Source: Bacteroidota bacterium
GTDB lineage: Bacteria > Bacteroidota > Bacteroidia > Chitinophagales > Chitinophagaceae
DNA length: 64,000 nucleotides
NCBI GenBank assembly: GCA_013289175.1
Contig: JABDAN010000004.1
Coordinates: forward strand, 1-64,000
Reading direction: 5' to 3'
Made by a program: the position numbers and the translations under genes. The notes below the pieces were generated by a model, which made no database searches, had not been told where the DNA came from, and worked only from the letters and a program-made list of their open reading frames with translations. Positions 1 through 64,000 of this stretch are shown piece after piece; the stretch's first letter is position 1, and every line of letters starts with the position of its first letter.

Positions 1-1
1 C

Positions 2-130
2 GGTACGGCCCTTCAGGAGAATTTGGTAAATGCAGGATTTATCACCGTGGGTTTGACAATGGTTTTTTCTCTGATTGTCCTAATTTATGGACTCCGAGGA
101 AAGGAGTTTTTTGTTCATCCTCAGCCCTAA
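2..130 (+). CDS. C-terminal end of a membrane transporter (partial)
   Basis: The window opens inside a gene. Frame 2 is open from the first bases to a TAA at 128-130 and encodes about 42 residues. They contain one strongly hydrophobic segment (GFITVGLTMVFSLIVLIYGL) followed by a short polar, proline-containing tail. That is how many major facilitator efflux proteins end, but too little is present to assign a family. The gene begins upstream of the window. Confidence 0.55.
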   Translation, partial: GTALQENLVNAGFITVGLTMVFSLIVLIYGLRGKEFFVHPQP

Positions 131-235
131 GTCGGCAAAATCCTGGAAAGACCGGGTAAAATCGATGCGGTCGTCTTGGTATGGAATCTTGACGGCAGAC
201 TCAAAACACAGCTTCCCTCCTTAGACAGAACCGGT

Positions 236-808
236 CTACTTTTTCCCGCCACCCAGCATGAATCCCAAGGTAATACCCCAATACCCGTTTTTATAAATCG
301 CCGTGGTGGTCCCTAGATCGTTCTCAGAAGTGGTAATGGAGGTCGTCGGAACAAAGTGGTAGGCGAAACCAAAACAGAGGTGGTGCCATTCAAATCCCAG
401 CCGGATCAATCCCCCCATTTTGCCTGTACTGGTTTGGATCTCACTCATTTCGGGTGGCATATTGCCGCCACATCCGCCATTCAAAACGGAATTATTGTAA
501 AAGCCAAAACCTCCACCGGCTGTGACTCGGAAATGCTGGCTTCGGATAAAATAATAGTCGAAAGTTAGGACAGAGGATCCAGTCATGGTCATGTCATAAA
601 TCACTGCTTCGAACTGGATTCCTGCTTTATATAGGCCATGGAACGTATAACTGGGATTGATGTTAAAAATTACCCCAGTTTGGGTGGCCTGAAAGGCTAT
701 TCCGGAATTCATCGCGACCTGGAAAGGGCGATAGACTTCGCCGTTCTGCGCGTAGGATTGGACAAGGGATGACAAACAACTCAGGGTAACCAGGTAAAAA
801 TTCTTCAT
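236..808 (-). CDS. Hypothetical secreted beta-barrel-like protein
   Basis: This 190-residue protein starts with a clear signal peptide (MKNFYLVTLSCLSSLVQSYAQ). The rest alternates short hydrophobic and polar stretches rich in Gly, Tyr and Phe (for example RVTAGGGFGFYNN, GYWGITLGFMLGGG). It ends in a Gly-rich strand followed by two lysines. The pattern fits a small outer-membrane beta-barrel of the kind common in Bacteroidota, but no specific family is recognised. It is convergent with the partial transporter gene at the window edge. No operon partner is visible. Confidence 0.6.
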   Translation of the reverse strand: MKNFYLVTLSCLSSLVQSYAQNGEVYRPFQVAMNSGIAFQATQTGVIFNINPSYTFHGLYKAGIQFEAVIYDMTMTGSSVLTFDYYFIRSQHFRVTAGGGFGFYNNSVLNGGCGGNMPPEMSEIQTSTGKMGGLIRLGFEWHHLCFGFAYHFVPTTSITTSENDLGTTTAIYKNGYWGITLGFMLGGGKK

Positions 809-1733
809 GTGGTTGGCTTTAGTTCTTTAAGCAGACAAGTTGTCCATACGAATTTGCTGCTATGAGATTGTTAAAACCTCGACTACTAAGGGTTTACCTG
901 TAGAGGCCGGAATAAAGCGGAATAAAGAATGAATATATTTCTTGGTTCAGCAAAGGAACCCTGAACAATTCGTAGATCTAAGCCATTGGATGATCATGAT
1001 GGATAAGAACAGGATGGATAAAATCAATCGAGTGATCTCCTATGTAAATGCCCTCATGAGCCGGCTACCTGTCAAAGGAAAAGGCAAATGGAGATGGGTT
1101 CATTACAAACCATTCCGACAAACGTATTCATACTAAAAGGGTACAGCCGCAGCTGGTATTAAACTTTCGGAACCAGGATCCATTCACGCAAATATTGGGT
1201 TAAAAGACACATACCCCGCGTGAGGGGCAGTGTATTGATCAGCTGGCCCTGTTGACTTATACTTTGTTCCGTCGGCAACGCGAACTTGTCAGGCATTTGA
1301 AAAAAGAAACCGCTGGGCAACCCAAGTTTGAGTAAGCCATCGCCTGTAAACATAAAAATACTATCGAGAATCTTTCCTTGTGGTGTTAGGGTGACGTCGT
1401 CACCGAAGATTGGGACGTTCATAAAAATTGGATTTTACTAAAATTAGGAAAAAAACCAATTCAAAAATCAGGGTCACCCCAAAGGATATCCACAAGAATC
1501 GGCCCTTTTTTAGCGGTATCGGCATGATGGGTAGGTCGCCGGTCGTCCGGGGTCTTAAATTGAATATCGCCTATTTATTATTTGCTGGAAAAAAACTTCG
1601 GAATATTTTTGGATGCCGATTCGAAAAAATGGAAGAAGTAAACGTGGGAGGCTGAATCAGCCGGTAGTTGCGATTCATGTAAAAGGTCGGCTGTTCCTTT
1701 AGTGCCATTTCAAAAAATTTATCCTTTTTAGAG
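809..1733. other. Long stretch without a convincing gene
   Basis: This 925-bp stretch holds only short open frames on both strands. The best are 942-1136 (+), which needs a TTG start, and 1159-1422 (-), which has an ATG start and encodes 87 residues beginning MNVPIFGDDV. Neither resembles a known family, and their composition is not clearly protein-like. Either could be a remnant. No RNA gene, insertion sequence or strong hairpin is visible. Confidence 0.4.
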
Positions 1734-2135
1734 ATGATGACGAACGAGATAGCCAAAACTGCCTTTGTACCCCAGTTGATAATCGCCCATGGTACAATGA
1801 ATCTAGAATTTTATAAAAATGCCTTTGGAGCGGTTGAAACAAAAAATATTACCAACGAGGATGGCAGTATACATGTTTCAGAAATGCTGATCGAGGGGGC
1901 GATGTTTCATTTTCATGAAGAATCCTGGGATGGTTCTACGTTCCATCCGCTAAGCCACCAGGGCGTGACCACCATTATAGGCCTGATGGTCGCAGACATG
2001 GATCAGGTTATGAACCGTGCCTTGAAGGCTGGTGCCCAAGAGATCTCCCCCGCAGAAAGTTACGACTATGGCTACCGGCAGGGTAAAATCTTGGATCCGC
2101 TAGGCCACCTATGGCTTATAGAGATGGTTATCTAA
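1734..2135 (+). CDS. VOC-family (PhnB/glyoxalase-like) protein
   Basis: This 133-residue protein has two beta-alpha-beta-beta-beta modules typical of the vicinal oxygen chelate fold. The first contains FYKNAFGAVE and the second ends DPLGHLWLIE. That pattern is usual in PhnB-like members of the glyoxalase/bleomycin-resistance superfamily. Members bind metals or small ligands, and the substrate cannot be read from the sequence. ATG codons at 1734 and 1737 are both possible starts. The gene lies 128 bp upstream of a second VOC gene on the same strand, so the two may be related by duplication or function. Confidence 0.8.
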   Translation: MMTNEIAKTAFVPQLIIAHGTMNLEFYKNAFGAVETKNITNEDGSIHVSEMLIEGAMFHFHEESWDGSTFHPLSHQGVTTIIGLMVADMDQVMNRALKAGAQEISPAESYDYGYRQGKILDPLGHLWLIEMVI

Positions 2136-2263
2136 AGTCACCAGGCGTTTTTTATCCATCAGCCATGCACCATCGGATCACCGACTTATCTTGTATGTGA
2201 TCTCGGGGTTCGCTTGGCATTTTTGTATTGTTGTTTAACTTTATTGGACTAAAAAAACCTACT

Positions 2264-2689
2264 ATGACTTCAGTTAATCCTTATTTGATTTTTGATGGCA
2301 ATTGCGAAGAGGCGTTCAATTTTTACAAAAAAGTTTTTGGAGGAGAATTTCAAGTGATTAGTCGATTTAAAGACTTGCCTCCCACACCTGGTATGGAAAT
2401 TCCTGAACAGTTTCAAAACCGGATAATGCATATTTCATTACCTATCAGCAAGGAATCGGTGTTGATGGCCGGTGACTCCAATCCGGCCATGGGGGAAGTA
2501 AAAATGGGAGATAATATTTCTTTGTCGGTTAACACGGAATCAACCAGCGAAGCGGACCGGATCTTCTCCGGATTGGCGGCGGGTGGAAAAATCACTATGC
2601 CGATCGCAAAGGCTTTCTGGGGCGCCTATTTTTGAATGCTGACCGATAAATTTGGTATCAATTGGATGGTCAATTGTGATGTCAAATAG
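2264..2689 (+). pseudogene. PhnB-like VOC protein cut by an in-frame stop
   Basis: The protein starts MTSVNPYLIFDGNCEEAF, the classic start of PhnB-like VOC proteins. An upstream TTG at 2228 would only add 12 unsupported residues. The frame stops at TGA 2633-2635 after FWGAYF, yet the same frame continues for 17 codons with MLTDKFGINWMVNCDVK to a TAG at 2687-2689. Family members normally read ...FWGAYFGMLTDKFGINWM, so TGA sits exactly where a glycine codon (GGA) is expected. One G-to-T change explains it. The truncated protein would lack the last strand and its conserved acidic/aromatic residues, so it is probably inactive unless this is a sequencing error. Confidence 0.8.
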
Positions 2690-2773
2690 AAAGTTTCATT
2701 CCTACTGAGCTTCAGAATCAGGGAGAAAAACCCGCACTAAAAGCGAATCTTCGAATTTAGCACTCCGGAAGAG

Positions 2774-5700
2774 TCATTTTTTTTCCTCCCCGGCGGGTGC
2801 AGACGACGATCCAAGTTTTAAAAGGAAGGGTAAGAGGGCAGAGAGACTGGTGATGAGCGCAATGATTTTTGCAGATACTTCCTGTTGGGTTAAAAACAGG
2901 AAGATAAAGACGGACATGATGATGACCAGTACAATCGTACGAAGATTTGCCCAGGAAGCACCCGACTGCATGGTGGCAAAGAGCTTTTTTTCTTCAGGTG
3001 TCAGGCTACGGGAAATAATAAATTGACGGAAACTAAAACTGATCAGGCGAATACGTTGATTATAAATCACCAGAAGATTTTTACTGAGCAAATCATAGAT
3101 CACCGATTCATTTTTTTGGTTTAACAGACCGTCATTGGCCAGACAATAGAGTAAGTATTTTTCCTTGTCTTGGAGATTTTGCCAAACACATTCAAAAGTA
3201 GCCCAATCCTTAGTGGCTCGGTCAGTGACTGCGGATTCGAAAAGGATTAGATTCGTCTTTTTGTAAAATAAATCATATTCTGACTTCAGGCTTTTCAGGA
3301 AATGATCGACAAGGGTTTTATTTTTAATCTTTTCACCAGTTTCATCATATTGATTCCGGATACATTTGCCCCAAAATCCATCACCACTGCCTTCATAATG
3401 GCTACTGAATCCTGATCCCGCATCGCCGATGAATTTGGTGAGATAAATTTGACGGGCAATGTTTTTTACGATCCAGTAGATAGCTGTCAAGATACCCAGG
3501 AGCATGAGCAGAAATACCACCCAAAGCCGGGGATCAATCCGCAAACCACTTGGTAGGTTGGAAATTATTTTGAACTTGTAAGGCGCAGGACGTGAATCAT
3601 TGAGTGACGGTGGGATTTTCCAATGAGGTTTGGCCCAGTTAAGCGTGATGGAATCCCGTCCTACATACCAATGATATAGATTATCCTGCTTGGAACTATC
3701 ATAAAGCGGGGGAAGACCAGCCGGGTCTTTATAGAATAAATTGAAAGTTCCGGAGATTGCCAGGTAAAATGCTTCAGAGCGGCTGTCATAGTCGGTGCGA
3801 ATCTCAGAATGGTCCTGCGCTGAATCGTGTGCTGGACTCACCCTGCCTGCGAAGAAGGGATAGATACCGTGATGGTACTGGATTACCCGAAAGTTGTCAT
3901 CCTTGCCCGTAAAATCGGGTTGATTGGTCCGAAGAAAAAACTGGATATTTCTTTCTCTTTTCTGGATTCCATCAGCAATTTCCAACTGCTCTTTTTTTAC
4001 CGATTGCCGGAGTTCATGACTGTAGGCATACCAGCTGTATTCCAATACCGGAAGGACTGCAATGGCAAAAATAAAAAGCGTTACGAAGACACTATAGGAA
4101 AACAATTTTTTTTCTTCGACGGATTTATCGTTCCAACGGGTGAAATTGATCGCCCGCCGCCTAAGCCAAGCCGAGAACCGGATCCATCTACTTTGCTTTC
4201 TGATCACGATGGTTCGTACAAGCAAGGCAATAACCAAAACCATGGTGAAATAGGACAAGGGTTCCAGAGGCCATTCCATAAAATAACTCAGCGCATACAC
4301 TGCGATGCCGGAGGCAAAAACCGGCCAAATATATTTTTTAGATTCTGTCCGGCTCAACATGCCCATCTTGCGCTGGAGAAGCCAAAGCGTATAAAGTCCA
4401 ATGAAAGGGGTAAGCAGCCCAAGCACCAGTACAGTGTAGTCTACGTCAAAACCGATCCAGGGGCTGAAGATCGATGCCAATGAAAAAATTGCAATATAGA
4501 TAACCAATAAAAAACTACCATTGAAATAGAGACTGAATTTTTCTCTGCTTGGTACAATGCGCCAGTAATATTCCATCGGAGAATATAGAAAGGTTCTTGG
4601 TGCTCTGCGATAAAGCAACATGAAAAATAGGTACAGCAACAGATAAGTCAGCATGCAGAAAAAAAGACTGAAACTCAGTATCCGAAGGTTTGCAGGTTCC
4701 AGGTAATCATTGTTGTAAAATACGGCAAGAAACAAAGGATGATGTTTAATTGGTTGGATACGAAGCCGGTAATCGGTACCGTAAAAAGCCACCCGCCCGG
4801 ATTGGATGCCCTGGCGACCTTTGAGCGATCCAAGAATCCAGGGAAGACGCCCAATCTCATCCAAAAAATTTTCTCGTAAACTTTTTAGTGTATCGGAATG
4901 AATCAACGTATTGCCTGAGGCATCAAATAGGCAATAACCATAACCTGCCGGCAGTACGGTGTTGACCAGGGAATAAAGCCTTGTCTCCATTACCTGCGCC
5001 ATGAGGCTGGGAATTTTACTATACCGGCAAAGGTTTACCCTGAATTCACCGGATACCCAGCTTTGAACGGGTGCAATGATGAGCATAGACGAATCGCCGA
5101 TGTCTTTATATTTGAAATGGGCAGACAATTCCTGGAAATAAGGTCTTGGCCGTACATTCACGAATTGAATGGTATCATAATTCAGTTCATTGCGCAAGGC
5201 GGAATCCATTTGAGGCGAAATATATTTTATTCTGACCGTCTCTCTGCCCGTATCACTGATCCATCCAATATGATCCGCATCGTGGTAAATAGGAATGTGA
5301 CCGGACAGGATCCTGCCTTGCCTGTCAAAAGCAGGGTTCAGGTAACTGGAGTCGATCTCTATTAAAAAGGATGGTGTATGGTCCCTGGATGCCTGATCCC
5401 ATTTTGTCGTGTCCATATAATCGGACAAACGGTTATCAAAATATACCATTTCATTTTCAGCCTGAGTCAGTTCTGCCGTGAGGGAATCTTCCAGTTTGAC
5501 AGAAAGGGCTTCTAGATTTGCCTTTACCTGTACCCTTCCCTGGTTTAGCAGGATCAGCTGTGTGCTGACGATGGTGATGAAACTGGCCAATGCGAAAAGA
5601 AAAGCCACCCCAATAACTATATTTATCGCGAAAATCCGGTCCCTGTCATTCATCATAAATATCTTCAGAAAGGGAAGACTCAGTAAAAAAAGCACCAGAC

Positions 5701-6463
5701 AGGTCACCAGGGTATAGGATGTGCCCACGGGAATGGCGTGCAGGTGGGCATTGTAGGTATCTGTTTTCATCAGACCGCAGAGCACCATTCGATGACGCCC
5801 CAGTTGGAATGGATAAGTAAATAATTTGTAATCGGTACCCTCCAGGGAAATATCATTCATATCTGGAGAGCGCATACCATCGTGTTTGGGAATGAGGCTA
5901 TCCAGGTTGACATCCTGTTCCATACCGGGTTGGTAGTCTTGGTAGATAATTTTACCTGCAGTGTCCTTACCCATGCGCTGGCAGTAATGAACCAACAGGA
6001 AGGCATCGAATACTTCCTTTCCCGAGGCCGTACAGGTCGTCATGAAATCCGTTAGGGGTTGGAGGTGTCCATAAGTTTGGTGATCGGCAGAATCTGGATA
6101 GTTCTGTACAAAAAGTATATTCCATCCAGCGTCCCGGAAAATAAAATAAACATAATCCTGATATGATAGCCGCTCTTTTCCTGTGGTGCTGCATTCGGCG
6201 GAAACCATCGTCGCTGAATCCAATCCGACAATACCTGGGGCGGTCGCCGTATTGCGATAGTAACTACGGGTGTCGATGCTTTTTGAAATCATATTCTGCG
6301 CTGCCCGGTTGAGTTTCAAAAAGGCCTGTCTTTTCAGGTTGCTGGCATTGAGCGGGATGAATATAAAAAAATAAGGCACCAGGAATATGGCTAGCAGGAA
6401 GACGATGGATACCAGGACGGTTATCCTTCGTTTATCGGGCAATATGTTTTTTATATTCGCCAC
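2774..6463 (-). CDS. Large multi-pass membrane protein of unknown function
   Basis: This 1229-residue protein begins with a membrane segment near residues 14-37 (VLVSIVFLLAIFLVPYFFIFI). A predicted external domain of about 200 residues and two more helices (about 247-305) follow. After a second external domain of about 300 residues comes a cluster of roughly seven helices (about 605-820), a third external segment and another helix (WVVFLLMLLGILTAIYW). A cytoplasmic part of about 170 residues contains a winged-helix-like stretch (KEKYLLYCLANDGLL). The protein ends in two helices (TIVLVIIMSVFIFLFLTQ, IIALITSLSALLPFLLKL). The external parts could be sensor domains. No kinase, cyclase or Walker motif is visible. 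It stands alone, with no obvious operon partner. Confidence 0.75.
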   Translation of the reverse strand: MANIKNILPDKRRITVLVSIVFLLAIFLVPYFFIFIPLNASNLKRQAFLKLNRAAQNMISKSIDTRSYYRNTATAPGIVGLDSATMVSAECSTTGKERLSYQDYVYFIFRDAGWNILFVQNYPDSADHQTYGHLQPLTDFMTTCTASGKEVFDAFLLVHYCQRMGKDTAGKIIYQDYQPGMEQDVNLDSLIPKHDGMRSPDMNDISLEGTDYKLFTYPFQLGRHRMVLCGLMKTDTYNAHLHAIPVGTSYTLVTCLVLFLLSLPFLKIFMMNDRDRIFAINIVIGVAFLFALASFITIVSTQLILLNQGRVQVKANLEALSVKLEDSLTAELTQAENEMVYFDNRLSDYMDTTKWDQASRDHTPSFLIEIDSSYLNPAFDRQGRILSGHIPIYHDADHIGWISDTGRETVRIKYISPQMDSALRNELNYDTIQFVNVRPRPYFQELSAHFKYKDIGDSSMLIIAPVQSWVSGEFRVNLCRYSKIPSLMAQVMETRLYSLVNTVLPAGYGYCLFDASGNTLIHSDTLKSLRENFLDEIGRLPWILGSLKGRQGIQSGRVAFYGTDYRLRIQPIKHHPLFLAVFYNNDYLEPANLRILSFSLFFCMLTYLLLYLFFMLLYRRAPRTFLYSPMEYYWRIVPSREKFSLYFNGSFLLVIYIAIFSLASIFSPWIGFDVDYTVLVLGLLTPFIGLYTLWLLQRKMGMLSRTESKKYIWPVFASGIAVYALSYFMEWPLEPLSYFTMVLVIALLVRTIVIRKQSRWIRFSAWLRRRAINFTRWNDKSVEEKKLFSYSVFVTLFIFAIAVLPVLEYSWYAYSHELRQSVKKEQLEIADGIQKRERNIQFFLRTNQPDFTGKDDNFRVIQYHHGIYPFFAGRVSPAHDSAQDHSEIRTDYDSRSEAFYLAISGTFNLFYKDPAGLPPLYDSSKQDNLYHWYVGRDSITLNWAKPHWKIPPSLNDSRPAPYKFKIISNLPSGLRIDPRLWVVFLLMLLGILTAIYWIVKNIARQIYLTKFIGDAGSGFSSHYEGSGDGFWGKCIRNQYDETGEKIKNKTLVDHFLKSLKSEYDLFYKKTNLILFESAVTDRATKDWATFECVWQNLQDKEKYLLYCLANDGLLNQKNESVIYDLLSKNLLVIYNQRIRLISFSFRQFIISRSLTPEEKKLFATMQSGASWANLRTIVLVIIMSVFIFLFLTQQEVSAKIIALITSLSALLPFLLKLGSSSAPAGEEKK

Positions 6464-6942
6464 TGCTTGATGAATCGTAAGAACTTTCCCGTAGGTAAAC
6501 AGTCAGTTGTCCAAGGTAGGAAGATTTCTATAGTTCCTTTTGATCTTTAGAAGGGAAAAGCGGCAGGAGAATTGATTGAGAGGCACCCGCTTTAAACCTA
6601 TATGAACGAGCATTTTTGAAATTCTTGAACTTGCAATAAGCAATTCCTTTATGTTTCCTGTTTTCCCAACCCCCTCCAACGTAATAAAAAAATAGGCCTG
6701 TACAGGAGGCCTTGCCAAATTTTGAGGGCATTTCTCAGGCCCTTTGAGGGAAAGGTTTTTTCAGGGATAATCATTGGAAATGTGCAAAAGTTATTTGTCC
6801 AGATGTTCCTTTTTAAACATTATAATTAACTGTATATTAATTGTATATATATTTATAATATATTAATATATAACGAGGGATCCTGGTCGCTCTTTTGGCA
6901 GTTCTTTTGTAACAGGTAGGTATATCCAATATCTGAAAAACT
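6464..6942. promoter_or_regulatory. Divergent intergenic region with AT-rich promoter zone
   Basis: This 479-bp region separates the leftward 1229-residue membrane gene from the rightward AsmA gene, so both promoters should lie here. A very AT-rich block at about 6815-6872 (repeated TATATT/TTAATATA) is a likely promoter zone. Small leftward open frames at 6503-6731 overlap each other in two frames and look like chance. No clear operator palindrome or RNA gene is visible. Confidence 0.35.
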
Positions 6943-9639
6943 ATGAAATCCAAAATCCTCAAAATTGCAGGAGTTATCCTGCTTATTGCCGTTACCCTTG
7001 TTTGGGCGACACCCTGGCTGATCAAAGGAAAGATTACACACCTTGTAAAAGCCGAGCTCAACAAAGAACTAAAAGCCCATGTAGATTTTGCTGATCTGAA
7101 TATTTCCCTGTTCCGGCATTTTCCTAAAATTACCATCGCACTGGATAGCGTCGTCCTAACCTGTGTTGGTGAATTTCAGGGAGACACCTTGATGACTGCC
7201 AGACAATTTAATATTATCTGCAACGCCAAGGGATTTATATCCGCAGACACGATTGAAGTATATTCAATCGCTGCCGATGAACCGCGAATTCACGCACTCA
7301 CCAACAAATACGGCCACTCCAACTGGAACATATTGAAATCACCTGGTAGCCCGGAAGATTTGGTCGATTCTTCCTCCAAGGCCCTTAAAATGGAAATTAA
7401 ACGATATGCCATTCACCAGGGTTATGTAGACTATTTGGATGAAGGGAAGAAGTTCCATCTGGAGGTCCTTAACCTTGAACAAGAGGGGAGGGGTGATTTT
7501 AACACAGACGTTTTTACATTGAAAACCAAGACCACAGCGGACCTGGTCAATTTTGATTATGAAGGGACTATACCATGCAGGTTCGCCGCTATGACCAGCA
7601 TTGACCTTGCCCTTCATGTTGAAAATAAAACACATACCTACTCTTTTAATACCGACCAGGTATTTTTCAATGACCTGAAATTGCACACCGAAGGATTTTT
7701 TCAATGGATCAATGATAGTACCTATGCTATGAACATCCGGTTCAAAGCCCCTTCCACCAAGTTTAAAAATGCCCTTTCGATGCTGCCGGCTGTCTACCAA
7801 CAGGATTTTGCCCGCATTGAATCGAGCGGCCAGGTCAATTTCAATGGTTTTATAAAGGGTAAATATGATGAAAAACATTTTCCTGCTTTTCACACCAATC
7901 TGTTTGTACGGAGCGGATTTTTTAAATATCCTGATCTGGGCAGTGGAGTAGAAAACATCAATCTTGGAGTCCAGTTGGACAACCCCGATGGGGGGGCAGA
8001 CCACACCACTTTAAATATTTCTGAAGCGCATGCAGAGATCAATCATGAGTCCCTGGATCTGCATTTGCTATTGAAAAATCCTGAAACAAAACCCTTTATC
8101 GACTTCGGTTTTGTAGGAAAACTTGACCTGTCCAATATTTCAAAATGCTTGAAATTGGGATCCGGAACCGTTTTAAGCGGAATATTCAGTGCGGATTTAC
8201 ACGCCAAAGGGCTGATACCTGAAATAGAAAGTCACAAAAAAGACCTCTTTGAAGCGGGCGGTAAACTTGAGCTGAGGGATTTTTCATTTTCGTCCAACAG
8301 TTATCCTCAAACGGTCAAGCTGAATGATTTGCTTATGACCTTCCAACCCAAAAATGTGCTTATTGATGAATTGAATGCCGAATACCTGGCTTCCCATATT
8401 GGCATCTCTGGAAGTTTGGATAATTTATTTGATTTTGCCATTCGCAATAAGCCGCTGAAAGGTTCAATCAATCTAAAGGCAGACGAAGTTAATTTGAGAG
8501 CATGGTTAAAAACAAACACCCAAACCGCAACCAACCTTTCCGCTCCCAACGGTTCTGCGTTTTCAGTGCCTGATCATATTGATTTTAACGTACACGCTCA
8601 AGCCGATAAATTACACTATGACAACCTGGATATGCAAGATCTTTCCTGCAACCTATTGATTTCGGATCAAACGATTCACCTGACGGATCTAAAGGCTAGT
8701 GGGCTGGACGGTGAAATCGCCATGTTTGGTACTTATTCAACTTTGGAAGGCTCGGAAAGTCCAGAGATCTCCGTAACCTACGATGTAAAGGGACTGGACG
8801 TTCAGAAAACTTTTTTGGCATTCAATACGGTTAGAAGAATAATGCCCGTTGCCAAGTTTATATCGGGCAGTCTCAATGCACATATGACACTGAATGGACG
8901 GCTGCAGGATGATTTGATACCAGATCTTCAGACCTTGAATGGCGATGGGAATGTACAATTGGTGAATGGGTCGATGAAGAATTTTGGCCCTCTGGATAAA
9001 CTTTCTCAAGCTTTGGATATTGCCGCACTTAAAGATATTCCATTGACCGATGTCAACGCTGATTTTACTTTTAAAGGAGGTAAAGTGGCCGTGGCTCCTT
9101 TCCTTGTTCGCACCAATGACATCGACATGGCTATTGACGGAAGTCACGGCTTCGATCAGTCACTGGATTACGGCATCAGCCTGAATGTTCCGCGCAACAA
9201 GATTGGCAGCAAGGGCAATATTTTTATAAAAAACGTAGTCACACTCGCAGCTGACAAAGGTATCCCGGTCAAATTAAAAGATGAAGTCAGTGTAAATGTG
9301 AAAATGAGTGGAACCATCAATAATTCAGAGGTCAAGGAGGACATGGATTCGGTGGTCAATTTAGCCGCTCAAGATTTAAAAAAAGAAGTAAATGATTTTG
9401 TCAATGCCAAACTAGACAGCGCAAGACGCCAACTGCACCCCTCTTTGGCTTCCCATAAAAAACCATTGTTTGTACAGGCGAGCTACAAATCTAAAACCGG
9501 TTTAAAGAACAAAAAATCTTCCAGTGCTTCTCATAAAAAGAGTGCATTGGTCAAGAAAAAAAAGAAACATAAAACCCCGAGTCGCCACTATTCTACTTCT
9601 TTGAAAAAGGAGAAAAGTGTGGCAGACAATGGCCGCTAG
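6943..9639 (+). CDS. AsmA family protein
   Basis: This 898-residue protein starts with a single membrane anchor (residues about 4-26) followed by the AsmA-type start, in which GKITHLVKAELNKELKAHVDFADLNISLFRHFP matches the family pattern. AsmA proteins are envelope proteins related to bridge-like lipid-transport proteins and are linked to outer-membrane homeostasis. The central and C-terminal parts hold repeated beta-strand segments and an AsmA_2-like region (about 600-800, GDGNVQLVNGSMKNFGPLDKLSQAL). The last roughly 60 residues are an unusual Lys/Ser-rich, low-complexity tail. The gene appears monocistronic. Confidence 0.85.
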   Translation: MKSKILKIAGVILLIAVTLVWATPWLIKGKITHLVKAELNKELKAHVDFADLNISLFRHFPKITIALDSVVLTCVGEFQGDTLMTARQFNIICNAKGFISADTIEVYSIAADEPRIHALTNKYGHSNWNILKSPGSPEDLVDSSSKALKMEIKRYAIHQGYVDYLDEGKKFHLEVLNLEQEGRGDFNTDVFTLKTKTTADLVNFDYEGTIPCRFAAMTSIDLALHVENKTHTYSFNTDQVFFNDLKLHTEGFFQWINDSTYAMNIRFKAPSTKFKNALSMLPAVYQQDFARIESSGQVNFNGFIKGKYDEKHFPAFHTNLFVRSGFFKYPDLGSGVENINLGVQLDNPDGGADHTTLNISEAHAEINHESLDLHLLLKNPETKPFIDFGFVGKLDLSNISKCLKLGSGTVLSGIFSADLHAKGLIPEIESHKKDLFEAGGKLELRDFSFSSNSYPQTVKLNDLLMTFQPKNVLIDELNAEYLASHIGISGSLDNLFDFAIRNKPLKGSINLKADEVNLRAWLKTNTQTATNLSAPNGSAFSVPDHIDFNVHAQADKLHYDNLDMQDLSCNLLISDQTIHLTDLKASGLDGEIAMFGTYSTLEGSESPEISVTYDVKGLDVQKTFLAFNTVRRIMPVAKFISGSLNAHMTLNGRLQDDLIPDLQTLNGDGNVQLVNGSMKNFGPLDKLSQALDIAALKDIPLTDVNADFTFKGGKVAVAPFLVRTNDIDMAIDGSHGFDQSLDYGISLNVPRNKIGSKGNIFIKNVVTLAADKGIPVKLKDEVSVNVKMSGTINNSEVKEDMDSVVNLAAQDLKKEVNDFVNAKLDSARRQLHPSLASHKKPLFVQASYKSKTGLKNKKSSSASHKKSALVKKKKKHKTPSRHYSTSLKKEKSVADNGR

Positions 9640-10068
9640 TGGTTACTGATATGCCAATGGGGTTGATATGTAAATTTGCTTGCAAAAAGAGACAGCCCCA
9701 ATGGCAAAATCGGTCAGCTAACTTAAAAAAACGGTTTTTAAGTTGGTTGGAAGTATTGGCCGCTTTCCAATTGATTGTGGCCAATATTCTTTTTTTGCAG
9801 CTGGCAGGGAGACTGGCAAAAAAAATTTCTTTCCGTTTTCAGTTGTTGGGAAGTCGTTTTCCGGGTTGGCTTGACTTTGAATTGTCAAAACGGACTGAGA
9901 TGTTATACATTGATATCCAGCTTCATGGATAATATGGTTCAAGCCCATTATGAGGATCAGACCTGGGGAATTTCCTCCCGTAAACCTGGACAAGTTTTCT
10001 TATTTTAGTGCGGTTGCCGAACAACGCTCAGGTCAACTTACTTATTTCTCCTTTCTTTATGGGAGCCC
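9640..10068. other. Intergenic region with several inverted repeats
   Basis: No convincing gene lies in these 429 bp. The region is rich in hairpin potential. AACTTAAAAA at 9720-9729 pairs perfectly with 9735-9744 across a 5-bp loop. TATTGGCC at 9754-9761 pairs perfectly with GGCCAATA at 9779-9786. An imperfect CCAATGGGG/CCCCAATGG pair lies at about 9652-9703. Longer arms around 9832-9896 (TCCGTTTT/AAAACGGA) also pair. They could act as terminators for the AsmA gene or be remnants of a small palindromic repeat element. Confidence 0.4.
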
Positions 10069-11709
10069 ATGCAAGAAGCAAAAGTTCAAAATCGGATAGT
10101 ATGGTATGCCGGTCTGGTGATGATACTAGCGGCTTTCATTCAATGTTACCTGACCAGCCGTGACCTAACCTGGTATTATGATATCGACGTACCCAGGGAT
10201 ATGTCCTATGTACAACAGACGCTTTATGGACAATTTGGAAAAGATCCCAACTATACGGGAGAATTTCTATGGTACAATCCGTTGCTGTCTCTTATTCAGG
10301 CCGGTCTCATCCGTGTCACCGACTTGCCTATTCACGTCGCAATGGTTCGACTTGGTGCGTATATAAACTTGTTGGCTCCCCTTTCTTTTTTCTCCATGAT
10401 GCTGGTGATGCTGGATCCTAGGATAGCACTTGCAGGACTTTTATCCTATTTATTTCTGTCAACGGGCGTTATTCCGGGATTTTATGCAGCAACTTATTCT
10501 CCCTGGATGTACCCGGGGGTATTTATGCAGTTCATTTTTTATATCAACATCGCCTTGTGTTATCAGGCGTTTAAAACTCAGAATTATTTCTGGTTTCTTT
10601 TCCTGGGGATGGGTATAGGCATTGGCTTTTTAGGACATACAGCGCCCACCGTTCTGATGATCCTCATTTTGATTTCCTTGCAAGGCAGAAGGATACTCGA
10701 GGCCTTCAAAGTAAAGAATTTTGATCTTTTGAAAAAACTAACCAGACAATCTTTGGTAGTTTTTATTCCCTTTCTGATTTTTAGTTTACCCTTCCTATTT
10801 TTTATTGTCGGCAAATACCACTTGCACTTTCAGAATAGAAAACCATTCGAATATGTAGATACCATATTTATCTGGAGAAACTACAAGGATATGATTCGTG
10901 AGAATTTTTCGGTATCCTTCCTAATTGCGGCAATTGGTTTTATATGGTTCTACAAAAAATTTCAAGAAAAACTTATCAGAGGTATTTTGCTCAATTGGCT
11001 TTGGATTGCAGTTGCCATGTTTTTTTACTCAACGCTGGTCGCATCCCTGGATGAGCATACCCATATTCATCTTCCCGGTACCGTACCATCTTTTCACTAC
11101 TTTTTCTATCTGAAAGCTTTACAATCTGTGTTTTATGGTTTTGGCCTGTACATCCTGTTGAGCCCTATCCTAAGGTGGATAAACAGCAGAGGATTTTTTA
11201 ATAAAAATTTGGCGCTGGAAAAAAGAATGACCGGTTTGTTTGTTGTCATGGTATTGCTCTGCGGGTTGATCTATTTCCCTTATTATCAAAAGCGGTACGA
11301 TTTTGTCTATTTCCGGAATCTCTGTTTGGAAAAAGCCAAAGACCTCAGCGATATAAATGCATACTACTTTATACGGGACCATATTCCGGCAGAAGGAGTT
11401 TTCCTCTGTGAAGATCATACCTCCATCTTTCCTGTAATGGCTACCGCTCGTAAAATGGTTTCAATCGGTATTACTTTTTCCAACCCCTACGTAAATTTTG
11501 AGGTAAGAGAAAACGCCCGAAATGAGATGTTGTCCTATCTAAAATCCGGGCAACCTGCGCATGCTGCGGACCTTTTTAAAAAATATGCGGTCAGTTATAT
11601 CCTGTTAAACAATGCTGAACTTATTAACTATAAAGAGCTTTCGTTAATCCCCTCTACCATCTGTTATAAGAGTGATACATTCACCATTTTTAAGGTTACG
11701 ACCCCTTGA
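10069..11709 (+). CDS. GT-C-like multi-pass membrane protein
   Basis: This 546-residue protein has about ten membrane helices. The first loop after helix 1 carries an acidic motif (WYYDIDVPRDMSYV), as in many GT-C-fold lipid-linked glycosyltransferases such as the ArnT/PMT group. After the last helix comes a soluble, probably external C-terminal domain of about 130 residues (AYYFIRDHIPAEGVFLCEDHTS). The layout suggests a sugar transferase using lipid-linked donors for cell-surface glycans, but no specific family is recognised and the acidic motif alone is weak evidence. A TetR gene follows, separated by a promoter. Confidence 0.65.
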   Translation: MQEAKVQNRIVWYAGLVMILAAFIQCYLTSRDLTWYYDIDVPRDMSYVQQTLYGQFGKDPNYTGEFLWYNPLLSLIQAGLIRVTDLPIHVAMVRLGAYINLLAPLSFFSMMLVMLDPRIALAGLLSYLFLSTGVIPGFYAATYSPWMYPGVFMQFIFYINIALCYQAFKTQNYFWFLFLGMGIGIGFLGHTAPTVLMILILISLQGRRILEAFKVKNFDLLKKLTRQSLVVFIPFLIFSLPFLFFIVGKYHLHFQNRKPFEYVDTIFIWRNYKDMIRENFSVSFLIAAIGFIWFYKKFQEKLIRGILLNWLWIAVAMFFYSTLVASLDEHTHIHLPGTVPSFHYFFYLKALQSVFYGFGLYILLSPILRWINSRGFFNKNLALEKRMTGLFVVMVLLCGLIYFPYYQKRYDFVYFRNLCLEKAKDLSDINAYYFIRDHIPAEGVFLCEDHTSIFPVMATARKMVSIGITFSNPYVNFEVRENARNEMLSYLKSGQPAHAADLFKKYAVSYILLNNAELINYKELSLIPSTICYKSDTFTIFKVTTP

Positions 11710-11733
11710 GGAATGATTTTTCGCTTATATCTA

Positions 11734-11753
11734 ATTAAATCAAATGATTTAAT
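11734..11753. promoter_or_regulatory. Palindromic operator upstream of the tetR gene
   Basis: A 20-bp dyad with 9-bp perfect arms (ATTAAATCA and its complement TGATTTAAT) and a 2-bp AA spacer lies 37 bp before the TetR-family start codon. The core ATCAAATGAT also occurs in a second palindrome upstream of the efflux operon. TetR-family dimers typically bind such dyads, so this is a likely autoregulatory operator. Confidence 0.7.
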
Positions 11754-11790
11754 CAGAAAAAAGCCGAACTATACTTAGTATTTTTGCTGG

Positions 11791-12417
11791 ATGGCCAAAA
11801 GCAGAACAACCAAAAAAGTAAATAAAACGCCGGGATCTTCGGAAGAAAAGATTAAAGAAGCCGCGCGCAAGGTGTTTACAAAGAAGGGTTTTGCAGCGAC
11901 CCGTACCCGGGATATAGCAGAAGAAGCCGGTATTAATTTGGCGTTATTGAATTACTATTTTAGAAGTAAGGAAAAGCTTTTCGAAATCATCATGCGGGAA
12001 AAGCTTTTTAATTTCTTTGGGTTCATTGGGCCTATCATAAATGATGAATCCTCGTCACTGGATACCAAAATAGACGGAATAGTCGCCAAATACTTTGAAT
12101 TACTCATGGACAATCCGGATATTCCCTTCTTTATTTTAGGAGAGGCCCGGAACAATCCCGAAATCATTTCAAACGCTATGCCTGATAAGGATTTAATTAA
12201 AAATTCTTATTTTATTAAACAAGTTCATGAAAAGAAGCCAGATCAGGATCCTTATCAGTTTTTACTAAGTATGCTTGGGATGATCATATTCCCATTTGTC
12301 ATGCGGCCAGTCTTTCAAAGACTTACCAATTCTGACAATGCCAAAACTTTAAAAATGTTATTGGAAAGGAGGGCATTGATCCCAATTTGGTGTAAAGCAC
12401 TGCTCAAAGTAAAATAG
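11791..12417 (+). CDS. TetR/AcrR family transcriptional regulator
   Basis: The 208-residue protein has a basic N-terminus and then a canonical TetR DNA-binding domain at about residues 17-65: ARKVFTKKGFAATRTRDIAEEAGINLALLNYYF followed by RSKEKLF. The C-terminal ligand-binding half is divergent, as usual. It lies just upstream of a co-directional ABC exporter operon, the same context as CecR (YbiH) beside ybhGFSR in E. coli. The shared palindrome in both promoters suggests that it represses itself and the exporter and is released by an exported compound. The inducer cannot be inferred. Confidence 0.9.
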   Translation: MAKSRTTKKVNKTPGSSEEKIKEAARKVFTKKGFAATRTRDIAEEAGINLALLNYYFRSKEKLFEIIMREKLFNFFGFIGPIINDESSSLDTKIDGIVAKYFELLMDNPDIPFFILGEARNNPEIISNAMPDKDLIKNSYFIKQVHEKKPDQDPYQFLLSMLGMIIFPFVMRPVFQRLTNSDNAKTLKMLLERRALIPIWCKALLKVK

Positions 12418-12527
12418 TCTATTGGGTCCAAGGAACCTTGAAATAACAGAACCGGGACCCCTACAATAGGCTACTAAATTTCCTTTCTTCGTTGCAGAAT
12501 ACAAAAGTAGTTGATTGTGACCAAAAG

Positions 12528-12543
12528 TTAATCAAATGATTAA
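12528..12543. promoter_or_regulatory. Palindromic operator upstream of the efflux operon
   Basis: A perfect 16-bp dyad with 7-bp arms (TTAATCA / TGATTAA) and an AA spacer shares the core ATCAAATGAT with the dyad before the tetR gene. It sits about 30 bp upstream of a TAAATTTG promoter element, where a bound dimer would overlap the -33 region. It is the probable operator through which the TetR protein controls the exporter. Confidence 0.7.
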
Positions 12544-12572
12544 AAAATGTGCTTAAATTGGATATTCGATTT

Positions 12573-12580
12573 TAAATTTG
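12573..12580 (+). promoter_or_regulatory. Bacteroidota-type -7 promoter element
   Basis: TAAATTTG matches the Bacteroidota -7 consensus TAnnTTTG and lies about 100 bp before the first gene of the efflux operon, just downstream of the operator dyad. A matching -33 TTG at the usual spacing is not obvious, so the assignment rests on the -7 element and its position. Confidence 0.45.
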
Positions 12581-12678
12581 CCTTAAAGATAGCTTGAGAC
12601 ACTAAATATAGGATTTGAAATAGGTGGTTTAGATTTCAACGTCCAACGAAACTAAATTTGATTTCGAATTCAAACAAA

Positions 12679-13959
12679 ATGACAAAAATAGATATGAAAC
12701 ACTATTTATTAGCTGGAATCATGATGATCAGTACGTTGACGCACGCCCAGACAACAGTATATACTCTTGAGAAATGTTACGCGCTCGCCAGACAAAACTA
12801 TCCACTGATCAAAAAACATGATTTGATCGCTAGAACCAGCAGTTACTCTTTAGAAAATGCCGGGAAAGGTTGGCTTCCCCAGTTTTCGGTCGGTGGTCAG
12901 GCAACCTACCAGTCTCAAACCATCGATTTCCAGAAAGTGATAGGAGCCGGTACCGGCCGGTTAATTCCACCACTAAGCAAAGATCAATATAAAATTCAGG
13001 CAGAAGTGGATCAGAGTATCTATGATGGAGGCAGGATCAAAAACGATAAGGATATGATTTTGGCAAATGAAGCCACCCAGCAACAAAGTCTGGAGGTTTC
13101 CCTTTACCAGCTGAATGAACGCATCAATCAGTTATATTTTTCGATTCTTCTGATAGATGAACAAATCCGACAGAACAACATCAACAAAGATAATTTTCAG
13201 AATTCCGCAGACAAAGCCAGAAATGCATATGAAAATGGGAATGCACTCAAGAGCAATGTAGACGAATTCCTGGCTGAAATGGCAACGATAGAAATGGTAA
13301 ATATTGACCTGATGGCCAACCGGAAAGCCTATGCAGATATGCTTTCCATTTTCATTGGTAAGCCCATCGATGAAAAAACGGAATTCTTAATGCCACCGCA
13401 GATAGTGACCGACCCAACCATTAAAAGGCCGGAAATACAACTCTACGAATTGACCAAAAAACTTTATGATGTGCAAGACCAGCAGCTCAAAACGGCCTAT
13501 TTGCCAAAATTCGATGCTTTTCTACAAGGAGCTTATGGCCGGCCAACTTTAAATTTTATTGACAATGATTTTGGAGCCTGGTATATCGGTGGAATACGTA
13601 TGATCTGGAATCTGGGCAGTTTATATACCTTAAAGAATAACCGAACTAATTTAAGACTTGACAGGGAATCGGTTGATATAGAGAAAGAAACTTTTATCTA
13701 CAACACCAATCTGACCTTGAGTAAACAAAGCCAGGATATGATAAAATATGAGGCCCTTCTACGCCAGGATGACACCGTGATTTTACTTCGAAGCTCCGTG
13801 GCCAGGGCTGCCAAAGCTCAATTGGAAAATGGTGTGGTGACCGTGCATGATTTTATCGCCAAAACCAATGAGGAGAATTTGGCCAAGCAGTCCAAAATAT
13901 TACATTCCATTGAACTGATCCAGGCACAGTACGAATTTAAGAATACCAGTGGCAACTAA
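12679..13959 (+). CDS. TolC-like outer-membrane efflux protein
   Basis: This is the outer-membrane channel of the exporter. It has a signal peptide (MKHYLLAGIMMISTLTHAQ) and then the outer-membrane efflux protein repeats, with ALARQNYPLI near the N-terminus and long helical stretches (QLNERINQLYFSILLIDEQI) typical of TolC barrels. Length is about 425 residues. The frame is open from a TTG at 12658, but ATG 12679 or, even better for the signal peptide, ATG 12694 are more credible starts. It is the first gene of a tightly packed six-gene operon and would connect the inner-membrane pump to the outside. Confidence 0.88.
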   Translation: MTKIDMKHYLLAGIMMISTLTHAQTTVYTLEKCYALARQNYPLIKKHDLIARTSSYSLENAGKGWLPQFSVGGQATYQSQTIDFQKVIGAGTGRLIPPLSKDQYKIQAEVDQSIYDGGRIKNDKDMILANEATQQQSLEVSLYQLNERINQLYFSILLIDEQIRQNNINKDNFQNSADKARNAYENGNALKSNVDEFLAEMATIEMVNIDLMANRKAYADMLSIFIGKPIDEKTEFLMPPQIVTDPTIKRPEIQLYELTKKLYDVQDQQLKTAYLPKFDAFLQGAYGRPTLNFIDNDFGAWYIGGIRMIWNLGSLYTLKNNRTNLRLDRESVDIEKETFIYNTNLTLSKQSQDMIKYEALLRQDDTVILLRSSVARAAKAQLENGVVTVHDFIAKTNEENLAKQSKILHSIELIQAQYEFKNTSGN

Positions 13960-13978
13960 ACAATCAATATTACCGATT

Positions 13979-14926
13979 ATGAAATATTTTAAACTCAGTG
14001 GATTTTTTGCAATCCTGCTTATCGCATCCTGTAACAAGGGAAACGGATTCGATGCTTCTGGAAACTTTGAATCGGATGAAGTCATCGTATCAGCCGAACA
14101 AAATGGCCAGATTCTCACTTTTAACCTGAATGAAGGGGACACACTTACCAAGGGTGAGATGGTTGGCCGGATCGATTCAACCGTTTCAAAACTGCAGATG
14201 CAACAGGCGCTGGCCACAATCCATTCGTTAAAAGAAAAAACATCGACCGTTTCCCAAACCAACGATTTGGTGACCAAACAACTGGCTGTGCAGGAAGTAG
14301 AACTTGATCATCAACTCAAGGAACAGATCAGAATGGAAAATCTAGTAAAGGCTGATGCAGCTACCCAAAAACAACTTGATGATATCAACGCACTGGTTCT
14401 TCAGCTGCAAAAACAGATTGGAGTTACCAAACAACAATTAAAGGTAAATGTCTCCAATACAAATACTTCCAACAATGGGGTGATGAGTGAAAAGGGGCCG
14501 CTTGAAAAAACAGTGGCACAGTTCCAGGAACAAATAAGCAAGAGTCAGATAATCAATCCCATTAACGGGATTGTGCTCTCAAAGTATAGTATGGCCGGAG
14601 AATTGGCCACGATCGGCAAGCCCCTTTATAAAATTTCCAATATGGACACGCTGACCTTAAAAGCCTATGTAACTGGAGATCAGCTTCCGCAAATAAAAAT
14701 TGGTCAAATATTGGCCGTGCGGATTGATGCGGGCAATGGCGGCTATAAAAACTATTCTGGGGTCATTTCCATGATATCTCCAAAATCTGAATTTACCCCC
14801 AAGACCATTCAAACCAAAGATGAAAGAGCAAACCTGGTCTATGGAATTAAAGTGCGTGTTAAAAATGACGGGTATCTCAAAATCGGAATGTACGGAGAAG
14901 TCAGTTTCACCTCATTTACAAAATAA
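13979..14926 (+). CDS. HlyD-family membrane fusion lipoprotein (YbhG-like)
   Basis: This is the periplasmic adaptor of the exporter. The ATG at 13979 gives a lipoprotein signal peptide with lipobox IASC (Cys18), so it is preferred over an upstream GTG at 13949 that would overlap the TolC gene. A biotinyl-lipoyl-like half (EVIVSAEQNGQILTFNLNEGDTLTKGEMVGRID) is followed by a long coiled-coil hairpin (about 60-155) and the second lipoyl half (SQIINPINGIVLSKYSMAGELATIGKPLYKI). A beta-barrel domain forms the end. About 315 residues. It starts 19 bp after the TolC gene and ends 6 bp before the first ATPase gene. Confidence 0.9.
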   Translation: MKYFKLSGFFAILLIASCNKGNGFDASGNFESDEVIVSAEQNGQILTFNLNEGDTLTKGEMVGRIDSTVSKLQMQQALATIHSLKEKTSTVSQTNDLVTKQLAVQEVELDHQLKEQIRMENLVKADAATQKQLDDINALVLQLQKQIGVTKQQLKVNVSNTNTSNNGVMSEKGPLEKTVAQFQEQISKSQIINPINGIVLSKYSMAGELATIGKPLYKISNMDTLTLKAYVTGDQLPQIKIGQILAVRIDAGNGGYKNYSGVISMISPKSEFTPKTIQTKDERANLVYGIKVRVKNDGYLKIGMYGEVSFTSFTK

Positions 14927-14932
14927 GACCCT

Positions 14933-15889
14933 ATGCCAGAAGCATCCATATTGGTCAGGGATCTTTCCAAAACATACGACAAGGGCAGCGTGCTGGCAGT
15001 CGACAAAGTATCTTTTGAGGTAAAACCGGGTGAGTTATTCGGCCTGATTGGTGCCGACGGAGCTGGCAAATCGACCATTTTTCGTATACTGACCACTGTT
15101 TTACTGGCCGACAGCGGAACTGCGCACATGGCAGGCTTTGATGTAGTTCGGGATTACCGGAAAATTCGGAATCTGGTAGGATACATGCCTGGAAAATTCT
15201 CCCTATACCAGGACCTTACCGTTCGAGAAAATCTTGAATTTTTTGCCACTGTCTTTGGAACCACCATTGATGCGAATATGGATCTGATTAAGGACATATA
15301 TGATCAGATTAAGCCATTCAGCGGCCGGCGAGCGGGCAAACTATCGGGAGGTATGAAGCAAAAACTAGCCCTTTGCTGTGCGTTGATTCACAAACCGGCA
15401 GTTTTATTACTGGATGAACCAACAACGGGGGTGGATGTGGTATCCCGGAAGGAATTCTGGGAGATGTTGAAAAAACTAAAAGCCCAGGGTATTACGATCA
15501 TCGTATCGACACCCTATATGGATGAAGCAAAACTCTGTGAACGGATTGCCTTGATACAAAATGGCCGAATCATGTCGGTTGACACCCCGGTCAATATCAT
15601 AAAAAGCTATCCAGGAAAGCTCTTTGCAGCCAAGTCCAATGATATCTATAAGCTGCTGAAGGATTTCAGGGCACACCCGGAAATAGAAAGTTGTTATGCT
15701 TTTGGTGATTATATCCATATTACGCTCAAAGACCCATCCTCCTCGGGCCTGGAGGTATTAAACCGGATAGCAATGGAAAACAACCATTCAAATGTTCAAA
15801 TAAAGGAAATAAAACCAGGCATTGAAGACAGTTTTATCCTTTTGATGAGCCAGCAAAAGGACCTGGTTCAGCTTACTACCACAAAATGA
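14933..15889 (+). CDS. ABC exporter ATPase, first NBD (YbhF N-half-like)
   Basis: This 318-residue ABC ATPase has a Walker A GADGAGKST (about 37-45), an intact signature LSGGMKQKLAL, Walker B VLLLDEPTTGVD and an H-loop position changed from His to Pro (IVSTPYMDEA, where the second ATPase has VTTHYMDEA). The C-terminal roughly 90 residues form an extra alpha/beta domain of the type that links the two NBDs of YbhF/RbbA proteins. The stop TGA (15887-15889) abuts the ATG of the second ATPase. It is expected to work with the next gene as a heterodimeric pump motor. Confidence 0.92.
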   Translation: MPEASILVRDLSKTYDKGSVLAVDKVSFEVKPGELFGLIGADGAGKSTIFRILTTVLLADSGTAHMAGFDVVRDYRKIRNLVGYMPGKFSLYQDLTVRENLEFFATVFGTTIDANMDLIKDIYDQIKPFSGRRAGKLSGGMKQKLALCCALIHKPAVLLLDEPTTGVDVVSRKEFWEMLKKLKAQGITIIVSTPYMDEAKLCERIALIQNGRIMSVDTPVNIIKSYPGKLFAAKSNDIYKLLKDFRAHPEIESCYAFGDYIHITLKDPSSSGLEVLNRIAMENNHSNVQIKEIKPGIEDSFILLMSQQKDLVQLTTTK

Positions 15890-16639
15890 ATGGCTATGGA
15901 AGAAAAAGTTATTGTTTGTAAGGAATTGACTAAGCGATTCGGTGATTTTTATGCGGTTGACAAGATCTCTTTTGATGTATCCAAGGGAGAGATCTTTGGA
16001 TTTCTTGGGGCCAATGGTGCGGGAAAAACTACGGCAATGCGTATTCTATGCGGCCTTTCCTATCCCTCTTCCGGTGATGCATTGGTCGCGGGATTCAGTG
16101 TAAGGAATCAGCAAGAGTCTATAAAAAAGAATATTGGATATATGAGTCAGCGGTTTTCACTATATGAAAACTTGAGCATCTTGGAAAACATCGAATTCTT
16201 TGGAGGCGTTTATGGAGTAAGTCGCAAAGAAATTAAGGACAGGTCTTATAAACTGGTTGGAGAACTAGGTCTCCAGAAGGAGGCCAAAAAGATGGTGGGA
16301 AGCCTGCCACTGGGATGGAAACAGAAACTGGCTTTTTCCGTGTCGATATTTCACCATCCAAAAATTGTATTCCTGGATGAACCGACGGGTGGGGTGGATC
16401 CGGTAACACGTCGTCAATTTTGGGATATGATATATGATGCTTCAGCATCGGGGATCACCATATTCGTGACCACACACTATATGGATGAAGCTGAATACTG
16501 TAACCGGATTTCGGTCATGGTGGACGGGAAAATGGAAGCCTTGGACACGCCAGGAAACCTCAAAACAAAATATGGTTCCGACAGCATGGAGGATGTTTTT
16601 TATAAGCTCGCAAGGGCTGCCAAAAGAACCGGCGATTAA
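15890..16639 (+). CDS. ABC exporter ATPase, second NBD (YbhF C-half-like)
   Basis: This 249-residue ABC ATPase has Walker A GANGAGKTT, Walker B VFLDEPTGGVD and H-loop VTTHYMDEA. The signature motif is LPLGWKQKLAF instead of LSGGQ, the form seen in the second NBD of fused YbhF/RbbA-type proteins. It starts immediately after the preceding stop (ATG 15890; ATG 15896 is an alternative). In E. coli these two domains are one polypeptide; here they are two genes, so the motor is a heterodimer. Confidence 0.92.
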   Translation: MAMEEKVIVCKELTKRFGDFYAVDKISFDVSKGEIFGFLGANGAGKTTAMRILCGLSYPSSGDALVAGFSVRNQQESIKKNIGYMSQRFSLYENLSILENIEFFGGVYGVSRKEIKDRSYKLVGELGLQKEAKKMVGSLPLGWKQKLAFSVSIFHHPKIVFLDEPTGGVDPVTRRQFWDMIYDASASGITIFVTTHYMDEAEYCNRISVMVDGKMEALDTPGNLKTKYGSDSMEDVFYKLARAAKRTGD

Positions 16640-16648
16640 AGGATAAAT

Positions 16649-17755
16649 ATGAAACAGTTACTGGTATTTGTTAAAAAGGAATTTAAGCAGGTTTTTCGTG
16701 ATCCGAGAACCCTGCTTATCATGTTTGGCCTGCCGATCGCCCAAATCGTTCTGTTTGGATTTGCGTTAACCAGCGAAGTAAAAAACATTGACATTTTGAT
16801 TTCTGATCATTCCAAAGATGTTGTTACTACGGAGATCGTCAGCAAAATCAAAGCGACAAATTATTTTATTGTCCACGAAAAAACAATGGGCGACCAGGAA
16901 ATAGAGAAAACTTTCAAAGGAGGTAAAATACAATGCATTTTGATTTTCCCGGATGGTTTCAACAACGAGCTGATCCACCAGGGGAAATCAGAGGTTCAGA
17001 TCATAGCAGACGGCACCGACCCCAATACTGCTAAAACCATGATTAATTATCTGACCACCATTCTCAACGAATATCAGCTTCAGAAATTCCCCTCCTCTGC
17101 ACTTCGATATCAGATTCGCACGGAGCCGCGTATGCTTTTTAATGAGGAAGACAATGGATCTATGAATTATATTCCCGGCGTTATGGCACTCATTCTCATG
17201 CTGGTTTGCACGGCATTGACTTCCGTTTCCATCGTAAAGGAAAAAGAACTGGGAACCATGGAAATACTGCTGGTATCTCCCTTTAGACCTGTAATGGTTC
17301 TTGTTGCAAAGGCAGTTCCTTATTTCATTTTGTCGCTGGTGAATTTTACCATCATTTTGCTTCTTTCTGTTTTTTTGCTACACATCGATGTAAGGGGGAG
17401 CCTGCTCTTGCTTTACGCGGAAAGTGCTTTATTTATTTTGACCTGTCTCTCACTTGGACTGCTCATCTCCAATTCAACCAATGCCCAGCAAACCGCTCTG
17501 CTGATTTCCATGATGGGTATGATGCTTCCCACCATCATATTCACCGGATTCATCTTCCCGCTGGAAAACATGCCCTGGATACTGAGGACGGTTTCTAATA
17601 TTGTTCCTTCCAAATGGTATTTTATTATAGTCAAGGCGGTCATGCTCAAGGGGCTTGGATTCAGATTCGTTTGGAAGGAAACACTGATATTGATTTTTAT
17701 GACAGTCGTGCTTTTATCAGTTGCCTTGAAGAAATTTAAAATACGCCTGCAATGA
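16649..17755 (+). CDS. ABC-2 type permease (YbhS-like)
   Basis: This 368-residue permease has one N-terminal helix (LLIMFGLPIAQIVLFGFAL), a large periplasmic domain of about 130 residues, and five C-terminal helices. The YbhS/YbhR pattern is clear: KEFKQVFRDPRTLL at the start and VKEKELGTMEILLVSPFRP after the first C-terminal helix. It forms half of the transmembrane channel. Its stop overlaps the ATG of the next permease by 4 bp (ATGA), indicating translational coupling. Confidence 0.92.
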   Translation: MKQLLVFVKKEFKQVFRDPRTLLIMFGLPIAQIVLFGFALTSEVKNIDILISDHSKDVVTTEIVSKIKATNYFIVHEKTMGDQEIEKTFKGGKIQCILIFPDGFNNELIHQGKSEVQIIADGTDPNTAKTMINYLTTILNEYQLQKFPSSALRYQIRTEPRMLFNEEDNGSMNYIPGVMALILMLVCTALTSVSIVKEKELGTMEILLVSPFRPVMVLVAKAVPYFILSLVNFTIILLLSVFLLHIDVRGSLLLLYAESALFILTCLSLGLLISNSTNAQQTALLISMMGMMLPTIIFTGFIFPLENMPWILRTVSNIVPSKWYFIIVKAVMLKGLGFRFVWKETLILIFMTVVLLSVALKKFKIRLQ

Positions 17756-18876
17756 GAAACTTACGATTCCTTTTACAAAAAGAATTCAGGCAAATCTTTC
17801 GGGATAAAATCATTCTGGCAATGATGTTGGGTGTTCCGATCATACAGCTCATTATTATACCCTGGGCTATGAATTTGAATATCAAAAATATCAACCTGTC
17901 GGTAGTTGACAACGATCATAGTACTTATTCTCAGCAGCTGATTACCGAAATTGGATCTTCTGGTTATTTTAGAATAATCAGTGCGGATCAATCCTACCGG
18001 CAGGCACTTGAGCATATTGAAAATGGATCTTCCGATCTGATTATGGAATTGCCGGATGGATTTGAACGCAATCTGATAAAGGAAGGGCGGCAGACCATTG
18101 GTATTTCGGTGGATGCGATCAACGGTTCCAGGGCTTCTATTGGCAGAGCATATCTGGGTTCCGTAATCAACGATTTCAATGCGAATCTGAAAATCAACCA
18201 GGTGAACCTAGCGGATACTCTCACAAAAACTCAAGGTTTTATAGAAATTACTTATAGCAACTGGTTTAATCCCCATGCGGAATACAAATATTTTTTTGTA
18301 CCGGGAGTACTTGTCCTTTTGCTTACGATGATCGGAGGTTTTATGACTGCCTTAAACATAGTCCGAGAAAAGGAAGTTGGCACCATAGAACAGATCAACG
18401 TAACGCCGATAAAGAAATGGGAGTTCATTTTGGGGAAACTGATTCCTTTCTGGATCATAGGAATGATTCTTTTTAGCATCGGGCTCTGTGTGATTTGGGG
18501 TGTTTACGGGATTACATCGACCGGGAGTCTACCTTTATTGTATGTTGTTGCTGGCATCTATATGATTGCATTGCTTGGTTTTGGTCTACTGATCTCCACC
18601 TATTGTGACAATCAAATTCAAGCGATGTTTGTGGCATTTTTCTTTATCCTGATTTTTATTTTGATGAGTGGTTTATTCACATCTGTGCAAAGTATGCCAC
18701 CATGGGCGCAATATATTTCTGAGTTTACGCCGGTGGAACATTTTATAAAAATTGTCCGGATGATTGTTTTAAAAGGAAGTGGGTTTTATGATGTTTTAAC
18801 CGAACTTGGATATATTTCTATTTTTGCTATTGTTCTAAACGGATGGGCCATTTGGAACTACAAGAAAACCTCCTAG
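17752..18876 (+). CDS. ABC-2 type permease (YbhR-like)
   Basis: This 374-residue paralogue of the preceding permease has the same layout: FLLQKEFRQIFRDKI, one helix, a periplasmic domain, then VREKEVGTIEQINVTPIKKWEFILGK and the remaining helices. Together they would make a heterodimeric transmembrane domain driven by the two ATPases. It is the last gene of the exporter operon. No strong terminator follows. Confidence 0.92.
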   Translation: MRNLRFLLQKEFRQIFRDKIILAMMLGVPIIQLIIIPWAMNLNIKNINLSVVDNDHSTYSQQLITEIGSSGYFRIISADQSYRQALEHIENGSSDLIMELPDGFERNLIKEGRQTIGISVDAINGSRASIGRAYLGSVINDFNANLKINQVNLADTLTKTQGFIEITYSNWFNPHAEYKYFFVPGVLVLLLTMIGGFMTALNIVREKEVGTIEQINVTPIKKWEFILGKLIPFWIIGMILFSIGLCVIWGVYGITSTGSLPLLYVVAGIYMIALLGFGLLISTYCDNQIQAMFVAFFFILIFILMSGLFTSVQSMPPWAQYISEFTPVEHFIKIVRMIVLKGSGFYDVLTELGYISIFAIVLNGWAIWNYKKTS

Positions 18877-19120
18877 AAGAGTCTAGTTCAAAAGATATAC
18901 TTCCATTTTGATATTTATCGTACCCGAACACAACTTTGTCGTTTGACCACATTCGAGGTCTCAGTGCAATCGACCTTTTGGGATTTCCCTTGAAGCTAAA
19001 AAACGAACACGGTTGTATCGAAAGCGACCAACTGGGAAACATTTTGAAAGCTAAATAGTTGAATAAAAAGGCCTTACAACCCGGCATTCTTTTAGTTCCT
19101 AGTTTGGCATTCCAACGAGT

Positions 19121-21490
19121 ATGATTAAAAATTATTTCCTGACGGCCTTTCGTAGCGTCGTGAACAACAAGATTTTTTCTGCCATAAACATCTTAGGTCT
19201 GGCATTTGGCATTACTTGTAGTCTGTTGATTTTATTGTGGGTACAGGATGAATTGAACTACGATAAGGATCAACAGAACGGGAAAAAAATGTTTATCGTT
19301 TACCAACGACAATATATAGATCAAAAAATGGAAGGTGGATATTATACACCCGGCCTATTGTCGACGGAGCTAAAAAAAAATATTCCAGAAATAGAAAAAG
19401 CTGTAGGATACCGAGATTGCAACCAAGCTACTTTTGAAGCAGAAAATAAGGTGCTTAAACTGAATGGTGCCTGGACGGGGACCGACTATTTTAATATTTT
19501 CAGTTATCCTCTGTTACAAGGAAACAGGCCAAATGCCCTCAGTACGGTTTCAAGTATGGCCATTTCCAAAAATATGGCAGTAAAGTTTTTCGGAAGCGCT
19601 GCTGCCGCAATGGGTAAAACGATTCGGTATAAAAACAAAACTGATTTTACGGTAACCGCTGTTTTCGCAGATCTGCCAAAAAACGTCTCTCGAAGTTTTG
19701 ATTTTCTCCTCAATTGGACCGCCTTTGTAAAGGAAAATCCCTGGCTTGAGGACTGGAGAAACAACAGCCCGCAGACTTATATTCTACTACGCCCGGATGC
19801 AAAACCGGACTTGGTCAGGAAAAAGCTGACGCATTTTCTCGATGCATATAACAAAACTCAGTCGGCAAGTTTTAGGATTGAACTGGATATTCAAGCTTAT
19901 TGGGATACCTACTTGCATTCCAACTTTGTAAATGGGCGTTTACAAGGAGGACGGATTGAGTATATTAGACTCTTCAGTATCGTCGCGCTATTTATATTGC
20001 TGATAGCCTGCATCAATTTCATGAATCTGGCAACCGCACGTTCTGCCAAACGCAGCAAGGAGATTGGTATTCGGAAAGTATCCGGCGCCGTTCGATCTGA
20101 TTTGATTTTTCAATTTATAGGAGAAGCTATTTTTATAACAATAGTTGCTGTATTGGCTTCTTTGGTATTTTTATATTTCATTCTTCCATTTTTTAATCAG
20201 GTAACTGGAAAAAATATATCATTCCCCTCTTCTAACCAAGGCTTTTGGCTAATACTAGGGGGACTAACGCTGTTGACGGGAATCGTTGCGGGAAGTTATC
20301 CCGCTTTATTTCTCTCATCTTTTAATCCGGTCGAGGTATTAAAAGGTCCCGTTAAATTCAGGTCGGATTCTGTTCTGCTGCGGAAAGGATTGGTCGTTTT
20401 TCAGTTCATGCTAGCCATTATTCTCATTGTAGGGACGATCTATATTTCGAGGCAGATTGACTATGTTCAGCATATCAACCTGGGATATGACCGTGAAAAT
20501 CTCCTATTCATACCCTTGGAAGGGAATTTATCAAAGCAATATGTCTTGTTTAAAGAAGAAGCAATGCGGTCACCGGGTATTAAAGTCATGTCTAGGATCT
20601 CTGACGAACCGACCAACATCAGCAATTCTACTTCGAGTGTTATTTGGGAAGGCAAGGATCCCAATACAACTCCACAGTTTACAACAATTTCAGTGGGTTA
20701 TGATTTTGTGAAAACAATGAATCTTACATTCCTGAAAGGGCGGGATCTTTCTTCTATTTTTTCTTCAGATTCTTCCGGTTACCTGGTTAATGAATCAGCC
20801 TTGGCGATCATTCAATATAAGAATCCAATTGGAAAGCCACTCACGCTCTGGGACCAGAAAGGATCGATCGTCGGCGTGCTAAAAGACTTTCATTTTACTT
20901 CTTTGCATGAGCCCATAAAACCCTTGATCATTCATTGGGGAGAAAATGACGAAGGAGGGGTAGCCATGATTCGACTCAAAGCAGGTATGACAAAGTCAGC
21001 TGTGACCGATCTGGAAAAAATATGCAAATCCCTTAATCCGGCATTTCCCTTTACTTATTCATTTTCTGATGAGCAATATCAAAAATTATATAAATCGGAG
21101 CAGATAGTCAGTCGGCTTTCCAACCTATTTGCGGTGATTGCTATTGTAATATCCTCAATGGGTTTGTTGGGACTGGTTATGTTTACCGCCGAACAAAGGA
21201 CCCGCGAAATTGGAATCAGGAAAGTCTTAGGCGCCAGTGTGGTTTCTATTTTTGCCCTATTGTCAGGGGAATTTATCCTACTGGTAGGGATATCGATTTT
21301 GATTGCCAGCCCTTTGGCCTGGTGGGCGATGGATGTCTGGTCCAGGGGATTTGCTTACCATATAAAGATTGATGGCTGGCTTTTTGTTTTTGCAGGATTG
21401 GTCGCCATTCTGATTGCCTTGATCACGGTTAGTTTTCAATCGATTAAAGCGGCGATCGCCAAGCCCATTCGTAGCATACGGACCGAGTGA
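19121..21490 (+). CDS. FtsX-like ABC permease (MacB_PCD/FtsX), paralogue 1
   Basis: This 789-residue protein has the architecture of Bacteroidota orphan permeases: helix 1 near residues 20-42, a MacB-type periplasmic domain, three helices around 285-390 (ARSAKRSKEIGIRKVSGA follows the first), another helix (VFQFMLAIILIVGTIYI), a second periplasmic domain and three C-terminal helices with QRTREIGIRKVLGAS. It ends KPIRSIRTE. The family uses ATP hydrolysis by a separate ATPase to move or signal across the envelope without transport through the membrane. No partner ATPase is adjacent. A second copy follows 165 bp downstream. Confidence 0.9.
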   Translation: MIKNYFLTAFRSVVNNKIFSAINILGLAFGITCSLLILLWVQDELNYDKDQQNGKKMFIVYQRQYIDQKMEGGYYTPGLLSTELKKNIPEIEKAVGYRDCNQATFEAENKVLKLNGAWTGTDYFNIFSYPLLQGNRPNALSTVSSMAISKNMAVKFFGSAAAAMGKTIRYKNKTDFTVTAVFADLPKNVSRSFDFLLNWTAFVKENPWLEDWRNNSPQTYILLRPDAKPDLVRKKLTHFLDAYNKTQSASFRIELDIQAYWDTYLHSNFVNGRLQGGRIEYIRLFSIVALFILLIACINFMNLATARSAKRSKEIGIRKVSGAVRSDLIFQFIGEAIFITIVAVLASLVFLYFILPFFNQVTGKNISFPSSNQGFWLILGGLTLLTGIVAGSYPALFLSSFNPVEVLKGPVKFRSDSVLLRKGLVVFQFMLAIILIVGTIYISRQIDYVQHINLGYDRENLLFIPLEGNLSKQYVLFKEEAMRSPGIKVMSRISDEPTNISNSTSSVIWEGKDPNTTPQFTTISVGYDFVKTMNLTFLKGRDLSSIFSSDSSGYLVNESALAIIQYKNPIGKPLTLWDQKGSIVGVLKDFHFTSLHEPIKPLIIHWGENDEGGVAMIRLKAGMTKSAVTDLEKICKSLNPAFPFTYSFSDEQYQKLYKSEQIVSRLSNLFAVIAIVISSMGLLGLVMFTAEQRTREIGIRKVLGASVVSIFALLSGEFILLVGISILIASPLAWWAMDVWSRGFAYHIKIDGWLFVFAGLVAILIALITVSFQSIKAAIAKPIRSIRTE

Positions 21491-21667
21491 GATGGTTTGA
21501 AGTGACAAAAGGAAGGCATATCTAGAAAATACGGGCCAAAAACGCCGGGTAAACATCCAGATATCTACGCAACAATTTCATTTTCATATTGTCATTCCAT
21601 TTAAAGGCAGATTCCGCAGATCATAGTCACCTTTGCTAACATTCAATTTCTATATATGTTTTTTACC

Positions 21668-24028
21668 ATGTTAAAAGCTGGAATCCGAAATTTTTGGAAA
21701 AACAGAAGCTACAGTTTTCTGAACATTTTGGGCCTGGCGATCGGGATTGCCTGCGCTGGTCTTATATTTTTATGGGTAGAAGACGAGACCGCCTTTGATC
21801 AGGTCCATGTAAAAAAAGACAGGATCTATATGGTCTTGAATAACTGGCCCTTTTCTCAACATTTTAGCACTTATGAAAGTACCCCCGGATTGATGGGTCC
21901 GGCTATAAAAAAGGAGATTCCGGGTGTGGTCAACACTTGTAGAACCATCGAAGGCAAGTCCACCCAGCTGATCGCAATAGGCAATAAATCCATTTATTCG
22001 GATGGGATTTATGCGGATTCCTCTATATTTAGCATATTCACGATCCCTTTTTTACAAGGGAATGCCGCCACAGCGTTCAACCAAATCCATTCCATGGTCG
22101 TTACCGAAAAAGCGGCCAGGAAATATTTTGGCCAGGTAAACAATGTGCTGGGTCGTACCGTCCGCCTCGACAATAAACAGGACTACCGGATCACGGGTGT
22201 GGTGAAAGATTTACCGGAAAACAATTCAATCCAGTTTGAATGGATGGTGCCCTTCGATATATTTTTTAAGGAGAACAGCTGGCTTTCAAATTGGGACTCC
22301 AATGGGATTCTGACAATGGTGGAACTCGAAAAAAATGCCCATCCGGAACAGATCAATCAGTATCTACACGATTTCATTAAAAAGAGGGTGCCTAAGACCA
22401 TTGTGAGCAGCTTTCTTTTTCCCATGAAGGATTGGCATCTACGGTTTGATTTTGAGAATGGCAAACCCACAGGCAGAGGACGGATTCAGTATGTACATAT
22501 GTTTAGCCTGATTGCCTGGATTATTTTATTTCTGGCTTGCGTAAATTTCATGAATCTGGCGACTGCCCGCAGCGAAAAACGTGCAAAAGAGGTTGGCGTC
22601 AGAAAAGTGCTGGGGTCGGGTAGGGGAAAACTTATTCTGCAATTCATTTCAGAATCCCTCTTTCTGGCTTTCCTGTCGGTCATAGTCGGCATTCTCATCA
22701 TGATGGTTGCTTTGCCATTCTTCAATATACTGGCTCAAAAGCAGTTGCTATTGAATCTCGGCAGCCCGGTACACCTTTTGAGTCTCTTAGGGATTACCAT
22801 AGTCTGTGGCCTCGTAGCAGGTAGTTATCCTTCCCTTTACCTGTCTTCCTTTAACCCGGTGTTTGTATTAAAGGGCGTTAAAATGAAAAGTGGGAGCGCT
22901 TCGTTAATCCGCAAAGGACTGGTGGTCATGCAATTTTCTGTTTCTATCATCCTGATTATCTGTACCATCATTATTTTTCAACAAATTGAACATGCCAGGA
23001 ATCGAGAACTCGGCTACGAAAAAGACAACCTACTTGTGTCATACGTGCAGGGGGATATGGGGAAGAGATTCAATGTCATCAAAGAGGATTTACTCAACAC
23101 GGGAGTGGTAGAAAAAGCGGCGCTTTCAGATCACGAAACCATCTATGGCGGAAACAACAGTGATCATTACAGCTGGGAAGGGAAGGATCCCAATGTGACC
23201 AATATTGTTTCCCAGCGAAATGTGAGTCCGGAATTGCTTTCCACCAATGGCATCCAGGTCGTATTGGGACGCGATTTTTATCCAGATCCGGTCCTAGACA
23301 GCAACAACGTCATCATCACAGAATCGCTGGCAAAAATCATGAACCGGCCCAATCCGATTGGGGCCATCATTCGAGCAGACAGTGACCGGTTTACGGTCAT
23401 TGGAATGGTAAAGGATTTCGTATACGGCAATGTATTTGGGACCACACCTGATCCACTGATTTTCTTTTGTAATCCACATTACGAATACGAAAGTGTGATG
23501 TATATAAGGATAAAGAAGCAGGCAAATACCGAAAAAGCCGTCGCGCTCATTGAATCGATAATGAAAAAAAACAACCCATTGTATCCCTTCCAGTATCGGT
23601 TTGTGGACGATCAGTTTAACGAGCTATTCCTCAGTGAAATGCTGGTCAGTAAATTATCTCGCGTATTTGCCGTTTTGGCCATTTGTATTTCCTGCCTCGG
23701 TTTGTTTGGACTGGCTGCATTTACGGCAGAACGAAGAACAAAAGAAATCGGTATTCGTAAGGTACTCGGTGCCGGTGTGATGCGGTTGGCAGGACTGTTA
23801 TCCGGTGAATTTTTAAAATTGATCGCGGTTTCTTCGCTGTTGGCATTCCCGGTCGCCTGGTATACGATGCATTCCTGGCTACAGAATTATGCTTATCATA
23901 TTACAATCAGCTGGTGGGTCTTTGTTCTGGCCGGAGCGGCTTCTATTTTAATTGCCCTGATTACGATAAGTTTTCAGACCATCCGGGCGGCAATTGTAAA
24001 TCCGATCAGGAGTTTGCGTTCGGAATAA
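21668..24028 (+). CDS. FtsX-like ABC permease (MacB_PCD/FtsX), paralogue 2
   Basis: This protein of about 786 residues has the same helix and domain order as the gene before it, with RSEKRAKEVGVRKVLGS after the first FtsX helix and RRTKEIGIRKVLGAG near the end. It closes NPIRSLRSE. The ATG at 21668 (MLKAGIRNFWKN) fits the family start better than the ATG at 21656. The tandem arrangement suggests duplication followed by divergence of the periplasmic domains. No ATPase partner is nearby. The gene is convergent with the radical SAM gene. Confidence 0.9.
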   Translation: MLKAGIRNFWKNRSYSFLNILGLAIGIACAGLIFLWVEDETAFDQVHVKKDRIYMVLNNWPFSQHFSTYESTPGLMGPAIKKEIPGVVNTCRTIEGKSTQLIAIGNKSIYSDGIYADSSIFSIFTIPFLQGNAATAFNQIHSMVVTEKAARKYFGQVNNVLGRTVRLDNKQDYRITGVVKDLPENNSIQFEWMVPFDIFFKENSWLSNWDSNGILTMVELEKNAHPEQINQYLHDFIKKRVPKTIVSSFLFPMKDWHLRFDFENGKPTGRGRIQYVHMFSLIAWIILFLACVNFMNLATARSEKRAKEVGVRKVLGSGRGKLILQFISESLFLAFLSVIVGILIMMVALPFFNILAQKQLLLNLGSPVHLLSLLGITIVCGLVAGSYPSLYLSSFNPVFVLKGVKMKSGSASLIRKGLVVMQFSVSIILIICTIIIFQQIEHARNRELGYEKDNLLVSYVQGDMGKRFNVIKEDLLNTGVVEKAALSDHETIYGGNNSDHYSWEGKDPNVTNIVSQRNVSPELLSTNGIQVVLGRDFYPDPVLDSNNVIITESLAKIMNRPNPIGAIIRADSDRFTVIGMVKDFVYGNVFGTTPDPLIFFCNPHYEYESVMYIRIKKQANTEKAVALIESIMKKNNPLYPFQYRFVDDQFNELFLSEMLVSKLSRVFAVLAICISCLGLFGLAAFTAERRTKEIGIRKVLGAGVMRLAGLLSGEFLKLIAVSSLLAFPVAWYTMHSWLQNYAYHITISWWVFVLAGAASILIALITISFQTIRAAIVNPIRSLRSE

Positions 24029-24050
24029 GATACTTAAATATTCATCTGCT

Positions 24051-25061
24051 TCAGGCACAGACCCCATGGCTTTCATGAACGATCAATTCAGTCCATTTTA
24101 TCATATCGTCTTCGATTAGGGCGATTTGATGATACACATCCTTTATCAAATCATATAAATTTGCTCCTTTTTCCCTTATGTAGACCGAAAAAATATCCTT
24201 GCCCAAGGCAATGTCACCAATGTTTCCCAGACAGTAGAACGGGTCGAATCCATAGGACATAGGAAATATATTGCCGGTTTCATCCATAATGAGAGACTTA
24301 ACGGTATCGGCAAAATTGGCGGTTGTTATTTTATAGGTTTCCCCTAAATAATTGACGGAGGCAGGAGAGCGAAGGACAAATTCTTTATGGAGATAGTCGA
24401 GTTGTATTTTCATTTTCCCTGCGTATTTTTCTTCCAGAAAACTGCTGATGATAAATACTTTATGAAGAGTCTCCTGGGAAGGTAACATATGGGTGAATTC
24501 GGAGGCTGCCCTGCCCGTCAGTTCAAGCGGATGTAGTTGCAGCAGACCTGCTCCTTGTTCATATACAAAATCAGCCAGCGCAATCAGGTTTTCCCAGCTG
24601 TTTTCAGTGATGGTATGAATAAAACCGAAAGGGATTTTCATTTCCCGGAGAACAGCGACACCGGCCAGCATTTTATCATAAGCGCCTGGCTGGTTGCGCA
24701 CCTCATCATGAAATACCCGGTCACCATCGATGCTGATGGCGATCAAATCGATATACTCCAGAATTTTTCTTCCCCTTTCGGTTTTTAACAACATGCCGTT
24801 GGAAGCCGTTAGATTTTTATAGCCTAACAGGCGGCTGGCTCGCAATAATTCTTCCAATTCTCTGTATAAAAACGGCTCACCGCCCGATACTGAAATAACA
24901 TTAAATCCATACCCTCTTGCGTAATCAAGAAAATCTACGATCGCTCGATGACCAATTTGGCCTTTCATCGCGGGACCGGAAGAAGAATAGCAATGCCTGC
25001 ATTTTAGGTTGCAGGTGAGGGTCGGATGAATTTGAATGATATTTAAACCGGGCTTTTTCAT
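24051..25061 (-). CDS. Radical SAM enzyme with degenerate SPASM-like tail
   Basis: This protein of about 336 residues has a radical SAM core: CNLKCRHC provides the CxxxCxxC cluster ligands, and SVSGGEPF is the SAM-binding GGE motif. The C-terminal region has DETGNIFPMSYGFDPFYCLGNIGD, which resembles the start of a SPASM/twitch domain but has Met where the usual PC cysteine would be. The protein ends VCA. The start chosen (MKKPGLN) lies 1 bp after the stop of the upstream small gene; an ATG at 25082 would overlap it by 20 bp. The tight coupling suggests that the two proteins act together, perhaps as maturase and substrate or as enzyme and partner. Confidence 0.88.
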   Translation of the reverse strand: MKKPGLNIIQIHPTLTCNLKCRHCYSSSGPAMKGQIGHRAIVDFLDYARGYGFNVISVSGGEPFLYRELEELLRASRLLGYKNLTASNGMLLKTERGRKILEYIDLIAISIDGDRVFHDEVRNQPGAYDKMLAGVAVLREMKIPFGFIHTITENSWENLIALADFVYEQGAGLLQLHPLELTGRAASEFTHMLPSQETLHKVFIISSFLEEKYAGKMKIQLDYLHKEFVLRSPASVNYLGETYKITTANFADTVKSLIMDETGNIFPMSYGFDPFYCLGNIGDIALGKDIFSVYIREKGANLYDLIKDVYHQIALIEDDMIKWTELIVHESHGVCA

Positions 25062-25062
25062 G

Positions 25063-25413
25063 TTATCTGGTTTGAGCTCCAATGTTTCCTGCCTGTTCTA
25101 CAGGGCCTACTCCTTGAAATTTGACAACGGCTTCGAATGCGAGCGGATTAGGGATGCCATGCGAAGTAATATAGGCAGAACTGATTTCCTTGCTGATAAG
25201 GTTTGCTGCCAGTCCTGGATTGGTCAGGGGGAATCGGAACTGAATATTAAATTCATCCGGGTAGGGGATGCCGATCCACCATATTCGTTCGATGGTAAGA
25301 TCCTCGCTCTTCAAGGAGGAAAGATGAGCAGAATAACTCTTCAACTTGGATTGGTCCATGCTGGGACTGGAAAGATGCTTCATGAGCGTTTCTTCAATGT
25401 TTGATTTTGCCAT
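25063..25413 (-). CDS. Unrecognised 116-residue protein coupled to a radical SAM enzyme
   Basis: The natural start is ATG 25413 (MAKSNIEETLMKHLS). The frame is open further upstream, but that extension is not protein-like. The N-terminal third is polar and helical. The middle reads like alternating strands (RIWWIGIPYPDEFNIQFRFPL), and the C-terminus is Gly-rich (KFQGVGPVEQAGNIGAQTR). It contains no cysteine and no signal peptide. The stop is one base before the radical SAM start. It could be a peptide substrate, a recognition partner or an unrelated passenger. No family is recognised. Confidence 0.6.
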   Translation of the reverse strand: MAKSNIEETLMKHLSSPSMDQSKLKSYSAHLSSLKSEDLTIERIWWIGIPYPDEFNIQFRFPLTNPGLAANLISKEISSAYITSHGIPNPLAFEAVVKFQGVGPVEQAGNIGAQTR

Positions 25414-26045
25414 AAAAAAAGGTTTAATGTTGCCTACTCTGAATCGGATTTTCGGCTTTCTCCGTTGGGGATTGAGTATTTCGTGGCCTAGATAACTACA
25501 AGATACATCCCACGGGGAGCGGTTGTGATGAGATTTTGTATCTGGTATAAAATGTAATGTATCTGGCACCCCCCTTCATTGATCGCAATTTTTTAAGGTG
25601 GGGAAACAAATGACGGATGCCGGTCGTTAATCGGTAATTCTCTGCAGGATGTCCGTAGGAATTTGTAGTTCTCCTATCCAGGGAAATGCATTTTCTTTTT
25701 AGATCGCGAGAAATAGATTTATTTAAGGGGAATGTTCTAGGCCATCAGGCAACTTATTCGACTTGAATGACCCCATAAAATAGGATAACCTGATTGACGG
25801 ATTGCTCATTAACCCCCGATTTATGCACCTATTAACAAGGACACATTAATTGAGGGGATGACCAGACCCTACCCTGGCCAGACAAACGGGCGTCATTCGG
25901 TTAAATGGCCCAAGAAAGGGAATTAAAATAGTATAAATAATTCTTTTGATCATACCTTAAATGCCTACTTTTATTCCGAATCCTGCCTGCCGTCAACCCC
26001 CTTCTTTACCCTATACATTTTAAAAAACCTTTAAAAATTTCAAGC
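25414..26045. other. Long intergenic region between divergent genes
   Basis: Apart from the TGTATCTGG direct repeat, these 632 bp hold no credible gene. They should contain the promoters for the leftward radical SAM pair and for the rightward SnoaL-like lipoprotein gene. The right end is AT-rich. Confidence 0.4.
25537..25566. promoter_or_regulatory. Direct repeat TGTATCTGG with 21-bp period
   Basis: Two perfect copies of TGTATCTGG lie at 25537-25545 and 25558-25566, separated by 12 bp, which is two helical turns start to start. They are about 125-150 bp upstream of the leftward small gene/radical SAM pair. A related AGATACAT lies in the opposite orientation near 25501. Spaced 9-bp direct repeats are typical of LytTR-type and some other response-regulator sites. 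Confidence 0.4.
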
Positions 26046-26600
26046 ATGAAAAAAACGATTGCCATGGCTTCTGCCATTTCTTTACTATTTGCCTGTACGA
26101 ATCAAAAGACCGAAGACAAAGCAGCAATAACCACCGATTCGGCTGTTGCAGCACCCGCTAAACCACAAGCCACAGAATTTGCAGATGCCAAGTATATCGA
26201 GATTGGTAAAATGGGAAATGCGTCCTTGTCGTCTGGCAATATAGATGCCTGGATGAGTAGCTTCGCTGACAATGCTGTTTACATTTGGAATAATGGAGAT
26301 AGTATTGTCGGAAAACCAGCCATTACAGCTTATTGGAAAAAAAGAAGAGGAGAGGTGATTGATTCCATCAATTTCAGCCAGGATATCTGGTTGGCGGTTA
26401 AAGTGAATCAACCACAGTCGGCAGCCCAAGCACCCGGAAATTGGGTATTGAGTTGGTACCTCACACAAGCTAAATACAAAACCGGCAAGAGAATGGCTCA
26501 GTGGATCCATACGGCTGCTCACTTTGATGCCAATGATAAAATTGACCGCGTGGTTCAATTTTTGGACCGGGCTCCCATCAATGCGGCAACTAAAAAGTAA
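26046..26600 (+). CDS. SnoaL/DUF4440-like lipoprotein
   Basis: This 184-residue protein has a lipoprotein signal peptide with the cysteine at residue 17 (LLFAC), then an Ala/Pro-rich linker. The NTF2/SnoaL-like domain follows: IEIGKMGNASLSSGNIDAWMSSFADNAVYIW, then GKPAITAYWKKRR and the C-terminal strands. Such domains bind small ligands or catalyse simple reactions, and the substrate is unknown. The product should be anchored to the envelope. A strong intrinsic terminator follows 20 bp after the stop. Confidence 0.82.
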   Translation: MKKTIAMASAISLLFACTNQKTEDKAAITTDSAVAAPAKPQATEFADAKYIEIGKMGNASLSSGNIDAWMSSFADNAVYIWNNGDSIVGKPAITAYWKKRRGEVIDSINFSQDIWLAVKVNQPQSAAQAPGNWVLSWYLTQAKYKTGKRMAQWIHTAAHFDANDKIDRVVQFLDRAPINAATKK

Positions 26601-26620
26601 ATTATTTTAGATTTTTTCAG

Positions 26621-26652
26621 AAAACGGCATGCATTCATGCCGTTTTTTTTTG
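26621..26652 (+). terminator. Rho-independent terminator
   Basis: An 11-bp perfect stem (AAAACGGCATG pairing with CATGCCGTTTT) has a 4-base loop and a run of T. It sits just after the SnoaL-like lipoprotein gene. Confidence 0.9.
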
Positions 26653-26820
26653 TTTTGTTCACTGGGCTTTGCCGTTGAAAATTCATATATTTTTTAGATA
26701 AATATTTTTTGGTTCACTTTATAGATAGTTTTGGTTATCAATATTTTTTGGGAGGCCTAAACAAACCGGATGGGTACTAGACGTCTGCATTTGGATCAAT
26801 CATTGTTAACTATTCAGTAT

Positions 26821-27420
26821 ATGAACGAAATGAATACCAAAGTTGATGCCTTTTTGAGTAAAGCCAAAAGATGGCAAGAAGAATTGGAGAAATTGAGAAT
26901 GATCATTTTGGATTGTGGACTTAGCGAAGAATTGAAATGGGCTGTTCCTTGTTATACTTTTCAGAACAAAAACATCGTTGCAATAGGTGAATTAAAAAAA
27001 TGCTGTGTGCTCAGTTTTTTTAAAGGGGTCATGCTAGAAGATGCCCACGGTTTATTAATCAAACCTGGAGAGCATACACAAACGGTGCGCCTGATTCGGT
27101 TTACCCAAGTTCGAGATATCGTTAAAATGGCTACTATCTTAAAAGCCTATATCTATGAAGCCATTGAGGTGGAAAAAGCTGGTTTGAATCTGGACTCCAA
27201 AGCGAGGACCAAACCCACCATTCCGGAGGAATTTCAAAAGGAATTAGAGAAAGCTCCTTCCTTGAAGAAGGCATTTGAAGCATTAACCCCAGGTAGGCAA
27301 AGAGCCTACATTTTATATTTTTCTGCACCCAAGCAATCCAGGACTCGAGAGTCAAGGGTGACCAAGTGTATAGAGAAAATCCTGCGCGGAGAAGGTATAA
27401 ACGATGACTACAATCGCTAA
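26821..27420 (+). CDS. YdeI/OmpD-associated family protein (DUF1801-like)
   Basis: This protein of about 199 residues opens with the family pattern KVDAFLSKAKRWQEELEKLRMIILDCGLSEELKWAVPCYTF, continues with a DUF1801-type fold, and ends with the YdeI C-terminal region (EFQKELEKAPSLKKAFEALTPGRQRAYILYFSAPKQSRTRESRV). The function is unknown, and the family is widespread in bacteria and often stress-linked. ATG 26821 or 26830 fits the family start better than ATG 26770, whose added residues are not conserved in style. Confidence 0.85.
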   Translation: MNEMNTKVDAFLSKAKRWQEELEKLRMIILDCGLSEELKWAVPCYTFQNKNIVAIGELKKCCVLSFFKGVMLEDAHGLLIKPGEHTQTVRLIRFTQVRDIVKMATILKAYIYEAIEVEKAGLNLDSKARTKPTIPEEFQKELEKAPSLKKAFEALTPGRQRAYILYFSAPKQSRTRESRVTKCIEKILRGEGINDDYNR

Positions 27421-27584
27421 TAAAATAAGATATCTGAACGGTAAGGTATCCCTGTATTTGTGTTTATATAATCTTTGCCTACCGCTTAATAGGTAACTAT
27501 TTTCGATTGGAAGTTATGAGGGATATCGTTAGAAATGGACATGGTGGATGGTAAATGCAGTGGGTGGGGGTGTGATGATTCCAA

Positions 27585-28499
27585 CTACCCCTTTTTTACA
27601 AATGTGAATACGTACTTGTTCCCTTTGGCATTGATGATGGTTTGGGTGTATTTGACCGATCCTGACTCGCTGATTTCAAATTGACAGGTATTGCTCATGG
27701 AAACCGGTTGGCCGGGGGATTGAAAAGTATTATTGCCAATATAGTCAAGAGGACGGCCGAATGGATCAAGTTTCTTGCCGTATACAGTATTCTCCCAAAG
27801 TCGCTTGTTCCAGACAAATATGGATGAGGTAATCTCTTCCTGCTCCTGGCAGGTATAATTTCCAGCCAATTTTTCCAGTGATGCGGGTTCCACATCGAGT
27901 TTTTCTGCCATGTTGATGTCATACACTACTTTTTTCTTTCCGTCCGGGGTTGACCCGATCATTAATATTCGCTTTTTGGCTGCGGGTGCCATAGAAAACG
28001 GATCCTTATCTATATAAGGGTCACTTGTAAAATAAAGTTGAGTGATCAATGGCTGATAGCCCGTGGCAGTGATCATAAGATGAAAATGAGCTGGACGCAT
28101 CGGTCCGCCTGCCGCATTGTATGGGACGGGTAAAATGGTAGTAAAAAGATACCGGCCTTCTTCATCGGTAAACGTCATGCCACGATATCGGTATTCTTCT
28201 GAGTCATTGTCATACAAGCCATTGTTGGCACAGTGCCACAATTCAATTTTAGCTTTTTTGTATGGGGTCATACAATCACCATGACGTACGATACCGCTTA
28301 GTTCCACCGGCACGCCAGGATCACCAGGAATGATAAAATTGGTTTTCAGCGGTGCGTTGGGCCTGTAGAAAGGTCCGATGATATCCGTTGTGGTTTCACA
28401 ATCGCCCACATACCGCTCTCCGTCAAAGTGAATAAGTCCGGAAGTGCTTACTGCTACCACCCCGAATGCGGCATTTTTAAGGAAGGACCGGCGTTGCAT
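27585..28499 (-). CDS. Intradiol ring-cleavage dioxygenase-like protein, Tat-exported
   Basis: This protein of about 304 residues starts MQRRSFLKNAAFG, a twin-arginine signal. The frame is open to 28568, but ATG 28499 is the sensible start. The catalytic beta-sandwich follows, with probable iron ligands Tyr in NNGLYDND, Tyr in LPVPYN, and the two His of RPAHFHL, in the order expected for protocatechuate/catechol dioxygenases. After this core the last roughly 90 residues (from LEKLAGNYTC) form an additional beta-rich segment not usual in classical enzymes. An exported homologue may act on aromatic or other substrates in the periplasm. The substrate is unknown. Confidence 0.85.
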   Translation of the reverse strand: MQRRSFLKNAAFGVVAVSTSGLIHFDGERYVGDCETTTDIIGPFYRPNAPLKTNFIIPGDPGVPVELSGIVRHGDCMTPYKKAKIELWHCANNGLYDNDSEEYRYRGMTFTDEEGRYLFTTILPVPYNAAGGPMRPAHFHLMITATGYQPLITQLYFTSDPYIDKDPFSMAPAAKKRILMIGSTPDGKKKVVYDINMAEKLDVEPASLEKLAGNYTCQEQEEITSSIFVWNKRLWENTVYGKKLDPFGRPLDYIGNNTFQSPGQPVSMSNTCQFEISESGSVKYTQTIINAKGNKYVFTFVKKG

Positions 28500-28763
28500 C
28501 CAGTAAATATCTAATATTCCTGGAATATGGCGCCAAAAATTGCATGACCAAATAGGATTATCCCTCAATATGATCTTGCCTCACTCGGGATTCCGGTAAG
28601 TCACCGGGTTTTAAAATTCGGATGAACAGAATACTCTAAAGGATGATTTTTTTCAGTTGGAATCTGATAATTATTTGAGAATCAAAGTCTCTCTCATCTA
28701 AAAAACATGGAAACGGCATGAATAAAAAAGACCTTTGACGGTTTTACAGATTCAATATTAAGG

Positions 28764-28847
28764 ATGGCTGAAACAACCAAGCCCAGATTTTCCGATGGTT
28801 ATTGGCTGAGAAAAGTAGAAGGCTATGAATGGCAGTACTATAAATAG
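28764..28847 (+). CDS. Possible 27-residue small ORF
   Basis: A short frame, MAETTKPRFSDGYWLRKVEGYEWQYYK, is rich in aromatic residues and has a purine-rich run just before its ATG. It lies in a 426-bp gap (28500-28925) that otherwise shows no gene. It may be a small protein, the remnant of a longer one, or chance. Confidence 0.2.
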   Translation: MAETTKPRFSDGYWLRKVEGYEWQYYK

Positions 28848-28925
28848 AACCAGCTATGAAGTAAGGAACGATCGCCTACAACATTTCTGAATCCAACGAG
28901 TAAGGCAGTCTTTTGTGCCAAAAAA

Positions 28926-29441
28926 CTAGCGTGGTTTTGCAGTTTTGATAAGCTTCAAGGCTGTTTTAACTCCCTTCCATCCCAACGGGTGGAATTTTTT
29001 CCCCTCGTGTTTGTTATAATCCACGAAGAAATTTTCAATTTCCTTGACCATGCTCTTGTTTAATTCGTCAATATTTTTGATGTTTCCGTATAATACAGAA
29101 CAATTGGAAACAGCCACCAGCCGGTCGTTACGTATTTTTTTTCCGGTTTTGTCTTCTTGTTTGGCCTCCAAAACTCCCAAAAGCCGGGTATGGATCAGGC
29201 AACCGGGATAAGCGGGCTCCTCCATGATTACCAGCACGTCCAAAGGATCGCCATCCTGGCCGATGGTCTGAGGGATGAATCCGAAATCAAAAGGAAAGAC
29301 TGTACCCATTGGCAAGGTTTTGCTCAAAGTAAAAACATCCAATTTAGGATCGTAGTCAAATTTGTTCGGACAGTTCCGGGGTGTTTCGATGACTACATTG
29401 ACAAACTCCTTATAGGTTGTGGGGATTTTACCGATTTTCAT
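28926..29441 (-). CDS. ppa: Inorganic pyrophosphatase (family I)
   Basis: This 171-residue protein hydrolyses pyrophosphate to phosphate, which drives biosynthetic reactions in the cytoplasm. The family signature DGDPLDVLV is present (around residues 62-70), preceded by KFDYDPKLDVFTLSKTLPMGTVFPFDFGFIPQT and followed by the conserved DRLVAV stretch. Length and order match bacterial and plant soluble family I enzymes. It appears monocistronic. Confidence 0.95.
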   Translation of the reverse strand: MKIGKIPTTYKEFVNVVIETPRNCPNKFDYDPKLDVFTLSKTLPMGTVFPFDFGFIPQTIGQDGDPLDVLVIMEEPAYPGCLIHTRLLGVLEAKQEDKTGKKIRNDRLVAVSNCSVLYGNIKNIDELNKSMVKEIENFFVDYNKHEGKKFHPLGWKGVKTALKLIKTAKPR

Positions 29442-29569
29442 AAGATGTACATTGGAAAAATCGAGCCAACATGCGGTTGCATTCCCATATCGTTGTATTG
29501 CCGTTTGAAGAGTGTTGCCCTTAGATCAAAGAAATCGGCAGCTTCAGTTACGACCTAACTTGCAGGTAT

Positions 29570-30064
29570 CTACAATATTGTCGATCGGTTTTTTCTTTTC
29601 AACTTTCCGCTCAGCGAGGCGGCAAGAATAATTACTATAAAAGATCCAGTAAGGAAATTACCAACCACCGAATTAACCAAGACCATAAAATCCAGGCCAT
29701 TGGTTTTATCATGAATGGTATTGGCTGGCTCATTAATCAAATATTTTCCACCAGGTTCGTTTGCAAATAGTCCTTTAAAAACAACCAATAGCACAAAGGA
29801 TGCTATAAACGCACAGGTTACAGATCTCAATACCTGAATTTGACCCGCTCCGATCATACCCATCATTTTTAGAATAGGTCCTTTTGAGCGAAAATAAAAT
29901 AAAAAGGTGCCTACAACACCCATAAACAAGAAATTTCCCACGTAAAGCAAAGCCGACCGGGTATAGTCAGCGTATCGAATGAAGAAATAAACCGGAATGC
30001 AATATATCAAGGCGGCAGCAATGGCAAATACCAGATAGGCTTTTAGAAAATGATTTTTGAGCAT
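29570..30064 (-). CDS. Four-helix membrane protein, hypothetical
   Basis: This 164-residue protein has four predicted membrane helices: about 8-28, 38-57, 78-99 and 130-152. A polar external loop sits between helices 3 and 4 (ANEPGGKYLINEPANTIHDKTNG). It ends in a basic tail (KLKRKNR). The layout resembles small Bacteroidota membrane proteins of the DUF4199 kind, but the match is not certain. No operon partner is visible. Confidence 0.65.
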   Translation of the reverse strand: MLKNHFLKAYLVFAIAAALIYCIPVYFFIRYADYTRSALLYVGNFLFMGVVGTFLFYFRSKGPILKMMGMIGAGQIQVLRSVTCAFIASFVLLVVFKGLFANEPGGKYLINEPANTIHDKTNGLDFMVLVNSVVGNFLTGSFIVIILAASLSGKLKRKNRSTIL

Positions 30065-30213
30065 ATGCCCTAATTAATGAATAATAGTATAAAAATCATT
30101 CCAGCCATGGACTCAATCACATAGATCTGTATATAAAAAAATTTTATTTGAGCACAAGACATTTTGGAGAATTCCTGGTAAAGACAATTTCAATGAATAG
30201 GACGCCAAATAAA

Positions 30214-30837
30214 TTAATCGCTTATAACGACAGTTTTCCTTATCCACCTGTTTTCTTTTACTTGATCCAACATGAAGGCGGCAACATCTTCCCTAGAAAT
30301 TTTCGGAGAGAAGGGAAGAGGTATTTTTTCACCGACCTTAAATTGACCTCTTTGCCTTTCATTGGTCAGGCGTGTTGGATAAACCAGGGTATAGTCTAGT
30401 GTACTTTGCTTTAGTAACTCATCGGCTTTGTGTTTATCCTTCAAAATATCGTTCAGAAAAAGCTTAAATATAACTTTACTGAAAAGGGAAGCGTCTTTTA
30501 TAGTTTCACCTACCCCAAAGGACGAAAGGAAGATCAATCGTTTAATTTTAGCGTTGTACATGGAAGCTATCAGTACAGGCATCACCCTGGATATAATGTC
30601 AGAATGAAGATTGCGACCCGTCCCGAGTGTACTTAAAACGACATCTTGATTTATTAACTCTGTTGTTAATTGCCTTTCATTCAAGATGTCCGCAACCTGA
30701 ATTTGCAGAAGCTCACTTTTGACAACAAGCTTTTTTGAATCTCTTACGATTGCCTTTACCTGATGACCTTCCCTTAACGCCTGATTAACCAGGATTCTAC
30801 CTGTAAGTCCAGTTGCTCCTAAGACCATTAACTTCAT
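30214..30837 (-). CDS. NAD(P)-binding NmrA/atypical SDR protein
   Basis: This 207-residue protein begins MKLMVLGATGLTGRILVNQALREGHQVKAIVR, a Rossmann NAD(P)-binding motif of the GxTGxxG type used by atypical short-chain dehydrogenases. It lacks a clear YxxxK catalytic pair in the usual place but has LVYPTRLTNERQRG, typical of NAD(P)H-binding NmrA-like proteins. These act as redox sensors or flavin/biliverdin-type reductases. The precise role is unknown. It shares direction with the next small gene. Confidence 0.88.
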   Translation of the reverse strand: MKLMVLGATGLTGRILVNQALREGHQVKAIVRDSKKLVVKSELLQIQVADILNERQLTTELINQDVVLSTLGTGRNLHSDIISRVMPVLIASMYNAKIKRLIFLSSFGVGETIKDASLFSKVIFKLFLNDILKDKHKADELLKQSTLDYTLVYPTRLTNERQRGQFKVGEKIPLPFSPKISREDVAAFMLDQVKENRWIRKTVVISD

Positions 30838-30856
30838 TTTATTTTCTTAAAGGGTT

Positions 30857-31174
30857 TCAGACGTGTGAATGTTTTTTTAAGATTCCAATTTTATAATAAA
30901 CAAATTGAACTACTTGATCATTTTTGGTATGTCGCATTAACCTTTTTTTAAATTCTAAATCCCATGCAAAAATGGCTGAATTGGGTGAATCACCAAATCC
31001 GAAAATGCCTTTCTGGATATCTGGACCTAATAAGCAGCAATATTTTCCATTGTTTTTGAATAAAATGGGATTAAAAGCAAGAAATGATTGCGGGAAATCA
31101 ATGGTCTCATAAGACTTTGTATCTACCAGATCTTCCGTTTTGATTTGTAGATTCCACATAGTATTTCTTTTCAT
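30857..31174 (-). CDS. Hypothetical 105-residue cytoplasmic protein
   Basis: No family is recognised. The sequence is well-mixed and protein-like (SFLAFNPILFKNNGKYCCLLGPDIQKGIFGFGDSPNSAIFAWD), has no signal peptide and ends in a basic, His-containing tail. ATG at 31174 or 31159 could start it. It sits 19 bp upstream of the NAD(P)-binding gene, in the same direction, suggesting a two-gene operon. Confidence 0.6.
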   Translation of the reverse strand: MKRNTMWNLQIKTEDLVDTKSYETIDFPQSFLAFNPILFKNNGKYCCLLGPDIQKGIFGFGDSPNSAIFAWDLEFKKRLMRHTKNDQVVQFVYYKIGILKKHSHV

Positions 31175-31350
31175 AATTACATCAAATCAAATACCGTTTA
31201 ATATCGGTTAAAACAACCATTAATGTGGTATATATTACCCCTTTTAAGGTGTTTTGGCTTTGATGGGAATAAAAAGAATTGGAGGCATATGTTTTGCAAA
31301 ATGCTTTTGGATTCTTGTTGTTTATTCGTGGTCAGATTAAAATTTATTAT

Positions 31351-31671
31351 ATGAAAAATATATTGTTTCTGATCGTCTTGTGTGTATTCTCCCTTGAAGC
31401 AGCCAGCCAGGACAGTAGTTCGAATAAATCATCCATCCCTGATATTTCCCAATCAAACAAAATGAAGAAAGAGTGTATTTTGATGAAAAATGGATTGGCC
31501 CTGGTTGTGAAATATGGCGATACCACAACCTTAAGCAGTCCAATAAAATTAGATAACGGTTCTACCGTATTTCCGGATGGTAAAATCACCATGTCCGATG
31601 GCACTTCTAAAAAACTTAAGAATGGGCAATATGTTAATATGGATGGGAAGATTGGAACATTAAAAAAATAG
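31351..31671 (+). CDS. DUF6799-domain secreted protein
   Basis: This 106-residue protein has a signal peptide (MKNILFLIVLCVFSLEAASQ), a polar linker and a C-terminal region of short repeating beta motifs: CILMKNGLALVV, LDNGSTVFPDGKITMSDGTSKKLKNGQYVNMDG. This is the pattern of DUF6799 in Bacteroidota envelope proteins. The function is unknown. The open frame extends to 31279, but ATG 31351 gives the signal peptide. Confidence 0.8.
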   Translation: MKNILFLIVLCVFSLEAASQDSSSNKSSIPDISQSNKMKKECILMKNGLALVVKYGDTTTLSSPIKLDNGSTVFPDGKITMSDGTSKKLKNGQYVNMDGKIGTLKK

Positions 31672-31909
31672 AATAGAAAGGGAATTTTTGAATGCAGTTA
31701 GTTTTTTGAGTTTGCCTTTGGAAGGATTTTTCCTCGAATTTCCTGATGGAGATCGTTAGAAGTCGATGAAAAAGGAATAACCGATCTCGGACCACATGAC
31801 TGAACTAAGCATATATTGAAATAATAGCAATAATTTCGGCGCATTTCTTAAATCATCTGCAAGCAGAAGAAGTTACCATTTTGTTTAGCAGTACCGTCTA
31901 ATATTTGGC

Positions 31910-31947
31910 TTAGATATCAATGACCGTTTATTAGATATCAATGACCG
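31910..31947. repeat. Tandem direct repeat, 17 bp at 21-bp period
   Basis: TTAGATATCAATGACCG occurs twice (31910-31926 and 31931-31947), each followed by a TTTA or CTTA tail. It lies in the 316-bp convergent gap between the DUF6799 gene and the leftward FtsX-like gene, so it is not upstream of either. The rest of the gap shows no gene. Confidence 0.7.
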
Positions 31948-31987
31948 CTTAAATATTTTATTAACAATCAACTCCTGCCAAGTATTT

Positions 31988-34411
31988 TCATTCTGTTCTC
32001 AGACTTTTTACCGGATTTGCAATAGCCGCCTTCACTGCCTGAAAGCTTATAGTGAATAAAGCAATCATGAGAGTTGTGATACCGGAAAATGCAAAAACCC
32101 ACCAGTGAATATTTATTCGATAGACGAAGTCCTGTAACCAATGATTCATTGCCCACCAGGCCAGTGGAAAAGCAATTAGAGATGCAATAAATACAAGTTT
32201 CAGGAAATCCTTTGAAATCATGGACACAATGTTGGGAATGTTTGCTCCCAAAACCTTTCTGATGCCTATTTCTTTTATTCGCTGCTCAGCCGCGTAAGTA
32301 ACCAATCCGAATAAACCAAGGCAGGCAATCACGATAGCGAGTATGGCGAATGCGATAAAAATCTGTCCCATTCTTTGTTCGGTTGTATAAAGTTTATTGA
32401 AATCCTCATCCATAAAGGAATAGTCGAAAGGTTGTGCAGGTGAAATGGCTTTCCATTTATTTTTTATCTGCGCAATTACGTTGGGAATGTCGGTTGTACG
32501 GATACGCGCGGATATATTTCCATTGTCCTTTCCCAGAAACAGTGCTAGAGGGGTGACTACATCGCGCAGGGAACTGAAGTTGAAACTCTTCATAACCCCG
32601 ATAATATGGTATTCATTTAATTTCCTGGTCTTTATGTCGGTGATGCTGTAAAGTTTTTTATTAAGGAGGTCCTTGGTGCCAAGAAATTTTGCGGCAGCTT
32701 CATTGATAACAATACCGGTAGAATCGGTAGGGAATTGAGGTGAAAAATTTCTTCCTTCTATTATTTTGATCTCCAGGGTGGGGACATAATTTTCATCGAC
32801 AGACCAACTTTGCATAGACATTCCAGAATTGGGATCCAACGCTGTCGAAGTGAAGTAGGAATTATTATTTCTATTGCCGTTGACAGGAAGAAAACCGGTC
32901 ATCGTGGCATTTTGGATGCCACTGATTTGCAGCATTTCATTTTTAAGTGTTGTAGCCTGATCTCTTAATGCATCGGTATTGTTTATCGTAATGATTTGAT
33001 TGCGGTTAAACCCGATGTCTTTGTTGTGTATATAATTGAGTTGGTTGTAGATAACAACAGTGCCAAATATCAGGACGATGGAAATGATAAATTGAAAAAC
33101 TACCAGGGAACTGCGCAGCCAGGATCTTTTAAATCCACCAGCTAGTTTGCCCTTTAATACTTCAATTGGTTGAAAGGATGAGAGGAAAAAGGCGGGATAA
33201 CTGCCTGCCAGCAGGCCCACAACCAGCATCAGGATAACCAGCCAAAACAGCATGTTGGGTTGAAACAAGACAAATGATTGGATATTTTTTCCGGCAAGCT
33301 GGTTAAAATAAGGTAGTAAAAGCCAAGAGATAACCATAGAAAAAATCAGCGCAATTAAACTGATCAACAGGGATTCAGTTAAAAATTGGTATATGAGACT
33401 AATTTTAAGGGAGCCCAGCACCTTTCGTACACCCACTTCTTTTGCCCGGTTCGATGAACGGGCTGTTGAAAGATTCATGAAGTTTACGCAGGCAATTATC
33501 AAAATTAAAAAGGCGATGCCTGAAAAAATATATACAAATTCAGCATTGCCATTGCCATCCAACTCGGCCAATTTATTGGAGTGAAGATGAATGGCCGTCA
33601 GCGGGGTGAGGCTAGCTCGGATATATCCACCTGATTTCTTAAAATCTTCCAGGCTTTGGTTAATGACGCTCTTTAGTTGCGGACCAACATGTTTATCCAT
33701 GAAGGGATTCAGTTGTGATTCCACTTGGTTTATATCCGTATTCTGCTTCAAAAGAATATAAGTGCTCCAGTTTTCGCTTAACCAGTTGTCATCACTGCTT
33801 CCTGAATTTTCCAGCATGGGCACGAAAAAATCAAAATTGAAATGAGATTGTTTAGGGATGTCTTTGATTACAGCTGTGATTTTATAATTACCAGTATCAT
33901 TAATAAGCACGGTTTTTCCAACAACATCAGTGCTATTGAAATATTTATTTGCCATCGATTCTGTGATGACCAGCGAATGATACTCTTTTAGAGCGGTTTT
34001 CGGATTGCCAGAAATTACCGGTAGCGTAAAAACCTCAAATAATGTAGAGTCAGCATAACCAACGCGGTTTTCCTGTACATTTTCATTACCCTTTTTTATG
34101 AGAAAACCGCCATACCAGCGAATGCGCGTATATTGTTCCACTTGCGGTATTTCCCGGACCATAGCGGAGCCCTGTAAAGCAGCGGCAACTGCCAGATCCA
34201 TATGGTTATTCCCAAATTTAATTTCGTTATTGACGCGGTAGATTCTATCTGCCTTCGTGTTGTATTTGTCAAAACTCAGTTCATCTTTTACATATAATAG
34301 GATCAGCAGGCAAGTTGACAAGCCTACTGCCAGTCCGAAAATATTTATGGAGGAATAAAATTTGCTTTTTAAAAGGTTACGGAACGCTGTTTTGATATAA
34401 TTTTTGAACAT
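31988..34411 (-). CDS. FtsX-like ABC permease (MacB_PCD/FtsX), paralogue 3
   Basis: This protein of about 807 residues has the same layout as the two permeases at 19-24 kb: MFKNYIKTAFRNLLKSKFYSSINIFGL at the start, a periplasmic domain, RSSNRAKEVGVRKVLGS after the first FtsX helix, LRSSLVVFQFIISIVLIFG, a second periplasmic domain, EQRIKEIGIRKVLGAN, and the close NPVKSLRTE. ATG 34411 matches family starts; ATG 34429 would add six residues. It is a separate copy on the opposite strand, with no ATPase gene adjacent. Confidence 0.9.
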   Translation of the reverse strand: MFKNYIKTAFRNLLKSKFYSSINIFGLAVGLSTCLLILLYVKDELSFDKYNTKADRIYRVNNEIKFGNNHMDLAVAAALQGSAMVREIPQVEQYTRIRWYGGFLIKKGNENVQENRVGYADSTLFEVFTLPVISGNPKTALKEYHSLVITESMANKYFNSTDVVGKTVLINDTGNYKITAVIKDIPKQSHFNFDFFVPMLENSGSSDDNWLSENWSTYILLKQNTDINQVESQLNPFMDKHVGPQLKSVINQSLEDFKKSGGYIRASLTPLTAIHLHSNKLAELDGNGNAEFVYIFSGIAFLILIIACVNFMNLSTARSSNRAKEVGVRKVLGSLKISLIYQFLTESLLISLIALIFSMVISWLLLPYFNQLAGKNIQSFVLFQPNMLFWLVILMLVVGLLAGSYPAFFLSSFQPIEVLKGKLAGGFKRSWLRSSLVVFQFIISIVLIFGTVVIYNQLNYIHNKDIGFNRNQIITINNTDALRDQATTLKNEMLQISGIQNATMTGFLPVNGNRNNNSYFTSTALDPNSGMSMQSWSVDENYVPTLEIKIIEGRNFSPQFPTDSTGIVINEAAAKFLGTKDLLNKKLYSITDIKTRKLNEYHIIGVMKSFNFSSLRDVVTPLALFLGKDNGNISARIRTTDIPNVIAQIKNKWKAISPAQPFDYSFMDEDFNKLYTTEQRMGQIFIAFAILAIVIACLGLFGLVTYAAEQRIKEIGIRKVLGANIPNIVSMISKDFLKLVFIASLIAFPLAWWAMNHWLQDFVYRINIHWWVFAFSGITTLMIALFTISFQAVKAAIANPVKSLRTE

Positions 34412-34756
34412 ATAGTAAGCATTATGCAAATAAACAATCGAAATGGATTGTTTGAAAAGGGCTAAACGGGTGCCAGGTTGTTATAAGGCTGCTGGTCAAT
34501 TTCTTGTAAATGTATATTGGTCACTGATGTGCGGTATTGATACAGTGACTGTTCGATGGAAGACTGCGTTTCTGCTCCTGGGATATAAATATAGCGAAAC
34601 GATTTCGAGAGGAAAGCTCTGTTTATACTCGGGTTTTGTATGGAAAACACGAGAAAGTGACGAAAATACTTTCTTAATTGCATGATAATCAAAACTATAT
34701 AAGACTGCTAATCTTTTACTGGATGTTCGCTTAGAGCCATTTTAGCATGATAAAAA

Positions 34757-35023
34757 CTATTTTAAACCGCCTTTAGAATTGTTCGTCGTTACTGTACTCT
34801 TCAATGCTGAATGTTTTGGGCTTTCTGTATGGCCGGTTGCCAATCGGGTTAAGTGTTTAAGAGCCGCATAAATTCTCGAGCGGGTTGTACCTGTTTCGCT
34901 TAAACCCAATTTATATGTTATTTACGCCAATAGTGGGGGTTGTGTTTTTTGTGCCGGTGATTTGCATTCATGGAGAATCTTCTCAGATTCTTTGCTCTGT
35001 TCAACGGCTTCTTTTCTATTCAT
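34757..35023 (-). pseudogene. Remnant of a small DNA-binding-like gene
   Basis: In one frame, an ATG at 35023 starts MNRKEAVEQSKESEKILHE. The frame meets one in-frame TAA at 34922-34924 and then continues without further stops as ITYKLGLSETGTTRSRIYAAL to a TAG at 34757-34759, 89 codons in total. The second part looks like a helix-turn-helix. One nonsense change in an otherwise open frame suggests a recently inactivated small gene. Family unknown. It lies inside an 887-bp gap (34430-35316) with no other supported gene. Confidence 0.35.
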
Positions 35024-35316
35024 AAGATTTTAAAAGTAAATTTCGCCTTAATAAAAAATTCCCCCGTTTCTCTGAATAGAATCTGCGATTCTGGTTGAAT
35101 TGGGTTGAAATATATATTAAATCTAAGTGTTAGCAACCGATTAACATTATTACGTTTGTGTAAGTAACTTACAGGAAGGTATAATTTGAAAACAACGAGT
35201 TTTTTTCCTACCCCAGAAGACAACTGAACCGGCATGAGCATTTTTTAAATACCTGCAAGTAATAGGTAGTAAAAATTGTTGTTTCACATAGTTATTGAGA
35301 AGGTAATTTAAGATTT

Positions 35317-36831
35317 ATGAAGAAACATAAAATTCATTCACCCGTATTCATTACTATTTTCGGTGCTAGTGGAGACCTCACCCGACGTAAACTGATTCCG
35401 GCATTATATAATTTGTTTATCGAACACCAATTACCCGTAATTTTTGAAATTTACTGTGTCGATTTTATGGCTACTGAGTTGGCTGCCTTTAAGAAAAATC
35501 TTCTGGATGGGGTAAATGAGTTCAGTCGCACCGGAGTCGCGGAAATAACCCTCTGGAACGAGTTTTCCTCGAAACTCTTTTATTTACAGGGTGATTTCCT
35601 GGAGGGTAGTACTTTCAGCAAACTCCGGGAACATGCTGATAACTATGATATTCAAAACCAACGGCGGGGCATAAGAATGTTCTATTTCGCCACAGCTCCC
35701 CGATTTATAGAAACCATTGCGGATGGTTTGTACAAAAATAAAATCTGCATGAGACCTTTGCTGGATCGTATCGTAATTGAAAAGCCATTCGGAACCAATC
35801 TTGAGACAGCGAAGAAACTAAATATATTTTTAGCCAAACGTTTCTATGAGAAGCAGATTTACCGGATAGATCATTATCTCGGCAAAGAAACAGTTCAAAA
35901 TATCATGGCATTTCGGTTTGCCAACTATGTTTTTGAACCACTTTGGAATAATAAATATATTGACCACGTGCAAATCAGCGTGGGTGAACAAGTGGGTGTT
36001 GGAAAAAGAGGGGGTTATTATGATGGGAGCGGTGCTTTGAGGGATATGATTCAAAATCATCTGTTGCAATTGTTATGCATCGTCGCCATGGATGCACCAT
36101 CCGCTTATAAAGCCGAATTGATTCGGGACGCTAAAACCAAAGTATTAAAAAATATACGTGTACTTGGAGAAAAAGACGTGTTTAAAAGTGTTGTACGTGG
36201 CCAATATACTGCAGGAGCAATAAATGGGAAGCCGAGTCCTGGTTACAGGCAGGAAGAACAAGTAGCGCCTGGATCGACAACGGAAACATTTGTAGCTGCC
36301 AAATTTTTTGTTGACAATAAACGCTGGCGGGATGTCCCTTTTATCCTTACCACGGGAAAATCCCTGCCAAAACAAGTATCGGTAATTGTTATTCAGTTTA
36401 AAGATTCTCCTAATAAAATATTTAAAACTGATGTTGTACCTAATCGACTGGTCATCAGCATTCAACCCGAACTGGAGATCAGCCTGCTTTTTGAAAGTAA
36501 GGTACCTGGACTGGAAATGAAATTACAGGCGGTTGACATGGATTTTACTTACCAAGAGGCCTATTCCGAGTCCCTACCGGAGGCATACGAGGCATTGCTG
36601 CTTGATGTTCTCGAAGGAGATCCTACTTTATTTATGCGTGCCGACCAGGTAGAAGAAGCGTGGAAAGTTGTAATGCCGATTTTGAACGCCTGGTCGAAAT
36701 ACCCTAAAAAGAAATTGCATTTTTATAAAGCAGGAACCTGGGGACCGTCGGAAGCACTGGCCTTAATAAAACCGTATGCGAATAAATGGTTTCAATTACC
36801 GAGGTATGAACGGTTAGTTGAAAAATCTTAA
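35317..36831 (+). CDS. zwf: Glucose-6-phosphate 1-dehydrogenase
   Basis: This 504-residue enzyme oxidises glucose 6-phosphate to 6-phosphogluconolactone with NADP, the entry step of the oxidative pentose phosphate pathway. The N-terminal cofactor motif GASGDLTRRKL, the substrate loop RIVIEKPFGTN and the active-site signature RIDHYLGKE are all present, and the length is typical. The next gene starts 2 bp after its TAA, so the two are cotranscribed. No gene for 6-phosphogluconolactonase is adjacent. Confidence 0.97.
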   Translation: MKKHKIHSPVFITIFGASGDLTRRKLIPALYNLFIEHQLPVIFEIYCVDFMATELAAFKKNLLDGVNEFSRTGVAEITLWNEFSSKLFYLQGDFLEGSTFSKLREHADNYDIQNQRRGIRMFYFATAPRFIETIADGLYKNKICMRPLLDRIVIEKPFGTNLETAKKLNIFLAKRFYEKQIYRIDHYLGKETVQNIMAFRFANYVFEPLWNNKYIDHVQISVGEQVGVGKRGGYYDGSGALRDMIQNHLLQLLCIVAMDAPSAYKAELIRDAKTKVLKNIRVLGEKDVFKSVVRGQYTAGAINGKPSPGYRQEEQVAPGSTTETFVAAKFFVDNKRWRDVPFILTTGKSLPKQVSVIVIQFKDSPNKIFKTDVVPNRLVISIQPELEISLLFESKVPGLEMKLQAVDMDFTYQEAYSESLPEAYEALLLDVLEGDPTLFMRADQVEEAWKVVMPILNAWSKYPKKKLHFYKAGTWGPSEALALIKPYANKWFQLPRYERLVEKS

Positions 36832-36833
36832 TC

Positions 36834-39458
36834 ATGGAAAGAGACGCCGAAAGTTTGTGGTACAAATGGGGGCCATATCTAACTGATCGCCAATGGGGAA
36901 CAGTTCGTGAAGACTACAGTGCCGATGGATCAGCCTGGGAGGCTGTAACCCATGATATGGCCAGGAGCAAAGCCTATCGTTGGGGCGAAGAAGGAATTGG
37001 CGGAATCTGTGATGATAAGCAACTGCTTTGTTTTGCAATCGCCTTGTGGAATAAAAAGGATCCAATTCTAAAAGAACGGTATTTCGGACTTACGGGGAAT
37101 GAAGGCAATCACGGTGAAGACGTAAAAGAATATTATTATTACCTGGATAGTACCCCCCGGCATGACTACATGAAAATGTTGTATAAATATCCGCAGAGTG
37201 AATTTCCCTACCAGCAATTGGTTGACGAAAGCAGACACCGCTCCAAAACAGATAGGGAGTACGAGTTAATCGACACCGGTATTTTTGAAAAAGACCAATA
37301 TTTCGACGTATTTATTGAATATGCGAAGAAAAATGAAGAGGATATACTGGTTCTGATCACGGTTCATAATCGCAGTAATGAAGATGCATCACTGAATGTA
37401 TTGCCAACCATATGGTTTCGCAATACCTGGTCCTGGGGAATGGACGCCTATAAACCTCAGATGGGATCGTTTGGGTCAACTTCCATTCGCTTAAATCATA
37501 AGGATCTCGGAGATTATTTTTTAAGCTGTAAAGACAACCCTGCACTTTTGTTTACAGAGAATGAAACCAACGCAAAACGATTGTATGGTGTAAAGGGGCC
37601 AGGCAGTTATTTTAAAGACGGAATAAACAACTACATTGTCCATAAGGACGTAACTGCCATTTGCCCGGATTTGGTAGGTACCAAAGCTTCTGCCAGTTAT
37701 GAAATTACCATAAATGCCAGACAATCTCATTCCATAAGCCTCCGTTTGCACAAATACGAAAATCAAAATCCATTCGCCGATTTTGAAATGATTTTCGCTT
37801 CACGCAAACAAGGAGCCGATGATTTTTATTCCGATCTTCAAAAGGACAATCCATCTACAGATGCCTGTCTGGTACAGCGCCAGGCCTATGCAGGTTTGCT
37901 TTGGAGCAAACAATTTTACCATCTCAATGTGCGGGAATGGCTGCTGGGAGATCCGGGCAGTCCGCCTCCTCCGGCTCAGCGACTTCGAGGAAGAAATCAT
38001 GAATGGAAGCATTTGAATAATGCAGATATTATCAGTATGCCGGATAAATGGGAGTATCCCTGGTATGCAGCCTGGGACTTGGCCTTTCATGCAGTGGCCT
38101 ACATACCGGTGGATCCCGCTTTTGCAAAAAAGCAACTGTTGTTACTGACCAAAGAATGGTACATGCATCCGAACGGCCAGTTACCCGCTTATGAATGGAA
38201 TTTTAGCGATGTAAACCCGCCTGTGCACGCCTGGGCGGCATGGCGTGTCTACCGTTCAGAGCAAAGATTCCATAAAACGAAACCCGACCGCGAATTCCTG
38301 GAATCGATCTTTCATAAACTACTTCTGAATTTTAATTGGTGGGTAAACAGAAAGGATAGCAACAACAACAATCTCTTTGAGGGCGGATTTTTAGGCCTGG
38401 ATAATATTGGCGCGTTTGACCGCAATTTCAAAATGCCAGCGGGGGTGACGATGGCGCAATCAGACGGCACGAGCTGGATGGCCATGTTCTCTTTAAATAT
38501 GATGCGTATAGCGCTTGAACTTGCCAAGGAAAATAAAGTGTATCAAGCCATGGCAACAAAATTCTTTGAACACTTTTTATTTATAGCGGAGGCAATGTGG
38601 CATAGTGGCGTAAATAAAGAAAGTCTGTGGGACGACGAAGATCAGTTTTACTACGATATGCTCTATACAGATGATGGAAGATCCATGAAACTGAAACTCC
38701 GCTCCCTGGTGGGACTGATACCGATGTTTGCAGTAGAGGTATTGGAAGACGATGTTTTTCTGGAGCAAACGGAATTTGTTGAACGCCTCAACTGGTTTTT
38801 GGATAACCGACCGGACCTAGCATCCCTGGTTTCCAGATGGCATGAAAAAAGCTCGGGCGCAAAACATCTGCTCTCATTGTTGCGGGGAGAACGCCTTACG
38901 AAAATACTTATCCGAATGCTCGATGAAACAGAATTCCTTTCTGATTTTGGCGTTAGGGGTTTAAGTAAATCATACCAGAGCCACCCTTTCGAAATATTCC
39001 TTCGTGGTGAGACGCACACAGTTGACTATGTTCCGGGTGAAGGCAACAGTACCATGTTTGGTGGAAACTCAAACTGGCGAGGGCCCATTTGGATGCCAGT
39101 GAATTATCTCATTCTGGAATCGCTCAGGAGATTTTACCAGTATTATGGTGACGATTTTAAGGTGGAATATCCAACACGCTCTGGAATATATCTGACCTTG
39201 TTTGAAGTAGTAAAAGAATTGGCCGTTCGACTGACGCATATTTTTTTACGGGATGACAATGGTCGTCGACCGGTTTTTGGCGACAATGATAAGTTTCAGA
39301 CGGATCCCCATTTCAGGGATTATATTTTGTTTTATGAATACTTCCATGGCGATAACGGACGTGGTGTTGGGGCTTCTCATCAAACAGGGTGGACAGCCCT
39401 GGTTGCACGTTTAATGTTTCCACTGGGAATAGAAGACAAATGGATAAAAATGAACTAG
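36834..39458 (+). CDS. GH63-like glucosidase (MGH1 family)
   Basis: This 874-residue protein starts MERDAESLWYKWGPYLTDRQWGTVREDYS, the hallmark of bacterial GH63/MGH1-like alpha-glycosidases. The catalytic (alpha/alpha)6 part contains PWYAAWDLAFHAVAYIPVDPAFAK, AYEWNFSDVNPPVHAWA, LFEGGFLGLDNIGAFDRN and GNSNWRGPIWMPVNYLI. There is no signal peptide, so it should act in the cytoplasm on alpha-glucosides. It sits 2 bp after zwf, which suggests that released glucose feeds the pentose phosphate pathway. Confidence 0.92.
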   Translation: MERDAESLWYKWGPYLTDRQWGTVREDYSADGSAWEAVTHDMARSKAYRWGEEGIGGICDDKQLLCFAIALWNKKDPILKERYFGLTGNEGNHGEDVKEYYYYLDSTPRHDYMKMLYKYPQSEFPYQQLVDESRHRSKTDREYELIDTGIFEKDQYFDVFIEYAKKNEEDILVLITVHNRSNEDASLNVLPTIWFRNTWSWGMDAYKPQMGSFGSTSIRLNHKDLGDYFLSCKDNPALLFTENETNAKRLYGVKGPGSYFKDGINNYIVHKDVTAICPDLVGTKASASYEITINARQSHSISLRLHKYENQNPFADFEMIFASRKQGADDFYSDLQKDNPSTDACLVQRQAYAGLLWSKQFYHLNVREWLLGDPGSPPPPAQRLRGRNHEWKHLNNADIISMPDKWEYPWYAAWDLAFHAVAYIPVDPAFAKKQLLLLTKEWYMHPNGQLPAYEWNFSDVNPPVHAWAAWRVYRSEQRFHKTKPDREFLESIFHKLLLNFNWWVNRKDSNNNNLFEGGFLGLDNIGAFDRNFKMPAGVTMAQSDGTSWMAMFSLNMMRIALELAKENKVYQAMATKFFEHFLFIAEAMWHSGVNKESLWDDEDQFYYDMLYTDDGRSMKLKLRSLVGLIPMFAVEVLEDDVFLEQTEFVERLNWFLDNRPDLASLVSRWHEKSSGAKHLLSLLRGERLTKILIRMLDETEFLSDFGVRGLSKSYQSHPFEIFLRGETHTVDYVPGEGNSTMFGGNSNWRGPIWMPVNYLILESLRRFYQYYGDDFKVEYPTRSGIYLTLFEVVKELAVRLTHIFLRDDNGRRPVFGDNDKFQTDPHFRDYILFYEYFHGDNGRGVGASHQTGWTALVARLMFPLGIEDKWIKMN

Positions 39459-39686
39459 GTAAATCATTTTAGTAACCAAAATTATCCGCAAATTCAAATT
39501 AAAAACCCATCATTACTGACGATAAAAAGTATCGTTCCGGACATTCAGCGTAAAAAATATACCCGTTCAAACACAGAGCCGACAGAAATTAAAGGAAGTC
39601 CTGCTGTATATATTTCACAACCGGGAAAAGTGGATTCGGTAATTATTGAAGCAGCGAAAAGCGTTTCAGTTTCTAAGCAACAATGA
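39459..39686 (+). pseudogene. Protein-like remnant directly after the GH63 stop
   Basis: After the GH63 TAG stop, the same frame stays open for 75 codons to TGA 39684-39686 and is distinctly protein-like (EIKGSPAVYISQPGKVDSVIIEAAKSV). It has no ATG. It may be the 3' end of a deleted gene or a C-terminal extension lost through a stop mutation. GH63 relatives normally end about where the present stop lies, so a remnant is preferred. Confidence 0.35.
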
Positions 39687-39701
39687 CAAGTGATAAACAT
39701 C

Positions 39702-39737
39702 AAAACCTCGTTTCTTAAACCAAAGAGACGAGGTTTT
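39702..39737 (+). terminator. Hairpin terminator after the zwf/GH63 operon
   Basis: AAAACCTCGT at 39702-39711 pairs perfectly with ACGAGGTTTT at 39728-39737, and the stem extends inward with one wobble. The T-run is short but present in the right arm. It lies downstream of the remnant and is the likely end of the zwf transcript. Confidence 0.6.
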
Positions 39738-39829
39738 AATATATTAAACCTATGTGACCTTCTATATGCCCAGTATCTTAATTAAGGGTTTTATCGAAAT
39801 CATTTATTTTTTATAAAATTGTAGACGAA

Positions 39830-39863
39830 ATGCAAATATATGCAAAATTGCATAATATTGCAT
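39830..39863. promoter_or_regulatory. Nested dyad operator before the DUF1080 gene
   Basis: Two ATGCAA half-sites start at 39830 and 39840, and two TTGCAT half-sites start at 39848 and 39858. They form a symmetric four-site array with exact 10-bp steps on each side of one axis. The inner pair makes a perfect 16-bp palindrome (39839-39854). It lies about 50 bp before the DUF1080 ATG and looks like a cooperative operator. Confidence 0.6.
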
Positions 39864-39913
39864 AAAATCGGCGACGGTTATCCTGCCGAGATTAATTAAT
39901 AAATAAGTCAATT

Positions 39914-40651
39914 ATGAAAAGGGGGATTAATATTTTTAGCATTTGTGTAGTTGGGTTTTGTACATTCTTTATTTCTGCATGCTCAAGTCATTCCCAACAG
40001 CACAATACAATTTCTGAACAGGAAAAAAAAGATGGATGGGTCCTCCTCTTTGATGGAAAGACCATGAATGGATGGCATCTATTTAATAGGGGCACCATCC
40101 TTTCAGCCTGGTCCGTGGACAGCGGTAACCTTATATGCAATCCACACGCTAAGAATGTAAAACATGGGGATCTCGTGACGGATGAAGAGTATGAAAATTT
40201 TGATATGACATTTGAATGGAAAATTTCTCATGCCGGCAATAGTGGTGTTTTTATTAACGTACAGGAAAGGCCGGACCTGGGGACTACTTTTTCCACCGGT
40301 CCTGAATATCAGTTGTTGGATGATAGAAATGTAGAGCCCGACTATCTCAGGGATTCCTCCCATAAAGCCGCTGCCATCTTCGGGGTTATCCCAAATACAA
40401 GTAAGACCATCCCAAATTCCGGTGAGTGGAACCAGTCCCGTATTGAACAGCAGAATGGTAAGCTTACTTTCTGGCTGAATGGTGTACAAACTGTTCAAGT
40501 GGATATGAAAAGCGACGAATGGAAGAAATCGGTAGCGGCAAGTTCTTTGAGCCACTACCCTGAATTTGGAATATATTTCAAAGGACATATAGCAGTTCAG
40601 GACTGGACAAGTGGCGTCTCATTCAGGGATATGAAGATCAAAAAATTATAG
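39914..40651 (+). CDS. DUF1080 (3-keto-disaccharide hydrolase-like) lipoprotein
   Basis: This 245-residue protein has a lipoprotein signal (ISAC, Cys23). The DUF1080 domain follows: GWVLLFDGKTMNGWH, EYENFDMTFEWKISHAGNSGVFI, and the C-terminal IYFKGHIAVQDWTSGVSFRDMKI. This is a concanavalin-like sandwich found in enzymes that hydrolyse 3-keto-glucosides and in related sugar-binding proteins. It should sit in the envelope and act on oxidised sugars. It leads a run of closely spaced genes (azurin-like, VOC, HAD). Confidence 0.92.
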   Translation: MKRGINIFSICVVGFCTFFISACSSHSQQHNTISEQEKKDGWVLLFDGKTMNGWHLFNRGTILSAWSVDSGNLICNPHAKNVKHGDLVTDEEYENFDMTFEWKISHAGNSGVFINVQERPDLGTTFSTGPEYQLLDDRNVEPDYLRDSSHKAAAIFGVIPNTSKTIPNSGEWNQSRIEQQNGKLTFWLNGVQTVQVDMKSDEWKKSVAASSLSHYPEFGIYFKGHIAVQDWTSGVSFRDMKIKKL

Positions 40652-40678
40652 AAGACGGAATCGATTAATTAAACTTGA

Positions 40679-41212
40679 ATGAAGAAGATTTATTTATTTG
40701 TTTTCGCAATTATCATCATTGTGTCGTCCTGTGGTCAAGGCGAACAAAATAAGGATAATCAAAAAGACAGTTCCCAAACGACTCGTTCGCCTGGAAACGC
40801 AGAAACATCTGTTCCCGGAATTGAGAAACTTGAATTTACTGATAGCGTTCAACTGAAAGCAAATGAGAATATGCGCTACGATAAGGAGTTATTCAAGGTC
40901 AGGGCCGGGAAAAAAATCATCCTCATTTTTAAAAATACCGGTGCAAAATCCGCTACTTCAATGGCTCACAATGTTGTGATCTTAAAGAACGGTGTTGACA
41001 TTGCCGATTTTGCGGATGTAGCGCGCAATGCAAAAACCGAACAATATGTTCCATCTTCATTGGATTCATTAATTATTGCACATACAAGATTGGTGAGCGG
41101 TGGTGATTCAGATCAGGTGGAGTTTGTTATTCCCAAAGCAGGCGTTTATGATTTTATATGCAGTTTTCCAGGGCATTGGGGAACGATGCAAGGAAAGATC
41201 GTCGCACAATAG
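40679..41212 (+). CDS. Azurin/plastocyanin-like blue-copper lipoprotein
   Basis: This 177-residue protein has a lipoprotein signal with Cys18 (VSSC) and a polar linker. The cupredoxin domain carries type-1 copper ligands in order: His in MAHNVVI, Cys in FICSFPGHWG, His in the same segment, and Met in GTMQG. It should bind copper and carry electrons in the envelope. It starts 27 bp after the DUF1080 gene, suggesting co-expression and perhaps redox coupling to sugar oxidation. Confidence 0.93.
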   Translation: MKKIYLFVFAIIIIVSSCGQGEQNKDNQKDSSQTTRSPGNAETSVPGIEKLEFTDSVQLKANENMRYDKELFKVRAGKKIILIFKNTGAKSATSMAHNVVILKNGVDIADFADVARNAKTEQYVPSSLDSLIIAHTRLVSGGDSDQVEFVIPKAGVYDFICSFPGHWGTMQGKIVAQ

Positions 41213-41238
41213 GCTTTATATATTTAACCAGTGATATT

Positions 41239-41628
41239 ATGAAAATTGAACATCTCGGTCTCTGGGTACAGGATTTGGAGCTCATGAGAAGTTTTTACCT
41301 GAAATATTTCGATACGAGTTCAGGGGAGAAATATGTCAATCCAAAAACTCGGTTCGAGGCTTATTTTATTTATTTCGGAGATGGTAAAACAAGATTGGAG
41401 TTGATGATGCGACCGGATATCATTTCTGACAACAGTAAGCGAGGATTTAATATGGGTATCGCTCATTTCGCAATATCTGTCGGAGGAAAAGAAAAAGTGA
41501 ATGAACTGACAGAGCGCATAAGAAACGACAATTTTACCATTTTTAGCGAACCGAGAACAACGGGTGATGGTTATTATGAAACGGTTGTCCTAGATCCTGA
41601 AGGAAATATACTGGAAATTTCAGCCTGA
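41239..41628 (+). CDS. VOC-family (glyoxalase-like) protein
   Basis: This 129-residue protein starts MKIEHLGLWVQDLELMRSFYLKYF, the typical opening of glyoxalase-like proteins, and ends DPEGNILEIS, a conserved metal/ligand module. The open frame extends back into the azurin-like gene, but ATG 41239 is the natural start. It lies 26 bp after the azurin-like gene and 3 bp before the HAD gene. Substrate unknown. Confidence 0.88.
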   Translation: MKIEHLGLWVQDLELMRSFYLKYFDTSSGEKYVNPKTRFEAYFIYFGDGKTRLELMMRPDIISDNSKRGFNMGIAHFAISVGGKEKVNELTERIRNDNFTIFSEPRTTGDGYYETVVLDPEGNILEISA

Positions 41629-41631
41629 TAA

Positions 41632-42237
41632 ATGAACAATATAAATACAATCATATTTGATTTTGGGGGAGTCTTGATAGACTGGAATCCGAGATATATG
41701 TATCAGGATGAATTTGAAGAAATTTCAGAAATGGAGTATTTTCTAAGCAGCGTTTGTACGGAAGATTGGAATCTTCAGCAGGATAAGGGACGATCTCTAG
41801 CAGAGGCAACGAGGATCCTACAAGACAAATTCCCGGAACACTCCGTAAAAATCAAATTATTTTATGATCAATGGGAGAAAATGATAAAAGGTTGCATTGC
41901 ACAAAATGTGACAATTTTAAAAATACTGAAGGAGAAATATAAACTTTATGGGTTGACAAACTGGTCGGCTGAAACCTTTCCGATCGTTTTCAATCGATTC
42001 TCATTCTTTAAATTATTTGATGGGATTGTCATTTCTGGAGAAGAAAAACTGATAAAGCCGGATAAGAAGATTTTTGAACTAATTCTAGATCGGTATCATT
42101 TGGAAGCAAAAAACTCATTGTTTATTGACGATAATGTGGGTAACATTAAAGCGGCAAAAGAAATGGGGTTCGAAACGATTCATGTGCAGGAAAAAACAAA
42201 CTTGAGATATGAATTGCAAGCATTAGGCCTGATATAA
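41632..42237 (+). CDS. HAD-family phosphatase (YihX-like)
   Basis: This 201-residue protein has the HAD motifs: FDFGGVLID (nucleophile Asp), LTNWS, KPDKKIF and FIDDNVGNI. The first motif has Gly two positions after the Asp, as in YihX-type sugar-phosphate phosphatases. It is probably cytoplasmic and dephosphorylates a small sugar phosphate. It follows the VOC gene closely and precedes a broken DeoR gene; DeoR proteins often control sugar-phosphate genes. Confidence 0.88.
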   Translation: MNNINTIIFDFGGVLIDWNPRYMYQDEFEEISEMEYFLSSVCTEDWNLQQDKGRSLAEATRILQDKFPEHSVKIKLFYDQWEKMIKGCIAQNVTILKILKEKYKLYGLTNWSAETFPIVFNRFSFFKLFDGIVISGEEKLIKPDKKIFELILDRYHLEAKNSLFIDDNVGNIKAAKEMGFETIHVQEKTNLRYELQALGLI

Positions 42238-42270
42238 GAACAAGGAACTAAATATTTTAACCCAACTAAA

Positions 42271-43021
42271 ATGTTGAAAGAGGAACGGTTTAATCATATT
42301 CTTAAAGTTATAAAGAAAAGCGGCAAGGTCTTTTATGAAAATTTGGCAAAGGATTTAGATATTTCTGAAGATACGGTGAGGAGAGATATTGAGACGCTCC
42401 ACAGCAACGGTTTGTTATTAAAAGTTAGGAGAGGTGCGATTTCCGTTTCTAAGAATCCATTCAGTTTCCAAGATCGCACGCACTATTTAACCGAAGAAAA
42501 AGAATTAATTGCTTTAAAGGCGCAACAGCTGATTAAAAAGGGGCTTACGATTTTTATGGATGGAGGTTCTACCATTTGTGCAATCGCCTCTCATCTGCCT
42601 TCCGACTCCAGTTTCAGGCTTGTTACAAATAATATGGCGCTGGTTCCAATCATTTCAAAATTTAAGGATATAGAACTTATTATACTTGGCGGCATTCACG
42701 ATCGTGAGTCGGCTATTAATACGGGCGGTCAGACTTGCAATGAGGTAAAGCAATATATCGCCAATCTTTATTTTATGGGTACTTGTGCTCTTCAAAAGGA
42801 CTTTGGCATCAGTGCTGTTTTTTCAAAATGATGGAGAAGTAAAACAAAGTATGCTTAGAAACGCAAACAAGACATTTGCTTTGGTAAATAGTTCAAATCT
42901 AAATACGACCGAACATTATAAGATATGTGATATTAAAGATATCAGTGGAATGATTACTGATCTTGCAACCGATGATGTTAGACTTGATGATTTTAGACAT
43001 TCAGGTATTCGACTTATCTGA
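42271..43021 (+). pseudogene. DeoR-family regulator broken by a poly-T frameshift
   Basis: The first frame (42271-42831) encodes a complete DeoR helix-turn-helix (LAKDLDISEDTVRRDIETLHSNGLLLKVRRGA) and most of the sugar-phosphate sensing domain, ending FGISAVFSK. The next frame continues it directly from QNDGEVKQSMLRNANKTFALVNSSNL to HSGIRLI at 43021. The break is at a run of six T (42818-42823). Removing one T restores an uninterrupted protein of about 249 residues. This is either a real one-base insertion or a homopolymer error. The regulator probably controlled neighbouring sugar genes. Confidence 0.88.
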
Positions 43022-43052
43022 CAATCATTTTTCTGACCTGAAAAATGATTGT

Positions 43053-43340
43053 TCAAAGAATTCCCGCCGCTTCCAGTCCAGAACCTACTGCCTGAATAAA
43101 TTCTTTTGGATGAACAACTTCGCCCGGTATATTCTCCTGAAGCCAAACGGTTTTGCTGTCTACAGGATTTAACTCGTCTTGGGCTATAACGAAATTTGGA
43201 CGATCCCCAATAGTGATTAAATACCACTGGTGCTTTTTGGCAGTAAATTTACTGGCAACAGCGTTATGGGTAGCGTTTTTGTATTTGAACTTAATCCGGT
43301 GCACGGTGACTAAAGTAAGCAATAGGATCGCCAATGTCAA
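43053..43340 (-). CDS. Hypothetical small protein with N-terminal hydrophobic stretch
   Basis: This frame encodes up to 95 residues, but its first codon is TTG and the only alternatives are non-ATG (such as the GTG before HRIKFKYK). The main part is convincing as protein (KHQWYLITIGDRPNFVIAQDELNPVDSKTVWLQENIPGEVVHPKEFIQAVGSGLEAAGIL). It may be a truncated or poorly started gene. No family is recognised. The 400 bp to the right hold no other gene, only an inverted repeat of TTCCAAGC/GCTTGGAA at about 43625-43678. Confidence 0.45.
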   Translation of the reverse strand: MTLAILLLTLVTVHRIKFKYKNATHNAVASKFTAKKHQWYLITIGDRPNFVIAQDELNPVDSKTVWLQENIPGEVVHPKEFIQAVGSGLEAAGIL

Positions 43341-43701
43341 GTCCCGGTATTGGAAGTTGTTATTCCTTTATAAATATTTTAAGGGATTTTAACTCTTCAG
43401 ATACGAGGTGCTTTTTAATGCATTCAAATTCATTGTTTTGTTGGAAAATATTCGAAAATCCCGAAAAAGGGAATGACGTTGATGACATGTATGTTTTTTA
43501 AAATGACTGAAGAAAACGGTCTACCATTGCCGTTTGTTTAAAATAACTGCTAGACCTCACAGAACTTGTTTTGGCTGTATTTGACAATCAATTTATGTAT
43601 GTTAAAAAAGCCAGTATGCGGTTGCTTCCAAGCTAGCGAGGCAGTGTTAGCGAATCCTGCAGCCGACTTACGCTTGGAATGAGTTTGGAAATATCCAATA
43701 A

Positions 43702-43743
43702 ATAGTATATATTTATACCTGAAATTAGATAATTATATACTAT
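43702..43743. promoter_or_regulatory. Inverted repeat over the antitoxin start
   Basis: ATAGTATATA at 43702-43711 is perfectly complementary to TATATACTAT at 43734-43743, and the right arm runs into the antitoxin ATG at 43742. This is a likely operator for autoregulation of the toxin-antitoxin operon by the Xre protein or the toxin-antitoxin complex. Confidence 0.55.
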
Positions 43744-44167
43744 GCCAGTCCCCAAAAAGACGACCCCTTCTGATCACTTCACCAAGATTTCCAAGTTAAC
43801 ACCGATGGAGAAAATGCAGCTTTCCAAAATGGGGGTAAGCAAGAAATATCTGGAAGAGGTGAAAGCGAAGACGATGTTGGACTACCAGAAGTTGGCCAAT
43901 GTGCTTTCCATTAATCGAGCCACACTCATTAATAAGAAGCAAGAGCAAAAATTTTCGGCAGCTCAAAGTGAGCGAATCATCGGTTTAGATGCTTTGTATA
44001 ATCAGGGACTGGAGGTATTTCAGGATAAAGGCAAACTCAATGGTTGGCTGAATACGCCCAACAAGGCACTTGGCGGTAAAATCCCCTATGACATAATGGA
44101 CAACCAGTTTGGACGGGAAGAAGTACTGAATCTGCTTGGAAGAATTCAATGGGGTGTTTATTCTTAA
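43742..44167 (+). CDS. Xre/MbcA/ParS-type antitoxin
   Basis: This 141-residue protein has an N-terminal helical DNA-binding-like part (KLANVLSINRATLINKK). The conserved toxin-binding domain (DUF2384) follows: GLEVFQDKGKLNGWLNTPNKALGGKIPYDIMDNQFGREEVLNLLGRIQWGVYS. It neutralises the RES toxin encoded next and probably represses its own operon. The toxin ATG lies 3 bp after its stop, the usual arrangement for this family. Confidence 0.95.
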   Translation: MPVPKKTTPSDHFTKISKLTPMEKMQLSKMGVSKKYLEEVKAKTMLDYQKLANVLSINRATLINKKQEQKFSAAQSERIIGLDALYNQGLEVFQDKGKLNGWLNTPNKALGGKIPYDIMDNQFGREEVLNLLGRIQWGVYS

Positions 44168-44170
44168 GCC

Positions 44171-44626
44171 ATGATTGTCTATCGCCTTGCACCAACCAAA
44201 TTTGCCAATGACCTAACCGGTGAGGGAGCCCGGTTATATGGAGGCAGGTGGAATCATCCAGGTATTGCTTGCTTATATTCTTCGGAGTCACGCGCCCTGG
44301 CTGTATTGGAATATTCAGTAAACACAGGAGCAGATCATATTCCCCCGGCATTGAGTATTATTACCATCGAGACTGGAACAGCTTCTATCGAAGAAATTCC
44401 AGAATCTGCATTGCCTTCAGATTGGAAATCGGCACCCGCACCTTCTTCTACAAAAGATTTTGGTTCCGCAATCATAAAATCTTCGAAAACAGCCGTTATC
44501 AAGATCCCATCGGCCATTATTACCAGCGAGCACAATTATTTACTTAATCCGACCCATCCCGATGCCCGAGAGTTCAAAATCCTTGAGCTAACTGATTTTC
44601 ATTACGACCTTCGGATTAAGGAGTAG
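44171..44626 (+). CDS. RES-domain NAD+ phosphorylase toxin
   Basis: This 151-residue RES-family toxin begins VYRLAPTKFANDLTGEGARLYGGRWN. The family's conserved Arg (YRL and GGRWN), Glu (AVLEYSV) and Ser (KIPSAI) are present. Characterised relatives (MbcT, RES-Xre systems) degrade NAD+ by phosphorolysis and stop growth. It is translationally coupled to the antitoxin gene. Length and motifs are complete, so it is probably functional. Confidence 0.95.
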   Translation: MIVYRLAPTKFANDLTGEGARLYGGRWNHPGIACLYSSESRALAVLEYSVNTGADHIPPALSIITIETGTASIEEIPESALPSDWKSAPAPSSTKDFGSAIIKSSKTAVIKIPSAIITSEHNYLLNPTHPDAREFKILELTDFHYDLRIKE

Positions 44627-44694
44627 CATTGGTCAAATAAAGTTACCAGACCCATCTGGATATTTTGTAGCGGCAATCACAGCCATTTTATCAT

Positions 44695-45150
44695 TTACTG
44701 TACTCTTGTCCAGGTCGTCGTTTTTCCGAATGGCGATAAAACGGTATAATCCCGAATCTTCAGAACATTTTGTCCCTGCAACTTTAAAGTCGATTTATAC
44801 CATTTCCCCGTTTTAAAATCGTAGTAAGTTCCGTCGTATATCCGACCCTCATAATCAAAATTTGTCAGAACAATTAGATTCTTCAGTTGCCTCCCGCGCA
44901 ATCTCCCGATTGCATTTTTTTCATCTTTTTTTAAAGTGAGTCCATCATTTTCATAGAGAAGGTTTCCTTCGATCAATCTGCCGAAATACTGGGGACCGGC
45001 TTTGAATATTTCTATTTTTATATAGTTGTCGTCTCTTAACCAGACGCCAATTACTCTCCCGGCCAATGGTTGCGCGTTGGCTAGGTAGGAAAACAAAGTG
45101 AGGAGACCAAAAACGATGGTCGTATAAATAAATGCTTTTTTTTGTGACAT
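44695..45150 (-). CDS. DUF2147-family secreted protein
   Basis: This 151-residue protein has a signal peptide (FGLLTLFSYLANAQ) followed by the DUF2147 beta-barrel pattern: VIGVWLRDDNYIKIEIFKAGPQYFGRLIE, then GRIYDGTYYDFKTGKWYKSTLKLQGQNVLKIRDY and a C-terminal TTWTRV. The function is unknown; the family is calycin-like. A site resembling the ArsR operator sits 115-138 bp upstream of its start, between this gene and arsR, so it is probably controlled by the ArsR protein. Confidence 0.88.
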   Translation of the reverse strand: MSQKKAFIYTTIVFGLLTLFSYLANAQPLAGRVIGVWLRDDNYIKIEIFKAGPQYFGRLIEGNLLYENDGLTLKKDEKNAIGRLRGRQLKNLIVLTNFDYEGRIYDGTYYDFKTGKWYKSTLKLQGQNVLKIRDYTVLSPFGKTTTWTRVQ

Positions 45151-45264
45151 ATAAAGTGATTTTAACTGGAACCTGTCCGAGAGTGATTAGATTTATTTAA
45201 ATAATTCAATACAAAAGAGCTGGGTTTTCAAGAGGATAACAAAAAACACTACACAAAGTTATTG

Positions 45265-45288
45265 ATATATTTAAGTATTTCGATAAAT
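45265..45288. promoter_or_regulatory. Second ArsR-type operator, upstream of the DUF2147 gene
   Basis: These 24 bp match 21 of 24 positions of the perfect dyad upstream of arsR (45611-45634, read in reverse). The site lies between the arsR stop and the DUF2147 start, where it could control the DUF2147 promoter. Confidence 0.55.
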
Positions 45289-45302
45289 AGGGTAAAAAAA
45301 AT

Positions 45303-45578
45303 TTAGTTTTTTAATCCTTCAATGAACTGGATGTATTCATCCATCAGTTTATTGTTCAGGTAATAGCGGACGCTCCGGCCTTCTTTGTCCGATGTAACTA
45401 ATTCACTTTCAAGTAATAACTTCAGATGATGGGCAATAGACGGCTGGGCCAGGTTGATCTTTTCGTTGATATCGGCGCAATACATGCATTGTTTACTCTT
45501 CTTAATTTCTTTCAGGATGGTCAGACGGTTGGGGTCAGCCAGCGCTTTTGAAATCTTTTCTGCTTTTTTCGCATCCAT
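45303..45578 (-). CDS. ArsR-family transcriptional regulator
   Basis: This protein of about 91 residues starts at ATG 45578 (MDAKKAEKISKALADPNRLTILKEI); the longer frame needs a TTG. It has the ArsR winged helix: INLAQPSIAHHLKLLLESELVTSDKEGRSVRYYLNNKLM. A CMYC pair in KQCMYCADINEK could be a metal- or redox-sensing site. A perfect dyad lies 33 bp upstream of its start, consistent with autoregulation. Confidence 0.9.
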   Translation of the reverse strand: MDAKKAEKISKALADPNRLTILKEIKKSKQCMYCADINEKINLAQPSIAHHLKLLLESELVTSDKEGRSVRYYLNNKLMDEYIQFIEGLKN

Positions 45579-45610
45579 ATTCACAGCATTAGAAAGCAAA
45601 GATAATACTC

Positions 45611-45634
45611 ATTTATTGAAATACTTCAATAAAT
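45611..45634. promoter_or_regulatory. ArsR operator (perfect dyad)
   Basis: ATTTATTGAA and its exact complement TTCAATAAAT are separated by ATAC, making a 24-bp dyad immediately upstream of arsR. ArsR repressors typically bind such AT-rich imperfect or perfect 12-2-12-like dyads. Confidence 0.75.
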
Positions 45635-45661
45635 AAAAAATCCTAACATTTTCCTAAGTTT

Positions 45662-45844
45662 TCAAGCATCCAGTCCTTCATTTGCAGACAAGTCCCCCGA
45701 TTCAATTTTCACAGTTTGCTGGATTCCAATTGTGTTTCCGTCTAAGACGACTTTAACTTCCAGTCCCTGTTTACCCTTGACATGGGTAAGTTTAATTGTT
45801 AAGATAAGACCTAAATGATTAATTAGTACGAATATAATCGTAGA
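45662..45844 (-). pseudogene. Protein-like remnant without start codon
   Basis: A 60-codon leftward frame ends at TGA 45662-45664 and reads as plausible protein (THVKGKQGLEVKVVLDGNTI, then KIESGDLSANEGLDA). There is no ATG, and the frame closes upstream at a TAA next to the divergent beta-lactamase gene. It is probably the 3' end of a lost gene. Family unknown. Confidence 0.3.
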
Positions 45845-45864
45845 TTAGATCAAAAAAAGCCAAC

Positions 45865-47013
45865 ATGAAACGCCTGTTTCGAATTTGTTTGCGTGTCAGC
45901 GCTTGTATTCTCTTATCCTCCACTCTCCTGAATGCCCAAAATACGCCAGCCCAGTTAGACAAATTATTCCTGGCAGTAACCAGCGATCCGGGTTATCATT
46001 TCAATGGTGTAGTGCTCGTGGCAGATGGCAATAAAATAATATATCAGAATGCGACCGGCTATGCGGATCTTAGCGATCAGCAGAAGATTACTTTACAAAC
46101 TAGATTTCAGCTGGCTTCGCTTTCCAAAGTATTTACAGCTATCGCCGTTATGCAATTGGCGGAAAAAGGACGCATCCAACTCGATGATCCACTGGTGAAA
46201 TATCTGCCCGCTTTTCCATATCCTGACATCACGATAAGACAGATTCTTTCTCATACCTCGGGCTTGCCGGATTTCAACGAAGTGTACCGCGAAAAGAGTA
46301 AGCGTGCATTGAATAATTCGGATATCATTCCTGCGCTGATTCAATTTGGTCCTCTGGTTACTAAACCGGGTGCGGAATGGCATTATTCCAGTATGGGTTA
46401 CGCCTTGCTTGCCAATCTAGTGGAGAAAATTTCCGGGCAAAGTTTTCCGGACTATTTACAGGAAAATATCTGCAAACCCGCAGGGATGCTCCATTCTTAT
46501 GTGCTTTCGCCCTATATCCATCACCCCGACTCACTACGGGCAATCAACTATGTATCCAACGGTCCGGGACCGTTAGCAGCCAGTGACTCCTTGCGCACAA
46601 TTTTGGAAAGTCCATGGCAAACGGTCTTTGGTCCAGGACTGATGGTGAGTTCTGGATCCGATATCTTACTGTTTTCTGACGCGCTGTTTACCAATAAGAT
46701 TCTGAGCGCAACCTCGCAGGAAGAAATGTATACTGTGGTGAAACTACCTGATGGCAATAATGCCAAATTGGAACACGCGCCCATCTACCAGGCGATAGGT
46801 TGGGGTGTGGACATCGATCATTCATGCGGACAAATAGTTTCCCATGACGGCGGCAGCCCCGGCATGACAACAATTCTTTTACGAAATCTGAAGTCAAAAC
46901 AAACGGTCATCGTCCTTCAGAATACGGATAATATGGGTATATTAAGTTTTGGTGTGAACGCCATGAATATACTTTGTGGGAAGCCAGTGAGACAGTTTGG
47001 ACCGCCGCATTAA
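45865..47013 (+). CDS. Class C beta-lactamase-like serine hydrolase
   Basis: This 382-residue secreted protein has a signal peptide to about residue 24 (LLNAQ). It has the penicillin-binding/beta-lactamase family motifs: SLSK (SxxK nucleophile), YSS in place of YxN, and HDGGSPG near the end in place of KTG. The substitutions favour an esterase or D-aminopeptidase-like role over a true beta-lactamase. It would act in the periplasm or outside the cell. Monocistronic. Confidence 0.88.
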   Translation: MKRLFRICLRVSACILLSSTLLNAQNTPAQLDKLFLAVTSDPGYHFNGVVLVADGNKIIYQNATGYADLSDQQKITLQTRFQLASLSKVFTAIAVMQLAEKGRIQLDDPLVKYLPAFPYPDITIRQILSHTSGLPDFNEVYREKSKRALNNSDIIPALIQFGPLVTKPGAEWHYSSMGYALLANLVEKISGQSFPDYLQENICKPAGMLHSYVLSPYIHHPDSLRAINYVSNGPGPLAASDSLRTILESPWQTVFGPGLMVSSGSDILLFSDALFTNKILSATSQEEMYTVVKLPDGNNAKLEHAPIYQAIGWGVDIDHSCGQIVSHDGGSPGMTTILLRNLKSKQTVIVLQNTDNMGILSFGVNAMNILCGKPVRQFGPPH

Positions 47014-47041
47014 GCTAAAAGTAACCTTCAGGATGAGGCAT

Positions 47042-47431
47042 TCACTTTATCAGGACCTTTTTTACTTTTTTATATTCCCTGCATTCTTCCGCCAGTCTTT
47101 GTTTATGTAGGATACCCCAATCTTTTAAGGAATCGATGACTGACCGCAGCGACTTACTGTGTTCGGTAAGTTGATAGGTGACTTTTACAGGATAGCTTTC
47201 TTCGATGTTGCGCCGGACGAGCCCATTCAATTCTAGATCACGCAGTTCTTTGGATAACATGCGGTCTGTAATACCATGCACTTCCTTGGAGATTTCGGTG
47301 AAACGTTTTTCTCCGAAGGTCAGTGCGACGATGATCGGCAATTTCCATTTACCATTCAGGACGTCCAGCGAATCTCGCACCGGTTTGAGGATGCTCATAC
47401 AGGTACTGAGTTGATGATCCGTTTCTATCAT
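47042..47431 (-). CDS. HxlR-family transcriptional regulator
   Basis: This 129-residue protein has the HxlR winged helix: LDVLNGKWKLPIIVALTFGEKRFTEISKEVHGITDRMLSKELRDLELNGLVRR. An N-terminal Cys (LSTCMSI) lies in the position used by redox/quinone-sensing members such as QorR and YodB. It is divergent from the YceI gene with tandem palindromes between them, so it probably represses itself and the YceI/pirin genes and responds to electrophiles or oxidants. Confidence 0.92.
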   Translation of the reverse strand: MIETDHQLSTCMSILKPVRDSLDVLNGKWKLPIIVALTFGEKRFTEISKEVHGITDRMLSKELRDLELNGLVRRNIEESYPVKVTYQLTEHSKSLRSVIDSLKDWGILHKQRLAEECREYKKVKKVLIK

Positions 47432-47457
47432 GTCATTTCTTTTAAAAGCGATATCGC

Positions 47458-47490
47458 TATACTATAGTATAGTCCTATACTTTGTATAGT
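47458..47490. promoter_or_regulatory. Tandem HxlR operator
   Basis: CTATACTATAGTATAG (47458-47473) is a perfect 16-bp palindrome, and CTATACTTTGTATAG (47476-47490) is a second dyad with the same CTATAC/GTATAG arms. Both lie between the divergent HxlR and YceI genes and are the likely binding sites of the HxlR protein. Confidence 0.78.
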
Positions 47491-47535
47491 AAATGTATGG
47501 TAGTTTTGTGGTCTTAACAAACAAAAATCAAACAT

Positions 47536-48081
47536 ATGGCAAAGACTAAATGGAGTTTGGATCTGAAACACAGTGAGTTAGGATTTAAAATTAGGCACCT
47601 GATGATTGCGAACGTTTCCGGATTCTTCAAGAATTTCAAGATAGAGGCAGAAACGGACCATGAGGATTTCAGTACTGCTAAAATTCACCTGAATGCAGAC
47701 ATGAAGTCGATAAGCACGAATAATGAGCAACGCGATGCACACCTGCTGAATTCAGATTTCTTTTCTGTTGATGAACATCCTGAAATGTTATTTGATTCAA
47801 CCCTCGTAGAAAAACTGGACGATGAAAACTTCGATATTCATGGAACTCTGACTTTAAGAAGTGTAACACATCCGGTTATTCTGCATGTGGAATATAGTGG
47901 TATAACAAAGGATCCATGGGGAGGAACTCGGGCAGGATTTACCGTCACCGGAAAAATAAAACGCAGTCAGTGGGGTGTTAACTTCAATGGCATTTTAGAA
48001 ACAGGCGGCGCCATATTGGGGGAAGAAGTGAAAATAATCAGCGAAATTCAGCTGGTCAAAGAAGTATTGGTTGCCGCATAA
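47536..48081 (+). CDS. YceI-family protein
   Basis: This 181-residue protein has the YceI lipocalin-like pattern: WSLDLKHSELGFKIRHLMIANVSGFFKNF at the start, SDFFSVDEHPEMLFDS in the middle and SQWGVNFNG near the end. YceI proteins bind isoprenoid/quinone-like lipids. There is no signal peptide, so this member is cytoplasmic, unlike E. coli YceI. It is followed 4 bp later by a pirin gene and is under the HxlR dyads. Confidence 0.94.
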   Translation: MAKTKWSLDLKHSELGFKIRHLMIANVSGFFKNFKIEAETDHEDFSTAKIHLNADMKSISTNNEQRDAHLLNSDFFSVDEHPEMLFDSTLVEKLDDENFDIHGTLTLRSVTHPVILHVEYSGITKDPWGGTRAGFTVTGKIKRSQWGVNFNGILETGGAILGEEVKIISEIQLVKEVLVAA

Positions 48082-48085
48082 ATAA

Positions 48086-48967
48086 ATGATTATGACAACG
48101 AATAAAAGAACCTTGGTTAAGCAATATAGACCAGCCGATCAACCCGGTTTCCTGGGAGCAGGACATATTGCCCGTGCACTGATAGAGGGCGACTTTGCAG
48201 ATACGGATCCTTTTATACTGCTCATGGACGATATGCTGGATAAAGAAGATGATCGTCCAGCGGGCGGACCTCATCCGCACGCTGGATTTGAAACCGTCAC
48301 GCTATTGCTCCAGGGCGAACTAGGCGATAATAATCATGGTATGAAGGCGGGAGATCTCGAAATGATGACTGCCGGTAGCGGAATCATACACACGGAAACG
48401 ATCACCAAGAAAACCAAGTTGAGAATTTTACAACTCTGGCTTACCCTTTCAAAAGAAGAAAGATGGACAACGCCGCGCATTCAGTCCCTTGGCGGTGGTC
48501 ATGTGCAAAAAACTTCCTTAAATGGTCTGGATATCAAATTATACAGCGGGAGCCTGGCTGGCATCTCATCTCCGGTTAAAAACCATACACCGGTAATTAT
48601 CTCGGATATTTTAGCCAAAGCAAATGCACTTGCCAAATTGAACCTGCCGGCGTCCTACACAACATTTTTGTATGTACTTGAAGGAACCGTGCTGATCGGT
48701 GAAGATAAGAAGCCGTTAAGTCAAAATGAAGTTGGCTGGCTCAACAGATTCGACTCTGCTGGTGAAAGCGAGCTTTTGATTTCAACCAACGAAAGCGAAG
48801 CCAGATTTATTCTTTATTCAGGCGAACCGCAGGGAGATCCCATTGTATCACATGGGCCTTTTATCGGTGACACAACAGAAGACATATCCCGTTTATATAG
48901 GGAGTTCCGTGCCGGCAAAATGAAACATATATCCGCAGTTGCAGATGCACAAAAATTAATTTGGTAA
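48086..48967 (+). CDS. Pirin-family protein (YhhW-like)
   Basis: This 293-residue bicupin contains the pirin signature RPAGGPHPHAGFETVTLLLQGEL, with metal ligands in HPHAG and a further HTE. Relatives have quercetin dioxygenase activity or act as redox-responsive cofactors. The C-terminal cupin (VLEGTVLIGEDKKPLSQNEVGWL) is present. Start is ATG 48086, or ATG 48092. It shares an operon with the YceI gene. Confidence 0.93.
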   Translation: MIMTTNKRTLVKQYRPADQPGFLGAGHIARALIEGDFADTDPFILLMDDMLDKEDDRPAGGPHPHAGFETVTLLLQGELGDNNHGMKAGDLEMMTAGSGIIHTETITKKTKLRILQLWLTLSKEERWTTPRIQSLGGGHVQKTSLNGLDIKLYSGSLAGISSPVKNHTPVIISDILAKANALAKLNLPASYTTFLYVLEGTVLIGEDKKPLSQNEVGWLNRFDSAGESELLISTNESEARFILYSGEPQGDPIVSHGPFIGDTTEDISRLYREFRAGKMKHISAVADAQKLIW

Positions 48968-49210
48968 ATGAGTGTCTGTATACAGGAACAATGAAATCCC
49001 GTCAAGCCAGCCGGGAATATGAATTAAGTTTATCAAAATGTTACGCAACCGAGAAAAAAAATAGCCCTCAGTTTTCTGCTGAAAGCCTTACTGGAAGCAG
49101 ACGTGAACCGGAGGGGACAAATGTCGAACCGTTTTATGAATGATTTAAAAAGTATTTGTTGATTTAATTATTTGAAATTAAATATAGTATAAAAAATGAT
49201 CAATGAGCAA

Positions 49211-50113
49211 TCAGCTAAGGCTGCTTCTATATTCGTTGGGGGTTTGTCCGACACGTTGTTTAAATAAACGGGTAAAATGTTGGGGATACTTAAACCCCAA
49301 TTCATAGGCAATTTGATTGACAGACTTGCCTGTATCAAATATTTTTTCTTTTGCAATATCGATAATTTTCGATTGGATATACTCCTGTGCTGTTTTTCCA
49401 GTTTCCTTTTTTATCAGATCCCCAAAATAGCCGGAAGATAAATGCAATTCGCCAGCGCAATACCCCACTGATGGCAAACCAATATGCTGCGGCTGATCCG
49501 AATGGTAATAACCATTTAGAATAGCTTCAAACTTTTGTAATATTCCTTCATGCGCTTTGTCACGGGTAATAAACTGACGATCATAAAAACGAACACAATA
49601 ATCCAAAAACAGTTCAATATTGGATACGATAAGTCTTTTGCTGTGCTTATCTATGGCATGTTCCAGTTCATATTTGATCTTTGCGAAACATTCCAGGACG
49701 ATATGCCTTTCTTGTTCTGACACATGTAACGCTTCACTGGATTGATAACCAAAAAAGTTATAATCCTGGATGTGTTTTCCAAGTGATGAGCCGTGAATCA
49801 AATCAGGATGAAAAATCAATGCATAACCTTTTGGCTGATAGGTTTCTCCGTTGCTGTTCATGCCTGCTACCTGGCCGGGTGCAAGGAAAACCAATGTTCC
49901 TTCCTGGTAATCATAGGTCTCCCGCCCATACATTAGATCACCACATTTGACATCTTTTAGCAGAATGGTGTAAAATCCAAAATACATTCGGGACCCCTGT
50001 CGCGGGGTCGCCTTCGACACATCTACAACGCTTACCAGCGGATGCAGTGTTGGATTGTTATTAAAAACATTGTAGTCATTAACGGATTCGAAGCGCCTTA
50101 TTTCATTATCCAT
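49211..50113 (-). CDS. AraC-family transcriptional regulator
   Basis: This 300-residue protein has an N-terminal cupin-like sensor (about 1-150) and the C-terminal double helix-turn-helix of AraC/XylS regulators: FDTGKSVNQIAYELGFKYPQHFTRLFKQRVGQTPNEYR. It is divergent from the aldo-keto reductase gene and probably controls it. The inducer is unknown. Confidence 0.93.
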   Translation of the reverse strand: MDNEIRRFESVNDYNVFNNNPTLHPLVSVVDVSKATPRQGSRMYFGFYTILLKDVKCGDLMYGRETYDYQEGTLVFLAPGQVAGMNSNGETYQPKGYALIFHPDLIHGSSLGKHIQDYNFFGYQSSEALHVSEQERHIVLECFAKIKYELEHAIDKHSKRLIVSNIELFLDYCVRFYDRQFITRDKAHEGILQKFEAILNGYYHSDQPQHIGLPSVGYCAGELHLSSGYFGDLIKKETGKTAQEYIQSKIIDIAKEKIFDTGKSVNQIAYELGFKYPQHFTRLFKQRVGQTPNEYRSSLS

Positions 50114-50133
50114 AAATTGATTGTATTGTCTGA

Positions 50134-51285
<1,152 letters not shown>

Positions 51286-51317
51286 CCCACTTATTTAAAA
51301 TTTCAAATTGAAATAAC

Positions 51318-51803
51318 ATGAAAACGAAAATTCTCGGACTATTCCTCTTTATAGTGAGTACGCGATCATCCTACGCCCAGCCTCACGAATCAATTTCAAC
51401 CTCTACAACAAACACACCTGAACAACAGGAAATCATCAACCTTTCCAAACAGAAATGGAATTGGATGGCAAACAAGAATGTCGATTCTTTAAATGTGCTA
51501 TTCAGTGACAAATCTATGTTTATTCATATGGGAGGAAGCTGGGGTAAAACCCAGGAACTTGCTACCATTAAAGATGGCGGTATCTGGTATAAAAAAGCCG
51601 AGGTATATGCTGTTATTGTAAACATATTCGGAAACACAGCGATCCTATTAAATGATATAGACCTAGTGGCGGTAGTCGGCGGACACGAAGTCGTCAATCC
51701 GTTTATGGTAACCGAGGTATACATCAAAGAAAACGGAAAATGGGTGATGGGTTCACTTACTTTTTCGCATCTGATGAGACCGGTTAAAATGAATAACCCA
51801 TAA
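51318..51803 (+). CDS. Secreted DUF4440/SnoaL-like protein
   Basis: This 161-residue protein has a signal peptide (MKTKILGLFLFIVSTRSSYAQ) and then an NTF2-like domain: EIINLSKQKWNWMANKNVDSLNVLFSDKSMFIHMGGSWGKTQELATIKDG and the C-terminal GKWVMGSLTFSHL. It starts 32 bp after the aldo-keto reductase gene, so it is probably in the same operon. Ligand unknown. Confidence 0.88.
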   Translation: MKTKILGLFLFIVSTRSSYAQPHESISTSTTNTPEQQEIINLSKQKWNWMANKNVDSLNVLFSDKSMFIHMGGSWGKTQELATIKDGGIWYKKAEVYAVIVNIFGNTAILLNDIDLVAVVGGHEVVNPFMVTEVYIKENGKWVMGSLTFSHLMRPVKMNNP

Positions 51804-51834
51804 TGTCCAAAAGTAAAATGTTTATTTTTGGACA

Positions 51835-52347
51835 ATGAATACCTTGTTAAGCCTGGAATTTACCAGTCAGGCGATCAAAAGAATCAATCAAAGCACGGAG
51901 AAGATTATTACCTGCATGCAGCAACTGGAGGAAAAAGACCTTTGGGTGTCACCGAATGAAAATCTAAATAGTGTCGGTAATCTTATTCTGCACCTTTGTG
52001 GCAATATCCGCCAACATATTATTTCCGCGCTGGGTGGCGAGCAGGATATCCGTGCCCGGGATCTGGAATTTTCAACGGTGGGTGGCCTCAGCAAATCGGA
52101 GCTCCTCGCGAAGCTTCAACATACGGCCACTGAAGCCACGATGGTTATTGAGCGGATGGGGGAGGAGGAGTTACTAAGAAAAAGAATTGCCCAGGGAATT
52201 TCACATTCGGGAGTAGACAGTATTGTGCATGTTACCGAACACTATTCTTATCATACCGGTCAGATCATTTTTCTTACCAAGTTTTTTAAAAATATTGATT
52301 TGGCATTTTATGCTGGTATTGACCTGAATAAACATAACGAGTTGTAG
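51835..52347 (+). CDS. DinB-like protein (DUF1572)
   Basis: This 170-residue protein is a helical bundle of the DinB/YfiT superfamily. Metal-ligand histidines are placed as usual: HLCGNIRQH near residue 50 and HVTEHYSYHTGQI near residue 135. The latter motif is typical of the DUF1572 group. Bacillithiol- or mycothiol-linked transferase activities are known in relatives, but the activity here is unknown. It lies 5 bp before the luciferase-like gene. Confidence 0.85.
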   Translation: MNTLLSLEFTSQAIKRINQSTEKIITCMQQLEEKDLWVSPNENLNSVGNLILHLCGNIRQHIISALGGEQDIRARDLEFSTVGGLSKSELLAKLQHTATEATMVIERMGEEELLRKRIAQGISHSGVDSIVHVTEHYSYHTGQIIFLTKFFKNIDLAFYAGIDLNKHNEL

Positions 52348-52352
52348 ATACT

Positions 52353-53375
52353 ATGAAGAAAATAGGATTCTTATCATTTGGTCATTGGGCAAACCATCCG
52401 TCATATAAAACCCGCACTGCAGCTGATACCTTGCTCCAGTCTATTGATTTGGCGGTTGCCGCTGAAGAGATTGGTATAGACGGTGCTTATTTCCGGGTAC
52501 ATCATTTTGCCTCGCAGCTGGCATCGCCCTTTCCTTTGCTTGCCGCTGTTGCAGCCAAAACTAGTAAAATAGAGATGGGAACAGGGGTTATTGATATGCG
52601 TTATGAAAATCCATTGTATATGGTGGAAGAAGCAGGCGCTACTGATTTGATTTCACAGGGACGCTTGCAACTGGGGATCAGCAGGGGATCGCCAGAACAG
52701 GTAATAGATGGATGGCGCTATTTTGGATATGAGCCCGGCAAAGGAGAAACAGACGCGGAGATGGGCAGGCGCAAAGCATTGGAATTCCTGGACAGGTTAA
52801 AGGGCGCAGGGTTCGCTCAGCCGAATCCAAACCCGATGTTTCCTAACCCACCGGGCTTGCTGCGTTTGGAACCGCATGCTCAAGGATTGCGGGAGCGCAT
52901 CTGGTGGGGAGCTGCCTCAAACGCAACGGCTGTTTGGGCCGCTGAAAAAGGTATGAACCTGCAAAGCTCTACTTTGAAATTTGATGAAAGTGGTAAACCT
53001 TTCCATATACAGCAAGCCGAACAGATAAGACTATACAAGGAAGCATGGAAAAAAGCGGGGCACAAACGAGTCCCCCGGGTATCAGTAAGCCGCTCTATTT
53101 TTGCTTTGGTAACAGAACAAGATCACCTTTATTTTGGGAGGGAAAAAAACCAAACCGATCAATTCGGAATGATTGAACCGACCAAACGCGCTGTTTTCGG
53201 AAGAAACTATGCAGCTGCACCTGATCAACTCATAAAAGAACTGGCGAAGGACGAAGCTATCCAGGAAGCGGATACGCTGCTATTGACGATTCCCAATACA
53301 TTAGGAGTGGAATACAATATGCATATATTGTCTTCTATCCTTGAGCATGTTGCACCCGGACTGGGTTGGCGCTAG
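52353..53375 (+). CDS. LLM-class flavin-dependent monooxygenase
   Basis: This 340-residue bacterial-luciferase-like protein shows FLSFGHWANHPSYKTRTAADTLLQSIDLAVAAEEIGIDGAYFRVHHFA, then LISQGRLQLGISRGSPEQV (flavin-binding region). It is expected to use reduced flavin and oxygen to oxidise a small substrate. It follows the DinB-like gene by 5 bp, which suggests an operon. Confidence 0.93.
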   Translation: MKKIGFLSFGHWANHPSYKTRTAADTLLQSIDLAVAAEEIGIDGAYFRVHHFASQLASPFPLLAAVAAKTSKIEMGTGVIDMRYENPLYMVEEAGATDLISQGRLQLGISRGSPEQVIDGWRYFGYEPGKGETDAEMGRRKALEFLDRLKGAGFAQPNPNPMFPNPPGLLRLEPHAQGLRERIWWGAASNATAVWAAEKGMNLQSSTLKFDESGKPFHIQQAEQIRLYKEAWKKAGHKRVPRVSVSRSIFALVTEQDHLYFGREKNQTDQFGMIEPTKRAVFGRNYAAAPDQLIKELAKDEAIQEADTLLLTIPNTLGVEYNMHILSSILEHVAPGLGWR

Positions 53376-53403
53376 TTCAAAATATAAAACTTTGGAAAAC
53401 TGA

Positions 53404-54012
53404 TCAGAACAAACGCTCGTTTGGTGGCTTGATGCCCACAAGCCGGATATAGATCGTGGTCTGACCGCGATGGTGAGCCTGGTGCTCCAATGCCTTGAGC
53501 AGCCACGCATAGCGGGTATCTGTGATGTTGGGCATGCCTGTCATCTCGCCATATTTGCCTGGATCCAGACTTTGTATATACTGAAGGGCAATGTCGTAGC
53601 TTTTACTTACATAATATATGACAGAATCCTTGCCCTGCGCGGTGGGGCTATTTTCGAGGTAACCTTCGGGCCAATCGATTTTTTCACCCTCATGCCAGTT
53701 GAATTTTTGGCCCGGCAGCCAGTCTATCTTCTTACCCGTGGCGACCATGTTCAAGAAGACATTGTCCCAGGCGAGGTGGAGCATCTGCTCCGCGAAGCTG
53801 CGGATACTGTCGACTGGCCTGAAGGAATATTTGTCGGCCGGCATCGTGTTGAGGTAATCAAGGGTGTAGGCTTTTGACCGTTGCCAATCCTTAAGGAACT
53901 GCGCCTTGATCTGATCGCCTGTGATGGCTTGGGCGGATGCGTGGGAGGTCAAGCCAGTGAAGGTGACGAGGGCGAAATAAGTGACTATTTTTTTTAAAGA
54001 AGAGTGACTCAT
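53404..54012 (-). CDS. Secreted DinB-family protein
   Basis: This 202-residue protein has a signal peptide (FALVTFTGLTSHASAQ). The DinB fold follows, with a first ligand His in FAEQMLHLAWDN and the pair HQAHHRGQTTIYIRL near the end. Secretion is unusual but recurrent in Bacteroidota. It is convergent with the luciferase-like gene. Function unknown. Confidence 0.88.
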   Translation of the reverse strand: MSHSSLKKIVTYFALVTFTGLTSHASAQAITGDQIKAQFLKDWQRSKAYTLDYLNTMPADKYSFRPVDSIRSFAEQMLHLAWDNVFLNMVATGKKIDWLPGQKFNWHEGEKIDWPEGYLENSPTAQGKDSVIYYVSKSYDIALQYIQSLDPGKYGEMTGMPNITDTRYAWLLKALEHQAHHRGQTTIYIRLVGIKPPNERLF

Positions 54013-54067
54013 TGCAGTGATGTTTGATATAAATGTACCAAAATTTTCATTTTACCCGGGTTCGTAA

Positions 54068-54265
54068 AACGCAAACTATTGGAAGCGTTTCTATCACCTC
54101 TTCAATCTGGTGAAAAATGAGATCTCAGTCGATCCCATGAATCGTATATATCGGAATGAATCTGCATCGATCCTGAAATTGATCATGCACCCGGATTTTT
54201 TTCTTTATAATTCCAATCCTCATAAAAAAAGTGTAGCCGATCAATTCTTACCTGATCGGGATTAA
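54068..54265 (+). pseudogene. Possible gene remnant in the gap after the DinB gene
   Basis: Within the 430-bp gap 54013-54442, this 65-codon frame reads as plausible protein (YWKRFYHLFNLVKNEISVD, then FFLYNSNPHKKSVADQFLPD) and ends at TAA 54263-54265. It opens directly after a stop and has an internal ATG but no convincing start. It is probably a fragment of a lost gene. The rest of the gap shows nothing. Confidence 0.25.
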
Positions 54266-54442
54266 ATATTGAATTTACTCACAGTCTTAATTACATGTAA
54301 CATAATGTTTTACTAATCATCACCTCTCTGCTTTCGATCTTATTTATGTCGTTTCACGTGACGGATGACATCACCTGCGGGATGGAGAAGGAAGGGGCCT
54401 TCGATAATTGATAAATAGCTGTCCGTTATTTTCTTCCCCGCC

Positions 54443-55759
54443 TTAGAACGTTCTGGACAAACCGGTATAGGTATTAATGTAGGGATGACTACTCTGGAAT
54501 CCCTGATTGAAGAGATAGGAAAAATAATCGGCATAAGAATAGCCGGGGATATTCAAAAATTCGAAATTTTTTGGAGTTATGTCATCCAGCGTTACGCCGT
54601 TCAGCATTTTGCTTTTCAGATTCGTCAACAGAGTCAGGGGATGCAGGTTTGTCGAATCAGGCGAAGACCAAATTGTGGCGCCAACCATACTGTTACCCAG
54701 ATTGGTCTGGCAGCTTGTGGTCGAGGATGGATTTTTAAAAAGGAAAGATATATTATCTGCCTCCTTGGAAACTTCAGAGAAGGAGGAAGCGTCAGGTAGA
54801 TTCAGATCTGTCGGGATAGTTGAAACCAATCCATAATAAGATAAATGGTCATTGTTATTATTCGTTGCTGAGAGTTCGATTTCGTATTTCTGCATGGGCG
54901 TTTTGGGATACTGCAAATCACCCTGACCAGGAGCTACCGGTTGAAAGAAATTAGAAAAACTGATAGACGTTGAAAGATCTGTCGTGTCTGGAATTCCGCG
55001 AAAACTGTAACCAATTTGATAATTGATTGTAAAAGGAAATTTTCTGGTAAAAGTGGTCGTACTGAGCGTATCCATATGGAAGGCATCTAACGTATCGAAA
55101 TCTTTCGTAGGAGTATAAAGTTTATAAAGACCCAGGTGCGTAATCGAAAAATAAACGGAATGACCGGCATGACGGTCGTAGTATAAGTTGAAAGTGTTGT
55201 CGGATGAGTTATAACTCAAATTGGTATAGAAATTGAAATTACAGTTGTCGAAAACGAAGGAATTTGAAACAATCCCATCCGGAACCGCATTGCTGGGATA
55301 ATTAGGAATAAAAATCCGAGATGGTGTTGTTGGCCCGGAAGACAAAGGATAACTAAGAGGATACAGTGCGCTATTAAGTTTTGTCCAGTTGGATGGATTG
55401 ACGCCTTTATAAACATACACGAGATAACGGGTATATGGAGATGAAACATTGCCCTGATCAAGAATGTATGTGAAGTCCACCAGCGAGGCACTCGTCTCTA
55501 TTGAAGTGATGACGGGGGTATTCACTGCTGCAATACTGTCTAATAACACCTTTCCACCGGGCTCGCTGACAATCAACTCGAAGGTACCAGTTGCGGTTTG
55601 TGTCGGATATGTTACGTTTAGATTTATAGTTCTCACAGGCAGTACCGAATCTGTTTTCGGAGGAGGTGTTGTAGCGGGAGCCGCCGTTTGATCTTTACTG
55701 CAGGCAGAAAATAAAATAGCTGTAAAAAGGCAGAAAGGCAAAACAATTTGCTTCTTCAT
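54443..55759 (-). CDS. Hypothetical lipoprotein
   Basis: The start chosen is ATG 55759, giving 438 residues with a lipoprotein signal (LFSAC, Cys20) and a Pro-rich linker (APATTPPPKT). The longer frame to 55972 starts with TTG and adds a non-signal segment. The rest is beta-rich with many Ser/Thr/Asn and Tyr residues (LVDFTYILDQGNVSSPYTRYLVYVYKG). No family is recognised. It is an envelope protein of unknown role. Confidence 0.7.
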   Translation of the reverse strand: MKKQIVLPFCLFTAILFSACSKDQTAAPATTPPPKTDSVLPVRTINLNVTYPTQTATGTFELIVSEPGGKVLLDSIAAVNTPVITSIETSASLVDFTYILDQGNVSSPYTRYLVYVYKGVNPSNWTKLNSALYPLSYPLSSGPTTPSRIFIPNYPSNAVPDGIVSNSFVFDNCNFNFYTNLSYNSSDNTFNLYYDRHAGHSVYFSITHLGLYKLYTPTKDFDTLDAFHMDTLSTTTFTRKFPFTINYQIGYSFRGIPDTTDLSTSISFSNFFQPVAPGQGDLQYPKTPMQKYEIELSATNNNNDHLSYYGLVSTIPTDLNLPDASSFSEVSKEADNISFLFKNPSSTTSCQTNLGNSMVGATIWSSPDSTNLHPLTLLTNLKSKMLNGVTLDDITPKNFEFLNIPGYSYADYFSYLFNQGFQSSHPYINTYTGLSRTF

Positions 55760-56155
55760 GGTGAATCGTTGGTAAGGGTACACAAGAACGGTTAAATACA
55801 GACTGAAATTGTAAACAGTTTTCAATTCTTCCAAAAACATCTCTCGATTATTGATTTGAATCAATGTAGATGTTTGTATAAAATAATTGCCTAAGTAAAA
55901 ACACTTATGCCTGTAGTCGTAACCTTTTAAATTTCTTTGCGATAACCTGTCTAGAACCTTATTATATCTCAATTCGTTGAATTCTATGTATCCAAGTTTG
56001 GAGCGTCGTTACTGCGAAGGTTTATGGTACTTGACCCAGATTTTTGTAAATTCATTTGCCCTTAAAATAATCGAAGCCGGAATAAAAAAACTCGCTCTCG
56101 TTATCTTTACAGTATGTTCAACTTTCTTGAACGCTCAATCTACAAAAGCGATGTT

Positions 56156-56374
56156 ATGAAGGGATTGAAAATATTTCTTTTGAGTGCCACTCCTTTACTG
56201 CTAGTTCTTGGAATACTTTTCAAAATCTTTAATGCAAAATCTTATATAACATTCTTAAATTGGAGTGATGGCGGTATTACAATTAATTTTACTGGTAATA
56301 GATTATTGGCTGCAGCCTTAGTATGCGCCGTTCCCCTGATAGTTATCTTGAAAAACGAAAAGGATAGTCGCTAA
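56156..56374 (+). CDS. Small two-helix membrane protein, hypothetical
   Basis: From ATG 56156 this encodes about 72 residues (MKGLKIFLLSATPLLLVLGILF ... LLAAALVCAVPLIVIL) with two membrane helices and a charged C-terminus. The open frame begins at ATG 56114. No family is recognised. It is followed about 110 bp later by another small membrane gene. Confidence 0.5.
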   Translation: MKGLKIFLLSATPLLLVLGILFKIFNAKSYITFLNWSDGGITINFTGNRLLAAALVCAVPLIVILKNEKDSR

Positions 56375-56485
56375 GACCTTACACCCAAGGCAACTTGGCG
56401 TAAGTGTTTCTACTTATTGATACTCATAACTTTTGTACTTGTGTCTCAAAATCACAAATAATCACTGTAGAATAGCGATATTTAT

Positions 56486-56746
56486 TTGATGAACTGGAAA
56501 GTAGCGGCTCTTATAATAAATATTGGTGTGTTTTTATTGTCCATTATTTTATTTTGGGTTTCAGACATATATATTGATAGATTTTTTATTGTGTTTTTTA
56601 TTATCCCTGTATTTAATATTATTATCGATATCCTGATCCTCCGTTTTTTCAAGATTATGACTCAAAAAATGGTTTTCGCTGTAATTGGGGAATTTATCAT
56701 TTTGTATTTTCTTTCATTCCTTGTGGTGATGAGCCGTATGCATTGA
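56486..56746 (+). CDS. Small three-helix membrane protein, hypothetical
   Basis: This 86-residue protein has three closely packed helices (residues about 8-24, 32-52 and 62-82), is almost entirely hydrophobic and ends SRMH. No family is recognised. It and the preceding small membrane gene may be cotranscribed. Confidence 0.5.
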   Translation: MMNWKVAALIINIGVFLLSIILFWVSDIYIDRFFIVFFIIPVFNIIIDILILRFFKIMTQKMVFAVIGEFIILYFLSFLVVMSRMH

Positions 56747-56838
56747 GAACCTGACACAGGACGCCCAGGCAGTTTGCTTGTAGCCTCGCGGGTTACGAAC
56801 ATTCCCAGGGGAGTTTTTTGTTTCTTAAAATTCTTCAG

Positions 56839-57069
56839 CTAATGGAGATTGTAGTCGATTTTTTGATAGGCGTTCACATTGCCCTGGGTAGAGCTTTCCC
56901 AATCGACTGTCAGATGAGTAGGATACTGAGTATTTGAAGGGAATTTAAATTTTTCGGCATTATTGATAATTACCCAGGAAGTATCGTTCATTTCAGTAAA
57001 ATGGAATATAAAGCCTCCACAGGCGTCAATTAAACAGGTGCAAAACAGCAAACAGCCAAGCGTTTTCAT
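56839..57069 (-). CDS. Small lipoprotein, hypothetical
   Basis: This 76-residue protein has a lipoprotein signal (CLIDAC, Cys17) and a beta-rich mature part (TSWVIINNAEKFKFPSNTQYPTHLTVDWESSTQGNVNAYQKIDY). It lies 9 bp downstream of the TlpA-like gene in the same direction and is probably cotranscribed with it. No family is recognised. Confidence 0.55.
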   Translation of the reverse strand: MKTLGCLLFCTCLIDACGGFIFHFTEMNDTSWVIINNAEKFKFPSNTQYPTHLTVDWESSTQGNVNAYQKIDYNLH

Positions 57070-57078
57070 ATTTACAAA

Positions 57079-58137
57079 TTACAATTTCTCATGCAAAAAT
57101 GCCGCTACCTCACTGGGCGCCAGATCTTTGGCAATAATTTTTCCTGTACTATCCAGTAGAAAATTAGACGGAAAATAATTTATGTGCAAATTTTTAATGC
57201 TTACATCATCAGTTCTGTATTGTTCCCAGGGTAGCGCGTGGGAATAAATGACCTCTTTCCAGTCAGCAATATTCGCGGGAGTAGCGTCCGAGGAAATGCC
57301 GATCATGATAAAACCTTTGCTATGGTAGTCATTTACGATTTTAGTATAAGCGGGGAATTGTCCTATACAAGAACCGCAGTGACTGTACCAAAAATCCACA
57401 AAAACGTATTTTGCCTTTAAGGATGAGAAAGAGATTCTCTGATTATTTCCGGCCAGGCCGATGGTCTCAATGGCAGGAAAGGAGCGGCCGATTGCAATCA
57501 ATCCCAAATGTAGTAAGTCGCCGGTTACGCGCTTACCCGTAAAAGAAGTTTTTATATTTGGGGTAAGCCCGGCAAAAGCCTGATTAAGGGGGTCATCATA
57601 GCCGTGTGAGAGATTCTCAGCAATCTCCCAGAGCGATACATAAGAATCCGGATTTTTTTCGGCGTATTTTATTACATAGGTTCTAACTGCTTTGAGCTTA
57701 ATATTATAATCACCAATGGTATCTATTGCCTGCCGTTCCAAAGACCAGTACTTTTGCAAGTACTCGTCCATCACCGGATTATGAATGTTCGGTGTTTCCC
57801 GGTCATAACTTGTCGTATCTATTTTACAATGGATAGTCTGGCTTCCGGAAACCAAATAAAACCCCTCGGACACATATATATTTATACCGGCTACCTGTGC
57901 CTGCAGTTTAATCTTTACCGGTTGTGGAATTTTTCCTTCGAAATAAAAATTGCCAGACTTCACAGGAGCCGGTAAGTACAGTATCGAATCCGGATAATCA
58001 CCTGAATCATTAAGAGATGAGAACAGAATATTCCCACTGTCCAAGTTAATGGTGCCGGAAACAGAAAAGGATTCTCCTTTCTGTCCGAAGGCAAACTGAG
58101 AGCAGATGGAAAAGCAAATCAGTAAAGTTTTTTTCAT
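57079..58137 (-). CDS. TlpA-like thioredoxin-fold protein with DUF4369-like N-domain
   Basis: This 352-residue exported protein has a signal peptide (ICSQFAFGQ), an N-terminal DUF4369-like beta domain (SVSGTINLDSGNILFSSLNDSG), a helical linker, and a C-terminal thioredoxin fold with active site CGSC in VDFWYSHCGSCIGQF. It should reduce disulfides in the periplasm. The architecture is characteristic of Bacteroidota. Confidence 0.92.
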   Translation of the reverse strand: MKKTLLICFSICSQFAFGQKGESFSVSGTINLDSGNILFSSLNDSGDYPDSILYLPAPVKSGNFYFEGKIPQPVKIKLQAQVAGINIYVSEGFYLVSGSQTIHCKIDTTSYDRETPNIHNPVMDEYLQKYWSLERQAIDTIGDYNIKLKAVRTYVIKYAEKNPDSYVSLWEIAENLSHGYDDPLNQAFAGLTPNIKTSFTGKRVTGDLLHLGLIAIGRSFPAIETIGLAGNNQRISFSSLKAKYVFVDFWYSHCGSCIGQFPAYTKIVNDYHSKGFIMIGISSDATPANIADWKEVIYSHALPWEQYRTDDVSIKNLHINYFPSNFLLDSTGKIIAKDLAPSEVAAFLHEKL

Positions 58138-58490
58138 GAAGCCGTATTAGTTTCCTGAATATATAGAATTTAATTTCTGGATTGATTTGACATGTCGATT
58201 TTGTGATAAAATTTAACCTTCCCGGTGATCGTGACCTAAGGAAATCATGTAGACTCGCTTGTATAATTGAATATTATTTATCAACTGTGGAATTTGCTTC
58301 TAAATACGAAAAATATTAACAAGCACTCTGGTGTCAAATACGGAGAGTATTATAGAAACTTGTGCAATTGCTCCATTTGTATAAACGAATTGCGGAACAG
58401 AGATTTAATTTTTATTTCTTTAGTCTTATTTACAACATTAAATACTGGGTCATCCCTATGTAGTCCTTCTGTGATTCCCGAATTTGTACA
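58138..58490. other. Intergenic region
   Basis: No supported gene. A rightward frame at 58267-58536 is Cys/Asn-rich and partly antisense to the next gene, and looks like chance. No strong hairpin is visible. Confidence 0.35.
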
Positions 58491-58988
58491 TTATTCCACA
58501 TGTGATTTATATGTTATTTCAATATCATCGCTATAAATTAAATATTGAGAATAATAATCTGGGTGGGTAATAAAATCCGATTTGTTGAATGAATCATGTT
58601 CCTGTATAAAATAAAAACCAAGTCTAAATTTTATCCCATACATTCTGCTTATTAATAGATCAGTTTGAAGATTTAATTTTTTTTGCTGTGTGGTATGCGG
58701 CGGGATTTTTTCTAATATTTGATAATCGCTCAAACATGACTGAACTTGCACTGTCAAAACATTAATATTTGTTTCATAAAAATCGTCCGATGAACATGAC
58801 ATACTTCTATACGCAATAGTATCATCGGTATTGTTTGTAAGACTAATTGTTGCACGTAACAAATTAAATTTATCGCCTTTTTGCCAATTGCCTATTTGCG
58901 CTTTTATAGACAACTTATTACCGTTGATCCCATTCCCTTTAAATGCAGATACAATGGTAAAAACTAACATAAAAAGAAAGCGCAACAC
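58491..58988 (-). CDS. Hypothetical secreted protein
   Basis: This 165-residue protein has a short signal-like N-terminus (MLRFLFMLVFTIVSAFKGNG) and then a beta-sandwich-like pattern: NLLRATISLTNNTDDTIAYRSMSCSSDDFYETN, PPHTTQQKKLNLQTDLLISR, KFRLGFYFIQE. It resembles small extracellular proteins in Bacteroidota, but no family is recognised. Base composition is more AT-rich than in neighbouring metabolic genes. Confidence 0.6.
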   Translation of the reverse strand: MLRFLFMLVFTIVSAFKGNGINGNKLSIKAQIGNWQKGDKFNLLRATISLTNNTDDTIAYRSMSCSSDDFYETNINVLTVQVQSCLSDYQILEKIPPHTTQQKKLNLQTDLLISRMYGIKFRLGFYFIQEHDSFNKSDFITHPDYYSQYLIYSDDIEITYKSHVE

Positions 58989-59588
58989 AGGCAGGTATTT
59001 ATATATACAAACAGGTATTCTAAAAGATAAGACTACTAATATAATAAATTTTGGGTTCCTAAATTCATCAGGTCTACGTTTCCTATCCAGCGATTTATTT
59101 TTTTTAAATGTGTTCTTAAAGTAATAAAAGCCATTTCTTCTTATGCCATTTGCCGTGGTATTTATGCTGGCTGACTTTATTTTTTGTCAGTTACTCAATT
59201 ACCCATTGATAAAAATATCTGTCGGTTGGTTTTGAAGATAAGTTTTCGAAACTAATACAACTTGGCGTTTACATTAATCAAGCTTGTATGAAGTTTATAA
59301 TATAAAATAAATGTTCAGATGATAATTCTTTGCAAGGCGGTTAGTCGTTCCCGCCTTTGGCGGAATGTATGGTTTTTTCATTTATCAGTTCCCGTAAATA
59401 AATTTTCCCCGTGTACAAACGGAAAAGCCGCCTCTGTTTTACCGAGACGGCTTACATAAAATTCTTTATAAACCGGATTTGACAAATTTCGAACCTTTTA
59501 TTGAGGATTTGAAACGCACAACCTTTTTAGTTGCTTAAAAAATAAGTTAAGTTTATTTTTATTTTAAAATATTTCCCACGCTAATAAA
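58989..59588. other. Long AT-rich intergenic region
   Basis: These 600 bp show no gene. Two GC-rich hairpins stand out: CCGCC/GGCGG near 59352-59365 and AAGCCG/CGGCTT at 59425-59453. Confidence 0.4.
59425..59453 (-). terminator. Probable terminator of the phosphodiester glycosidase gene
   Basis: Arms AAGCCG and CGGCTT, with one inner mismatch and then CTC/GAG, form a stem. On the minus strand it is followed by a T-rich run. It lies about 135 bp after the stop of the leftward gene. Confidence 0.45.
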
Positions 59589-60320
59589 TCATCGTTCATG
59601 ATCTAACACCCCGATAATAACGCCAAAATCACCATCTGTTTGCTTCCAATTTTTCTCTGGTAGATAGGTTCTGGATACAAATCCATCCAAGTAGAGTGCG
59701 TTACGACATCCCAGGTTTATGAAATATTCAGCCAGACTGTAAAAATTGACAGGTTGTTTCGACAAAACAAAGACCACTTTTCCGTCAGCCAGTATTCCAA
59801 CACCGCTTCGGATATTTAAATTAGTTGAGGCTTTTATGAACGATGGGTGGATAGTCCCTTCAATCACTAACATTGGACCAGACTGTGTAGCGTCTTTTAT
59901 TTTGCTATTAAATTTAAAATTAGCAGTTGTGCTAATGCCAGCCGAGCCTGTACGTGTGATATAGAATACGCCGTTGGGCTTCAAGTAGTAGTTGCCAATG
60001 CCAGTTGATGTGTCTATTGGACTAAGGATAAATCCATTCTGAATGAATAATCCAACTGGAGAACGGTCTTCCTTATACATCCCTCCATTAGTTGCGAAAA
60101 GCAGTTCGTTACGTTTTTCTTCCAAGTGGTTTTTAAGATTGCCCAAGCTCCTAATTAATTGTCCATTTTCCGATTTCCAAAACATTTTAATAGGGTGGAT
60201 AGAGGGATTAACCTCATACTTAAGAAATTTAGTTTCAATTGAGTCTGTCTGTGAGTACAATGAGCAAAAACTACAAATTGAAGAAACGAAAGTCAACCAA
60301 ATTGATATGATAGTTTTCAT
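59589..60320 (-). CDS. Phosphodiester glycosidase-like protein (DUF2233/NAGPA)
   Basis: This 243-residue exported protein (signal to about residue 23) shows the family patterns LFATNGGMYKEDRSPVGLFIQNG, DATQSGPMLVIEGTIHPSFI and GCRNALYLDGFVSRTYLPE. Relatives remove N-acetylglucosamine or similar groups from phosphodiester links. It would act in the periplasm or outside the cell on glycans. Monocistronic, with a hairpin downstream. Confidence 0.9.
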   Translation of the reverse strand: MKTIISIWLTFVSSICSFCSLYSQTDSIETKFLKYEVNPSIHPIKMFWKSENGQLIRSLGNLKNHLEEKRNELLFATNGGMYKEDRSPVGLFIQNGFILSPIDTSTGIGNYYLKPNGVFYITRTGSAGISTTANFKFNSKIKDATQSGPMLVIEGTIHPSFIKASTNLNIRSGVGILADGKVVFVLSKQPVNFYSLAEYFINLGCRNALYLDGFVSRTYLPEKNWKQTDGDFGVIIGVLDHER

Positions 60321-60485
60321 ATAATCGAAAATACTTCAGGTTTGGTAAGGTATTCAATTCAGCTTGCTAAAAAAGATTGAATCCAACTTATTCATTACGT
60401 TACGTGCTGTATCAGCCGCTCTATCAGCTGGATAGGTTTCAGTTACAGGCAGCGATGGATCGAATGTCCTATCGAGTATAAAAGA

Positions 60486-60510
60486 AAAAGCCACTACGAG
60501 AGCGGCTTTT
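60486..60510 (-). terminator. Terminator after tRNA-Arg
   Basis: On the minus strand AAAAGCC pairs with GGCTTTT across an 11-base loop that can pair further (GCCGC/GTGGC with one wobble), followed by T residues. It lies immediately 3' of the tRNA. Confidence 0.75.
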
Positions 60511-60518
60511 ATTAAGTG

Positions 60519-60592
60519 TGAACCGGATTGGATTCGAACCAATGGCCTGCTGCTTAGAAGGCAGCTGCTCTATCCAACTGAGCTACCGGTCC
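60519..60592 (-). tRNA. tRNA-Arg (anticodon TCT)
   Basis: The cloverleaf is complete. The acceptor GGACCGG pairs with CCGGTTC, the D arm begins AGCTCAGTTGG, the anticodon stem GCTGC/GCAGC frames the loop CTTCTAA with anticodon TCT, and the T arm is ATTGGTTCGAATCCAAT. The discriminator base is A. CCA is not encoded. It reads AGA codons. Confidence 0.96.
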
Positions 60593-60651
60593 AGGGTCCC
60601 ATTTCTGGGACAATTCGCGCAAAAATAGCGTTTTTGGGGGAAGTGGGAAAG

Positions 60652-61050
60652 CTATTGTCTCTTTAGAGAATAAACGGCTTCCTCATAGACAAAGTCGCCT
60701 ATTATACGGCTAAAAGCTACGCTGTCTCCTTTTATGAAAATCCGGTATTTGCCCCCGAGAATGGTGGTCAAATCGATATTGGCAGGGTAGGCGCATTGGT
60801 TCTGAATATTGATGGAGTCTTGCTCAATCTGGAAGTTCCCATGACAAACAATTGAAAATGTGGAGTCGTTGGGATCCCTGTAAGTGGAACCCGAAAAAAT
60901 CATCGTGACGGGTACTGGCGTACCGGTGGATCCGATTTTCAAAGTGAAATATCCACTATAGGTACCCGAAAGCGTAGTTTGTTGATTGTTGCTCTTTTTG
61001 CAGGACAAACCCAAACAGATCAGCAGGAAAAGCCCAGTGAACTTTTTCAT
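60652..61050 (-). CDS. Hypothetical small lipoprotein
   Basis: This 132-residue protein has a lipoprotein signal (LGLSC, Cys17) and a short beta-barrel-like mature part (TLSGTYSGYFTLKIGSTGTPVPVTMIFSGSTY). The pattern is common among small Bacteroidota lipoproteins, but no named family is recognised. It is divergent from the ABC-F gene. Confidence 0.7.
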   Translation of the reverse strand: MKKFTGLFLLICLGLSCKKSNNQQTTLSGTYSGYFTLKIGSTGTPVPVTMIFSGSTYRDPNDSTFSIVCHGNFQIEQDSINIQNQCAYPANIDLTTILGGKYRIFIKGDSVAFSRIIGDFVYEEAVYSLKRQ

Positions 61051-61242
61051 TCGCAGCAGTTTATGAAATATACTTCAAATCTTCTGAACAGGTTGCCTGA
61101 ACCCTATCAAAATAGCCGCTATTGGACTGTCGACGCATTTATTGCAGATGGTCGCCTGCTACCCGGTAAAACAGAAGGCGTCTCATTGCATTTTACTTGA
61201 AAATTCCCTGTCCTGGCGTACCTTTGCCCATTCAAAATTTAA

Positions 61243-62898
<1,656 letters not shown>

Positions 62899-62911
62899 CT
62901 AAATATCACTC

Positions 62912-63406
62912 TTGAGCTATATCATACCCGCATCCACCCGAATCGGTCATGTCCACCTGAAAGTGGCAGACATCCCCCGATCGCTGAAATTCTATCAGGA
63001 GTTGCTGGGCTTCCAAATCATGCAGTGGTACGGCGACGATGCTGTTTTTGTCTCCGCCGGAGGATATCACCATCATATCGGCTTGAACACCTGGTACAGT
63101 AAAAACGCCCCGCCGGCGCTCCAGAGATCGGCCGGTCTCTTTCATACGGCCATTGTATATCCTACCCGAAAGGACCTGGCTTTTATCCTGAAAAGACTGC
63201 TGGATGCCGCCTATCCACTGACCGGGATGTCCGATCATGGCGTATCGGAAGCCCTGTATATGAACGATCCGGATGGAAATGGTGTGGAACTTTACTGGGA
63301 CCGGCCGCGGGAAGAATGGCCACGGGATGAAAAAGGTGGCCTTCGAATGGTCACAGAAGCCCTCAATGTAAGAGCTTTGCTGGCAGAACTGGACCAGATA
63401 CAATAA
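62912..63406 (+). CDS. VOC-family protein (catechol 2,3-dioxygenase-like)
   Basis: This 164-residue protein shows TRIGHVHLKVADIPRSLKFYQELLGF, HHHIGLNTW and NDPDGNGVELYWDRPREEW, a complete VOC domain pair like CatE-type extradiol enzymes. Metal ligands are plausible at His (GHVHL), His (GLFHTAI) and Glu (GVELYW). The only suitable start is TTG 62912. It lies 13 bp after the ABC-F gene. Substrate unknown. Confidence 0.86.
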   Translation: MSYIIPASTRIGHVHLKVADIPRSLKFYQELLGFQIMQWYGDDAVFVSAGGYHHHIGLNTWYSKNAPPALQRSAGLFHTAIVYPTRKDLAFILKRLLDAAYPLTGMSDHGVSEALYMNDPDGNGVELYWDRPREEWPRDEKGGLRMVTEALNVRALLAELDQIQ

Positions 63407-63443
63407 ATGACCTGTTTCCGCATTTTAAGAAAAACCGTTTTCG

Positions 63444-64000
63444 TTGATCAAATGGCTGCTTATAGGATTGATTTTCTGTGGGTTGTTGAATAAAGTAAGC
63501 GCCCAGGCTCCTGGCTCCAAACCAACGGTCCCCTTAAAAATTTCCTCGAATCTCCACCGTAAGTATGTTTTGGTAAAAAATGGTCCTCAAAAACTGGACT
63601 CTCTTAGTTTGGTTCCGGGCAGTTTTTTCGTTTCAGGAATTCCAGACAGCCTCTATAAAATCGACTATGTTCACTCCACCCTAACTTGGTTAAGAAAACC
63701 CAATCTGGACAGCGTTCTGGTCCAGTACCGGTTATTCCCCTATCAACTCAACGGCGTCGTGCAGCGACTGGACTACGCCAAAGTGATGGATAAATTTTCA
63801 ATTCAACCTTCCGTTTACAGCAAGGATAACAAATACGAGAATGATCAATTTTTCAATTTTGGAAATGTCACCTACAACGGAAGTTTTGGCAGGGCCATTT
63901 CTTTTGGCAATGCGCAGGACGCCGTAGTTACTTCCAACCTGAATCTTCAGATCAGTGGTTATCTGGCGGACTCCATAGAAATTGCCGCAGCCATCACCGA
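63444..64000 (+). CDS. Start of a large outer-membrane/surface protein (partial)
   Basis: A frame without ATG runs from TTG 63444 to the window end (185 codons so far). It begins with a signal peptide (IKWLLIGLIFCGLLNKVSAQ). The mature part is beta-rich: SLVPGSFFVSGIPDSLYKIDYVHSTLTWL, then FGRAISFGNAQDAVVTSNLNLQISGYLADSIEIAAAIT. The GRAISFGNAQDAVV stretch resembles a family of very large, uncharacterised Bacteroidota barrel proteins. The rest of the gene lies outside the window. Confidence 0.7.
   Translation, partial: MIKWLLIGLIFCGLLNKVSAQAPGSKPTVPLKISSNLHRKYVLVKNGPQKLDSLSLVPGSFFVSGIPDSLYKIDYVHSTLTWLRKPNLDSVLVQYRLFPYQLNGVVQRLDYAKVMDKFSIQPSVYSKDNKYENDQFFNFGNVTYNGSFGRAISFGNAQDAVVTSNLNLQISGYLADSIEIAAAIT

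Follow-up and report, generated by a model that had tools for sequence, protein, structure and literature searches.

Radical SAM enzymes encoded beside small proteins are a known kind of gene pair, and PqqD, MftB and PlpY are recognition or activating partners of their respective enzymes. The usual SPASM tail has a Pro-Cys form, and viperins hold a single cluster. The DUF805 motifs, a set of RNAs to which we return below, reportedly stem from a comparative-genomics screen of 2017. In spliceotides (PlpXY), a radical SAM enzyme likewise acts on a small ribosomal protein at a Gly-containing motif, a parallel drawn in part from two reviews (PMC11002830, PMC10373908). An example of how such pairs are found by genome neighbourhood is given in PMC9062424.

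Here we report that the window, the whole stretch of 64,000 nucleotides analysed, contains a pair of this kind in which neither protein fits a specific named family (Table 1). Searches of one literature library found no paper on the gene pair or on the DUF805b RNA that precedes it. The pair is present in a single copy in its own genome (assembly 80% complete, 3.2 Mb). As the first-pass annotation had read it, the small gene stops one base ahead of the radical SAM start, in the order TAA, one base, ATG on the minus strand; the alternative enzyme start, a TTG at 25082, would overlap the small gene. The window also encodes three proteins of about 800 residues (19121-21490, 21656-24028 and 31988-34429) that form one blastp cluster and by eye resemble FtsX/MacB-type permeases. 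Two of these genes stand in tandem just past the end of the enzyme gene, and a 21-bp unit is repeated twice with 95% matches at 31910-31951, just past the stop-codon end of the third.

Table 1. Features of the gene pair and its leader, in window coordinates.
Feature	Position	Strand	Basis or remark
DUF805b RNA (Rfam RF02914), cis-regulatory leader	25431..25465	(-)	17 nt before the small-gene ATG
Small protein gene, 116 aa	25063..25413	(-)	ORF; no Pfam/NCBIfam family above cut-off
First predicted hairpin turn GIPYPD, G48	25255..25272	(-)	invariant, 13 rows of A11
Second predicted hairpin turn GIPNPL, G86	25141..25158	(-)	invariant, 13 rows of A11
Radical SAM enzyme gene, 336 aa	24051..25061	(-)	Pfam Radical_SAM, 65.5 bits
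CNLKCRHC cluster-binding motif	24990..25013	(-)	three Cys invariant in 14 rows
SPASM-like tail ETGNIFPMSYG, without Cys	24249..24281	(-)	no Cys after the Pro

The enzyme belongs to the radical SAM superfamily, its Pfam match standing well over the cut-off of 29.5 bits and its cysteine motif being invariant among the homologues aligned. The CxxxCxxC and GGE motifs noticed at first sight are borne out as CNLKCRHC and SGGEP, and the SPASM-like tail is as it had been described, with no cysteine after the proline; across the homologues this position is occupied by Met, Val, Phe or Ile. Cysteine columns common to the 14 enzyme rows number three, all of them radical SAM cluster ligands, and the enzyme of locus L012 has three cysteines in total, so that a single cluster is to be expected and the enzyme probably holds one. 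In core sequence and predicted fold it is like SkfB, SuiB and PqqE, the peptide maturases that head the fold matches of its model, and like NirJ, AhbC and AhbD. It differs from the SPASM maturases in that its family has no conserved SPASM or auxiliary cysteines, and we rejected SPASM/twitch membership on that count; membership among NirJ, AhbC and AhbD was rejected because NirJ, the top NCBIfam model, gives 94 bits against the 515 called for. None of the best 25 NCBIfam models reaches its cut-off with the enzyme, all scores being far below. Judged by its sequence, the enzyme thus fits no specific named family. A fused model of the small protein and the enzyme reached a pLDDT of 75.8 and a pTM of 0.65, figures that carry no docking claim.

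With the own genome and repeats counted in, close relatives of the enzyme were found at E<=1e-35 in 7 of 394 genomes of the family and 4 of 395 of the phylum, at E<=1e-30 in 4 of 298 genomes of the order, and at E<=1e-50 in 2 of 295 of the class and in two genera (2 of 10 genomes in one, 5 of 17 in the other). The family of G802 gave matches in 12 of 86 genomes, ten of which, at 107-123 bits over the core only, were left out. Runella limosa (Bacteroidota) also carries the gene pair, and the window probably comes from the same phylum. In the enzyme tree, a grouping of the window with other members of its genus is not strongly supported, and we therefore regard the distribution as patchy.

A patchy distribution, a probable single cluster as in viperins, and matches of the PADLOC pVip models to the enzyme core (E=5e-18 for P0002, 4e-23 for P0005) would all suit a viperin-like enzyme, or another that acts on a small molecule such as a nucleotide, perhaps in defence, with the small protein as its regulator or output. 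The likeness to prokaryotic viperins is, however, a likeness of the radical SAM core, to which the matches are confined; the window enzyme has a C-terminal part past the matched core and a linked small protein, and its NCBIfam viperin score of 60.7 bits against a cut-off of 180 led us to reject membership. Beyond the pair no gene recurs widely in the neighbourhoods, and the phage collection searched with the enzyme held no match. We consider an explanation of this sort very unlikely.

Among plasmids, the Runella enzyme matched 40 records and the Runella small protein none; in the two records examined, H1 from Mycolicibacterium and H2 from Vagococcus, the ORFs upstream are unlike the small-protein family. 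The 33 viral-contig loci (L019-L051) were likewise discarded, matching at best with 28% over half the query, and a motif scan for a small ORF with the second-hairpin motif returned one unrelated ORF. The enzyme of L014 and that of the Mycolicibacterium plasmid (L052) form the outgroup in the tree, and the small ORF upstream of each is of another kind. By eye, the H1 and L014 small proteins are alike, and a two-row profile of them does not reach the small-protein family of the window, for which reason both enzymes were used only as outgroup. We observed by eye that the L014 and L052 enzymes, from a relative in the phylum and from the plasmid, have three clustered extra cysteines; their small protein is a different one, of about 110 residues and rich in Gly, Pro, Arg and His.

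The coupling of enzyme and small protein is real. Sixteen intact enzymes were available (the window, L002, L003, L006-L010, L012, L013, L017, L018, L067 and L072-L074), and a clear small-protein homologue lies directly upstream on the same strand in 14 of these loci, with a probable one in L013 and a remnant in L017. Enzymes regularly found without the small gene, which the first-pass annotation had named as a finding that would make the coupling incidental, were thus not encountered among these 16 relatives, a trace being present even in the last. By profile the L013 small protein falls short of significance (E 0.015-0.17); where it lies, the GIPWPD motif it carries and the RNA leader ahead of it are the grounds for calling it probable. 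L017 retains 33 codons (1376-1480), comprising the second hairpin alone, before an intact, long-branched enzyme. A further locus, L011, is an enzyme fragment, and the small gene was seen neither beside it nor in its genome, G041. Searching 148 relatives with the small protein only returned the window, one chance match and G022, in which the enzyme adjoins the small gene; L004, the third match of the first such search (E 0.004), was dismissed as chance, as it overlaps an aminotransferase-like ORF. A small-protein profile run on 234 genomes of the family found the window alone, G000 and G041 being the enzyme-bearing genomes sure to be in that sample, so that this result bears little on whether the small gene occurs apart from the enzyme.

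In 9 of 13 homologous pairs the two genes share 4 nt; the remaining four are spaced by +5, +6, +11 and an uncertain -29, and the L013 spacing is +4. When 298 ORFs of at least 90 aa from 17 neighbourhoods were clustered by blastp, ten genera were represented in the enzyme cluster and seven in that of the small protein, followed by four for an ABC-transporter-like cluster and three for a response-regulator-like one. Apart from the pair, then, four of ten genera is the widest recurrence of any gene in these neighbourhoods, so that no other linked substrate gene is in sight, and no exporter or protease recurs near the pair.

The small protein has no match above cut-off in Pfam or NCBIfam, which speaks against its belonging to a known, unrelated family. 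A fold search of the PDB gave no significant match (best E 0.064), and a VIA fold search gave Z values up to 7.4, a level that the tool rates as common. The protein has no cysteine in its translation and no signal peptide visible by eye, and the strand-like character of its middle agrees with strands placed there by a low-confidence model, in all of which the initial description holds. The model itself is weak (pLDDT 62, pTM 0.50) and suggests the order aa-bb-a-bb. The Gly-rich C-terminal end that had caught the eye is not a shared trait: L002, L003 and the five homologues of the genus g23 stop right after the last strand. Conservation, which had been looked for at C-terminal positions, lies in the double hairpin instead.

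The sole invariant columns among 13 small-protein rows are G48 and G86, each of which opens a predicted hairpin turn, although the placement of L018 at the first glycine differs between alignments. The second glycine is followed by Ile or Val in 14 of 14 members and, four positions on, by Pro in 9 of 14; after the first, Ile or Val is found in 11 of 14. The residue before the second glycine is Tyr, Lys, His or Ile. The two hairpins are alike in register, with a score of 11 against -209 to -378 when one is slid along the other, and column shuffling attained the observed score in 10 of 20000 cases.

That the window's small protein is just 12-32% identical to its homologues might be taken to mean that the small ORF is not a real gene and that the pairing is incidental. 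A profile built without the window nevertheless recovers its small protein at E=1e-15 (53 bits; the L018 small protein is found at 5e-6 in the same comparison), dN in g23 is far below dS for the small protein (most dS values being near or past saturation), and the RNA leader marks the start codon at a near-constant distance of 16-21 nt in 9 of 11 loci. We give the incidental explanation almost no weight.

The same family comparisons bear on a more serious alternative, in which the small protein is a dedicated partner subunit for recognition or activation and the true substrate, be it a peptide, a protein or a small molecule, is encoded elsewhere. The frequent 4-nt overlap is what one sees for stoichiometric subunits, and in g23 the small protein has a lower dN than the enzyme in 10 of 10 pairs of five species, with most dS near or past saturation. 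This constraint is a feature of one genus: between L008 and L009 the small protein is the less constrained of the two (dN/dS about 0.27 versus 0.16 for the enzyme), and in the pairs L008/L010 and L009/L010 the two dN values are about equal. Distances among small proteins and among enzymes are correlated (r 0.95 over 14 loci and 0.79 over nine diverged loci, with 0 of 5000 permutations reaching either value), as a partner would predict, but such a correlation is also expected from linkage alone. The lack of a recurring exporter or protease also suits a partner, whereas the lack of a second conserved gene or other substrate candidate in the neighbourhoods does not. A clear likeness to the familiar partners is also lacking: there is no Pfam match to the PqqD family above cut-off, and the weakly predicted element order, aa-bb-a-bb, appears to differ from the strict definition of an RRE in PMC12710340. 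We hold the partner role to be a real contender, somewhat improbable taken by itself.

Upstream of the pair, a direct repeat had been singled out in the first-pass annotation. The repeat, CCAGATACA on the minus strand, is indeed there twice, 21 nt apart (25537-25545 and 25558-25566), but we rejected it as incidental: 136 of 2000 simulated sequences of equal composition hold a 9-mer repeat within 60 nt, and none of the 13 homologues examined has CCAGATACA in its 250 nt of upstream sequence. The shared regulatory feature is a DUF805b RNA, overlooked in the first-pass annotation, which in the window sits between the repeat and the small gene and scores 43.1 bits against a gathering score of 35.6. 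A DUF805b RNA was reported upstream of the small gene in 11 of the 16 loci. Its score exceeds the gathering score in four (the window, L008, L067 and L009) and falls below it (34.1 to 19.6 bits) in L007, L072, L074, L013, L003, L006 and L073, the last reported at E 0.47 only. None was reported at L002, L010, L012, L017 or L018. The Runella limosa pair is one at which the RNA was not found.

The RNA appears to have more structure than the printed Rfam line for RF02914 conveys. Comparing the window's RNA with 51 further DUF805b RNAs (10 from pair loci and 41 from relatives or elsewhere in the own genome), we observed pairing between two triplets, one in the loop before GAAA and one in the tail after GAGUA. 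Of 147 cells from 49 distinct RNAs, 143 are paired, and the outer pairs vary on both sides (G-C, A-U, U-A; C-G, U-A). Over 10000 trials with shuffled partners the count averaged 125.7 and never exceeded 133, a shuffle that leaves sequence kinship in place. The triplet was defined by the rule N-C-Y before GAAA, which fixes the C of the middle pair, and three CCT rows are mis-set under it. This covariation, above the highest shuffled value, supports an H-type pseudoknot, which is missing from the printed structure line.

DUF805b RNAs are also present away from the pair. In 21 related genomes there are at least 59 sites at E<=0.01, with one or more in at least 16 genomes; 150 first-look candidates were scored per genome, which makes the site counts a lower bound. 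Among 14 control genomes, two have a match, neither over the cut-off. Of the 58 sites besides the window's, 41 were taken and the downstream gene was readable at 40: 24 of these genes encode 140 residues or fewer, and a crude rule makes 34 of the products signal-peptide-like. Among them are small proteins resembling DUF6520, with scores under the Pfam cut-off, as well as lipoproteins, large exported proteins and a rhodopsin-like protein, all named by eye, so that the RNA is not a marker of precursors alone. In genome G002 the cluster around an RNA-led 56-aa peptide includes a glycosyltransferase and a LanC-like protein. Three GG-leader-like peptides of G009 carry the RNA; the two that were scanned have no NCBIfam match above cut-off. 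The leader of these three, (M/L)KKLNLA(N/D)ARQL, is also that of a fourth peptide, a TIGR04149 'rSAM-modified RiPP' (27.4 bits versus 25) that adjoins a C39-peptidase ABC transporter and has by eye a degenerate RNA-like stretch, although the Rfam search does not report one.

Several RNA-led genes deserve mention in their own right. Some relatives (L121, L122, L123-L124 and L125) have three to six DUF805b RNAs grouped together, each ahead of its own gene, often one for a small exported-looking protein or a GG-leader-like peptide; one RNA-led GG-leader-like peptide (L125, 9520-9790, minus strand) seems to start with CTG, not ATG. The window's own genome has two more DUF805b leaders, L136 and L137, before exported-looking proteins of 76-77 residues. 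The L137 gene has as its neighbour a member of the Pfam MauE family, and the neighbour of the L136 gene looks similar.

How, then, does the pair compare with the described peptide systems? Its RNA leader is a member of the DUF805b family, here ahead of a radical SAM pair, and the three G009 peptides that share the TIGR04149 leader sequence link the same RNA to RiPPs of Bacteroidota. The window's small protein has no GG leader and no match to TIGR04149 at E<=1, and it was rejected as a precursor of that family. Relative to spliceotides, the enzyme is far below the PlpX-type model (49.9 bits against 725 for TIGR04103, which we take to be IPR026482), the X-Tyr-Gly motif is absent from the small protein, where Ile and His precede the glycines (WIG, SHG), conserved auxiliary-cluster cysteines are lacking, and no PlpY-like third gene recurs nearby. 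Because of the model score, the motif and the cysteines we do not file the pair as a spliceotide. A search of 99 genomes of the phylum with TIGR04103, meant to supply an enzyme for comparison, gave none of the PlpX type. Tyrosine does precede the second-hairpin glycine in 9 of 15 members (the L017 remnant included, L013 left out). Among the splice tags given in PMC10533398, GPIRPLYGLPI resembles FPYGILNP and IYGIPAFE of some small-protein homologues.

Based on these observations, we suggest that the small protein is the substrate of the enzyme. Of the readings considered this is the most likely, with the partner subunit nearly as likely, and we put it forward tentatively, at somewhat short of an even chance. 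Three points lead us to favour it: the small gene occupies the slot that, behind this leader, is elsewhere filled by genes for peptides and small exported proteins; no further gene is widely found around the pair; and conservation falls on predicted hairpin turns. Consistent with a substrate are the linkage, seen in all but one of the 16 intact loci (the exception keeping a remnant), the apparent similarity of the two hairpins around their glycines, the leader RNA ahead of peptide genes in G009 and G002, the predicted fold matches of the enzyme to SkfB, SuiB and PqqE, and the persistence in L017 of the second hairpin alone beside an intact enzyme. Arguing against a substrate are the lack of a leader/core division in the small protein and of an exporter or protease nearby, and, as far as the alignment indicates, of any conserved turn side chain besides glycine. 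The gene overlap and the constraint seen in one genus also suit a partner subunit, the RNA precedes non-precursor proteins too and its counterpart at the TIGR04149 peptide of G009 is degenerate, the structure models are weak, and turn glycines may be kept for structure only. The first-pass proposal of a peptide-modifying pair of an unrecognised type remains a fair one in view of the coupling and of a small protein without a match to a known family above cut-off, although a partner role would fit several of the facts about as well as modification does.

If the small protein is the substrate, the module would stand alone and have three parts: the leader RNA of the DUF805b family, the radical SAM enzyme, and a small protein that is folded. 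One [4Fe-4S] cluster with SAM would generate a 5'-deoxyadenosyl radical, and the enzyme would then alter the small protein, most likely at or beside the turn glycines of the two similar hairpins. Since no auxiliary cluster is expected, the change would probably be redox-neutral, or else the single cluster would serve as electron acceptor. The comparisons establish that the pair exists and is conserved, that the glycine motif occurs twice, that the enzymes share no cysteines beyond the cluster ligands, and that an RNA leader is present; from them we infer a folded small protein acting as substrate, where it is altered, by what kind of chemistry, and with how many clusters. The fullest version of the proposal is a new class of modification at the scale of a protein: an enzyme whose auxiliary clusters have been lost would remodel two hairpins at their glycine turns, in a folded protein of about 100 residues that stays in the cell, and a pseudoknotted DUF805b RNA of the kind also found at peptide-precursor genes would set expression. 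Taken as a whole, we regard this as unlikely.

The pair nonetheless offers a compact two-gene system in which to ask how a radical SAM enzyme that apparently lacks auxiliary clusters acts on a small protein or works together with it. The system also ties an orphan family of regulatory RNAs to a defined operon and to peptide genes, and the proposed pseudoknot of that RNA can now be tested.
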